This document shows, piece by piece, positions 1-41,538 of a stretch of 41,538 nucleotides of DNA. The notes below the pieces were generated by a model. The model worked only from the letters and a program-made list of their open reading frames with translations. It was not told the origin of the DNA and ran no database searches. A program made the translations under genes and the position numbers. Position 1 is the first letter of the stretch; every line of letters begins with the position of its first letter. This DNA is from an uncultured Asticcacaulis sp. (GTDB lineage: Bacteria; Pseudomonadota; Alphaproteobacteria; Caulobacterales; Caulobacteraceae): NCBI GenBank assembly GCA_936940865.1, contig CAKZJB010000128.1:1-41538 (forward strand), in the 5' to 3' direction.

Positions 1-1
1 C

Positions 2-1627
2 CGCAACCGCACCGACTTCACGCAAGGTCTGCTGAACGCCAGGTGGCACGCCACCGAGACGCTCGACGTCACTGCGTCGGTGGGCCGCGAGGAATCGAAC
101 TTCAAGAACCCGATCCAGAACAACATCTTCCTGCGCACGCCGTCGACGGTCACCATGACCTACGACTTCGCGCAGTCGGATCGCGTGCCGGTGCAGACCT
201 ACAGCGTCGACACGTCGAACCCGTCGAGCTTCTATCTGTGGCGGGCGCGCCGCCGAAGCGACTTTGTCGACGACGTGCTGACCCAGGCCAAGGCCGACGC
301 CGTCTGGCGCGCCAATGACGACATCACGATGAAGTTCGGCCTCAACCGCTCGACCCAGAGCTATGACAGCACCGGCTACGGCGCCAATGACGACGTCACC
401 TATCCAACCGGAACGTCGCTGACGGGCCTGACCGAGACCCTGCCCTACAGGTTCGGCAAGGATCTCGGCGTATCAGGCCTGCCGACCGGCTGGGTCGTCA
501 CCAACCTGCAAAGCGCCTGGTCGCAATTGCCGACGACGCCGGCCTATACGCAGACGGTCACCACCGGCAGCGTCTACACCATCAAGGAAACCCTGTCGGG
601 CGCCTACGCCGAGGCGGAGTTCCACACCGAGCTGCTCGGCCGCCGGCTTCGCGGCGACGCCGGCCTGCGTTACGCCGACACCATCGAGGACAGCTCGGGC
701 CTCGACGCCACTGGCACCAATACGGTCCAGGCACGCAGCCATTATTTCGACTGGCTGCCGTCGCTGAACCTGGTCTGGGAAGTGCGCGACGACGTGAACC
801 TGCGCTTCGCCGCCAACCGAAACCTGACGCGTCCGACCCTGTCTTCGCTGGTCCTGAACCCCAGCGTCAATTCGAGCGCGCGCCAGGCCTCGAGCGGCAA
901 TATCAACCTCAAGCCCTTCCGCGCCAACACCTACCAGGCCGGCGCCGAATGGTATTTCGACAAGACCGGCGTCCTGGCGCTGAACCTTTTCCACCTCGAT
1001 ATCGACAGCTTCATCGTCTCGACCTCGGTCACCCAGACCTGGCGCGCGTCGGGGCTGCCGACTTCGCTGCTGCCCGCCTCGCAGGTGTCGAGCCTGATCG
1101 ACGAAGCCTGGGTCTTCACCCGTCCGGTCAACGGCAAGGGCGCGAAACTCAACGGCCTGGAGCTGCAGTACAATCAGGACATGACCTTCCTGCCGGCGCC
1201 GTTCGACAAGATGGGCTACCTGCTGAACTACACCTACGCGGATTCAACCACGCACCAGTCGATTCCGTGGGTCGACGGTACCTCGACCGACACCGTCCTG
1301 CCGCTGCCGGGCCTGTCGAAGAACAGCTATAACGCCACGCTGTACTATGAGACGCCGAAGTGGGGGGCGCGCCTGGCCGCCAACTACCGCTCGAAATATA
1401 TCACCAGCGTTCCGGGCGGGAACTATAACGACGTGGCCGGCGTCAACGAGTCGTTCAACCTGGACGCCTCGGCGCACTACAATCTCAGCCGTCACCTGAC
1501 GCTGACCTTCGAGGCGCTGAACCTGACCAACCAGGCCGACGACGAGTACGTCAACTCGACCAACCGCGTCTACAACTACACCAAGAGCGGCCAGCAGTTC
1601 CTTGCCGGCCTGCGCTATACCTACTAA
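2..1627 (+). CDS. TonB-dependent receptor, C-terminal part (5' end outside window)
   Basis: The reading frame is open from the first bases of the window to a TAA at 1625-1627, so this is the last ~541 residues of a larger outer-membrane protein. The translation is typical of the C-terminal beta-barrel of a TonB-dependent receptor: repeated amphipathic strands rich in Tyr, Asn and Asp, the segments LRFAANRNLTRPT and YQAGAEWYFDKTG, a late LTFEALNLTNQADDEY segment, and a last strand QQFLAGLRYTY ending in an aromatic residue as barrel proteins do. This pattern matches the Xanthomonas/Caulobacter receptor family that imports glycans and other large nutrients. The plug and signal peptide are not visible, so the substrate cannot be inferred. 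A hairpin follows the stop and the next gene encodes a sigma factor. Family confidence is high. Confidence 0.93.
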   Translation, partial: RNRTDFTQGLLNARWHATETLDVTASVGREESNFKNPIQNNIFLRTPSTVTMTYDFAQSDRVPVQTYSVDTSNPSSFYLWRARRRSDFVDDVLTQAKADAVWRANDDITMKFGLNRSTQSYDSTGYGANDDVTYPTGTSLTGLTETLPYRFGKDLGVSGLPTGWVVTNLQSAWSQLPTTPAYTQTVTTGSVYTIKETLSGAYAEAEFHTELLGRRLRGDAGLRYADTIEDSSGLDATGTNTVQARSHYFDWLPSLNLVWEVRDDVNLRFAANRNLTRPTLSSLVLNPSVNSSARQASSGNINLKPFRANTYQAGAEWYFDKTGVLALNLFHLDIDSFIVSTSVTQTWRASGLPTSLLPASQVSSLIDEAWVFTRPVNGKGAKLNGLELQYNQDMTFLPAPFDKMGYLLNYTYADSTTHQSIPWVDGTSTDTVLPLPGLSKNSYNATLYYETPKWGARLAANYRSKYITSVPGGNYNDVAGVNESFNLDASAHYNLSRHLTLTFEALNLTNQADDEYVNSTNRVYNYTKSGQQFLAGLRYTY

Positions 1628-1634
1628 TGTCCTG

Positions 1635-1670
1635 GTGCCCCGAAGATATCACGCCTTCGGGGCGCATTTC
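1635..1670 (+). terminator. Possible rho-independent terminator after the first TonB receptor
   Basis: A 9-bp perfect stem (GCCCCGAAG at 1637-1645, CTTCGGGGC at 1655-1663) with a 9-nt loop starts 10 nt after the receptor stop and is followed by a short T-containing stretch (GCATTTCC). It lies before the ribosome-binding site of the sigma-factor gene, so it probably separates the two transcription units. The U-tract is weak. Confidence 0.5.
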
Positions 1671-1692
1671 CTTGCCATCCAAGGGGTATTCC

Positions 1693-2238
1693 ATGTCCGC
1701 CGGCGCCGATGACACGCCGAGAACGCCGACCGGACTGGTGGCCCAACTGGTCGCCATAGAGCGAAGGCTGAAGGCCTACCTGGCGCGCCGCACGAAAAAT
1801 GCCGCCGAAGCCGACGACATCACTCAGGAATCGCTGATGCGCCTGTTCCAGCGCGGGCGTGAGGCCGATATCGCCAATCCCGAATTCTACGCGCTCAGCA
1901 TCGCGCGCAACCTGCTGACCCGCCGCCGGCCCGACATAGAGGTGCCCATCGAGGACGAGGCGCTGGAAATCGCCAGCCCCGAACCCGAGGCGCTGCAGAC
2001 CCTGCTCGACCGCGAGCGCATGGCGACCCTGCGCATGGCGCTGGACCGCCTGCCGCCACTGCGGCGCGACATATTCATCCGCAGGCGGCTGCACGGCCAT
2101 ACGCGCGAACGGATCGCGCGGGACCTGAACCTCAATCCCGAAACCGTCAAAAAACATATTACCCGGGCGCTGGTCAGCCTGACAGAAGCGATGAAGGACC
2201 GGCCCATACCACCGAGGACGCCTGAAAGTGCCGACTGA
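1693..2238 (+). CDS. FecI-type ECF sigma factor
   Basis: A 181-residue ECF sigma factor that would direct RNA polymerase to one or a few promoters when its cognate cell-surface receptor is engaged. Region 2 is seen around YLARRTKNAAEADDITQE, with the DDITQE core and the following NPEFYALSIARNLL. Region 4 is LDRLPPLRRDIFIRRR followed by the helix-turn-helix ERIARDLNLNPETVKKHI. The frame is open from 1627, but the start at 1693 is chosen because it has an AAGGGG ribosome site 7-12 nt upstream and begins just before recognisable sequence. The gene overlaps the next one, encoding a FecR-type protein, by 11 nt, which is the classic fecI-fecR arrangement. Likely partners are the FecR protein and the STN-domain receptor downstream. 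Confidence 0.92.
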   Translation: MSAGADDTPRTPTGLVAQLVAIERRLKAYLARRTKNAAEADDITQESLMRLFQRGREADIANPEFYALSIARNLLTRRRPDIEVPIEDEALEIASPEPEALQTLLDRERMATLRMALDRLPPLRRDIFIRRRLHGHTRERIARDLNLNPETVKKHITRALVSLTEAMKDRPIPPRTPESAD

Positions 2239-3166
2239 TTTTCCCGAAACGCCCGACACCGATGTCCTCGACCAGGCCGCCGATTGGGCCGACCTGGCGC
2301 GAGGCCCGATGGACGCGGACACCCGGCGCGCCTTTCACGCCTGGTTGGCCGAAAACCCCGCGCATTTCGTGGCGCTGAAGCAGATCCAGGCGCTCGATAA
2401 CGATCCGCACCTTGTGGCCGCCCTGACGGAAACCGCGCCTGTCCGCACCGTCCGCCCCTGGCCGTTTGCCGTTGCCGGTGGTCTGGCGGCCGCGGCGCTG
2501 CTGATATGGCTAGGCCCGCTGTCGCCCACGCCCGTTATCTTTTCATCCGGACACGGAACATTGCGCCAGGTCGCCTTGTCCGACGGCTCGCATGTCACGC
2601 TCGACGCCGACAGCGAGATGGTGGCGCGCTTTGGCCTCGGCCGCCGCACCGTCGAGCTCAGGCGCGGCCAGGCCTGGTTCGCCGTGGCGCATGATCGCCT
2701 CAAACCTTTCGTCGTCCATGCCGGAACGGTCGAAGCGACCGCTGTCGGCACCGCCTTCCGCGTCGACCGTTCCGGTGAGGTCGCGGTCACGCAAGGGACG
2801 GTCCGCGTCACCGCGGGCCCCGAGCACCGGAACGTAAGCGCGGGCACGCGGGCAGACTTTGACGGCGGGCATCTGGTGCTGGCCGGCTTCGACGCCACGG
2901 CGCCCGATTTCCGCACCGGCTGGATCGACCTGCGCGACCAGAAGTTGGGTGATGTCATCGACCGCTTCAACCGTTACAGCGACCGTCCGGCCGTGCTGGG
3001 CGACCCGGCCCTGGCGCAGTTGCCGGTCAGCGGGCGCTTTCGGCTCGACCAGCCCCGCCAGTCGCTGAGCCTGATCGCCACTGCCTATGGTCTCAGGGTC
3101 ACAGTCGACGGCAATGGCAGCCAATACACGGTAGTGTCACAAAAAGTGAGAACAGGCGGCCTATAG
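2228..3166 (+). CDS. FecR-type anti-sigma/sigma-regulator membrane protein
   Basis: A 312-residue inner-membrane regulator that carries the signal from a periplasmic receptor domain to the FecI sigma factor. Residues ~15-55 form the cytoplasmic anti-sigma segment (QAADWADLARGPMDADTRRAFHAWL). A single membrane helix follows at ~78-96 (FAVAGGLAAAALLIWLG). The periplasmic FecR domain runs to ~210 (LRQVALSDGSHVTLDADSE, AVGTAFRV). The C-terminal part, WIDLRDQKLGDVIDRFNRYS to SLIATAYGLRV, resembles the small domain that pairs with receptor STN domains. The start is GTG at 2228, inside the sigma gene, implying translational coupling. The next gene begins 26 nt later, so all three are probably one operon. 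Confidence 0.92.
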   Translation: MPTDFPETPDTDVLDQAADWADLARGPMDADTRRAFHAWLAENPAHFVALKQIQALDNDPHLVAALTETAPVRTVRPWPFAVAGGLAAAALLIWLGPLSPTPVIFSSGHGTLRQVALSDGSHVTLDADSEMVARFGLGRRTVELRRGQAWFAVAHDRLKPFVVHAGTVEATAVGTAFRVDRSGEVAVTQGTVRVTAGPEHRNVSAGTRADFDGGHLVLAGFDATAPDFRTGWIDLRDQKLGDVIDRFNRYSDRPAVLGDPALAQLPVSGRFRLDQPRQSLSLIATAYGLRVTVDGNGSQYTVVSQKVRTGGL

Positions 3167-3192
3167 CCCGGCGGTTATCTGCGCGGGGCGAC

Positions 3193-5865
3193 ATGCACAA
3201 GCAAAGGGTACCGGCCTGGATGGGTCTGACCTGCGTGGTCGCGGGCCTGATATTCGGCGCGCCCGCCCGGGCCGCTACGCCCTTTGCCCTCGACATTCCC
3301 GCCGGCGACGCCGAAAGCGCGCTGCGCCGGCTGTCGGCCGAGACCGGACATCCCATCCTGCTGCCCCCATCGGCGCGGCTGGCCGGGCGTCACAGCCCGG
3401 CGCTGCAGGGCCACTTCAGCCTGGCCGATGCCATGGCACGGCTATGTCCGCCGGCCGGGCTCGAATGCCGGGATCTGGGCATCGGCATCCTGGTCACCCT
3501 GTCGCGCCCGCCGGTTCTCGCACATGCGTCGGCGCTCCCATCCGCGCCCCAGGCCGGACCTGAGGTGGTGGTCACCGGCCGGCGTGGGGTACTGGGCCTG
3601 AAAGAGGCCGAACTCAGCTACGCCATCAGCCACTTTTCGGCCGGCGCGCCCGGACACGGTCCCGCCCTCACCGTCGCCGATGCGCTGAACGGCGTGCCGG
3701 GCCTGTGGGTCGACACCTCGGCCGGAACCAGCGGCAACCAGGTGCGGCCGCGCGGTATCCCGCTGGACGGATACGGCGCCATCGCCGTCCTGGAAGACGG
3801 CCTGCCGGTCGAGCATGAACCCAACCTGCCATGGGCCGATCCCGATCAGTTCTACCGTCCCGACGACATGCTGGCCGAAGCCATCTATGTGCGCGGCGGT
3901 CCAGCTTCGATCTTCACCAGCAATGCCCCGGGTGGCGCCATCGACTTCACCACCCGCGCCGCCCCCGATCACGCCGAAGGCTCGGCCGCCGTCACGACGT
4001 CGGACACCGGCCTTGCCCGGTTCGACGGCCGTGTCGGCGGACCCGCGGGTCAATGGCGGCTGGTCTTCGGCGGCCATGTGGCGCGCAATCCGACCGAACG
4101 GCGGCTGGCGCACCCTTTAAGCGGCGGGCAGCTGACCGCGCGCGCCGAGCGCGCCTGGGACGGCGGACAATTGACTGTCACCGTGCGCCACCTCGACGAC
4201 ACCAGCCTCAACACCTCGTCCGTGCCGTTACAGCGCATTGGCGGCCGTATCCGTCCCCTGGCCGGTTTCGATCCTCGTGAAAGCTCGTGGTTCGGGCGGG
4301 ACGACGGTGTGCTGGTCTTCAAGACGCCCGATGGTCCGATGGCGGAGCCGTTCCGCAACAATAGCGGCAACCGCCTCGACTCGCTGACCGTCTCGCTATC
4401 GCAGGCCCTGGGACCGCAGACCCGGCTGGAGATCAAGGCGCGCCGCCGGCTTTCCACCACGCGGCGGTTTTCCTTCTCGTCCAACGGCGGGGCGATGACA
4501 CAAGGCGCGCTGGCCGGCCTGTTCGGCGGCGGGATCCGTTTTACCGACACCGCGGGCGCCGCCGTCAACGGCGATACGCTGCTGGCCATGGTGTCGCCGG
4601 TCGCGGCGCGCGTCACGGTACGCGAAACCCTGGTCGATGCCTCGCTGTCGCACCGCTTCGCCGTCGGGGGCGACCACGACGCCACCATTGGCGTCTATGG
4701 CGCGGGCTTCCAATGGGACTACAACCGCCAGATCGCCCGCGCCCTGCTTGAGGTCGCGGACCAGGGGCGGCTGATCGACATGACAGGCCCCACCGGCCGG
4801 ATCACCGACCACGGCATCGTCAATTACGGCACCACCTACGAAGAGACACTGAGCGACAACCGGCTGATCGCGTTCTACGCCGCCGACGAATGGCGGCTCA
4901 ACGACCGCTTGCGCATCGACGCCGGTATTCGCAACGAACACCTGCACTTAAGCGGCGCCGTCGAACGCACCGCCGCCTATAATCTCGGCGACGGGGCGAC
5001 CCTGGCCGATGACGCCGTGCAGTATGGCACCGACGTTTACGACCGTTTCGGCAAAAGCTTTTCCGCCACCGCCGCCTCGGCCGGCCTCAACTGGTCGCCA
5101 GCCCCGCGGCAGTACGTCTTCGCCCGCGCCACCCGCACCTTCCGCATGCCCGGTCCCGGCAATTATCGCGGCACGACCGATCCGCAAGGCACGGGCGAGC
5201 TGCACATGGACCAGCAGGAAGTGGGCTATCGCCTGAACGGCCACAGCCTGTTCGTCAGCGAAAGCCTGTTCCACACATTCTTTCGCGACATCGTCTTCTT
5301 CGACCAGGTGATGGCCCCGCAGTCGGGCGCGCTGATCCGCCGCCAGCAGTCCGCCCAGGCCGTAACCAGCGGGCTGGAAAGCGAGCTGACCTGGCAGCCG
5401 TCGAAGATCTTCCGGCTGACCGGCGCGCTGACCCTCCAGGCGCCGCGCTTCCGCAACTATCGCTTTTCTTTAGTGCAGAACGGCGTGCTGACGGCCTACG
5501 ATCTCGACGGACGTTCGCCGCGCCGCATCCCCGATATGTTGCTTTCGCTGAACCCGAATGTGACGCTGTTCCACGGGCGGGTCTTGCTGTCCGGGACCTG
5601 GCAGTATGTGGGACCGCGCTTCGCCGACGACGCCAATACGCTGAAATTCCCGGCGGTCCATCTGTTTTCGGCGGCCGCCACGGCCGAGCTTGGCAAGGGC
5701 TGGAAGGTCGATGCGCGCGCCAGCAACCTGACCAATGCCCTGGCGATCATGCAGGGCGACGCCAATGGCGGCGAAATCGTTGCCTCAAGCGGCAGCAGCC
5801 AGATGATCACGGCGCGCGCCCTGCCCGGACGGCACATGCAACTGGCGTTACGCAGGTCCTGGTAA
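3193..5865 (+). CDS. FecA-like TonB-dependent receptor with N-terminal STN signalling domain
   Basis: An 890-residue outer-membrane transporter/transducer. Residues 1-28 are a signal peptide (hydrophobic core MGLTCVVAGLIFGAPARA). Residues ~30-105 form a secretin/TonB short N-terminal (STN) domain (FALDIPAGDAESALRRLSAETGHPILL ... ILVTL in pieces), the domain that contacts FecR. A TonB-box-like EVVVTGRR lies near 121, then the plug (PALTVADALNGVPGLWVDTS, GGPASIFTSNAPGGAIDF) and a 22-strand-type barrel ending in LPGRHMQLALRRSW. The presence of STN with fecIR immediately upstream indicates a surface-signalling transporter, most often for ferric chelates, though the ligand cannot be read from sequence. 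Its stop is directly adjacent to the end of a convergent small gene. Confidence 0.93.
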   Translation: MHKQRVPAWMGLTCVVAGLIFGAPARAATPFALDIPAGDAESALRRLSAETGHPILLPPSARLAGRHSPALQGHFSLADAMARLCPPAGLECRDLGIGILVTLSRPPVLAHASALPSAPQAGPEVVVTGRRGVLGLKEAELSYAISHFSAGAPGHGPALTVADALNGVPGLWVDTSAGTSGNQVRPRGIPLDGYGAIAVLEDGLPVEHEPNLPWADPDQFYRPDDMLAEAIYVRGGPASIFTSNAPGGAIDFTTRAAPDHAEGSAAVTTSDTGLARFDGRVGGPAGQWRLVFGGHVARNPTERRLAHPLSGGQLTARAERAWDGGQLTVTVRHLDDTSLNTSSVPLQRIGGRIRPLAGFDPRESSWFGRDDGVLVFKTPDGPMAEPFRNNSGNRLDSLTVSLSQALGPQTRLEIKARRRLSTTRRFSFSSNGGAMTQGALAGLFGGGIRFTDTAGAAVNGDTLLAMVSPVAARVTVRETLVDASLSHRFAVGGDHDATIGVYGAGFQWDYNRQIARALLEVADQGRLIDMTGPTGRITDHGIVNYGTTYEETLSDNRLIAFYAADEWRLNDRLRIDAGIRNEHLHLSGAVERTAAYNLGDGATLADDAVQYGTDVYDRFGKSFSATAASAGLNWSPAPRQYVFARATRTFRMPGPGNYRGTTDPQGTGELHMDQQEVGYRLNGHSLFVSESLFHTFFRDIVFFDQVMAPQSGALIRRQQSAQAVTSGLESELTWQPSKIFRLTGALTLQAPRFRNYRFSLVQNGVLTAYDLDGRSPRRIPDMLLSLNPNVTLFHGRVLLSGTWQYVGPRFADDANTLKFPAVHLFSAAATAELGKGWKVDARASNLTNALAIMQGDANGGEIVASSGSSQMITARALPGRHMQLALRRSW

Positions 5866-6078
5866 TCAGGCCGGCACGGGAACCAGCGCGTGGCGGATAC
5901 GTTCACGCACGCTATCGCTGATCTTGATGTGCCGGACGCGGCATTCGGCGTCCATGAACGACGCCATGGTCATGGCGTCGTTGAGGACCACCTGCCACGC
6001 CCCCTTCGGCAAATCGAGGATCGGGGCAAGAACTGCCACCAGACGCGAAGCTTCCGTCGAACGCAGTTTACGGGCCAT
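5866..6078 (-). CDS. Small conserved-looking protein of unknown function (70 aa), CtrA-box promoter
   Basis: I do not recognise this 70-residue basic protein. It begins MARKLRSTEASRLVAVLAP, carries a central hydrophobic stretch ending LNDAMTMASFMDAE, and ends with a basic helix RIRHALVPVPA. No membrane helix or catalytic motif is clear. It is accepted as a gene because a strong ribosome site (AGGGGAGG on the minus strand, ~6011-6090 region, 8-9 nt before ATG at 6078) and a perfect CtrA box at 6098-6113 precede it. Its stop abuts the stop of the convergent TonB receptor with no gap. The CtrA site suggests cell-cycle or motility-linked expression (inference). A longer frame on the other strand here is not convincing. 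Confidence 0.6.
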   Translation of the reverse strand: MARKLRSTEASRLVAVLAPILDLPKGAWQVVLNDAMTMASFMDAECRVRHIKISDSVRERIRHALVPVPA

Positions 6079-6097
6079 TCTCAGCCTCCCCTGTGGG

Positions 6098-6113
6098 TTA
6101 ACAAAACCTTAAC
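6098..6113 (-). promoter_or_regulatory. CtrA box (TTAA-N7-TTAAC)
   Basis: TTAA at 6098-6101, seven bases, then TTAAC at 6109-6113: a perfect match to the full CtrA consensus of Caulobacterales and related alphaproteobacteria. It sits 20-35 bp upstream of the start of the 70-residue gene, where bound CtrA could activate or block its promoter. It also lies downstream of the GH39 stop. Confidence 0.65.
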
Positions 6114-6147
6114 ACAGATCGGCGTCATGTCAGCCCCCGGAATCACT

Positions 6148-7806
6148 TTAATCGATCACAAGCAGCGTCACGCCCTGGCGTATCAGGGTCAGGTCGAGCG
6201 TGGCCTTACCGCCCTTGACCACAAGGTCCGGCAAGGCGGCCGGCGCCATGACCGAGGCATCTTCAAGCACCTTGTACTGCTTCTCGTCGGGCGACTGCGG
6301 CGAGCCTAAGGCCAGCCACGCCGCATAGGCATTGCCGGTCTGCGGATCGACCGTGTAGCGCGTCACATGACGCGCACTTCCGAGCCCCGAGAGATTGAGG
6401 CTGACATGGGCATCGGGGCCTTTCAGGTCGTCGTCATTATAGTACCAGACCAGGATCGCGACGCGGTCGCCGTCGCGGGTGGCGACCGCCGCAACATCGT
6501 TGCGGCCCGTCGATGCCTGCATCATATCGTCGAGCGGGATTTCCGAAGTGCTGGTAACGCTTAGCCGATCGGAGCCAAGCTTCGAAAACAGCCGGAAGAC
6601 GTTCATCACCGGCAGGTCGATGCCATTGGTCGCCAGTTGCCGGTAACCGGCGAACCAGGGCTGGTCCTCGAAGGTGAAGGCCCAGGTGAGCGCGCCCTCG
6701 AGATTGACGTGGTCGCGCATCGCCAGGTCCCAGATGCGTTTGAAGCTGGCGGCGGTGTAGCTGGCATACATGGTGCCGTTGCGATAGCCGTTCTGTGGTC
6801 CGGGGCAGGCGGCGCAGCCTTCAGGGTCGCTTTCGCCGATGACGATCGGCTTGTCCTTCAGCTCCGGCACGGCGGCGATCTTCCTGAAGCCGGTATCGAC
6901 GGCCCTAAGCTGCTGGAACATGCCCATGCGGACGTGGCCGTCGACGAATGTAGGCTGGCCCTTGGCGTGGAAGGACAGGAAATCGGTCGGCGTACCGGTC
7001 TGGCCCGAGGCGTAGTTCGTGCCCGACACGACATGCTTTAAAAAGCCGTCCATGAAGGCCCCGCCGGATCCCGCCACGTCGGGACCGCCGACGCGCGCTT
7101 CCGGCAGCGCCCGGCGGATACCGGCGACGGCAAAGTCGTGAAGCTTGTAGAAATCCTCCGGCGTGCCGGTCCAGTAGGCCGGGCCGTTGGGTTCGTTCCA
7201 TACTTCGAAATACCAGGTCGCGACCTCGGCGCGGCCGTAGCGTTCGATATTGTGCTTCGTCCACTGGTAGGCCAGCTCGCCCCATTTGGCATAGTCCGTA
7301 GGCGGAGCATTCCACGCACCGGCGATCAGGCCGTAGGAAAAGCCGGGGCGCCAGCTGTGGCGATAGGGTGTGCCGCTGGGCGCCGACGACAGGGCCTCGG
7401 GCATGAAGCCGAGCTGCAGATAGGGCCGGACACCGCGCTGTAAGTACGAATCGATGATGCGGTCGGTCACCGTCCAGTCGTAGACGGGACGGCCGTCCTT
7501 GTCCTCCGTATAGGCGTTGGTCGAGCCCCACTTGAAGGCCGGCGTGCCGTCACCCGTGTTCAACAGGTTGTGGGCGCGGAAATACACCGACTTCGGCTTG
7601 AGCGCACCCAGATGCGCCAGCAGCTTTTGCCCGTCCTTCATGGTGGCGTAGTTCGGTTCATCGGCTCCGAAAAAGCGCCAGGCCGGCGGCAGTTTGCCGG
7701 TCGTTTTCGCCGCATCGACCGTAATTGTCACCGGAAAGCTGTCCTGCCCCCTGGCGGGCAATGCCATGCCCGCGATCGCCAGAGCGATCAGACTCGATTT
7801 CAGCAT
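6148..7806 (-). CDS. Secreted glycoside hydrolase family 39-type beta-xylosidase
   Basis: A 552-residue exported glycosidase. Residues 1-20 form a signal peptide (SLIALAIAGMALPARG). The body is a (beta/alpha)8 clan GH-A fold like GH39 beta-xylosidases, which remove xylose from xylo-oligosaccharides with retention. The acid/base is E205 in the motif EVWNEPN (residues 201-207), and the likely nucleophile is E325 in VIGESDPEG. Residues after ~430 form a beta-rich C-terminal domain (NDVAAVATRDGDRVAILVWYYNDDDL). Length is in the usual range. It is transcribed after the GH43 gene, 60 nt downstream of that stop, and a TTCCCA/TGGGAA palindrome overlaps its ribosome site. Family is confident; activity on other beta-linked sugars is possible. 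Confidence 0.88.
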   Translation of the reverse strand: MLKSSLIALAIAGMALPARGQDSFPVTITVDAAKTTGKLPPAWRFFGADEPNYATMKDGQKLLAHLGALKPKSVYFRAHNLLNTGDGTPAFKWGSTNAYTEDKDGRPVYDWTVTDRIIDSYLQRGVRPYLQLGFMPEALSSAPSGTPYRHSWRPGFSYGLIAGAWNAPPTDYAKWGELAYQWTKHNIERYGRAEVATWYFEVWNEPNGPAYWTGTPEDFYKLHDFAVAGIRRALPEARVGGPDVAGSGGAFMDGFLKHVVSGTNYASGQTGTPTDFLSFHAKGQPTFVDGHVRMGMFQQLRAVDTGFRKIAAVPELKDKPIVIGESDPEGCAACPGPQNGYRNGTMYASYTAASFKRIWDLAMRDHVNLEGALTWAFTFEDQPWFAGYRQLATNGIDLPVMNVFRLFSKLGSDRLSVTSTSEIPLDDMMQASTGRNDVAAVATRDGDRVAILVWYYNDDDLKGPDAHVSLNLSGLGSARHVTRYTVDPQTGNAYAAWLALGSPQSPDEKQYKVLEDASVMAPAALPDLVVKGGKATLDLTLIRQGVTLLVID

Positions 7807-7812
7807 GAGCGT

Positions 7813-7830
7813 TTCCCATTAATTTGGGAA
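7813..7830 (-). promoter_or_regulatory. Palindrome over the GH39 ribosome-binding site
   Basis: TTCCCA (7813-7818) and TGGGAA (7825-7830) are perfect inverted arms with a 6-nt AT-rich spacer. On the mRNA one arm contains the GGGAA that serves as ribosome site for the GH39 start at 7806. It could be an operator or a small hairpin that limits translation. Confidence 0.35.
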
Positions 7831-7866
7831 CAATACTCAGACCATTATCCCGGCCCTGTCAATTGA

Positions 7867-9477
7867 TCAGGCCAGCGCCCGATAGATGAAGTTGCGGAAA
7901 CGGGCCTCGCCCGCGCCGGCGGCATAGATGGCCGGCTTGAGCATCAGGAAGCCGCCGCGGACATTATGATGATAGCCCGACACCTCCATGCCGCGGTCGA
8001 ACCGTTTCCAGGCCAGGCCGTCGTTCGACGTATGGAAGGCGACGATATGGCGATCGTTGCGCAGGCGCATTTTCATGCGCGTACCGTGTGGATTGGCCGG
8101 CCGGCCTCGTTCGATGCCGTACTGGTGCGTGATGAAATTCCTGGCGTCGAAGCCGAGGCCGCAATAGAGCTTCTGATCATAGAAGAGCAGAAGTCCTGCC
8201 CGCACGCCAGGATCGATTTCGATATCGCACTCGATCTCATAGGCCGGGTCGCCGACGACGAAGGTCAGCGGCGGCGACGAACTGGGCGCGTCTCCCGCGG
8301 CCGTGAGATGCAGCACGCCGCCTTCGCGGCGAATACGTTGGGTCTCGGTGGCCGACGGGCTGAAGAAGTTCCACTGCAGTCCGAACTTGTCGCCGGAAAA
8401 GTCGTCCGACAGGGCGATGCCGTGCGGCAAGGCCTTGCCGCCTTTCGGCTTGGGCAACGGCTTCGACAGGTCGCCGCCGCCGATGTCGAACCAGCCGTCA
8501 CGCGTCCAGGTCACCGGCGCCAGCAGCGCCTGGCGGCCCAGCGTCCAGAAGCCGTTTTCATAGCCGTGATAGACCGCCCACCAGTCCCCCCGGGGCCCGT
8601 CTATGACCGTGGCGTGACCGCGCGACCACCATTTTTCGCCGACCGAGGTCGTGCGCACCAACGGATTGCGTGGATGCTGTTCCCACGGACCGTGGATCGA
8701 CCTGGAGCGCGCCGCGATGACCATGTGGCCGGTCGGCGGCCCCGCCGTGCCGCCGACGGCGGTAATGAGATAAAAGTACTGCCCGTGCCGCATGACCTTG
8801 GGGCCTTCGGGCGAGAAGCCTTCGACGTCCCATTCCTCGGGATAGTGCCAGGGATCATAGACGTGCTCGGGCTCACCGGCGCGGCTCAACCCATCGTCCG
8901 ACAGCCGCACGCGATCGCCGCCCGACAGGAACAGCCAGCGCGAACCGTCTTCGCCCACGACATGGCACGGGTCGATATGCTTCGGCAGGTCGAGATCGAC
9001 CGGTTCGCTCCATGGCCCTTCGATATGGTCGGAGGAGATGACCCAGGAGGTCGTCTTCGACCCCGGCACCGAAGTCTGCTTGGTCGGAATGTAAAGGAAA
9101 TATCGGCCATTGTGTTTGGCCAGCGACACGGCCCAGACCGAGCCGATATTGGTCTTCAGCGCCGCTGTCTTCGGCGTCCAGTTCACCAGATCCTTCGAGT
9201 GCCAGATGATCAGGCCAGGATAGGCGTCGAACGACGAGAACGTCATATAGTAGTCATCGCCATCTTTCAGGATGGCCGGGTCGGGGTGATCGCCAGCGAC
9301 AATCGGATTGAGGAAGGTGCCGTCGCCCAGGTCCGCTTTGCGCTGGCCCTCCAGTCCCTTCGCCCAGGTCGCGGGTCTGGCCACCTTGGGTGCGGCTTCG
9401 GCCGTCGCCGGCGCACCGAAAAGCAAGGCGCCGATACCGACCGATTTCAAGGCCTCGCGGCGGCTGGCATCACTCAT
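7867..9477 (-). CDS. Exported glycoside hydrolase family 43 beta-xylosidase/arabinofuranosidase
   Basis: A 536-residue inverting glycosidase of the five-bladed beta-propeller GH43 family. The start at 9477 is chosen because it has an AAGGA ribosome site and begins MSDASRREALKSVGIGALLFG, a Tat-type signal peptide with adjacent arginines followed by a hydrophobic stretch and GAPATAEAA. Catalytic candidates are D66 in GDHPDPAI (general base), D169 in HIDPCH (pKa modulator) and E224 in FSPEGPKV (general acid). From ~residue 365 onward a beta-sandwich of the kind found in xylosidase-type GH43 proteins follows (SDDFSGDKFGLQWNFF, LLLFYDQKLYCGLGFD). It lies between the large TonB receptor and the GH39 gene, all in one direction, which suggests a single xylan-type utilisation unit. 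Confidence 0.9.
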   Translation of the reverse strand: MSDASRREALKSVGIGALLFGAPATAEAAPKVARPATWAKGLEGQRKADLGDGTFLNPIVAGDHPDPAILKDGDDYYMTFSSFDAYPGLIIWHSKDLVNWTPKTAALKTNIGSVWAVSLAKHNGRYFLYIPTKQTSVPGSKTTSWVISSDHIEGPWSEPVDLDLPKHIDPCHVVGEDGSRWLFLSGGDRVRLSDDGLSRAGEPEHVYDPWHYPEEWDVEGFSPEGPKVMRHGQYFYLITAVGGTAGPPTGHMVIAARSRSIHGPWEQHPRNPLVRTTSVGEKWWSRGHATVIDGPRGDWWAVYHGYENGFWTLGRQALLAPVTWTRDGWFDIGGGDLSKPLPKPKGGKALPHGIALSDDFSGDKFGLQWNFFSPSATETQRIRREGGVLHLTAAGDAPSSSPPLTFVVGDPAYEIECDIEIDPGVRAGLLLFYDQKLYCGLGFDARNFITHQYGIERGRPANPHGTRMKMRLRNDRHIVAFHTSNDGLAWKRFDRGMEVSGYHHNVRGGFLMLKPAIYAAGAGEARFRNFIYRALA

Positions 9478-9623
9478 CTCGAAATCCTTACAATTCCAGT
9501 TGTCGCGACGCCGACGCACAGGCGCACATCGCTCGGAACGCGGAAAAAGGGCGCCGGTCGTCAAACCAGCGCCAGTGTCCAGCTTGTGCTACCACTTGGT
9601 TACAACGGGGAGCTGGGGTGGAA

Positions 9624-9650
9624 TCCGGCGGACAAGAAATGTCCGCCGGA
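9624..9650 (-). terminator. Strong hairpin after the large TonB receptor gene
   Basis: An 11-bp perfect stem, TCCGGCGGACA (9624-9634) and TGTCCGCCGGA (9640-9650) with a 5-nt loop, begins 9 nt past the receptor stop. It lacks a good U-tract, so it may be a weak terminator or an mRNA 3'-end stabiliser that gives differential expression of receptor and GH43 gene. Confidence 0.55.
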
Positions 9651-9658
9651 AATCGGCA

Positions 9659-12600
9659 TCAGTACTTGTAGCGCAGGCCCAGCGTGATCTGGCGGCCGGT
9701 CGAGCTGTAGAGCGTGACGACAGGCTGCGCGGTCAGCGGATAGGCGTAGCGGTTCGAGGTCTGGTTGGTCAGGTTCAGGCCTTCCAGCGACAAGGACAGG
9801 CGCTGATTGAGGTTCCAGGTGATTTTTCCGTCGACATTGGTCGTGGCGCGCGAACCGATGAAATCGTTGAGCAGCGGGCTGTCGCAGGCCACCTGGGTAG
9901 CCGAGGCGGCGGCGGCCGTCGTCGTGTTCGTCGGGTCCTGCAGGCCGGGATTACACGAGCCGGCCGCGATCGGGAAGGTCGTATAATAGGCGGCGCGCTT
10001 GGCCATCGAGATACGGGCCGAGAAGCCCGGCACTTCGTAGTACAGCGTCAGGTTCAACGCGTCGGGTGAAGCATTGAGCCATGGTCCGCTGGCCAGGGTT
10101 TGCGGCTTGGTCTGCACGCCGTTGACCAGGGAGCCAGGATCCAGGATGTAGGTCAGCTTGGAGTTGATATGCGTTGCATTGAGCTGGATGCCGAAGTTCT
10201 TGGTAAATTCCGGGAAGACCTTGGGCAGGAAGGTGTGCAGGTAGCCCAGGTCCTGCTGGTAGTTGGCTTCCCAGCCCCACAGGCTGCCACCCGGCGCGTC
10301 GCGCACCTGACGGGCCGTGAACGGATTGCCGTTGTCGATATAGGCGACTCCGCTTGCGATCTGTGTCGGCGTCCCCGTCAACTGTGCCTTCACCGCGGCG
10401 ATCGAGTCGGCGTCGAGGAAATCCGACAATTGCGCGTCATAGAGGATAGTCTGCGGGAAGCTGCCGATTTCCTTGTCGAACATGGCAAACGACACAAGCG
10501 CATTCTTGGCGAAGTACCATTCGACACTGAGGTCGAAGTTATCCGAGCGGAACGGCTTCAGTTGCGTGTTGCCGACCGTCAGCGAGCCGCCGGTCGTGGA
10601 ACCATCCGTCGGCACCTTGATCGCCGAAATGGCCGGCGACAGGTTGGCCAGCAGGGGACGCGCCATGGCCTTCGCCGCCGCCAGACGGATATAGAGGTTA
10701 TCCATGGCGTGGAAATTGACGTTGATCGACGGAAGGGTGTCCGAATACTGATTGGTCTCGACGATGGGAAGACCGGTATTGGTACGGCCGGTTGCCTCGA
10801 TCTCGGTCTTGACCTGGCGAACGCCGAGGTTGCCAGTCAGATCGTGACCGAAGATCTGGTAGTTGTAATCGACCTGCGCATAGGCGCCCGTGTCGGTTTC
10901 ATCGACCGCGAAGGTCGCTGCGTTCGACCGCTTGTTGGTGATCCGCCAGTCGCCGAACTTGTTGATGCAATTGCAGTCGTAGCCGAAGGTGTTCGAAAAG
11001 GCCTCGAGGCTCGGCGCGAAGAAGCTGGTCGGCGTGCCGGATGGCACGTCCAGGCCCTGGCCGAACTGGTGGACGCTTCCCAGCGACGCAACGGAAACGC
11101 CGGCTTCCTTTTCGGTCGGGTTGAGCGTGTCGGTCAGGCGCTCGTACTGGTCGGTGTAGAAGCTGAATTTCTTCGTGTTGAACCCGAACTTGATGTCGTG
11201 ATGTTCACTCTTGTTCCAGTCGAAGTCGACCTTGAAATTATCGAAGCTGGTCTTTGTCGTGCGCAGGTAGTGGCGCATCGCCGAAAAGCCCTTGACGATG
11301 CCCCAGTTGGACGAATTGGCGACGTCGAAGCCCGGATCGACCAGCGGCATGGTATCCGTGATGCCGCGCTCGTCATAGGTCATGGTCTCAGGCCGGTCCA
11401 TGGCGTTGAATTCGACCAGGAAGCCTTCGTTGACGTTGATCGATTTCGAATGGCCGAGCTGGGCATTGACCCGGAAGCTATCGCTGAAACGGTGATCGAG
11501 GTTCAGCGACAGCTGGTCGAAGGTCGTGGTGTAGAAGCTCGCGTCATCGCCCGAACGCCAGTCGACATTGGACAGCTTGAGATAGTCGGCCGTGCCGTTC
11601 GTCACGTGCGCGTCCAGGACCTTGGTCGCCGGGCGTCCGATCAGCGCGATCCGGCCACCGATGCCATAGGCGTCGGGCGTATATCCCACCGACAGCGGGT
11701 TATTGTAATAGTCGTACGGGTCGAGGTTATAGGGATTGACCGAGAAGATGTTGGTTCCCAGCACCGCGGCGGACCCGTTTACCCCTGTGGCAAACGCCGG
11801 GGTGGTGCCGTAAAGCGTGGCGCCGCAGTCCTGAGCGCCCGTCGTATTTGTCTCCGGGGCTGCGGTACAAAGGCCGGGGTAAAGATTACGCCGCGTGGAA
11901 ATCTGCGAAGACGTTATCGATGACGACGGAGCCGTCAGTGTATTGAGCGTGGCGTTGGTATTGTTGCGATTCAAACCGACGCTCTGCAGCTGGAAATTCT
12001 GCGATTCGCTGCGGAAGCGCGAATAGAGGTAGTCGGCGGTGAAGCGCGTATTGTCCGAAAGCTGCGCCTGGAAGGACGAGGTGATGCCGAGACGCTCGGT
12101 ATGCAATTCCGTGTCGTTGAGCGTGATCAGGGCAGGGATGCGGACCAGCGAATCGTCATAGCGGCCCGAAGTCGAATAGCCCGCAGGATAAAGCGCGGCA
12201 TAGGCCGTCGGATCGGAACCGGTCTGGGCGGCAATGACGGCCGGATTGGTAATGGCCGCGACGTTACAAATGGTGCCGGCCGGAGTGGTCGGCGAACTGG
12301 TCGTGCACTTGCCCGAAGCGATCTGCACGGTCTGCGGGAAGGTCGTGCCCGTCGGCGCGGCGAAACCGGCGCGCTGGGGATATTCGTTACCGGCCCAGGA
12401 CGTGCCGCGATAGTCGTAGTCGGCCGAACCGGCCTGGCGCGCATAATTGGAAATCGAGGTGTCGCGGACCTGGTAGGCGCCCGAAATCAGGAAACCGAGC
12501 TTGCCGCCGGCCCAGCGCCGCGAGAACAGGCCGGCGATGCGCGGATTCTGGTGCTTGCCGTTTTCATAATAGGCGTCTTCCAGCGAGAGGGCGAACTTGG

Positions 12601-13168
12601 TGCCCTTGTAGTCGAAGGGGTGACCGGTATTGAGATCGACCGTGGCGCCGAGGCTGCCCTCGTCGGTCTGGGCGTCAGCCGACTTGCGCACCTGCACGCT
12701 GTTGAACAGTTCCGACGCGAAGCTGTTGAAGTCGAAGGCCCGCGAGCGGTTGGGCGAGGTGCCGGAGTCGTTCGAACCCGACGTCGACAGGGCTTCCATC
12801 CCGTTGATGCGAACGCGGGTGAAATCGCCGCCCAGGCCGCGAACCGAGATCTGGCGGCCTTCGCCATTGTCCCGGTCGATCGAGATGCCCGGAATGCGCT
12901 GCAGGCTTTCGGCCAGGTTGGCTTCCGGGAACGACGCGATGTCGTCGGCATTGATGGCGTCGAGCATGACGTTCGACTTCTTCTTGGTGTTCAACGCGCT
13001 TTGCAGCGAGGCGCGATAGCCGGTCACCACGATCGTGGTGCTGTCGGCCGCCGCGCCGTTGGCATCCTGCGCCTGAGCGCCAGAACAAGTCAGAAAATTT
13101 CCCAACGCCAATAATGAAATGCCGTAAAGCCAAGCATTGGACACACGTTTCCCGTGCAGCTTTCCCAT
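9659..13168 (-). CDS. Large TonB-dependent receptor, Xanthomonas/Caulobacter glycan-import type
   Basis: A 1169-residue outer-membrane receptor. The frame extends upstream to 13471, but the start at 13168 is preferred: it has a GGAAGAGG ribosome site and opens a normal signal peptide (SNAWLYGISLLALGNFL, cleavage near GAQAQ). The TonB box is near TTIVVTGYR at ~45. The plug follows with LDAINADDIASFPEANLAES, RIPGISIDRDNGEGRQISVR and SLGATVDLNTGHP, all hallmarks of the large receptors that outnumber other transporters in Caulobacter and Xanthomonas and import oligosaccharides. The barrel ends GRQITLGLRYKY. Neighbouring GH43, GH39 and GH3 genes point to xylo-oligosaccharides or similar beta-glycans as substrate (inference). 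Confidence 0.94.
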   Translation of the reverse strand: MGKLHGKRVSNAWLYGISLLALGNFLTCSGAQAQDANGAAADSTTIVVTGYRASLQSALNTKKKSNVMLDAINADDIASFPEANLAESLQRIPGISIDRDNGEGRQISVRGLGGDFTRVRINGMEALSTSGSNDSGTSPNRSRAFDFNSFASELFNSVQVRKSADAQTDEGSLGATVDLNTGHPFDYKGTKFALSLEDAYYENGKHQNPRIAGLFSRRWAGGKLGFLISGAYQVRDTSISNYARQAGSADYDYRGTSWAGNEYPQRAGFAAPTGTTFPQTVQIASGKCTTSSPTTPAGTICNVAAITNPAVIAAQTGSDPTAYAALYPAGYSTSGRYDDSLVRIPALITLNDTELHTERLGITSSFQAQLSDNTRFTADYLYSRFRSESQNFQLQSVGLNRNNTNATLNTLTAPSSSITSSQISTRRNLYPGLCTAAPETNTTGAQDCGATLYGTTPAFATGVNGSAAVLGTNIFSVNPYNLDPYDYYNNPLSVGYTPDAYGIGGRIALIGRPATKVLDAHVTNGTADYLKLSNVDWRSGDDASFYTTTFDQLSLNLDHRFSDSFRVNAQLGHSKSINVNEGFLVEFNAMDRPETMTYDERGITDTMPLVDPGFDVANSSNWGIVKGFSAMRHYLRTTKTSFDNFKVDFDWNKSEHHDIKFGFNTKKFSFYTDQYERLTDTLNPTEKEAGVSVASLGSVHQFGQGLDVPSGTPTSFFAPSLEAFSNTFGYDCNCINKFGDWRITNKRSNAATFAVDETDTGAYAQVDYNYQIFGHDLTGNLGVRQVKTEIEATGRTNTGLPIVETNQYSDTLPSINVNFHAMDNLYIRLAAAKAMARPLLANLSPAISAIKVPTDGSTTGGSLTVGNTQLKPFRSDNFDLSVEWYFAKNALVSFAMFDKEIGSFPQTILYDAQLSDFLDADSIAAVKAQLTGTPTQIASGVAYIDNGNPFTARQVRDAPGGSLWGWEANYQQDLGYLHTFLPKVFPEFTKNFGIQLNATHINSKLTYILDPGSLVNGVQTKPQTLASGPWLNASPDALNLTLYYEVPGFSARISMAKRAAYYTTFPIAAGSCNPGLQDPTNTTTAAAASATQVACDSPLLNDFIGSRATTNVDGKITWNLNQRLSLSLEGLNLTNQTSNRYAYPLTAQPVVTLYSSTGRQITLGLRYKY

Positions 13169-13324
13169 TTTTATAAGCCTCTTCCCAGTAATCCGGCCAC
13201 AATTCAGCCACTTTTTTGTTTCACTCGAGACATCGACGCCGATTGATACCGGTGTCATTTTGATATGCCCGAGAGCTGCGCTACTGGTAACGTTATCTAA
13301 CGAGGTTTTGCAAGACAAAATATG

Positions 13325-13366
13325 CCCGAAAAACGTCACAATTTTTCTCAACCCGAAAAATGTGAC
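13325..13366. repeat. Imperfect direct repeat in the TonB receptor promoter region
   Basis: CCCGAAAAACGTCAC (13325-13339) and CCCGAAAAATGTGAC (13352-13366) differ at two positions and start 27 bp apart. Their ends also form an inverted pair GTCACA/TGTGAC. The 321-bp stretch 13169-13489 contains no gene; it is AT-rich, carries this repeat and a LacI-type palindrome, and should hold the receptor promoter. Confidence 0.4.
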
Positions 13367-13452
13367 TAAAACGACACGACAAAGAAAATGTCGCAATGCA
13401 ACACATTTCCGGATTTCGAATACTGAAAATTCTATTTTAAATTTCGGATTTT

Positions 13453-13474
13453 CTTTTGACAGCGCTGCCAAAAG
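13453..13474. promoter_or_regulatory. LacI/GalR-family type operator
   Basis: A 22-bp palindrome centred on AGCGCT: CTTTTGACAGC/GCTGCCAAAAG, with only one mismatched pair (13459/13468). A central CG flanked by a symmetrical AGCGCT core is typical of LacI/GalR-family operators, including sugar-utilisation regulators in Caulobacter. It lies ~285 bp upstream of the receptor start and ~15 bp past the stop of the HbpS-like gene. Confidence 0.6.
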
Positions 13475-13489
13475 AACTGTAATCGATCT

Positions 13490-13912
13490 CTACGGGATCA
13501 ATTCCGCGACTATGGCGGAAACGGCCATCTCCGCTATTGCCAGATCCTCCTCGCCGGCCAGGCCGCTGACGGCCACCGCGCCGACGCAGGTTCCATCGAT
13601 CACGACCGGCACGCCGCCGTCCCAGCCGACATAGCGGTCGTCGCCGTGATAGCTCATCAGCGCATTGTCGGCGAAGGTGGCGCGGCCGATCTCGCCCGAA
13701 AACCCGCGCAGGCGGGCCGCCGTATAGACCTTGTTCTGGGCGATGACGATCGACGGCAGGTTGGCGCCGTCCATGCGGTAAAGCGCGATCAGTTCGCCGT
13801 GGCTGTCGCCGACAGCCACGGTCGCAGCCTTGCCGCGCCGATTGAGTTCCGTCACGGCGGCGTCGACCGCCAGCTTCGCTTCAGCCTCGCCAAGAGTCAT
13901 AAGGGTTTGCAC
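13490..13912 (-). CDS. GlcG/HbpS family small protein
   Basis: A 140-residue single-domain protein of the GlcG/HbpS family (DUF336), which in characterised members binds haem or sits beside sugar/glycolate oxidation genes; the cellular role is generally unclear. The family signature is visible: LGEAEAKLAVDAAVTELNR near the N terminus, then VAVGDSHGELIALYRMDGA, TAARLRGFSG and a C-terminal GGVPVVIDGTCVGAVAVSG glycine-rich region. The start GTG at 13912 is chosen because GGGAGGA lies 6 nt upstream; ATG at 13900 is possible, and the frame's upstream TTG at 13963 is unlikely. It diverges from the GH3 gene, with a palindrome between them, and lies upstream of the TonB receptor. No signal peptide is seen. 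Confidence 0.82.
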   Translation of the reverse strand: MQTLMTLGEAEAKLAVDAAVTELNRRGKAATVAVGDSHGELIALYRMDGANLPSIVIAQNKVYTAARLRGFSGEIGRATFADNALMSYHGDDRYVGWDGGVPVVIDGTCVGAVAVSGLAGEEDLAIAEMAVSAIVAELIP

Positions 13913-13958
13913 GGTTCGTCCTCCCGATCTTCGGCCGGCCGATTCGCCGCCTCTTGAC

Positions 13959-13970
13959 GACAACGTTGTC
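13959..13970. promoter_or_regulatory. 12-bp perfect palindrome between divergent HbpS-like and GH3 genes
   Basis: GACAACGTTGTC is perfectly symmetrical with a central CG, as in LacI-family operators. It is ~44 bp upstream of the GH3 start and ~47 bp upstream of the GlcG/HbpS-like start, a suitable place to control both. Confidence 0.5.
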
Positions 13971-14013
13971 AGCGTGGTCCAACGGACGCAATAAAAAATA
14001 CAGGGAGATCATT

Positions 14014-16503
14014 ATGTCCGCATCGTCGCTCCGCCGGCGCAAAGGCCGTTGGCTGGCTGCCGCCAGCCTTTGTCTTATGGCCGTCGCGGCCGGGGCAGAG
14101 GCCCGCGCCAAACGCGCCAGGGCGGCGAAGATCCCTCCGGCACAGGCCCACCTTGCGCTGTGGCCGCAGGCCAGGTCGCCGGTCGGCCTCGACCCCGCCA
14201 TCGAGGCGAAGATCGACGCGATCCTTGCGAAAATGTCCGTCGAGGAAAAGGTCGGGCAGACGCTTCAGCCTGAGTGGAAATCGATTACACCCGATGAAAT
14301 GCGCGATTATCATATCGGCAGCATCGAAAATGGCGGCGGCGCCGTGCCGGGCGGCAACAAGCACGCCAGCCTGCAGGACTGGATCGATCTGATCGAGCCC
14401 TACTGGGAGGCCTCGGTCGATCCGCGCGCCAATACCGTCCGCATCCCGATGATGTGGGCGTCGGACGCCGTCCACGGCCACAACAACGTCTTCGGCGCGA
14501 CGCTGTTCCCCCACAATATCGGCCTGGGCGCGGCGCACGATCCGGAACTGATCCGCCGCATCGGCGAGGCGACCGCCGCCGAGGTGCGCGCCACCGGCAT
14601 GGACTGGTCGTTCGCGCCGACCATCGCGGTGGCCCGCGACGACCGCTGGGGCCGTACCTACGAAAGCTATTCCGAAGACCCCAGGATCGTCGTGCAGTAC
14701 GCCGCAGCCATGGTCAAAGGGCTGGAGGGCGAAGGCAGGACCTTCCTCGACAGGGACCACGTCATTTCGACCGCCAAGCACTTCCTGGGCGACGGCTCGA
14801 CCGCCGGCGGCCGCGACCAGGGCGATTCCCTGGCGTCGGAGGCCGACTTGGCGCGGCTGCACGGCGCCGGGTACCAGGCCGCCATCGATGCCGGCACGCA
14901 GTCGGTCATGGCGTCGTATAACTCGTGGCATGGCGTGAAGATGCACGCCAACCACGCCCTGATGACCGATGTGTTGAAGGGCCGGATGGGCTTCGATGGC
15001 TTTATCATGGGCGACTGGAACGCCCACGGCCAGATCCCCGGATGCACGACCTCCAACTGCCCGTCCGCCTTCAATGCCGGCCTCGACATCTACAACGTGC
15101 CGCAGGACTGGAAAGCGCTCTATGGCAACATGGTGCGCGAGGTGAAGGACGGCACCATCCCGATGAGCCGGCTGGATGATGCGGTACGCCGAATCCTGCG
15201 CGTAAAGTTCCGCGCCGGTATCTTCGATGAGGTCGCGCCCAAGGACCGCCCCAATACCTTCAAGGGCCTGGGCGCGCCGGAACACCGCGCCATTGCGCGC
15301 GAAGCCGTCGCCAAGTCGCTTGTCCTCTTGAAAAGCAATGGCGTCCTGCCCGTGAAAGCCAGTGCCAACATCCTGGTGGCCGGTGATGGCGCCGACAATA
15401 TCGCCATGCAGTCGGGCGGCTGGACCCTGTCGTGGCAAGGGGCCGACAATGGGCCCAACGACTTCCCCGGCGCGACCTCGATCTATGCCGGCCTCAAGGC
15501 AGCGGCGGAAAGCGCCGGCGGCCATGTGACCCTGTCACCCGACGGATCGTTCGCGCAAAAGCCCGACGTCGCCATCGTCGTCTTCGGAGAGACGCCCTAC
15601 GCCGAATTCATGGGCGACCAGACAGACGTGGCGCTGCACCATGACAATGTCGAAAGCCTGGACCTGCTGAAAAAGCTTAAGAGCCAGGGCATTCCGACCG
15701 TCGCCGTGCTGCTGTCGGGCCGTCCGCTCTATGTCAATCCGCAGATCAATGCGTCCGACGCCTTCGTCGCGGCCTTCCTGCCGGGTTCGGAAGGCGAAGG
15801 GATAGCCGATGTGCTGCTGGGGCAACGCGACTTCAACGGCCGCCTGAGCTTCTCATGGCCGAAACGCCCCGACCAGACGCCGCTCAACGTCGGCGACAAG
15901 GACTACGATCCGCAATTCGCCTATGGCTTTGGCCTCAGCTACGCGAAGCCGAAAACGACCCCTGCCCTGCCCGAAGTCAGGGAAAACACGCGCTATGGCG
16001 AGCGCAATGTCTATCTGGCCAAGGGCCAATTGTGGAACGGCTATCACCTGACCATTGGCGACACGAACGCGCCGCGCATGGCCTATGTCGGCACGCGCAC
16101 CACGCTTTACGGCTCGGCGGCGATTACGGTGCAACCCGCCGGTAACGGTATCGCGGCCGAATGGGCCGGCAAGCGCAAGGCGTGGGTCGATATCGGCGCC
16201 GACGCCCCGTCCGACGTGGCGCGCGAAGCCAACGGCGCCATGCTGCTAAGTATCAGCCTGACGGTCAAATCGGCGCCGTCGTCCGAAGTCCGTCTGGGCG
16301 TGGGTTCGGCCTCTGTGCAGGTGGCGAAGCTTTTGGCGCCGGGCGCCGTGACCATCGCCGTGCCGCTGTCGTGCTTCAAGGCGCAGGACCTGGCCAAGAC
16401 ACCGACCGTCATGCACCTGGAAACCGCCGGTACGCTCGACGTCGTGCTGACCGAGGTGCGCTTGAGCGAAACCAAGCAGGGTGCGGCCTGCCCGGCGGAA
16501 TGA
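14014..16503 (+). CDS. Exported glycoside hydrolase family 3 beta-glucosidase/exo-glucanase/xylosidase
   Basis: An 829-residue GH3 enzyme of the ExoP/plant exo-hydrolase type. The start at 14014 follows CAGGGAGATCATT; the frame opens at 13954 but earlier codons precede the promoter palindrome. Residues 1-32 are a basic signal peptide (RWLAAASLCLMAVAAGAEARA). The N-terminal barrel includes STAKHFLGDG at 252-261. The nucleophile is D334 in GFIMGDWNAHGQ. The second domain gives GETPYAEFMGD at 525-535, where E531 fits the acid/base of the barley exo-hydrolase subgroup, then LPGSEGEGIADVLLG. Residues after ~660 form an extra C-terminal beta domain. It would finish hydrolysis of beta-oligosaccharides in the periplasm. 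Exact sugar specificity is not readable. Confidence 0.92.
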   Translation: MSASSLRRRKGRWLAAASLCLMAVAAGAEARAKRARAAKIPPAQAHLALWPQARSPVGLDPAIEAKIDAILAKMSVEEKVGQTLQPEWKSITPDEMRDYHIGSIENGGGAVPGGNKHASLQDWIDLIEPYWEASVDPRANTVRIPMMWASDAVHGHNNVFGATLFPHNIGLGAAHDPELIRRIGEATAAEVRATGMDWSFAPTIAVARDDRWGRTYESYSEDPRIVVQYAAAMVKGLEGEGRTFLDRDHVISTAKHFLGDGSTAGGRDQGDSLASEADLARLHGAGYQAAIDAGTQSVMASYNSWHGVKMHANHALMTDVLKGRMGFDGFIMGDWNAHGQIPGCTTSNCPSAFNAGLDIYNVPQDWKALYGNMVREVKDGTIPMSRLDDAVRRILRVKFRAGIFDEVAPKDRPNTFKGLGAPEHRAIAREAVAKSLVLLKSNGVLPVKASANILVAGDGADNIAMQSGGWTLSWQGADNGPNDFPGATSIYAGLKAAAESAGGHVTLSPDGSFAQKPDVAIVVFGETPYAEFMGDQTDVALHHDNVESLDLLKKLKSQGIPTVAVLLSGRPLYVNPQINASDAFVAAFLPGSEGEGIADVLLGQRDFNGRLSFSWPKRPDQTPLNVGDKDYDPQFAYGFGLSYAKPKTTPALPEVRENTRYGERNVYLAKGQLWNGYHLTIGDTNAPRMAYVGTRTTLYGSAAITVQPAGNGIAAEWAGKRKAWVDIGADAPSDVAREANGAMLLSISLTVKSAPSSEVRLGVGSASVQVAKLLAPGAVTIAVPLSCFKAQDLAKTPTVMHLETAGTLDVVLTEVRLSETKQGAACPAE

Positions 16504-16512
16504 TCAGCATCA

Positions 16513-16545
16513 GGGCGTTACCGCGGTAAAGGCGACGCCCCTCTT
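16513..16545 (+). terminator. Hairpin terminator after the GH3 gene
   Basis: GGGCGT (16513-16518) pairs with ACGCCC (16535-16540), and the interior holds the palindrome TTACCGCGGTAA. It is followed by CTCTT. It separates the GH3 gene from the SOS cassette. Confidence 0.5.
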
Positions 16546-16563
16546 GACTCCTGTTTTAAATAA

Positions 16564-16578
16564 GAACAAAAAGAGAAC
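16564..16578 (+). promoter_or_regulatory. LexA SOS box (GAAC-N7-GAAC)
   Basis: GAAC at 16564-16567, seven bases, GAAC at 16575-16578. This is the direct-repeat SOS box of alphaproteobacteria. It lies ~25-50 bp before imuA, just downstream of a TTGACT (16544-16549) that could be a -35 element, so LexA would block the promoter of imuA-imuB-dnaE2. Confidence 0.85.
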
Positions 16579-16613
16579 ATATTTCCGAAGAACTCGGATC
16601 AATGGTGGTGGTC

Positions 16614-17366
16614 ATGTCGAAGCTTTCTTCCGAAGGACTCGCTCAGTTGCGCCAACGCATCCAGGCGCTCGACGGCAGCCGGCGCGCGGCGGGCGTGCTG
16701 CCCTTCGGCGTTGCCGCGATCGACGATCGCCTGCCGGGCGGCGGGCTGGCGCTGGGTGCGCTGCACGAGGTGGCGGGCCAGGGCGACGGGGTCGTCGACG
16801 GCGCCGCGGCCGGTCTGTTCGCCGCCGGCATCGCCGCGCGCACGAAGGGCAAGGTGCTGTGGGGCGTCACGCGGGCCGACCTGTTCGCGCCGGGCCTGGC
16901 TCAGGCGGGGCTCACGCCCGACCGCGTCATTCATGTCGAAGCCGGCGACGAAAAAACACTGCTGGCCGTGTGCGAGGAGGCCCTGCGCCACGGTGGTCTC
17001 GGCGCCGTGGTCGCAGAAGTGGCGAAACTGCCCATGGTGGCGTCGCGCCGCCTGCAACTGGCCGCCGAGGATCACGCCACCCTGTGCCTGGTGGTGCGGC
17101 GCTGGAAGCAGGTCAGGGAGGCCGCCGAGTTCGGTCAGCCGACCTCGGCGACCACGCGCTGGCGCGTAGGCGCAGCGCCGTCTGCCCCCCTGCCCGTCCC
17201 CGGTCTCGGGCGGGCGCGATGGGATCTCGAACTGATGCGATGCAAGGGCGCAGATGCGGCCCGTTTTACCGTGGAGGCCTGCGATGAGAAGGGTCGTCTC
17301 GCTCTACCTGCCGCGTTGGTCCACCGACCGGCTGCGGCGCGGCTTAGGCTACGCGCTGCCTCCTGA
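16614..17366 (+). CDS. imuA: ImuA, RecA-like accessory protein of mutagenic repair
   Basis: A RecA/SulA-like accessory protein of ~250 residues, needed with ImuB and DnaE2 for damage-induced mutagenesis. Visible are VLPFGVAAIDDRLPGGGLALGALHEV near residue 30, a RecA-like core motif without a full Walker A, and KVLWGVTRADLFAPGLAQAGL, typical of ImuA. The start is uncertain: ATG at 16602 and ATG at 16614 are both possible; the second is preceded by GGTGGTGG. The gene overlaps imuB by 83 nt, and an SOS box lies upstream. The operon order imuA-imuB-dnaE2 makes the call firm. Confidence 0.9.
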   Translation: MSKLSSEGLAQLRQRIQALDGSRRAAGVLPFGVAAIDDRLPGGGLALGALHEVAGQGDGVVDGAAAGLFAAGIAARTKGKVLWGVTRADLFAPGLAQAGLTPDRVIHVEAGDEKTLLAVCEEALRHGGLGAVVAEVAKLPMVASRRLQLAAEDHATLCLVVRRWKQVREAAEFGQPTSATTRWRVGAAPSAPLPVPGLGRARWDLELMRCKGADAARFTVEACDEKGRLALPAALVHRPAAARLRLRAAS

Positions 17367-18795
17367 GACGCCGCTGGTCCTGAAGGGCTCGGACGGGCGC
17401 AAACGCGTCGTCACCGCCGTCGACAGGGCCGCCGCCGGACAGGGCCTGCATGTCGGCATGCCGCTGGCCAAGGCGCAGGCCCTGGTCGAGGGCCTCGCCG
17501 TCCACGACGCCGACGCGCATGCCGATGCCGAAGCGCTCGATGCCCTGGCCCGGTGGGCGCTCAGGCGCTTTTCGCCCGTGGTGGCGGCCGATCCGCCGAA
17601 CGGCCTGGTCATCGATATTACCGGGGCGGCGCACCTCAACGGCGGCGAGGATGGCGTGCTGACAATGCTGGTCCAGGCGCTGAAGGCTGAGAGCATCACG
17701 GCGCGCGCCGCCGTCGCCGATACCTGGGCTGCGGCTTATGCAGCGGCGCGTTTCCTGCCCGGGCGCACCGCCGTCATGGGACCGGCCCGCGACTGGCTGC
17801 CGGCCTTGCCGCTCAATGCGCTGCGCCTGACGCGCGATGTGGTGTCGGGCCTGGGACTGCTGGGGTTCGAGACGATCGCCGACCTTCTGGCCCAGCCGCG
17901 CGCGCCGCTGGTCCGCCGCTTCGGGCTCGACCTGGCACGCCGCCTCGACCAGGCCTTCGGCCACGTCCACGAACCGATCGATCCCGTCCGTCTGCCCGAT
18001 GTCACCCAGGTCGAGCGCGTTTTCGCCGAACCGATCGGCGCGCCCGAGACGATTGCGCGCTATACCGGCAAGCTGACGGAAGGCTTATGCGACGCCCTGG
18101 AAGGCAAGGGCATGGGCGCACGCCAGCTCGACCTTGTCTTCTATCGCACCGACACTCGGATCGAAGCCGTGCGGGTGGTCATGGCGCGGCCGGTGCGCGA
18201 TATCAAACGCCTGACACGATTGTTGTGCGACCAGATCGAGACCGTCGATCCGGGCTTCGGCATCGAGCGCATGCGCCTTGTCGCCACCGAGGCCGAACCG
18301 CTTGTTTTGACGCAAACCGGTACGGACGACGCGACAAAGGCGCCGGACCTGTCGGCCCTGATCGATACCTTAAGCAACCGCATCGGGGCGGAACGCATCT
18401 TCTGCCTGCAACCGGTCGAAAGCGACGTGCCTGAACGCAGCGTCGTGCGCGCCGGCGCGCTTGACGCCGACACCGGCCAGACCTGGCCGGCGCACTGGCC
18501 GCGGCCGTTGCGGCTGTTCCGCACGCCCGAAACCGTAACCACGCTCAGCCTGCTGCCCGACTATCCGCCCAGGACCTTTATCTGGCGCGGCGTCCGCCAC
18601 ACGGTTACGCGCGCCGACGGGCCGGAACGCATCTTTGGCGAATGGTGGAAGCGCGAGGCCGAAACCGATGCTTTGCGAGACTATTTCCACGTCGAGGTCG
18701 AGGACGGCCGCCGCTTCTGGCTGTTCCGCACCGGCGACGGCGAGAGTCGGGAGCCCGACAAACAAAAATGGTACGTGCACGGAGTATTTTCGTGA
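17284..18795 (+). CDS. imuB: ImuB, catalytically inactive Y-family polymerase homologue
   Basis: A 503-residue Y-family DNA polymerase relative that acts as a clamp-binding adaptor for DnaE2 rather than as a polymerase. The N-terminal RRVVSLYLPRWSTDRLRRG lacks the catalytic acidic residues found at this position in DinB/UmuC, as known for ImuB. A palm/finger-like region follows with FSPVVAADPPNGLVIDITGAAHL, then the little-finger region and the ImuB-specific tail (TFIWRGVRHTV, ERIFGEWW, YFHVEVEDGRRFWLFR, WYVHGVFS). The start at 17284 has GGAGG about 8 nt upstream and lies inside imuA. Its stop TGA overlaps the dnaE2 start in a GTGA. Confidence 0.93.
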   Translation: MRRVVSLYLPRWSTDRLRRGLGYALPPETPLVLKGSDGRKRVVTAVDRAAAGQGLHVGMPLAKAQALVEGLAVHDADAHADAEALDALARWALRRFSPVVAADPPNGLVIDITGAAHLNGGEDGVLTMLVQALKAESITARAAVADTWAAAYAAARFLPGRTAVMGPARDWLPALPLNALRLTRDVVSGLGLLGFETIADLLAQPRAPLVRRFGLDLARRLDQAFGHVHEPIDPVRLPDVTQVERVFAEPIGAPETIARYTGKLTEGLCDALEGKGMGARQLDLVFYRTDTRIEAVRVVMARPVRDIKRLTRLLCDQIETVDPGFGIERMRLVATEAEPLVLTQTGTDDATKAPDLSALIDTLSNRIGAERIFCLQPVESDVPERSVVRAGALDADTGQTWPAHWPRPLRLFRTPETVTTLSLLPDYPPRTFIWRGVRHTVTRADGPERIFGEWWKREAETDALRDYFHVEVEDGRRFWLFRTGDGESREPDKQKWYVHGVFS

Positions 18796-21700
18796 GGCCG
18801 TACATTGAGCTCCAGGTCACGACGCAGTTTTCTTTCCTGCGCGGCGCCAGTTCGTGCGACGAACTATTCGCCCGGGCACGCGAACTGGGTCTGGAGGCGC
18901 TGGGCGTCGTCGACCGCAATTCGGTCGCCGGCATGGTCCAGGCCTACAAGGCCGCCCGGGACCATGGCGTACGGCTGGTCGCCGGCTGCCGGCTCGACCT
19001 TGCCTGCGGCACATCGCTTCTGGTCTATCCTCTGGACAAGGCGGGCTGGTCGCGCCTGTGCCGCCTCTTGTCGCTGGGCAAAAGCCGCGCCGGCAAGGGC
19101 AGGTGCCATCTCGAATGGAGCGACGTCGAGCTGTGGAACGAAGCCCTGATCGCCGTGCTGGCGCCCGACGCGGCCGACGATATATGCGTCCTCAATCTGC
19201 GGCGTCTCAAGGCGATTTTCGGCGACCGCGCCTATCTGGCGCTTAGCTTACGCCGCCGCCCCAACGACGCATTGCGCCTGCACCAGTTGTCGCAGATGGC
19301 CGAAGACGCCGGCGTGCCGACGATCGCCACCAACGACGTGCTGTTCCATGTGCCCGAGCGCCGCATCCTGCAGGACATCCTGACCTGCATCCGTCACAAC
19401 TGCACGATCGACCAGCTGGGTTTCCGCCGCGAACGCCATGCCGACCGCTATCTGAAAGCGCCGGGCGAAATGGCGCGCCTGTTCGAACGCTATCCCGAGG
19501 CGGTCGCCCGCACGCGCGAGATCATGGACCGCTGCGCCTTCTGCCTGTCGCAGCTCGAATATCAGTACCCGGACGAACGCATGCATCCGGACGAACCACC
19601 GCAAAAGGTGCTGGAACGGTTTGTCCGCGAAGGCGCCGAAAAACGCTATCCCGCAGGCGTTCCGGAAAAGGTCGAAAAGCAGCTCAGCCACGAACTGGCC
19701 CTGATCGCAAAGCTCGGCTACGCCTCGTACTTTCTGACGGTCCACGACATCGTCCATTACGCCCGCTCGCAGGGCATATTGTGCCAGGGCCGCGGATCGG
19801 CGGCCAACAGCGCCGTCTGCTATGTGCTCGACATCACCGCGGTCGATCCCATGAAGCATGACCTTCTGTTCGAGCGCTTCATCTCCGAAAACCGCAACGA
19901 ACCGCCCGATATCGATGTCGATTTCGAGCACGAGCGGCGCGAAATCGTCATGCAGTGGGTGTTCGATACCTACGGCCGCGACCATGCGGCGCTGGTGGCG
20001 GTCGTCACGCGCTACCGCACGCGCGGCGCCATCCGCGATGTCGGCAAGGCCCTGGGCTTTACCGAAGACGTGATCAAGACGGTATCGCAGCAGTACCGGC
20101 ACTGGGCCGAAGATATCGACGAACAGCACCTCAACGGGCTGGCGCTGAACTTCAAGGACCGCCGCCTGCGCCTGCTGACCCAGCTGGCGCGGCAGCTGAT
20201 CGGCTTCCCACGCCACCTGTCGCAACATCCCGGCGGCTTCGTGCTGACGCGCGATCGCCTCGACGCCCTTGTGCCCATAGAGCCCGCCGCCATGGACAAC
20301 CGCCAGGTCATCGAGTGGGACAAGGACGATATCGACATCCTGAAGTTCATGAAGATCGACTGTCTGGCGCTGGGCATGCTGTCGTGCATGAAGCGCAGCT
20401 TCGACCTGCTGCAGGAACACAAGGACATTTACATGGACTTGGCTAACATTCCCCAGGAAGACAAGCCGACCTACGACATGATCTGCAAGGCCGACACGAT
20501 CGGCGTCTTCCAGATCGAAAGCCGGGCGCAGATGTCGATGCTGCCGCGCCTGAAGCCGCGAACCTTTTACGACCTGGCCATCGAGGTCGCCATCGTCCGC
20601 CCGGGACCGATCCAGGGCGACATGGTGCACCCCTATCTCAGGCGGAGGCACGGCGAGGAAAAAGCCGAGTACCCGCATCCCGATCTCGAGAAAATCCTGG
20701 GCCGGACCTATGGCGTACCGCTGTTTCAGGAGCACGCCATGAAGGTCGCCGTGGTGTGCGCGGGCTTTTCGGCCGATGAAGCCGATCATGTGCGTCGCAG
20801 TCTTGCGACCTTCAAACATACGGGAGGCGTCAAAGCCTTCAGCGATAAAATGCTGAACGGTATGCTGGCGCGCGGCTATACGGAAGAGTTCGCATTGCGC
20901 CTGATCAAGCAGCTTGAAGGCTTCGGTTCGTACGGTTTTCCGGAAAGCCACGCCATTTCCTTCGCCATGATCGCCTATGCCTCGTCATGGATGAAGCGCC
21001 ACCATCCTGAGGTCTTCTGCGCGGCCCTGCTCAATTCCCAGCCCATGGGTTTCTATGCCCCGGCGCAGCTGGTGCGCGACGCGCGCGAACACGGCGTCGA
21101 GATTCGCCCGGTCTGCGTCAACGCCTCGTACTGGGATTGCACCCTCGAAAAGGCCGGGAGCAAGTTCGCCGTCCGGCTGGGCCTGCGCATGGTCAAGGGG
21201 CTGTCGGAAGCCGATGCCAGCAAGCTTACCACCCTGAGATATGAACCTTTTCAGTCGATCGACGCGCTGTGGCGCCGCACCGGCCTGCCTGTTTCGGTCC
21301 TGGTGCAGCTGGCCGAGGCCGACGCGTATCTTCCGTCGCTCAAGGTCTCGCGGCGTGACGCCCTGTGGACACTGAAGGCCTTTCGCGACACGCCATTGCC
21401 TCTGTTCGACGCCATGGCAGCGACGGAAACAACCGAACCTGCCGTGCACCTCAGACCCATGACGGCGGGGCACGAGGTGGTCGAGGATTACGGCCATGTC
21501 GGCCTGTCCTTGCGCCGCCATCCTTTAAGCTTCCTGCGCGGCGACCTCGACCGGCGCAAGATCCTGACCTGCAAGGCCGCCACCGCGCGCAACGACCGGG
21601 CAAAGGTCACCGTCGCCGGCATGGTGCTGGTGCGCCAACGTCCGGGCACGGCCAAGAACGTGACCTTCATGACGATCGAGGACGAGACGGGCATCGCCAA

Positions 21701-22007
21701 TATCGTCGTGTGGCCGCGCATCTATGAGGAACAGCGCCGCCTGCTTTTGACCACGCGCATGGTGGCGGTCGAAGGCAAGGTGCAGCGTGCCGGCGAAGTC
21801 GTGCATATCGTCGCCGACCGGTTGATCGATCTGTCGGCCGATCTCGACAGCATCAGCGAACGCGACAACGCCTTCCCGCTGCCGCACGGCCGCGGCGACG
21901 AATTCCATCGCGGCGAACTGGGCCCCGATCCGCGCACATTGAAACGCACCGGCAGCCGCGCCGCGCAGTCGCCGGTCATCCTGGTACCGTCGCGGGATTT
22001 TAAATGA
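18792..22007 (+). CDS. dnaE2: DnaE2, error-prone DNA polymerase III alpha-like subunit
   Basis: A 1071-residue C-family polymerase for SOS translesion synthesis. The start is GTG at 18792, overlapping the imuB stop (GTGA) with CACGGAG 8 nt upstream; in-frame sequence further upstream belongs to imuB. The PHP domain begins at once (IELQVTTQFSFLRGASSCDE, ALGVVDRNSVAGM). The polymerase core carries the catalytic aspartates in PDIDVDFEHERR (D373, D375 and neighbouring D377), followed by GRDHAALVAVVTRYRTRGAIRDVG and KFMKIDCLALGMLS. A helix-hairpin-helix region and an OB fold (TVAGMVLVRQRPGTAKNVTF) come late. Length is typical of DnaE2, shorter than replicative DnaE1. Its 3' end overlaps that of the convergent ABC ATPase gene by 8 nt. 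Confidence 0.95.
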   Translation: MRPYIELQVTTQFSFLRGASSCDELFARARELGLEALGVVDRNSVAGMVQAYKAARDHGVRLVAGCRLDLACGTSLLVYPLDKAGWSRLCRLLSLGKSRAGKGRCHLEWSDVELWNEALIAVLAPDAADDICVLNLRRLKAIFGDRAYLALSLRRRPNDALRLHQLSQMAEDAGVPTIATNDVLFHVPERRILQDILTCIRHNCTIDQLGFRRERHADRYLKAPGEMARLFERYPEAVARTREIMDRCAFCLSQLEYQYPDERMHPDEPPQKVLERFVREGAEKRYPAGVPEKVEKQLSHELALIAKLGYASYFLTVHDIVHYARSQGILCQGRGSAANSAVCYVLDITAVDPMKHDLLFERFISENRNEPPDIDVDFEHERREIVMQWVFDTYGRDHAALVAVVTRYRTRGAIRDVGKALGFTEDVIKTVSQQYRHWAEDIDEQHLNGLALNFKDRRLRLLTQLARQLIGFPRHLSQHPGGFVLTRDRLDALVPIEPAAMDNRQVIEWDKDDIDILKFMKIDCLALGMLSCMKRSFDLLQEHKDIYMDLANIPQEDKPTYDMICKADTIGVFQIESRAQMSMLPRLKPRTFYDLAIEVAIVRPGPIQGDMVHPYLRRRHGEEKAEYPHPDLEKILGRTYGVPLFQEHAMKVAVVCAGFSADEADHVRRSLATFKHTGGVKAFSDKMLNGMLARGYTEEFALRLIKQLEGFGSYGFPESHAISFAMIAYASSWMKRHHPEVFCAALLNSQPMGFYAPAQLVRDAREHGVEIRPVCVNASYWDCTLEKAGSKFAVRLGLRMVKGLSEADASKLTTLRYEPFQSIDALWRRTGLPVSVLVQLAEADAYLPSLKVSRRDALWTLKAFRDTPLPLFDAMAATETTEPAVHLRPMTAGHEVVEDYGHVGLSLRRHPLSFLRGDLDRRKILTCKAATARNDRAKVTVAGMVLVRQRPGTAKNVTFMTIEDETGIANIVVWPRIYEEQRRLLLTTRMVAVEGKVQRAGEVVHIVADRLIDLSADLDSISERDNAFPLPHGRGDEFHRGELGPDPRTLKRTGSRAAQSPVILVPSRDFK

Positions 22008-22701
22008 CCCCGGTCTCCGCGATATCCGGGCGCGTGACCGACAACAGGAGCTGGCCGTCCAGCATGTTGACCTGGCGCATGGCCTGGTCGGCCTGGGCCT
22101 GGGAATGGGTGACCATGACGACGGTCGAGCCAGCGGCATTGAGTGAGCGCAGGATGGCCATGATCTGGGCGCCGTTGTCGCTGTCGAGGTTTCCCGTCGG
22201 CTCGTCGGCCAGGATCAGGTCGGGCGCGCCGACTATGGCGCGGGCAATGGCCGCGCGCTGCTGCTGGCCGCCGGACAGCTGATGCGGAAAATGCCGGGCC
22301 CGGTGGGCGATGCCGACGCGGTCCATGGCGGCCTCTATCAGGTCGCGCTTGCGGCCGGCAATATTGTCGCGGTAGAGCAGCCCCAGTTCGACGTTTTCGT
22401 ACACGGTCAGGTCGTCGACCAGGTTGAAGCTCTGGAAGACGAACCCTAAGTGCCTGGCGCGGAACTTGGCCAGCTTCGGTTCGGACAGCCGCGTCAGGTC
22501 TTCGCCATCGAAGCGGTAGGCGCCCGAGGTCGGGCGATCGATCGTGCCCAGGATGTTGAGCAGGGTCGATTTGCCGCACCCCGACGGCCCCATGACCGCC
22601 AGGAACTCCCCGCGCTCGATCCGCAGGTCGACATGACGCAACGCCACCGTTTCGACATCAGCGGATTGATATCGCCGCGCTATGGATTGCAGTTCGATCA
22701 A
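22000..22701 (-). CDS. ABC transporter ATP-binding protein, LolD/MacB type
   Basis: A 233-residue ATPase of the MacB/LolD/FtsE subfamily, which drives lipoprotein release or export of peptides and drugs with FtsX-like permeases. Motifs in order are Walker A GPSGCGKST (~38-46), Q-loop VFQSFNLVDDLTVYENVE, signature LSGGQQQRAAIARAI, Walker B LILADEPTGNLDS, and the H-loop VVMVTHSQ. No permease gene lies beside it: downstream is the convergent dnaE2 (8-nt overlap) and upstream is a divergent two-component pair. Its partner must therefore be encoded elsewhere, or the gene is an orphan. A hairpin with a U-run on its coding strand lies 165 nt upstream. Confidence 0.9.
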   Translation of the reverse strand: MIELQSIARRYQSADVETVALRHVDLRIERGEFLAVMGPSGCGKSTLLNILGTIDRPTSGAYRFDGEDLTRLSEPKLAKFRARHLGFVFQSFNLVDDLTVYENVELGLLYRDNIAGRKRDLIEAAMDRVGIAHRARHFPHQLSGGQQQRAAIARAIVGAPDLILADEPTGNLDSDNGAQIMAILRSLNAAGSTVVMVTHSQAQADQAMRQVNMLDGQLLLSVTRPDIAETGVI

Positions 22702-22863
22702 GACAAGGCCCCCGGCATAAGGTCAACGTGCGTCCGCCTTGCCTGCGGCGCATGAACCGCTGATACCACAGAGCCATACGGGGCAGGAAGAGACGTGGAC
22801 GTGATCGGGCGGCGACACAAAAAATGGCAGCGTATCCCGGCCCGATCAGTCCCCTCGTTTCCC

Positions 22864-22913
22864 CCCAAAAAATCCGGAACGCTTGCCGAGGCAAAAAGGC
22901 AAGACCCGGATTT
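22864..22913 (-). terminator. Intergenic two-part hairpin with U-run on the minus strand
   Basis: Outer arms AAATCCGG (22870-22877) / CCGGATTT (22906-22913) and inner arms CTTGCC (22882-22887) / GGCAAG (22898-22903) form a long stem. Read on the minus strand it is followed by TTTTTT, the form of an intrinsic terminator. No gene on that strand precedes it within the intergenic region, so it may end an unannotated small RNA or attenuate the ABC ATPase leader. Another hairpin (GATGGA/TCCATC, 22941-22958) lies just upstream. Confidence 0.5.
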
Positions 22914-22999
22914 CAAAAATGATTTTACCATGGCGGATACGATGGAGATAGTTCCATCTTAAACCATAAGTCACAGAAAATATTTGACTTTCCAAAATT

Positions 23000-23025
23000 T
23001 TTTGCCATTTTGCAAAACGGCCGTT
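23000..23025 (+). promoter_or_regulatory. Inverted repeats upstream of the response regulator gene
   Basis: TTTTGC (23000-23005) and GCAAAA (23012-23017) are perfect arms with a 6-nt spacer, followed at once by the palindrome AACGGCCGTT (23016-23025). They lie 26-51 bp before the start of the response regulator and may be its operator or promoter elements. A TTGACT at 22984-22989 may serve as a -35. Confidence 0.35.
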
Positions 23026-23050
23026 CTGTCTACCTGTCCGAAATCGAACA

Positions 23051-23605
23051 ATGTCCGCCGCCCGCCGTACCGTCCTTTTTCTAGACGATGACCCCGACAT
23101 CCTGACCTCGGCCGACCTGGCGCTGGGCCGGCATGGATACACCGTAACCGGCGTCCAGGCGCCGGAAGCCGCGCGCGCGCGTCTGGACACGGAACGTTTC
23201 GACCTGATCCTGCTCGATCTCAACTACCGGCGCGGCGACACGTCGGGCGAAGCCGGCCTGGCCTTCCTGGAAGAACAGATGCGGCGTGATTCGCGCACGC
23301 CTGTCGTCGTTGTCACCGGTCACAGCGGTCTGAACATCGCCGTCCAGGCCATGCGGCTGGGCGCCGAAGACTTCGTCGTCAAGCCATGGAACAACGACCG
23401 GCTGGTCGCGACGGTCGAAAAGGCGATCGAGGCGCCGCGCCAGCGGACCTCGGCGCCGCCCCAGGACCTCAATCTCGAACGGTCGGAACGCGAGATGATA
23501 AAGGAGGCGCTCAACCGCAATGCCTTCAACATCTCGCAGGCTGCGAAGGACCTGGGCCTGACGCGCGCCGCCCTTTACCGGCGCATGGAAAAGCATGGTC
23601 TCTAA
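23051..23605 (+). CDS. Response regulator, receiver plus Fis-type HTH (no AAA+ domain)
   Basis: A 184-residue regulator. The receiver (1-~122) has the acidic pocket LDDDPD (11-16), the phosphoacceptor D56 in LILLDLN, T89 in VVVVTGHS and K111 in FVVKPWN. After a short linker the C terminus is a Fis-type helix-turn-helix: EREMIKEALNRNAFNISQAA, then LGLTRAALYRRMEKHGL. NtrC-class regulators carry a sigma-54 AAA+ ATPase between these parts; it is absent here, giving the architecture of RegA/ActR/PrrA-type regulators. It overlaps the histidine kinase gene by 11 nt, so the two form a pair. Confidence 0.92.
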   Translation: MSAARRTVLFLDDDPDILTSADLALGRHGYTVTGVQAPEAARARLDTERFDLILLDLNYRRGDTSGEAGLAFLEEQMRRDSRTPVVVVTGHSGLNIAVQAMRLGAEDFVVKPWNNDRLVATVEKAIEAPRQRTSAPPQDLNLERSEREMIKEALNRNAFNISQAAKDLGLTRAALYRRMEKHGL

Positions 23606-24776
23606 ACGGTTCCTGCTGGCGGTCGCCGGGCATTGCGGAGTTTTCCTGTGCGGCCTGCTGGTGTGGTTCGTGACCGAACAGGGGCATTTCGCCACCGCTC
23701 TGGTCCTGACTCTTTGCGCGCTTTTCCTGGTCAGTCTCCTGATGCGCGCCTATCCGCTGCGCCCCAGGCAGCGCCCGTCGGTCCCCGAATCGACCTTCAT
23801 GTCCGAACAAAGCCGGCGGCGGCTGGAAGCCCTGATCGACCAGACGCCCTCGCCGCTCCTGCTCCAGGAGGATCACGGCCGGCTGATCGCCGTCAACCGG
23901 GCCGCGCGCAAGCTGTTCGGCGCATCGTCGGAAGTGCCGCGCGCCATGCGCGAGGCCCTGCTGGGGCCGACGGGACGCATCGGCGAACTGAAGGGACAGC
24001 TGGACTGGGCCGGAACGCGCTACGCCGTGCAGTCGGCCTGGCTCGACCAGGCGGCCCTGGCAGTGCTGGTCGATATCACGCCCGAGGTCCGCGCCGCCGA
24101 GGCCCACGCCCTGCGCGACCTGCTGCGGGTCCTCAACCACGAACTGATGAACGCCCTGACGCCGGTGGCGTCGATGAGCCGAAGCGCGCTCGACCTGATC
24201 GAGGACAATACGCCCGGCAGCATCGAGCAGGCGCGCAAAGCGCTCGAACGTGTGGTGGCTCGCACCGAAGGGCTTGTCGGATTCGTCGAGTCCTACCGCA
24301 TCCTGACGCGCCTGCCGCCGCCGGATCTCGCGCCGGTGCGGCTCACACCTTTTATCGACGAGATCGCCCAGGAATTCCGCGCGCGCTGGCAAGCGCGCGG
24401 GGTTGCGCTTGAGGTCGACGTATCCGGCGAAGGCGATATCGCCATGGACCGGGTGCAGATGCGGCTTTGCCTGACCAACCTGCTCAACAATGCGGCCGAG
24501 GCGGCGCTCGACCGCACGGAGCCGCGCGTCCGGCTCAGCGCCGTAGCCACGCCGGCCGGCGTGACGGCGGCCGTCGAGGACAGCGGCAGCGGCGTCTCGC
24601 CTGAGCTGGCCGAAACGATCTTCCTCCCCTTCTACACGACAAAAGCCACCGGAACGGGCGTCGGACTGACCCTGGCCCGCCAGATTCTGCAGGGACATGG
24701 CGCAGCCCTGTCCGTTTCCAGCTCCGGGATTTTGGGCGGAGCGCATTTTTCCTTCGCCCTGCCGTCGGCAAGTTAA
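23595..24776 (+). CDS. Membrane sensor histidine kinase, NtrB-like
   Basis: A 393-residue kinase. Two membrane helices lie at ~7-27 and ~33-50 with almost no periplasmic loop, so it probably senses a membrane or cytoplasmic signal. A PAS-like segment follows (RRLEALIDQTPSPLLLQEDHG, VNRAARKLFG). The phospho-acceptor is H182 in RVLNHELMNALTPVASM. The ATP-binding domain shows the N box LTNLLNNAAEAAL, G1 VEDSGSGV, F box FLPFYTTK and G2 GTGVGLTLARQI. It overlaps the end of the response regulator gene and is its likely cognate kinase. Confidence 0.92.
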   Translation: MVSKRFLLAVAGHCGVFLCGLLVWFVTEQGHFATALVLTLCALFLVSLLMRAYPLRPRQRPSVPESTFMSEQSRRRLEALIDQTPSPLLLQEDHGRLIAVNRAARKLFGASSEVPRAMREALLGPTGRIGELKGQLDWAGTRYAVQSAWLDQAALAVLVDITPEVRAAEAHALRDLLRVLNHELMNALTPVASMSRSALDLIEDNTPGSIEQARKALERVVARTEGLVGFVESYRILTRLPPPDLAPVRLTPFIDEIAQEFRARWQARGVALEVDVSGEGDIAMDRVQMRLCLTNLLNNAAEAALDRTEPRVRLSAVATPAGVTAAVEDSGSGVSPELAETIFLPFYTTKATGTGVGLTLARQILQGHGAALSVSSSGILGGAHFSFALPSAS

Positions 24777-24813
24777 CACAAATCGGTGCAAATGCGGCCT
24801 GTAACCTTGAAAC

Positions 24814-24827
24814 CGCGATCAATCGCG
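24814..24827. terminator. Short palindrome between convergent kinase and HTH genes
   Basis: CGCGAT and ATCGCG with a 2-nt centre, in the 181-bp gap 24777-24957 between two convergent genes. It could form a small hairpin (CGCG stem) on either strand. There is no U-run, so a terminator role is only possible. I see nothing else in this gap. Confidence 0.25.
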
Positions 24828-24957
24828 ATTAGGGTGGAGAGGTCGCCGCAATCACTTCCCCCCTCGAACGCGGCGACATGGCGGACGACTTGCCCCCCAA
24901 GACGTCCGCCTCCCTCTCCCCCATCCCCCCATCGCGAACCGTCACGATCCGATCGAA

Positions 24958-25191
24958 TCACTTCTGATGCGGATCGATCAGGCCCCCGATTTCGTACGGG
25001 GTCTCCCCCGTCAGTTCGTACAGCTTGAGCCAGGCCGTCACAGCCGCGGCCACGGGTCCCGGAACCGGCAGGCCGGCGAACCACCGGGAAACCGAGGAGC
25101 GGTCCACCCCCAGGGCTTCGGACAAACGCGACATCCAGCCGCGTTCGCCGAAAAGGAGGATGGCCGCTTGCCTCAGTTCCTCGGCGCTCAT
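24958..25191 (-). CDS. Small helix-turn-helix protein in operon with the Ro60 gene
   Basis: A 77-residue protein whose whole length resembles a small helix-turn-helix domain: ELRQAAILLFGERGW, then MSRLSEALGVDRSSVSRWFAG as the HTH with the recognition helix DRSSVSRWFAG, then PGPVAAAVTAWLKLYELTG. Proteins of this kind bind DNA as phage-like or XRE/Cro-type repressors. It starts 3 nt after the rsr stop with GAGG inside the end of rsr, so it is co-transcribed and probably translationally coupled with the Ro60 gene. Two related palindromes upstream of the rsr/Y RNA region are natural candidate operators (inference). No effector domain is present. Confidence 0.8.
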   Translation of the reverse strand: MSAEELRQAAILLFGERGWMSRLSEALGVDRSSVSRWFAGLPVPGPVAAAVTAWLKLYELTGETPYEIGGLIDPHQK

Positions 25192-25194
25192 CGA

Positions 25195-26511
25195 TCAGGC
25201 CTCATTCATGACAAGAGACCCAAAGGTCTCGTTTTCACGAATATAGCGCAGCACATTTTCGGAAAAACCGTCTATGTGCGTCCAGGCCCCGTAGCCGACA
25301 CCGTTTTTGGCGGAAGCGACGTTGATCATGTAGGCGCGGCCCGCCACGGGGTCCGGCACCGGGTCACGCGACTGTTCGTCGGTTATGACGATCAGCCGGT
25401 CGTGGGCGATGCCGTTGACCTTGGCCACGGCCTTGCCCAGTTCGGTTCCGCCGTGCGGCTGAGACCGGACGATCGCGTCGACGCCCGCCATGCCCCGGCG
25501 CGCCGGCACCTCCACCACCGCGTTCGAGAAGGTGAAGATGCGGACATCCCCCGGGATGACGGCGGCGAGCGTTGCCGCCGCGTCGAGCCGCTTCAGGTCC
25601 GATTTCACCGACAAAGGCCAGTCCATGGAGCCGGACACGTCGACCAGGACAATCGTCCGGCCGGCCATGATCGGCTGCTCGAGGATGGTCTCCATCAGCG
25701 CCTGGTCGAGCCAGGGCTCGAACCGCGGTGCGGCCCGGGCGGCCGCCACGTAGCGGAAGGGCAGGATCCGTTCGGCCCCGCGCCGCGCCACGATGGCTTC
25801 GGTCACAAGCGTTTCGTCGACGCCCGACTGGTCCATGTTGCGCAGGTTACGCAACAGGGCCAGATAGCCGAGCTTGCGCTCAGTCAACAGGCGCGAGAAG
25901 GTTTCCGCCTTGTCCGCGCCGCCCGACAACGCCACTTCCCAGGTGTCCGGGGCGGCAAGCGTGCGGTCGACCAACTGCTTCCAGATTTCGGCCTGCGCCT
26001 CATCCTTCGGCTTGGCGTGGCAGAGGAACAGGACGTCGCGGAGTTTCACCGGACCGTCGCGGTCGTACTTGGCCAGTTGATAGGCGTCGAACTTGACGAA
26101 GGCGCGGGCCAGGCCCAGCTTCATCTGCTTCGACAACGGGCGCTTTCCGCCGCGCCAGTAGAGCGCGACCAGTTCGGTCAGCTCGTCGGCGCGTTGAATC
26201 ACGCGTTCGATGGTCGGGGCGACCAACGGTCCGCCGGCCTTGATCAGGGCGCACACCAGCATCAGCGGCGCATGGCGCAGCTTCATCTGTTCGCGCGCCT
26301 CGATGGCCAGCGCCGCCACGGTTTCCGGAGCGACCCCGGACGCCAGCGCGAAGATCCGGTCGGCGATGGTTTCGCCGTCCTCGTAGAATTCGTTTTCCCA
26401 CAACAGGCAGGACAGGACCGAACGCCGCAGCTTCTGTTCGGCGTTGAGTTCCCGCGCGGGGGCGCCCTCATGCGTTATGCCGGGGCGCTTTTGAAAAATG
26501 TTCAACCGCAT
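25195..26511 (-). CDS. rsr: Ro60 orthologue (Rsr), TROVE-domain RNA-binding ring protein
   Basis: A 438-residue orthologue of the Ro60 autoantigen. Bacterial Ro60 (Rsr) binds Y RNA, can tether it to polynucleotide phosphorylase, and functions in RNA decay and stress survival. Residues ~1-275 form the HEAT-like TROVE ring (EQKLRRSVLSCLLWENEFYE, EQMKLRHAPLMLVCALIK, GLARAFVKFDAYQLAKY, LGYLALLRNLRNMDQSG). Residues ~284-438 are a von Willebrand A domain with an intact MIDAS DVSGS (D291, S293, S295) and a further HGGTELGKA. The frame reaches to 26883, but the start at 26511 has AGAAGAGGTG upstream and begins the conserved MRLNIFQK. A hairpin (26543-26568) lies in the leader. Upstream on the same strand are Y RNA-like structures; the HTH gene follows. 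Confidence 0.95.
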   Translation of the reverse strand: MRLNIFQKRPGITHEGAPARELNAEQKLRRSVLSCLLWENEFYEDGETIADRIFALASGVAPETVAALAIEAREQMKLRHAPLMLVCALIKAGGPLVAPTIERVIQRADELTELVALYWRGGKRPLSKQMKLGLARAFVKFDAYQLAKYDRDGPVKLRDVLFLCHAKPKDEAQAEIWKQLVDRTLAAPDTWEVALSGGADKAETFSRLLTERKLGYLALLRNLRNMDQSGVDETLVTEAIVARRGAERILPFRYVAAARAAPRFEPWLDQALMETILEQPIMAGRTIVLVDVSGSMDWPLSVKSDLKRLDAAATLAAVIPGDVRIFTFSNAVVEVPARRGMAGVDAIVRSQPHGGTELGKAVAKVNGIAHDRLIVITDEQSRDPVPDPVAGRAYMINVASAKNGVGYGAWTHIDGFSENVLRYIRENETFGSLVMNEA

Positions 26512-26542
26512 GGTTGCACCTCTTCTGGCATAGATGCGCTGT

Positions 26543-26568
26543 CCTTTGACGGCCCCATGCCGGAAAGG
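26543..26568 (-). repeat. Hairpin in the rsr leader
   Basis: CCTTT (26543-26547) and CGGC (26550-26553) pair with GCCG (26559-26562) and AAAGG (26564-26568) around a 5-nt loop, giving nine base pairs with a small internal loop. It is ~32 nt before the rsr start codon, beyond the ribosome site. Confidence 0.4.
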
Positions 26569-26734
26569 TTCAAACGCGTGAATTGGGGGGGCTGGGGCGA
26601 CCCGCCGGCGAGACTCTCCGGTGGCAGCAGGTGAGGTTATGGCGCGGGGCGGGACTATGACGCGTCCGGCTGCGGCCAATGATGTATCCAGGGGAACCGG
26701 CGGAAACGTCAGCCCCTCACCGGCCATTGCCGGA

Positions 26735-26855
26735 TCAGGAATGGGGAGTCGAACCCCGGGGCCAATGGCCCCTCTCCGGAACGATGAAGACGTATCCTGA
26801 CGCCACCTGGACGCTTCGTCCGGATGGTTCCCTGTTCGGGCCTGTCCGGGCGATG
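26735..26855 (-). ncRNA. Second structured RNA with a tRNA T-arm mimic, upstream of rsr
   Basis: Read on the minus strand from a likely start near 26855, three elements stand out. A hairpin covers 26827-26803 (core GGACG-AAG-CGTCC). The stem TCAGGA (26800-26795) / TCCTGA (26740-26735) encloses two abutting hairpins: GGGGCC-ATT-GGCCCC (26772-26758) and a T-arm GGGG-TTCGACT-CCCC (26757-26743), whose loop matches the tRNA consensus TTCGANT. No D-arm is seen, so this is not a tRNA and not a full copy of the module at 27.3 kb. It could be a second Y RNA or part of the rsr 5' leader. The 3' end is unclear; further GC-rich hairpins continue to ~26680. Confidence 0.4.
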
Positions 26856-26861
26856 AAGCGG

Positions 26862-26892
26862 CTACTAAAGCAACATGTTGCATAATGCAACA
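26862..26892 (-). promoter_or_regulatory. Palindromic operator/promoter, copy 1 (in front of rsr-proximal RNA)
   Basis: TGTTGCA (26876-26882) and TGCAACA (26886-26892) are perfect 7-bp arms with a 3-nt centre; overlapping it is a second perfect palindrome GCAACATGTTGC (26870-26881). On the minus strand TTGCAT (26890-26885), a 17-nt spacer and TAGTAG (26867-26862) fit a -35/-10 pair. The same arrangement recurs at 27.4 kb. Confidence 0.5.
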
Positions 26893-26953
26893 AGAATTTC
26901 AAAAAATTTTCAGCGCCCCGGGAATGGGTGATCTCGATTGGGAGGCACTTCCG

Positions 26954-26973
26954 CCGGATATTGCCGTATCCGG
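26954..26973. repeat. 7-bp perfect stem-loop in the RNA region
   Basis: CCGGATA (26954-26960) and TATCCGG (26967-26973) with a 6-nt loop, lying between the hairpin pair and the second promoter copy. Together with CGGGAAATCCCG (26989-27000) it suggests that the transcript stays structured through this stretch. No protein-coding signal is seen here. Confidence 0.4.
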
Positions 26974-27012
26974 GCCACGTTGGCTTGGCGGGAAATCCCG
27001 TCATCCAGGGCT

Positions 27013-27086
27013 GCCTTTTCCCGGTGCAGCGATGAAGTCGAAACCGTCGCCACGGGACGCTGAAAACTTTAGATCGGGGAAAAGGC
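27013..27086. repeat. 10-bp inverted repeat that competes with hairpin B's U-run
   Basis: GCCTTTTCCC (27013-27022) and GGGAAAAGGC (27077-27086) are perfect complements 54 nt apart. On the minus-strand RNA the upstream arm contains the TTTT and the closing GCC of hairpin B, so the two structures are mutually exclusive. This is the geometry of a terminator/antiterminator or a refolding RNA. Confidence 0.4.
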
Positions 27087-27134
27087 GACAACGGCCACAG
27101 TTGCACCTGAAGCGAAGGATCCGTTGTCTGCGCC
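27080..27134 (-). ncRNA. Hairpin B: GGCG / CAG bulge / CGCC element with U-run
   Basis: On the minus strand GGCG (27134-27131), a three-base CAG bulge (27130-27128) and ACAACGG (27127-27121) pair with CCGTTGT (27094-27088) and CGCC (27087-27084), around a 26-nt loop, followed by TTTT. The base and bulge are identical to hairpin A, while the upper stem is different and fully paired. This compensatory pattern supports a real RNA element, perhaps a Ro60-binding stem or terminator. Confidence 0.5.
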
Positions 27135-27158
27135 ACCGAAATGGAGCCATCGGGACCA

Positions 27159-27198
27159 GGCGAAAACAGTTCGAGATTAAGAAACTGTCTTCTGCGCC
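27159..27198 (-). ncRNA. Hairpin A: GGCG / CAG bulge / CGCC element
   Basis: On the minus strand GGCG (27198-27195), bulge CAG (27194-27192) and AAGACAGTT (27191-27183) pair with AACTGTTTT (27171-27163) and CGCC (27162-27159); one pair is G-T. The loop is 11 nt. It begins six nt after the end of the tRNA-like RNA's outer helix. It shares the 10-nt GTGGCGCAGA start with hairpin B. Confidence 0.5.
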
Positions 27199-27203
27199 AC
27201 GAC

Positions 27204-27367
27204 GGCAAATGCCACAGGGAACAGGCGAAAGCGCCTACTCTGATGCTCTATCCGATTGAGCTACGGAGACGTTAGACGCCTCAGGCCGGATTCGAACCGG
27301 CTACCTTCAGATTGGACGAAGGAATCGCTTTCTACACCACTGCGGCCATCGTTACCAAAGCAACGAC
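27204..27367 (-). ncRNA. YrlA-type Y RNA with circularly permuted tRNA-like module
   Basis: The minus strand folds as a complete tRNA body in permuted order. TCTGA (27311-27307) is the anticodon-stem 3' strand, then AGGTA is a 5-nt variable loop. The T-arm is GCCGG-TTCGAAT-CCGGC (27301-27285). The acceptor 3' strand CTGAGGC (27284-27278) pairs 6 of 7 with the 5' strand GTCTCCG (27270-27264), closed by a G-C and a 5-nt loop. TA (27263-27262) equals U8-A9. The D-arm is GCTC-AATCGGATA-GAGC (27261-27245) with A14, G18, G19 and A21. Then comes TCAGA (27243-27239). The open anticodon end continues as a helix: GAAAGCG/CGCTTTC, GCCGCAG/CTGTGGC, and GGTAA plus AT with ATTTGCC, leaving bulged bases. 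This is what bacterial Y RNAs near Ro60 genes are known to look like. The 5' and 3' ends are estimates. Confidence 0.8.
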
Positions 27368-27373
27368 AATGCC

Positions 27374-27403
27374 GATATACGTCGAGACGTTGCGTGATGC
27401 AAC
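27374..27403 (-). promoter_or_regulatory. Palindromic operator/promoter, copy 2 (in front of the tRNA-like Y RNA)
   Basis: GTTGC (27389-27393) and GCAAC (27399-27403) flank GTGAT; the 20 nt starting at 27389 match copy 1 (from 26877) at 17 positions. On the minus strand TTGCAT (27402-27397), a 17-nt spacer and TATATC (27379-27374) make a -35/-10 pair, placing the transcript start near 27367. Confidence 0.55.
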
Positions 27404-27541
27404 AAAAATCTTGACGTACAAATGATACCGGTGACAACTTCGCGCGGAACAGGCATTTTCAATCACGGCTGCGACTGGCTTTCGCAAAACATACGTATAA
27501 AGTGTGTCGCGTTGCCACATCACAATGTCGGGGAAATCCTC

Positions 27542-28006
27542 TTGTCTGCCAAACGCCTGCTTCTTGTCCTCGGCGCCGTCGCCGCCGTAACCGCCATTTC
27601 CCTGCCGGCCGCCGCCGATACCGCCGCCATCGTGGCCGCACGTTCGGACTATTTCCACGGCCTCGGCAAGTCTTTCAAAGGCCTGCGCGAAGAGCTGAAG
27701 GGATCATCGCCGGACCTTAACCTGGTGCGTAAATACACGGGCGACATCGCCGCCGCCGCGCCGAAGCTGCCGACCCAGTTCCCGGCGGGCAGCGGCCCGC
27801 AACCGGGCATCAAAACCGAGGCCAGGGCCGAGATCTGGAGCGACGGCGCGAAGTTCCGGCAGGCCGCGGCAGCATTGAATACCGCCGCGCAGACGCTGAA
27901 CACGGCGGCGCAGGGCAGCGATATCGGCGCCATCCGCACGGCAACCGACGCTCTCGGCCAGACCTGCAAGACCTGCCATATGACCTTCCGTAAGGAAGAC
28001 CACTAA
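27542..28006 (+). CDS. Periplasmic cytochrome c' family protein
   Basis: A 154-residue c-type cytochrome. The chosen start is TTG at 27542, with GGGGAAAT upstream and a clean signal peptide directly after it (KRLLLVLGAVAAVTAISLPAAA); a longer reading from ATG at 27422 would put ~40 odd residues first. The mature part is a helical protein with YFHGLGKSFKGLREELKG, IWSDGAKFRQAAAALN and a C-terminal haem motif CKTCH (142-146), as in the four-helix cytochrome c' family. These bind NO or act in electron transfer. The cytochrome b561 gene begins 3 nt after its stop, so the pair likely works together in the periplasm and inner membrane. Confidence 0.85.
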   Translation: MSAKRLLLVLGAVAAVTAISLPAAADTAAIVAARSDYFHGLGKSFKGLREELKGSSPDLNLVRKYTGDIAAAAPKLPTQFPAGSGPQPGIKTEARAEIWSDGAKFRQAAAALNTAAQTLNTAAQGSDIGAIRTATDALGQTCKTCHMTFRKEDH

Positions 28007-28009
28007 GCC

Positions 28010-28675
28010 ATGGGCGCAGGGGGCGCGCGCATCGCCGTCTGGGACCTGCCCGTCAGGCTCTTTCACTGGAGCCTGGCGGCCCTGATCCTGTTCGCCTGGT
28101 GGAGCGCCGAAACCCATCATCTCGACTGGCACAAGATCGCCGGCTCGCTGATCGCGGGCCTGCTGGTTTTCCGCCTGTGGTGGGGGCTGTTCGGCGGATC
28201 GACGGCGCGGTTTTCAGACTTCGTGCGCGGCCCCGGCACCATCTTCAATTACCTGCGCGGCAAGACAAAAGCCGTAAGCGCCGGACACAACCCGCTGGGG
28301 GCGCTGAGCGTTCTCGCCCTGTTGCTGACGGCCGTGACCGTGGTGGTCAGCGGCCTGTTCGCCGTCGACACGGACGGCATCGAATCCGGACCGTTCTCGG
28401 ATCTCGTCGATTTCGACCAGGGCCGCCTGGCGGCCGAAATCCACGGCTATGGCTTTGCGGCTCTCGAAGGTCTGGTGGTTCTGCACCTGCTCGCCATCGT
28501 ATGGTACACCTTCGTCAGGCATGAAGGCCTGATCGCCGCCATGCTTCATGGCGGCAAGGCGGCCAGGGAAGGCATGACTGCCATGAAACCCGCGAAATGG
28601 TGGGCTCTGATCGCCGGCCTTCTGCTCGCCGGCGGCGTGGCGGGGTGGCTGATCCACCTGAGCGGCCAGGGGTGA
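28010..28675 (+). CDS. Cytochrome b561-type membrane protein
   Basis: A 221-residue di-haem membrane cytochrome of the bacterial b561/Ni-Fe-hydrogenase b-subunit-like group. It begins RIAVWDLPVRLFHWSLAAL, the family's usual WD-P-R-x-FHW start with haem ligand H19, and continues DWHKIAGSLIAGLLVFRLWWG with H41. Further helices include LSVLALLLTAVTVVVSGLFAV and LEGLVVLHLLAIVWYTFVRHEG, holding the distal histidines, and a last helix ALIAGLLLAGGVAGWLI. It follows the cytochrome c' gene by 3 nt and would pass electrons between the quinone pool and that protein. Confidence 0.9.
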   Translation: MGAGGARIAVWDLPVRLFHWSLAALILFAWWSAETHHLDWHKIAGSLIAGLLVFRLWWGLFGGSTARFSDFVRGPGTIFNYLRGKTKAVSAGHNPLGALSVLALLLTAVTVVVSGLFAVDTDGIESGPFSDLVDFDQGRLAAEIHGYGFAALEGLVVLHLLAIVWYTFVRHEGLIAAMLHGGKAAREGMTAMKPAKWWALIAGLLLAGGVAGWLIHLSGQG

Positions 28676-28741
28676 CCAACCTTTACGTAACGATTGTTTG
28701 CTAAAACGAGTCCCGCGGCAGAAGCTGCAGGAAGTCCGTCA

Positions 28742-29179
28742 GTGTCAAACCCGATCCGTCTATCCGATCCCGCTCAACGCGCACGCCAGCGCGTCTCCCT
28801 TGCCGGCCTCAAGGTTCTGGTCGCCGAAGACGTTGAGATGGTCCGCGACCTGATCACCATTCTTCTGGTGCGCGAACGGGCGTCCGTGACGGCGGTCGAC
28901 AACGGCCAGGCGGCGCTAGACGCCGCAGCGACACAGACCTTCGACATCATCCTGATGGACATGACCATGCCGGTCATGGGCGGTTTTGAAGCCACCCGCC
29001 GCCTGCGCCAGTCGGACGGCCCCAATGCCCGGACGCCCGTCGTCGCCCTGACCGCCAACACCTCCAGGGCCGAGATTGCCCAATGCCAGCGCGCCGGCAT
29101 GGACGGCCACGTCGCCAAGCCCTTCACGTTGGACGCCCTTTCGGACGCCATTGCGGGCCTGATACACGGCGGTGAGTGA
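28742..29179 (+). CDS. Single-domain response regulator (CheY/DivK-like)
   Basis: A 145-residue protein that is only a receiver domain with a short basic N-terminal tail. The phosphoacceptor is D73 in IILMDMTMPVMGG, the acidic pocket AED is at 28-30, T104 lies in VVALTAN and K126 in HVAKPFTLD. With no output domain it must act by protein contact, as DivK and CheY do, or as a phosphate shuttle. GTG at 28742 is chosen because AGGAAG lies ~8 nt upstream; a TTG at 28694 is possible. It stands alone between the cytochrome pair and the glycan cluster. Confidence 0.85.
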   Translation: MSNPIRLSDPAQRARQRVSLAGLKVLVAEDVEMVRDLITILLVRERASVTAVDNGQAALDAAATQTFDIILMDMTMPVMGGFEATRRLRQSDGPNARTPVVALTANTSRAEIAQCQRAGMDGHVAKPFTLDALSDAIAGLIHGGE

Positions 29180-29269
29180 TCGGGCTGCGGCGAAACGTCC
29201 CAGTTAAACGTCGTTAACAGACTGTTTTATGGTCCGGCGTAGATTCGGCTAAATCCTGTCAGGTGCCGC

Positions 29270-30211
29270 ATGACCCAAGCCTTGAAATCCGCCCCGCAAG
29301 ATAATGCCGTCGACGCCTTTATCACCGACGGCTTTTATAAATTCGGCGAAGTCCTTCCGGTCGCGCCTTGCGAAGCGCTGATGCGGGCCGTCCGCGCCTC
29401 GCGCGATTTCGGCCCGGATATCTTCCTCAGCCAGGAAGCCTTCGAGGCCGACCCGCAGTTCAAGGGCGTCAACCCCCAGCCCGGCCGCAACCTGCTGCAG
29501 GCGCTCTCGCCCCTGTCCGACTTCATCCTGGCCGATCCGGCCATAAAGGGTCCCGTCGCAGATATCCTGGGCGCCGATTTCGAGGTGCTGGATTCCAAGT
29601 TCGTCTGCGGCGTGCCTGAACGCTGGCTGCCCGAATGGCTGGCGCCGCGCATCCGCGGGAACCCGGTCAACAATCTCGGCGCCTATATCAAGCCCGAATA
29701 CCGCGACATCACCTATTTCTACGGCATCGACTTCCACCAGGACATCATCGACTGGAAGAACCGCACGGCCGACTTCCTGACGCTCTACGTCTACATCCAT
29801 CCGGTAACCGCCGGCGATGCGCCGCTCTATGTCATTCCCGGCACCCATGCGCTGGGGGCGACGCTGTTCCCGCACGATCTGGTGCCCGATACGCGCAACA
29901 AGGGCCACTGGCGCTACTCCGACGGGATGGGCCGCAGCGTCGACGTCCAGGACATGATGCTGACGGGCGGCACGGGCTACGCCGCCATGTGGCACAGCTT
30001 CACGCTCCACGGCACGCAGCCGGTGTCTTCGGATTCGGAACGCTTCTCGGCGCGCTATATCCTGACGCGCGGACGTGCGGAAAAAACCGGCATGGACGCG
30101 GTCAACGCCACGATCGACGGGCCGCTGAGCCTTGAGGAAACGCGCCGCGACCTCGATGCGCGCGGCGCCGCGCAGATGAAGGCCAACGCCATCATTACGC
30201 GTCCCGAATGA
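29270..30211 (+). CDS. Phytanoyl-CoA dioxygenase family (Fe(II)/2-oxoglutarate) protein
   Basis: A 313-residue PhyH-type oxygenase, first gene of the glycan-modification cluster. The metal triad is H156-x-D158 in FHQDIID and a distal histidine near H247 in SFTLHGTQP; R258 or R262 after it would bind 2-oxoglutarate (SERFSARYIL). The cupin core includes FLTLYVYIHPVTAGDAPLYVIPG in pieces. Such enzymes hydroxylate or otherwise oxidise small molecules, including sugar or lipid intermediates, but the substrate here is unknown. Its stop overlaps the next start in an ATGA, so translation is coupled to the PseH-like acetyltransferase gene. Confidence 0.86.
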   Translation: MTQALKSAPQDNAVDAFITDGFYKFGEVLPVAPCEALMRAVRASRDFGPDIFLSQEAFEADPQFKGVNPQPGRNLLQALSPLSDFILADPAIKGPVADILGADFEVLDSKFVCGVPERWLPEWLAPRIRGNPVNNLGAYIKPEYRDITYFYGIDFHQDIIDWKNRTADFLTLYVYIHPVTAGDAPLYVIPGTHALGATLFPHDLVPDTRNKGHWRYSDGMGRSVDVQDMMLTGGTGYAAMWHSFTLHGTQPVSSDSERFSARYILTRGRAEKTGMDAVNATIDGPLSLEETRRDLDARGAAQMKANAIITRPE

Positions 30212-30765
30212 CTTCAGTCGTCCTTCGCCCCCTGGCGGCGGGAGACAGCGACCGTCTGTTCGACTGGCGCAACCGCGACGACGTGCGCGCCTACATGTAT
30301 TCCGATGGCGTCATCGCCCGCGAAACGCACGACCGCTGGTTCGCCGGCGCGCTGGCCGCCAATGATCGGTGTTACTGGATCGTCGAATGGGACGCGCAGC
30401 CCGTGGGCCTGGCCAACCTGGCCGACATATCGCGGATTCATCGGAAAGCGACCTGGGCCTACTATCTGGCCGATCCGTCGACGCGCGGCAAGGGTATCGG
30501 CGCCTGCGTCGAATATCTGATGATCGAAAAGGTCTTCGGCGAATTCGCTCTCGAAAAATTGTGGTGCGAGGTTCTCGTTTCAAACGAAGCCGTATGGAAG
30601 CTGCATGAATCGTTCGGCTTCATGCGCGAAGCGCATTTCCGCAGGCATGTCGTGAAATCCGACGGTCCGCATGACGTCTACGGAATGGGCCTTCTGAAGA
30701 CGGACTGGCTGCAAAGGCGGGACGCTGCCCGCCAGCGGCTGGTCGCCAAAGGGTTTCGGATCTGA
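30208..30765 (+). CDS. GNAT N-acetyltransferase, PseH-like
   Basis: A 185-residue acetyltransferase. The sequence VLRPLAAGDSDRLFDWRNRD, YWIVEWDAQPVGLANLADI, the acetyl-CoA loop STRGKGIGA, and the end ALEKLWCEVLVSNEAVWKL follow the PseH pattern, which acetylates the 4-amino group of UDP-linked dideoxy sugar on the way to pseudaminic acid. RimJ/RimL-type protein acetyltransferases are more distant relatives. The first gene overlaps it by ATGA. Co-occurrence with DegT-type aminotransferase and a flagellin-type glycosyltransferase supports an amino-sugar role, but no pseB or pseI is in the window. Confidence 0.8.
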   Translation: MTSVVLRPLAAGDSDRLFDWRNRDDVRAYMYSDGVIARETHDRWFAGALAANDRCYWIVEWDAQPVGLANLADISRIHRKATWAYYLADPSTRGKGIGACVEYLMIEKVFGEFALEKLWCEVLVSNEAVWKLHESFGFMREAHFRRHVVKSDGPHDVYGMGLLKTDWLQRRDAARQRLVAKGFRI

Positions 30766-30830
30766 AACATCAAAGCCTTTGTTAACGATCTTGGCGTTAC
30801 GCTTTTGACATAGTTGTCAGGGGTCGCCCC

Positions 30831-31973
30831 ATGTCCCGTCCGTCGCCGCGTCGAAACGCCATCCCGTCTTCCCCCGAGGCCGCTCCAGCACGAATCGCCG
30901 TCGCACGGCCATACATGCCGGCGACATCAGCGATCCTTCCCTATCTGGAAAGCATCGAGCAGTCGGGCTGGTATTCCAACTTCGGGCCGGTCAACCAGGC
31001 GCTGGAGGCGCGGCTGGCAACGCGATTCGCCGATGGGACGCGCGTTGTCACCGTCGCCAATGCCACGCTTGGCCTTACGGCCTGCCTCAGGGCACTCGAC
31101 CTGCCGCCCGGCAGCCTTTGCGCCGTGCCGTCGTGGACCTTCGTCGCCACGGCGCATGCCGTGACGCAGGCGGGGCTTACACCCTGGTTCGTCGACGTCC
31201 GTGAAGACAGCTGGATGCTCGATCCCGAGACCTTCGCGGCGCAGTTGAAGCATGCTCCCGGGCCGGTCGGCGCCGTCATTCCTATCTGCGCCTTCGGCCA
31301 GCGCCTCGACCTCGACGCCTGGACGACCTACGACCGCAACAGCCCGATCCGCGTCGTCATCGATGCTGCTGCCGCCTACGACACCGCGACCAGCGCCGAC
31401 ATTCCCGTCGTCGTCAGCCTGCACGCCACCAAGGCCCTCGGTGCCGGCGAAGGCGGATTCGTGGCGTGCCGAAACCGCGATTTCATCGATCGCGTCCGCT
31501 CGATCACGGCCTTCGGCTTCCATGGCACACGCGAATCGCTATGCCTGGGGACCAATGCCAAGATCAGCGAATATACCGCTGCCGTGGCAATGGCTGCCAT
31601 GGACACCTGGACGACGACGCGCCAGACCTATCAGCGCGTGGCCCAGCGCCTGCGGATCCTTTTGATGAACGCCCCCGTGACCTTCCAGGACGGCTGGGGT
31701 CTCGACTGGATCACCAGCGTGTGCGTCGCCCACGTCGGTGACGGCCGCAGCGCCGAAATCGCGGAGGCGCTGTCGTCGCAAGGGATCGACACGCGCATGT
31801 GGTGGGGGCTGGGCTGCCATACTTCGCGCGCCTTCGCCGACTTCCCGCGCGCGCCGCTGCCCGTCACGGAAAAGCTGGCCGCTTCGACGCTCGGCCTGCC
31901 CTATTTCGCCGCCATGCAAGACGAAGATATAATCCGGCTCGCCACCGCTCTCGGCGCCGCCCTCAGAAGCTGA
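30831..31973 (+). CDS. DegT/DnrJ/EryC1/StrS family PLP-dependent sugar aminotransferase
   Basis: A 380-residue fold-type I PLP enzyme of the sugar aminotransferase family. Key features: YSNFGPVNQALEARLA near 49, the cofactor region VANATLGLTACLRALDL, VPSWTFVATAHAV, the PLP-contacting aspartate D178 in VVIDAAAAYD, and the Schiff-base lysine K201 in SLHATKALGAGEGG. It would transfer an amino group to a keto sugar nucleotide. The start at 30831 has AGGGGT upstream. A 65-bp gap separates it from the acetyltransferase gene. The stop is 2 nt before the next start. Confidence 0.88.
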   Translation: MSRPSPRRNAIPSSPEAAPARIAVARPYMPATSAILPYLESIEQSGWYSNFGPVNQALEARLATRFADGTRVVTVANATLGLTACLRALDLPPGSLCAVPSWTFVATAHAVTQAGLTPWFVDVREDSWMLDPETFAAQLKHAPGPVGAVIPICAFGQRLDLDAWTTYDRNSPIRVVIDAAAAYDTATSADIPVVVSLHATKALGAGEGGFVACRNRDFIDRVRSITAFGFHGTRESLCLGTNAKISEYTAAVAMAAMDTWTTTRQTYQRVAQRLRILLMNAPVTFQDGWGLDWITSVCVAHVGDGRSAEIAEALSSQGIDTRMWWGLGCHTSRAFADFPRAPLPVTEKLAASTLGLPYFAAMQDEDIIRLATALGAALRS

Positions 31974-31975
31974 CC

Positions 31976-33046
31976 ATGGAAACCGTTCTTGTCTTTCCCT
32001 GCGGCCTGCCCGACTCGGTCGCCTATGCCGCCGAAGCGCGCTCGGCCGGAAAGCGCGTCGTCGGCGCGTCGTCGCTGCGCTTCGATCCGGCTGCCGTCCA
32101 TTATGACGACTGGCACTACCTGCCCTATGTCCACGAGGCGGACTTCCGGGAGCAGTTGATGCGAACCCTGGAAACGACCGGCGCGCGCGCGGTGTTCACG
32201 CCGCACGATGTCGTGTCGACGGTGCTCAGCGAAGCCCTGCCCGACCTGCCCGGAATACGCCTGCTCAATATGTCGCCGGTGGCGGCCAAGATGCGCGAAT
32301 ACGAAGCCCTGCACCAGCGCGCCGCCCGTATCGCGAATGCCGAAGACTGGTTCATGGAGCCCTTGCGTCCGCGGCTATCGGGCGCGAAGCTGGCCGGCAC
32401 CCTGCGTCTGGTCGACACCATCGGTGGCATGACTGACCATGACAAGATCGCGGCGCTGATCGAAGTCTTCCGCTGCGCGCCGCAAGGCGACATCGTCGAA
32501 ATCGGTTCATGGTGGGGACGGTCCGCTGCGCTGATGCTGCAGTTGTCAAAGCACTACGACATCGGCAACGTCCTGTGCATCGACCCGTGGACCTCGGACC
32601 GCGCCACGATCGACCAGGGTGTCGACGCCCTGGACAGGTCAAGCGCCCGGGTCGATTGGGATGACGCCTGCGCCATCTTCCAGTGCAACCTGGCGCCGTT
32701 GGCCGACGGCAGGCTCAACGTTTACCGCGGCATCTCCGCGGACGCCGCAAAGCATTATCGCCCGGGCGCGGTCATTCGTTCGGAAACCTTCGGCGAAACC
32801 CGTTACAGCGGGCAAATCGCCGTACTGCATATCGACGGAAACCATGCCTTCGAACACGCGGAGACCGACGCCCGCCTGTGGACGCCGCTCATGGCGCCCG
32901 GCGGCATCGTGATCTTCGACGACTATGTCTGGGCCTTCGGCGACGGCCCAAAACGCGTCGGCGACGCCTATATCGCGGCCAATGCCGACCGCATCGCCTT
33001 CAGCTTCGTCATGGGGACGGCGCTGTTCGTCAAGCTTGCACCATGA
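31976..33046 (+). CDS. Fusion: pre-ATP-grasp-like domain plus class I SAM methyltransferase
   Basis: A 356-residue protein of two parts. Residues 1-~110 (ETVLVFPCGLPDSVAYAAEA, YLPYVHEADFREQL, ARAVFTPHDVVSTVLSE) look like the Rossmann-like N-terminal domain that precedes ATP-grasp enzymes, but no ATP-grasp catalytic domain follows. Residues ~150-356 form a class I methyltransferase-like domain: GDIVEIGSWWGRSAALML (171-188) as the SAM-binding motif I, LCIDPWTSD as motif II, IAVLHIDGNHAFEH, and APGGIVIFDDYVW. This is the group related to cephalosporin hydroxylase and Methyltransf_24. The start at 31976 is 2 nt after the upstream stop. The next gene overlaps by ATGA. Confidence 0.75.
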   Translation: METVLVFPCGLPDSVAYAAEARSAGKRVVGASSLRFDPAAVHYDDWHYLPYVHEADFREQLMRTLETTGARAVFTPHDVVSTVLSEALPDLPGIRLLNMSPVAAKMREYEALHQRAARIANAEDWFMEPLRPRLSGAKLAGTLRLVDTIGGMTDHDKIAALIEVFRCAPQGDIVEIGSWWGRSAALMLQLSKHYDIGNVLCIDPWTSDRATIDQGVDALDRSSARVDWDDACAIFQCNLAPLADGRLNVYRGISADAAKHYRPGAVIRSETFGETRYSGQIAVLHIDGNHAFEHAETDARLWTPLMAPGGIVIFDDYVWAFGDGPKRVGDAYIAANADRIAFSFVMGTALFVKLAP

Positions 33047-33822
33047 ACGCCATCGACGATGCCCTCTACCTGATCCGCACGCGCGGCTGGGCGCATTTTC
33101 CGGCGGCGCTTGCCGCCGGCCGGGTCGCCAAGCTGATCGCCGATTCGGAATCGGTCTATGCCGAACGGCGCAAGATCCAGATCAAAAACGGCGTTTCCGG
33201 AAACATGGAAGGGTCAGCCCACCATGTCCTCGGCCACGGCGACGCGCTCGACGGCTTTATCGACCCGCCGCCCCTTTACGATGTCATCGAGGCGCATTTC
33301 GGCGGCAAGGTGATCCTGCTCAACTTCGGCGCCACGCTGAATCCACCCGGCGGAAAGACCTATACGCAAAAGGCGCACCGCGATGTGCGCGCCTTCACGC
33401 CCGGCTATCCGATATCGCTCAACATGCTGGTCATGCTCGACGACTTCACGCCAGAGAACGGCGCGACCCTGGTGCTGGCGGGCTCGCAGCACGTCCAGCC
33501 GATGCCCCCGCCCGAGCTTTTCGCCCAGTACGCCCAGCAGATCACCGGCAAGGCCGGCGATATCGTCCTGTTCGACAGCCTGCTGGTCCATTCGGCCGCA
33601 CCCAATCTTTCCGACGCGCCGCGCCGGGCCCTGACCCTGTGTTTCGGCCGTCCTTTCGTCAAACCCCAGATGGACTGGCGGCGCTTCATCGCGCCCGGCC
33701 GGTTGGAAGCCTTCGGCGAGGCCGGCCGCCAGCTCCTGGGCCTCAATGCCCGCGTCGCTGAAAATCTCGAAGAATACTACCAGCCCCAACCCAACTGGAC
33801 CTTCAAGGCCGACCAGATATGA
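33043..33822 (+). CDS. Second phytanoyl-CoA dioxygenase family protein
   Basis: A 259-residue Fe(II)/2-oxoglutarate oxygenase, only distantly like the first one in this cluster. The triad is H112-x-D114 in KAHRDVRAF and H183 in LLVHSAAPN, with R194/R195 (SDAPRRALTLCFGRP) for 2-oxoglutarate. The double-stranded helix core includes LNMLVMLDDFTPENGATLVLAGS, a highly typical PhyH segment. It begins inside the preceding gene's ATGA and ends inside the next gene's ATGA. Substrate is unknown; sugar or amino-sugar hydroxylation fits the neighbourhood. Confidence 0.86.
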   Translation: MNAIDDALYLIRTRGWAHFPAALAAGRVAKLIADSESVYAERRKIQIKNGVSGNMEGSAHHVLGHGDALDGFIDPPPLYDVIEAHFGGKVILLNFGATLNPPGGKTYTQKAHRDVRAFTPGYPISLNMLVMLDDFTPENGATLVLAGSQHVQPMPPPELFAQYAQQITGKAGDIVLFDSLLVHSAAPNLSDAPRRALTLCFGRPFVKPQMDWRRFIAPGRLEAFGEAGRQLLGLNARVAENLEEYYQPQPNWTFKADQI

Positions 33823-34595
33823 CCGAGACCGTCACGCTCGACACGCCCGCCGCCATTGCTGGCGAACGCGATCGCCTGAAAGCCGCCGTGGCCAGCTACG
33901 GCGACGGCGCGGCGCCGTTCGACATGGCCATGCGCCGTTTCATGATGCGCACCTTCCTGCCCTTCATGACAGGAACGAAATGCCTGCAGGTGGGGTGTGC
34001 GCACGGCGACCAGACGACCCTGCTGCTCGAACGTTACGACGACATCTGCGTGCTGGAACCCGAGGCCGAGTTCATCGACCATACGCGGGCGCGCCTGGGC
34101 GACCGGGTGCGCTTCGTCGAAGGCTTCGTCGAAACCTATCGCCCGACCGAACGCTACGACTGCATCCTGTTCTCGCATGTTCTGGAGCACGTCACCGATC
34201 CCGTCGTGGCGCTTAAGGCGCTCGGCGACCTTCTGGCGCCAGGCGGCAAGCTTTTGATCGCCGTGCCCAATGCCGAGGCGCCGTCGCGCCGCATCGCCGT
34301 GAAGATGGGCGTGCTCGACCACCTCGAGGCGCTCAGCCAGGCCGATATCGGCGCCGGCCATCGCCGCGTCTACCGCATGGATACGCTGGAACGCGACACG
34401 CGCCATGCCGGCCTGACGATCGAAAAGACCGGCGGAATCTTCTACAAACCGCTGGCCAACTTCCAGCTCGACGCCCTGATCGGCGGTCCGTTGATCGGAG
34501 ACGCCTTCCTCGAAGGCTGCTACCAGCTCGGCCTGGAGCGCCCCACCGAGTGCGCCAGCCTCTATATCGTCGCCACGCGCGGAGACGCCGCATGA
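33819..34595 (+). CDS. Class I SAM-dependent methyltransferase
   Basis: A 258-residue methyltransferase. Motif I is CLQVGCAHGDQTTLLLE (~56-72), motif II CVLEPEAEF, motif post-I RFVEGFVETYRP, and YDCILFSHVLEHVTDPVVAL with LLAPGGKLLIAVPN are typical of the Methyltransf_11/23 family of small-molecule O- or N-methyltransferases. It overlaps both neighbours by 4 nt (ATGA), placing it firmly in the cluster and suggesting that it methylates the sugar made or modified there. Confidence 0.88.
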   Translation: MTETVTLDTPAAIAGERDRLKAAVASYGDGAAPFDMAMRRFMMRTFLPFMTGTKCLQVGCAHGDQTTLLLERYDDICVLEPEAEFIDHTRARLGDRVRFVEGFVETYRPTERYDCILFSHVLEHVTDPVVALKALGDLLAPGGKLLIAVPNAEAPSRRIAVKMGVLDHLEALSQADIGAGHRRVYRMDTLERDTRHAGLTIEKTGGIFYKPLANFQLDALIGGPLIGDAFLEGCYQLGLERPTECASLYIVATRGDAA

Positions 34596-35158
34596 ACATC
34601 CACGGCCACCGCGTCATCCTTCGCGCCATCGAGGAAGGCGACCTGCCGCAACTGCACGCCTGGGCCAACGATCCCGAACTGTGGCAACATCTCGGCGGCT
34701 GGCGGTTCGCCTCGAACCTCGAATCGACGAAAACCTGGTTCAAGGGCCTGGGCCAGGATCCGAACAACCATCGCTATGCCATCGTGTCGAAGGACGAAGG
34801 CGCGCTGATCGGCACGGCCAATATCGTCAATATCGACATGAAGAACGGCAATGCCTTCCACGGCATGATGCTGGGCACGCAAGCGACGCGCGGCAAGGGC
34901 TATGCCCGCGACGCCGTCATGGCGACCATGCGCTACGCCTTCGACGAACTGCGGCTCAACCGGCTCGACGGCGATATCATCGAGTACAATATCGCCTCCT
35001 ATAAGCTCTATGTCGGCAAGTGCGGCTGGAAGGAAGAGGGCCGCCAGCGCAAGTGGCACTTCCGCCAGGGCCGCCACTGGGACCGCATCATCGTCGGCGT
35101 CACGCACGACGACTACCGCGAACTGCTGGCCGAAAACGACTATTGGGCGGCGCCGTGA
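34592..35158 (+). CDS. GNAT acetyltransferase (RimJ/RimL-PseH type)
   Basis: A 188-residue acetyltransferase with VILRAIEEGDLPQLHAWAND at the N terminus, ALIGTANIVNIDMKNGNAF, the acetyl-CoA binding ATRGKGYARDAVMATMRY, and the C-terminal RLDGDIIEYNIASYKLY. This belongs to the same broad group as the PseH-like gene at 30.2 kb but differs clearly in sequence, so the cluster may acetylate two positions. It starts in an ATGA with the methyltransferase gene and ends in a GTGA with the next. Confidence 0.85.
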   Translation: MNIHGHRVILRAIEEGDLPQLHAWANDPELWQHLGGWRFASNLESTKTWFKGLGQDPNNHRYAIVSKDEGALIGTANIVNIDMKNGNAFHGMMLGTQATRGKGYARDAVMATMRYAFDELRLNRLDGDIIEYNIASYKLYVGKCGWKEEGRQRKWHFRQGRHWDRIIVGVTHDDYRELLAENDYWAAP

Positions 35159-36009
35159 CACGGCACACCTATGCCCGCGACGACTATGTGGCGGCGCTGG
35201 GGACGGCCATCACCGCGCTGTCGTGGTCGACGGCCGTGGTCGGCCGCGAAATCGCCGACGGCGGCGGACACGATGCCATCGGATCCTATCCCATGGCCAT
35301 CATCAGGGGCGATGTTTCCGAAGGCCTGGAAGAGTTGCGCGCCCACGGCCTGGTGTCGGTGGTCGTCGTGCCCGACCCTCTGGCCCACCATATCGACGCC
35401 TTTCGCGAGCATTTCGACCGGGTCACGGCCTTCAAGACGCACCTTTTGATCGACGGGCCCTTCGAGCCGTCGGCACATCACCGCGAACGCATCCGCCGCG
35501 GCCATCGCCGCTGCCGTATCGAGCAGGGCAAATTGGCGCGGTGGCTGCCTGACTGGTGCACGCTCTATGCCGGCCTGGTCGAAAGCCGCGGCGTCACCGG
35601 CATGGCGGCCTTCAGCAAAGGATATTTCGACGTTCTGGCGAAGTACGACGATATCACGGCCTTTGCCGCCTTCGTCGGTGAGGACATGGCGGGCATGACG
35701 CTTTGGTTCGCCAATGACGGCATCGTCTACAACCACCTGACGGCGTGCAACGAAGCGGGCTACAGGAACGGCGCGGCGTTTGCGCTCTATGACGCCGCCA
35801 TCACGCATTTCGGCGACCAGGGTGTGATCAATCTCGGCGGCGGGCCGGGCGCCTTCGGGGCGGAAGACAGCGGACTTTTCCAGTTCAAGCAGGGTTTTGC
35901 CAACAGCAAGACCGCCGCCCATGTTTGCGGCGCTGTGCTCGACCGCGAAGCCTACGACCGGCTGGCGGCGGACAAGCCCAAGGCCTTCTTCCCGGCCTAT
36001 CGCGGGTAA
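35155..36009 (+). CDS. GNAT-fold (FemAB-like) acetyltransferase-like protein
   Basis: A 284-residue protein with the start GTG at 35155 in a GTGA overlap with the previous gene. The pattern ITALSWSTAVVGREIAD, LSV-type hydrophobic strands, FSKGYFDVLAKYDDITAFAAFVGED, WFANDGIVYNHLTACNEAGY, and VINLGGGPGAFGAEDSGLFQFKQGFA in pieces resembles the GNAT/FemAB-like acetyltransferase_6 fold used in sugar, lipid or peptide modification. Catalytic residues cannot be assigned. Convergent with the minus-strand DegT-like gene, whose stop overlaps its 3' end by 13 nt. Placed in this cluster by overlap. Confidence 0.65.
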   Translation: MTRHTYARDDYVAALGTAITALSWSTAVVGREIADGGGHDAIGSYPMAIIRGDVSEGLEELRAHGLVSVVVVPDPLAHHIDAFREHFDRVTAFKTHLLIDGPFEPSAHHRERIRRGHRRCRIEQGKLARWLPDWCTLYAGLVESRGVTGMAAFSKGYFDVLAKYDDITAFAAFVGEDMAGMTLWFANDGIVYNHLTACNEAGYRNGAAFALYDAAITHFGDQGVINLGGGPGAFGAEDSGLFQFKQGFANSKTAAHVCGAVLDREAYDRLAADKPKAFFPAYRG

Positions 36010-36986
36010 TATTTGCGAAGGGTCGCGACGATCCTTTCCATATCGCCGGAATCATAACGCCCGTCGAGCGGCAGCGACAGGCACTTGCGGCTGAGCGCAT
36101 GTTCGGCCGCAAAGCCTTGTGGCGACGGCAATTCCGCCCAGTGGCGGGCGCACCAGACGCGATGTTCGGCCATATGGGCGGAAAGCGCCGCCGCATCGTT
36201 CACGACGACCGGGAAGGCGAGCGGGGCGAAATCGGCCACCGCCGGCGGCCAAAGGGCAATGTCCGGGAGCGCCGCGGCCAGTACGGTCCAGTTGTTCTTG
36301 CGCGCAGCGATTTCCCGGGCCGGGTCGATCGATTTTAGAGTGTCGACCGTTCGCATCGAGACAGGCAACGGCCTGGCGTCGAAGGCCGCCTCGCGCGTCC
36401 GGAAGGCGTCAAACCACGGACTGGGATCAAGACCGTCAGGATCGGCGGCGCGCAGGTCGTTGGGTATGAATACATCCGGATTGTCGCTACCTGCCGGCTC
36501 GGGCAGATCGTCCCCGACCAGGATGCCGCCGTCGCCGACACCCCACAGCTTGCGCGGGCTATGCAGGATCACTTCGCCGAAAGGAGCCGCATCCGGCGCC
36601 ATGGCCTGGGCGCGGTCCTCGATCCACAGGACATTGCGATTTTGTGCCGCCTGACGCATGGCTTGCGCCGGGCTGCGGCCGAAATAATCGATGACCACCA
36701 CGGCGTCGCCCGGACGGACCCCTTCGAAGACATCCGGCGCGGCATCCATCCGGTCACCGGTGGAATACCAGGCGATGTCGCAACCGCCCGCACCGTCAGC
36801 CAGGTTGGCGCAGACATAGGCCGGCAGCCATAGGCGCCGGATACCGCGATGGCGCAAAAGCGCCGCCAGCGCCGCCCGCCCCGTGCGAAAGCCGCGCCAG
36901 TTCCGGCCACCCGTCATTTCTGAAAATACAGAATGAGCAGGCGCGGCCGGGGGCGGCGCCGGCAGGACGCTGCCTATGCCCTTCAC
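35997..36986 (-). CDS. Short DegT-like PLP protein
   Basis: A 329-residue divergent member of the DegT/PLP-aminotransferase fold. The Schiff-base lysine candidate is K146 in VILHSPRKLWGVGDGGILV, and the PLP-pyridine aspartate candidate is D124 in WIEDRAQAMAPD. The N terminus is shortened (GRNWRGFRTGRAALAALLRHRG) compared with the ~380 residues usual in the family. The start is GTG at 36986, overlapping the stop of the glycosyltransferase gene (GTGA); a long in-frame extension to 37514 lies inside that gene and is rejected. It could be an aminotransferase, a dehydratase or a partner subunit. Confidence 0.72.
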   Translation of the reverse strand: MKGIGSVLPAPPPAAPAHSVFSEMTGGRNWRGFRTGRAALAALLRHRGIRRLWLPAYVCANLADGAGGCDIAWYSTGDRMDAAPDVFEGVRPGDAVVVIDYFGRSPAQAMRQAAQNRNVLWIEDRAQAMAPDAAPFGEVILHSPRKLWGVGDGGILVGDDLPEPAGSDNPDVFIPNDLRAADPDGLDPSPWFDAFRTREAAFDARPLPVSMRTVDTLKSIDPAREIAARKNNWTVLAAALPDIALWPPAVADFAPLAFPVVVNDAAALSAHMAEHRVWCARHWAELPSPQGFAAEHALSRKCLSLPLDGRYDSGDMERIVATLRKYYPR

Positions 36987-38686
36987 GCGACCTTCGCGGC
37001 GGCGGCGCGGCCGGCCAGGTCGAGAAGGACGGCTTCGAAATGGCGCGTAAAGCCCTCTTCGTCGCGAATTGGCGAAGCCTCGAAGGCCGGCCGAATGCCG
37101 GCGCGGACCTCGTTCAGGCGCGAAATATCCTTGCCCAGGGCCACGGCCTTTTCGACATAGTCGTCCCAAGATGAGGCGACCAGTTCCGGCACACCGAGAT
37201 AATCTATGGCCTGCAGGCCGATGCGGGCATAGAAGTTGTCGCCCGCCAGCGTCAGGACGGGCACGCCATTGGCCAGGGCGTCGCAGGTCGTGGTGCCGCC
37301 GGGACAAGGCGACGGATCGAGCGCCAGGTCGATGCGCGTAAACGACTGGGCGTATTCGGCGCCAAGCGAAAACCCTTCGAAGACGATGCGTTCGGGATCG
37401 ACGCCATGGGCTTCGAAGCGCGCCCGGAAGGTGCGCTGCACGACGGGGTCGGTGAAATAGGAATATTTGAGCAGCAGGACGCTGTTTTCGCAGCGTTCCA
37501 GGATACGCGCCCACGCCTTTACGGTCTCGGCGCCGAACTTGGCCGGGTGGTTGAACGAGGCGAAGGTGACGACGCCGCTTTCCAGGCCAGGCGTGGCCAC
37601 CGGCGCGGACGGCGCCATCGATGGGCGATAGGGAATGGTGACCGCCCCCATGGAGAAGACGGTTTCGGTGAACAGGGCGTCGGTGCCGGGCGCCGCCATC
37701 GAATCGGAGTGCAGGACATAGTCCATGGTCGGAAGGCCGGTGGTCTGGACGAAGTTGATCCAGGCAATCTGCACCGGCGCCGCGCGGCGCGCAAAAACAC
37801 CCAGCCGGCTGCCGGCCGTATGGCCCCAGGTGTCGATCAGGATATCGACGCTATCCTTGCGGATCAGCTCGGTCAGTTGCTCGTCATCCATGCCGCCGGT
37901 GGCGACCATGCGGTCGCATGTCGCGCCCTGTTCATCAGCAGGATTGTGGACGTAGAGGATGACTTCCACGGATTTTGAATCGTGGGCGTCCAGCACCGGC
38001 GTCAGGAACTGGCGCAACTGCGTCTTCATGATGCCAGGTGCGACATACCCGATACGCAAACGCCTGCCGTTCAACGGACGCCGCGGCAGCTGCGGTTCCG
38101 CGAAGCGGCCGAAGCGGGCCGCCCAGGCCTTGGCTTCGCGCGCGTACAGTTCGAAGCCGCGAGGCATGAAGAAGCAGGCATAAAGATAGAACTGCATGAC
38201 GCCCATGTGGGCGTGGACCGACGCCGCTTCGCGGAAGACGGTAAAGGCCTTGTCCATCCGGCCCTGGTGCTGGAAGGAGAGGCCGTGATGGACCAGGAAC
38301 TGCGGATCGAGCACGCCCTGGCTGATAGCCTGCATACCGAAGATCGAGGCCACGGCCGGCAACTTGTTGCCGTAGGCGACCTGGCTGATCTGGGCGTTGT
38401 AGGCGGGCTCCTTCAGGAAGCGGTTGACGTCGATCTGAAGGGTATCGAACAGGTCGTAGACCTGGGCCCGGTTGGCGATATCGAAGGCGGCCGCGGCGCC
38501 GGCCTCATCCTCCGCCGCGATATGGGCGCTGGCCTTCCAGTACCAGGCTTCGGACGACTGAGGCAGATCCTCGACCAGCCGGCCGGCAAACGCCAGCGCA
38601 TCGGCCGGACGCTTCTCCTTCAGGGCGGCCCTGAGACCGGCGAGGTTCGACGATACGCGCTCGAGCAGGGCAGGATCGGCTGTCAT
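36983..38686 (-). CDS. TPR-linked SPINDLY/OGT-type glycosyltransferase (GT41-like)
   Basis: A 567-residue protein. Residues ~1-180 are TPR-like helices (LAGLRAALKEKRPADALAFAG, FQHQGRMDKAFTVFREAAS). The C-terminal half is a GT-B fold of the SPINDLY/O-GlcNAc-transferase type: RRLRIGYVAPGIMKTQLRQF, VDILIDTWGHTAGSRLG, RAAPVQIAWINFVQTTGL, FASFNHPAKFG and the donor loop SPCPGGTTTCDAL. In Caulobacter a related TPR-GT (FlmG) glycosylates flagellins with pseudaminic acid, so a protein O-glycosylation role fits. The start at 38686 is chosen over ATG at 38722 and 38761 without a clear ribosome site, so it is uncertain. Divergent from the helicase gene. Confidence 0.87.
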   Translation of the reverse strand: MTADPALLERVSSNLAGLRAALKEKRPADALAFAGRLVEDLPQSSEAWYWKASAHIAAEDEAGAAAAFDIANRAQVYDLFDTLQIDVNRFLKEPAYNAQISQVAYGNKLPAVASIFGMQAISQGVLDPQFLVHHGLSFQHQGRMDKAFTVFREAASVHAHMGVMQFYLYACFFMPRGFELYAREAKAWAARFGRFAEPQLPRRPLNGRRLRIGYVAPGIMKTQLRQFLTPVLDAHDSKSVEVILYVHNPADEQGATCDRMVATGGMDDEQLTELIRKDSVDILIDTWGHTAGSRLGVFARRAAPVQIAWINFVQTTGLPTMDYVLHSDSMAAPGTDALFTETVFSMGAVTIPYRPSMAPSAPVATPGLESGVVTFASFNHPAKFGAETVKAWARILERCENSVLLLKYSYFTDPVVQRTFRARFEAHGVDPERIVFEGFSLGAEYAQSFTRIDLALDPSPCPGGTTTCDALANGVPVLTLAGDNFYARIGLQAIDYLGVPELVASSWDDYVEKAVALGKDISRLNEVRAGIRPAFEASPIRDEEGFTRHFEAVLLDLAGRAAAAKVA

Positions 38687-38782
38687 GGCCCGTGTCCATA
38701 TGTGATGTCGGATTCGAAACATATGTTTCAAAGCGTTAACGAAGCGTATTCCAGCCGCCACGCGGACTGTACAAACCGGGTG

Positions 38783-38795
38783 CGCTAAATTAGCG
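38783..38795. promoter_or_regulatory. 13-bp palindrome in the divergent glycosyltransferase/helicase promoter region
   Basis: CGCTAA-A-TTAGCG is perfectly symmetrical and lies 27-39 bp before the helicase start and ~100 bp from the glycosyltransferase start. It could be an operator for either gene. Confidence 0.35.
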
Positions 38796-38821
38796 TGACA
38801 CGCGAAAGACGAGGAATTTTC

Positions 38822-41538
38822 ATGGCCGGTGACGACGCATCGACAGGCATTTCAATCGGTGAGCGGCTGCTGAAGGAGCGCCACGCCCTGCTCGACCTGT
38901 CGACGCGCAACCGGCTGCTCAACGTGCCGCTGCGCACCCGCAACAACCGCGCCATCGAGATCGTCGACGAGAAGGCGGCCGAGGTCTTCCGCCTGCTCGG
39001 CGACGGCAGGACCATGACCTTTGTGCCTGGCATCGATTTAACGCCGGAGGAAAAGGCCGCACTCGATCCGGAGGACACCGACACCGGCGGCATTCCCCAG
39101 CCCGGCGACGAAAGGATCGATGAAAAAGGCCGTGCCGCCCGTCACACCGACTCGAAACTGCAGACGCGGCTGACGTCGGAAGGACTGCAGAAGCGCCTGT
39201 TCGATATCTGGTACGATGCCCGCACCTTCGAAGAGGAGCAGGGCGTCAACATCCTCTATCTCGCGCTCGGCCTCCTGCGCTGGTACGACGACGAAGCATC
39301 GGACGTCGCCCGTCACGCCCCGCTGGTGCTGTTGCCGGTGCGGCTGGAGCGGTCCAGCGCCGCCGACCGCTTTCATCTCAAGGGCCGCGACGAGCCGCCT
39401 TCGCCCAACCTGACCCTCCAGGCCAAGATGAAGCAGGCGTTCGGCCTGGTCATCGAGGACTTTCCCGACGAGGACGAGGTCGATCTGGCAGCCTACGCTT
39501 CGACAGTCGCGGAAACGGTGAAGGGTAAAAAGCGCTGGGAAATCCTGCCGGACGCCATGGTGCTGGGCTTCTTTTCGTTCGCCAAGTTCCTGATGTATCG
39601 CGACCTCGATCCGGAGACATGGCCAGGGGGCGCGATCGAACAGCACCCGATGATCACGGCCATCCTGCGGGACGGCTTTCCGGAAAGCGAACCGCTGATC
39701 GGCGAAAATGAGCCTATCGACACCATCCTGCCGCCGGCGGTGCAGCGCCACGTCGTCGACGCCGATTCCTCGCAGGCGGTCGCCATCGCCGAAGTGGTCG
39801 GCGGGCGCACCCTGGTCATCAAGGGCCCGCCGGGTACGGGCAAGTCGCAGACCATCACCAACATCATCGCCGGCGCCGCGGCCCAGGGCAAGAAGGTGCT
39901 GTTCGTCGCCGAGAAGATGGCGGCGCTTGACGTCGTCCACCGCCGGCTGAAGGCGGCGGGTCTCGGCCCGCTGACCCTGGAACTGCACTCCAACAAGGTC
40001 AATAAACGCGCCGTGCTGGAAGAGCTGAAGCGCACAAAAGAGGCCGCGCTCCCCACGGTCCGTGTCGATGAAACCGTGCCCGATCAGCTCCACGCCGTAA
40101 CCGATGACCTGAATGGCTTCGCCGAGCGGCTACATCAACCCCTCGAGCCGTCCGGCCTTTCGCCGCAGCAAATTCTGGTGCGGCTGGCGGGCTGGCACCG
40201 CGACGGCGAACCTGGCGGTGATTTCGCAATCGACGGCGCGCGCGGATGGACCGGCCGCGATGTTGCCGAACGCCGCGCTGTCGCCGAGGATTTCGCCCAA
40301 CGCCGCGACGGTATCGGCCTGCCGACACAGCATCCGTGGCGCGGGGTCGGCTGCGACGCGCTCGATCCGTCGGAGCGCGACGCGATAGCCCGCGATATCG
40401 GCAAGCTGCAGATCGCGCTCGGTACGGCGCTTGCCGAAGCCCAGGTGCCGACGCGCCTTCTCGGTGCGCCGTCGCCGGCCACGGTGCATGATTTAAAGCG
40501 GTCGCTGGCTTACCTGCAACTGACGCCGCTGCCGCGCGAGGCCGACCGGCTCGCCTTCCCGCATCCGGCCTGGAGCAACGTCAAGGCGCTCGACAAGCTG
40601 ATCGAGACCGGAGAGTCCCTGACGCGCCAGCGCATCGAGGTCCTGCCGCTGGTCAACGATACGGGGCGCGACGCCGACTACAGCGCCATCCGCACGGCTA
40701 TCGCCACCCGGAGCACCGATCTTTTCCGTTTCCTCGACGGCGATTACAAACGCCGGATCGCGCTGTTGCGCTCTTACTTGCGCGGGCTTCTGCCTAAGGA
40801 TCCCGACGCGCGGCTGAAGCTGGTCGACAAGATCATTTCGCTGCAAAAGACCGAAGGCGCGCTTGCCGGCATGGCCGTTGAGGGCCAGGCCTTCGGGCGC
40901 CAGTGGCAGGGCGCCGACAGCAACTGGGAGTCTCTCGCCAATGTGCTCGGCTGGCGAAAATCGCACGCCGATCTGCCGGCTGAGGTCTGGCCGAAGCTGG
41001 CTGCGCTCGACGACGCTGCCCTCAACGAAGCCGATCGGGCGCGCAAGGCGCTCTATACGGCCATGACCGAGGTCACGGCATTGTTCGAAGGCCTCGTCGC
41101 CAAACTCGATCTCGACCTTTCCCGCGCCTTCGGGGTCGACGACACGCGCCATGTCGTCATCGCCGACCTTGATGCCCGCTGCCGCCAGTGGTCGGGCGAT
41201 ATGGAAGGCCTTGGCCGCTATATCGCTTTCGCGGCGCGCGGGCGCAAACTGGCGAACCTGGGCGCGGCCCCGATCGTCGAAGCGGTGCACGGCGGCGGGC
41301 TCGACGCCGAGGATATCGTCCCGGCGTTGGAAGGCGCCTATGCCAAGATCTTACGCGACGCGCTGTTCGAAACCTGGCCGGACCTGAAAGGCTTCGACGG
41401 CGAGGGCCAGGCGCGAAAAGTGGCCGACTTCCGCCGCCTGGATTCCCAGAGAATCGAACTGGCCAAGCAGGAAATCGCCGTGCGCCACGGCGAGGACCGG
41501 CCGAAGGGCTCGGCGGGAATCGGACCGCTGGGCGTGCT
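38822..41538 (+). CDS. DUF4011-SF1 helicase protein, N-terminal 905 codons (runs off the window)
   Basis: The frame is open from ATG at 38822 (GAGG 8-11 nt upstream) to the last base, with no stop seen in the stretches I translated. Near the N terminus ERLLKERHALLDLSTRNRLLN is the DUF4011 signature. Later comes FLMYRDLDPETWP, then Walker A GPPGTGKSQTITNIIAGAA at ~335-353, KKVLFVAEKMAALDVVHRRL (motif Ia) and THLE-like LTLELHSNKVNKRAVLEEL, as in UvrD/AAA_11-type SF1 helicases. Helicase motifs II-VI and a C-terminal Vsr-like or DUF3320 domain, usual in this family, would lie outside the window. Large proteins of this type are often found in defence islands; some have been reported to act against phage. 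Function here is inference. Confidence 0.85.
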   Translation, partial: MAGDDASTGISIGERLLKERHALLDLSTRNRLLNVPLRTRNNRAIEIVDEKAAEVFRLLGDGRTMTFVPGIDLTPEEKAALDPEDTDTGGIPQPGDERIDEKGRAARHTDSKLQTRLTSEGLQKRLFDIWYDARTFEEEQGVNILYLALGLLRWYDDEASDVARHAPLVLLPVRLERSSAADRFHLKGRDEPPSPNLTLQAKMKQAFGLVIEDFPDEDEVDLAAYASTVAETVKGKKRWEILPDAMVLGFFSFAKFLMYRDLDPETWPGGAIEQHPMITAILRDGFPESEPLIGENEPIDTILPPAVQRHVVDADSSQAVAIAEVVGGRTLVIKGPPGTGKSQTITNIIAGAAAQGKKVLFVAEKMAALDVVHRRLKAAGLGPLTLELHSNKVNKRAVLEELKRTKEAALPTVRVDETVPDQLHAVTDDLNGFAERLHQPLEPSGLSPQQILVRLAGWHRDGEPGGDFAIDGARGWTGRDVAERRAVAEDFAQRRDGIGLPTQHPWRGVGCDALDPSERDAIARDIGKLQIALGTALAEAQVPTRLLGAPSPATVHDLKRSLAYLQLTPLPREADRLAFPHPAWSNVKALDKLIETGESLTRQRIEVLPLVNDTGRDADYSAIRTAIATRSTDLFRFLDGDYKRRIALLRSYLRGLLPKDPDARLKLVDKIISLQKTEGALAGMAVEGQAFGRQWQGADSNWESLANVLGWRKSHADLPAEVWPKLAALDDAALNEADRARKALYTAMTEVTALFEGLVAKLDLDLSRAFGVDDTRHVVIADLDARCRQWSGDMEGLGRYIAFAARGRKLANLGAAPIVEAVHGGGLDAEDIVPALEGAYAKILRDALFETWPDLKGFDGEGQARKVADFRRLDSQRIELAKQEIAVRHGEDRPKGSAGIGPLGV

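Follow-up and report, generated by a model that had tools for sequence, protein, structure and literature searches.

The closest described relatives of the locus examined here are the YrlA RNAs (RF02553), which are encoded beside rsr, the gene for bacterial Ro60. In these, a permuted tRNA-like domain made up of a T-arm, a D-arm and a closed acceptor arm sits on a stem that closes it. The description of YrlA consulted here lists D, T and acceptor arms and makes no mention of anticodon arms (PMC8394870). In the Salmonella rsr-yrlBA-rtcBA operon, Ro60 occurs together with Y RNAs and frequently with RtcB, and there is a link to cut anticodon loops (PMC7790460). The tmRNA is also an RNA that imitates part of a tRNA, and is without the lower half that carries the anticodon (PMC3929946). 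Finally, the phage tRNAs that escape anticodon nucleases (PARIS/T5) are tRNA-shaped, working tRNAs, and their anticodon-loop sequence matters to tRNA-cutting enzymes (PMC11455837).

The arrays of Asticcacaulis and its relatives described here share the plan and the neighbourhood of YrlA but have a conserved stem sequence that differs in part, tandem modules and two further classes of head, II and III, which carry an anticodon arm or loop. They resemble the Salmonella operon in the features named above and differ from it in a palindrome at a fixed spacing to a -10-like hexamer, in the larger number of modules and in that the genome's own rtcB lies elsewhere. Unlike tmRNA, the modules lack a free acceptor end, and those of classes II and III retain the anticodon; unlike the phage tRNAs, they are mimics without an acceptor end, set on a Y-type stem. 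No description of anticodon-bearing or arrayed Y RNAs was found in the excerpts of the literature matches listed (bacterial Y RNAs, tandem or permuted forms, anticodon-enzyme decoys), a scope outside which the main primary YrlA papers lie.

An array of Y-type modules upstream of rsr

The window, the whole stretch of 41,538 nucleotides that was analysed, encodes rsr on the minus strand (25195..26511), a bacterial Ro60 of 438 aa with TROVE and vWA domains (Pfam TROVE, E 1.2e-13). A repeat search of the window showed that the 5' and 3' motifs of a module recur upstream of this gene. The common plan is a two-helix stem with conserved sequence (GGYG..AG - helix - UUnCUUCG ... helix - ..UUCCC) and a variable head, and the window holds four modules, probably five, with this one kind of stem, all on the minus strand. 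A covariance model of the common stem (R1) was trained on 18 natural modules with short heads, of which the window supplied two. Module A (27211..27346) was outside the training set and is detected in the window with 45.6 bits (E 3.6e-9). Module B (27146..27206), a stem with a short apical loop marked by repeat families D1 and D3, is a training sequence that scores 49.5 bits in the genome search (E 5.3e-8) and is unlisted in the R1 search of the window itself. Module C (27068..27145), also a training sequence, scores 68.1 bits and has the loop UUCAGGU on a weak 2-bp closing stem. Module E (26683..26815), outside the training set, has a head that includes a T-arm and an additional hairpin (34.5 bits, E 1.6e-6). 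Module D (26903..27070) is tentative: its long head is flanked on both sides by an 18-nt inverted repeat (I1, 89% complementary) and relatives have long heads similarly placed, and the R1 search of the window did not detect it. Many arrays of Caulobacteraceae have such a long head (~100 nt) at a comparable position (window 26903-27070, L059:5453-5606 and others), often with GGCGGAAG near the end of the head. The earlier note had described a single module, and the stretch in question (27204-27367) does contain the whole of module A, but the sister modules at 27146-27206, 27068-27145 and 26683-26815, and probably that at 26903-27070, went unmentioned.

Two promoter-like elements were found on the minus strand by motif search. 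The first (27374..27403) consists of the palindrome GTTGCATCACGCAAC (27389-27403) and the hexamer TATATC (27374-27379), 17 nt after TTGCAT; the second (26862..26891) consists of the palindrome GTTGCATTATGCAAC (26877-26891) and the hexamer TAGTAG (26862-26867), again 17 nt after TTGCAT. The palindrome GTTGCATNAYGCAAC, with at most one mismatch, occurs in two places only in the 5.07-Mb genome, before module A and before module E. Upstream of 16 rsr loci, the window's own included, 29 of 31 palindromes, counted with a slightly wider pattern than that of the genome search, carry TA exactly 17 nt downstream of their opening hexamer TTGCNN. A strict sigma-70 scan gave no promoter by its rule, and a terminator scan gave matches no more often than chance. 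Because the palindrome is confined to two places and keeps a fixed 17-nt spacing to TA, the array likely has a dedicated regulator or form of promoter.

The stem is not confined to this genome. We searched R1 in the loci of the best 80 of 196 Rsr relatives in the genome collection (922,814 bases) and obtained 134 matches at E <= 0.01, 16 of which had been used for training. Without exception, the matches lie upstream of rsr and on its strand; they cover 73 of the 80 loci, 40 of them with two or more matches. A motif-and-stem scan reaching at most 3 kb upstream, the source of the training set, gave 169 matches in sense, one in antisense and six in Markov shuffles. The loci come from Caulobacteraceae, Hyphomonadaceae, Bradyrhizobium, other Alphaproteobacteria and Acidobacteria, with a few in records named Clostridiales, Pelotomaculum, Gallionellaceae, Azohydromonas, Desulfovibrio and Desulfobulbus; many are metagenome bins.

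Within the family, the first motif scan found modules upstream of 17 of 18 rsr copies in 17 Caulobacteraceae genomes (own included), the exception being a genome (G165) with a cut rsr and no modules. In an even draw of 199 family genomes from a larger group, strictly filtered R1 searches detected modules in 13 of 17 rsr-positive genomes versus none of 182 rsr-negative ones (no rsr at E <= 1e-20), counts uncorrected for kinship; of the four missed (G016, G149, G165 and G217), all except G165 have modules seen by the motif scan. RtcB is found in 15 of the 17 rsr-positive and 52 of the 182 rsr-negative genomes (Fisher p 1.9e-6, also uncorrected for kinship), and rtcB adjoins rsr in six of the 17. 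The Asticcacaulis genome itself has a single RtcB, on another contig (C51), so its rtcB is not beside rsr.

Some loci of this set have features of their own. One genome (G024) carries a second, diverged rsr copy (L055, G024:C3:33951-35231; 64% identity, one in-frame stop) with its own upstream modules, which by eye include a head resembling a permuted tRNA-Leu, and the same genome has modules (L057:3060-3500, G024:C24) on a contig where the Rsr search gave no match. At L113:5126-5268, the coordinates of an Rfam tRNA match of 44.9 bits span two adjacent modules.

Anatomy, covariation and family membership of module A

Module A was identified by base-by-base reading, by the Rfam YrlA model, by R1 and by an alignment of nine orthologues as a Y-type stem with a permuted tRNA head that is opened in the anticodon loop. 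On the minus strand, its T-arm (27285..27301) has 5/5 pairs (27297-27301 with 27285-27289) and the loop UUCGAAU, and 100% of its cells are paired in the alignment. The acceptor stem (27264..27284; 27278-27284 with 27264-27270) has 6/7 pairs, the mismatch being C27265/U27283, and, in both the reading and the alignment, is closed by a 5-nt loop, beneath which lies an additional closing pair (C27271-G27277); there is no CCA end. The D-arm (27245..27261) has 4/4 pairs (27258-27261 with 27245-27248), also seen in the alignment, and the variable loop is 5 nt long. The remote anticodon stem (27239..27311) joins UCUGA (27307-27311) to UCAGA (27239-27243) with 5/5 pairs, and outside it follow two 7-bp stems, GAAAGCG/CGCUUUC and GCCGCAG/CUGUGGC. 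The equivalents of the invariant tRNA bases are U8 at 27263, A14 at 27257, G18G19 at 27253-27252 and A21 at 27249. The parts of a permuted tRNA that the earlier note had listed for this strand, its stem counts, invariant bases, T-loop and variable loop, thus all proved correct base by base, as did the claim of an rsr gene about 700 bp downstream: rsr starts at 26511, 699 nt from module A and on the same strand.

The assignment to a family is less simple. At gathering thresholds, Rfam gives zero matches in the window. With open thresholds, the top Rfam match in 26400-27600 is YrlA (RF02553), full length with 40.4 bits (E 3.6e-7), well under its gathering score of 69 bits, so the minus-strand search proposed earlier names the expected family as the best match but below its cut-off. 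YrlA matches were obtained in 30 of 30 genomes (own plus 29 chosen from the genomes of the 80 rsr loci), all of them under the cut-off and 0 of 30 above it, and none at the gathering threshold was found in the nine rsr loci searched; a plain member of RF02553 is rejected on these three counts. By itself, a weak YrlA score is poor proof, because weak RF02553 matches turn up in 7 of 14 control genomes as well. The basal stem agrees with the Rfam YrlA consensus in its two-helix plan and differs in the letters of the internal loop and in the stretch after the second helix. By anatomy, module A has the T-arm, closed acceptor and D-arm in YrlA order within a long stem, and by neighbourhood it lies near rsr. 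We conclude that module A is YrlA-like and outside Rfam's YrlA family. The proposal of a YrlA-type Y RNA therefore stands as regards anatomy, rsr neighbourhood and co-occurrence with rsr, but has to accommodate a score under the Rfam cut-off, a conserved stem sequence that is partly its own and a tandem array that in relatives carries anticodon arms. A tRNA gene is rejected: ARAGORN finds zero tRNAs in the window, the tRNA model RF00005 reaches 23.9 bits in 26400-27600, under its threshold of 29, and there is no normal-order cloverleaf with free acceptor ends.

Covariation is better proof of module A than the YrlA score. We aligned nine Asticcacaulis class I modules chosen as orthologues of module A: that of the window, seven rsr-linked copies and L057. 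With the tRNA structure and both outer stems counted, 98.3% of 297 cells are paired, versus 86.5 +/- 1.2 in shuffles (0 of 500 as high), and both-sided changes occur in 34 cells versus 9.0 in shuffles; pairing falls to 35-49% when alignment columns are slid by one to three. The covariation among homologues that the earlier note had made a test of its proposal is thus present. The remote anticodon stem (27307-27311/27239-27243) has both sides changed in four of its five pairs. Folding, proposed as a further check, is less favourable: the energy minimum of module A folded alone has a local hairpin, CCUUCG/UGAAGG, over the remote anticodon stem, but it is the remote stem that the orthologues back. 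Of the nine, the window's copy alone could also form a local hairpin with a 7-nt loop; the other eight form fewer than three of its pairs, and have the remote stem with 5/5 pairs in seven and 4/5 in one.

Heads with anticodon loops that change quickly

We distinguish three classes of head. In class I, represented by module A, the tRNA is opened within the anticodon loop and the Y stem stands in its place, which is the YrlA plan. In class II, common in relatives with none in the window, the tRNA is opened between the D-arm and the anticodon arm, and the order becomes anticodon arm, variable loop, T-arm, closed acceptor, D-arm. Class III heads, such as module C, have a short anticodon-like loop alone on the stem, without T-arm, D-arm or acceptor. 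For class II we aligned 25 modules, comprising 24 of the 30 that passed a local-hairpin filter and one added by hand. In helices S2, T, acceptor and D, 97.2% of 600 cells are paired versus 74.1 +/- 1.3 in shuffles, with double changes in 134 cells versus 38.7. S1 and the anticodon stem, which MAFFT misaligned, were left out of this count (S1 pairs in 9 to 25 of the 25 rows, the anticodon stem in 15 to 24). The two classes differ in how the anticodon arm is made: a local anticodon hairpin of at least 3 bp is found in 23 of 25 class II and one of nine class I modules, the former count being partly selection because the modules were picked for a local hairpin, and a full remote anticodon stem in 2 of 25 and 8 of 9.

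The loops were compared with those of the genome's own tRNAs. The genome has 43 tRNA matches, on which ARAGORN gave 43 distinct sequences; one odd sequence was dropped and one Lys loop re-registered by hand, and the reference set consists of 40 anticodon-loop heptamers. Of 151 distinct heads, 111 have the anchor followed by a seven-base hairpin of at least two pairs, and 40 gave none. Eighteen of the 111 hairpin loops are identical to an own-genome anticodon heptamer (0.32 expected, at most 3 in 2000 shuffles of the loop letters), and 41 fit the pattern Y-U-N-N-N-R-H (4.97 expected, at most 13), counts in which heads from close relatives are included and so are not independent. In a register test on 144 anchored heads, heptamer matches number 24 at offsets 0-2, two at offset 3 and one at offsets 4-15, with a background of 17 matches in 7845 heptamers of the remaining heads. 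The two and eight matches at offsets -4 and -3 are made with the conserved CUUC(G) itself; part of the resemblance to anticodon loops is built in, because this conserved sequence completes some heptamers.

The loop of module C, UUCAGGU, agrees letter for letter with the anticodon loop of the tRNA-Leu(CAG) encoded by the same genome; it is the only module of the window with an exact match, and the match sits on a weak stem. In what by eye is the same place, other Asticcacaulis have CUUGAAA, UUUGAAA, UUUAGGU and CUCCAAA. Own-genome tRNA confirms only the last, as Trp, and the remaining three we take to be loops of Ser(UGA) and Leu(UAG). In all, 23 kinds of triplet are displayed in 47 heads. Farther afield, the last modules of three loci, two named Hyphomonadaceae and one an uncultured Alphaproteobacterium, have the common stem CUUC/GAAG with the loops UUGAGGU (L105:5652-5745), UUUGGGU (L113:5497-5590) and CUGUCAC (L119:5851-5942).

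The anticodon changes quickly in Bradyrhizobium, where rsr was found in 60 of the 195 genomes drawn. From 44 rsr sequences (30 loci from the Bradyrhizobium search and 14 from the 80-loci set), one class II module (group M340) was recognised in 25, and its changes were counted on the rsr tree over the first 66 bases, up to the acceptor loop, with the D-arm and S2' left out. Sites 32 and 33 change 0 times, while 34, 35 and 36 change 3, 6 and 7 times; sites 37 and 38 change 1 and 3 times and the two sites of the closing pair 4 times each. Beyond the loop and the UACUUCG stretch, the mean is 0.46 changes per site. These sites include two in the S2 helix, with 5 and 4 changes, and one in the acceptor loop, with at least 9, so the anticodon is not the sole changing spot. 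Anticodon and acceptor loop are the changing spots of the compared part of the head in these 25 orthologues. The triplets are GCA (17), GAU (3), AUC (3), ACC (1) and GUC (1), with seven triplet changes on the tree. To our knowledge, AUC and ACC are unusual as bacterial anticodons, a point against exact copying of a host tRNA by those four of the 25 heads. A second module (M245, 7 loci) displays GCU (4), GUU (1), GCG (1) and GAU (1), with three triplet changes; its trend is the same, but the sample is small. The rates of group M480, which holds two wrongly grouped rows (L193 and L195), were not used.

Proposed role of the tRNA-like heads

Starting from the array, its anatomy, the covariation, the loop identity and the fast anticodon change shown above, we favour a reading in which the modules are Ro60-bound baits or sensors for anticodon-loop damage, with repair by RtcB, and give it a probability of about 0.45. 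The module units would be transcribed, and Rsr, judging from known Ro60 biology, would bind the common stem. The Ro60 rings would then carry tRNA mimics that cannot be charged, because these have no CCA end, and the heads may engage enzymes that cut or bind anticodon loops; candidate targets are anticodon nucleases of phage defence, of toxin systems or of rival bacteria. A bait or sensor role would account for an anticodon that changes fast while the frame of the loop (32, 33) stays, and for the company that rsr keeps with the tRNA-sealing ligase RtcB. Two articles point the same way: Hughes et al. suggest that the tRNA-like part of a Y RNA competes with an anticodon nuclease (PMC7790460), and a survey of jumbo phages describes TROVE proteins as RNA-repair platforms with a tRNA-like partner (PMC7824862). 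Against a bait role count the report that the Salmonella nuclease does not use YrlA as a substrate (PMC7790460), the 40 of 151 heads without a hairpin and the fit of only 41 of 111 loops to the tRNA pattern. So do the AUC and ACC heads of Bradyrhizobium, the changes at S2 and acceptor-loop sites, the single exact match in the window's array, the heptamer matches made with CUUC(G) and the location of the genome's own RtcB on another contig. Such arrays lie near rsr in Alphaproteobacteria, Acidobacteria and some records named Clostridia, Desulfovibrio, Desulfobulbus and Gallionellaceae. A wider version, which we put forward tentatively, is that they constitute a Ro60-bound display of anticodons, in which uncharged tRNA mimics would serve as baits or sensors with anticodons shifting quickly between species, as an RNA arm of immunity and tRNA repair.

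The chief rival, which we consider rather unlikely, is that the modules are classical Y RNAs, with an anticodon whose identity is drift and a tRNA-like head that acts as gate and tether, recruiting PNPase or other RNA for the Ro60 ring (RYPER). Tethering of this kind is reported for Rsr and Y RNA of Deinococcus (PMC8394870, PMC7790460) and fits the tRNA elbow features kept in module A, but it leaves unexplained both the constancy of sites 32 and 33 against the change at 34-36 and the class III heads without T- or D-arm. Less probable still is that the modules tune tRNA modification as a sponge for enzymes that modify tRNA or otherwise read anticodons, such as TGT, TilS or pseudouridine synthases. 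The loops keep the anticodon-loop pattern, the T- and D-loops are intact and YrlA is reported as a substrate of DusA and TruB (PMC8394870); however, 23 kinds of triplet in 47 heads are not the set of one enzyme.

That the modules are permuted genes processed into working tRNAs is hardly credible: all tRNA arms are present in class II heads and RtcB is a tRNA-splicing ligase in archaea and eukaryotes (PMC7790460), but short loops lacking CCA bridge the acceptor ends, an acceptor is missing from class III heads and the genome already has its own 43 tRNA matches; we reject it on the closed acceptor. Debris of tandem tRNA genes, or chance, could be invoked for the weak RF02553 matches of the control genomes, and adjacent tRNA genes might imitate a permuted order, but the position on one strand and one side of rsr, the absence of any ARAGORN tRNA in the window and, provided the alignments are right, the covariation counts across the permuted acceptor and stems reject this equally improbable origin.

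For the reading as Ro60-bound baits or sensors, arrays with anticodon arms and fast-changing anticodons make the competition suggested by Hughes et al. (PMC7790460) directly testable. If this reading is true, Ro60, a human autoantigen with bacterial relatives, would gain a concrete client in damaged or attacked tRNAs.
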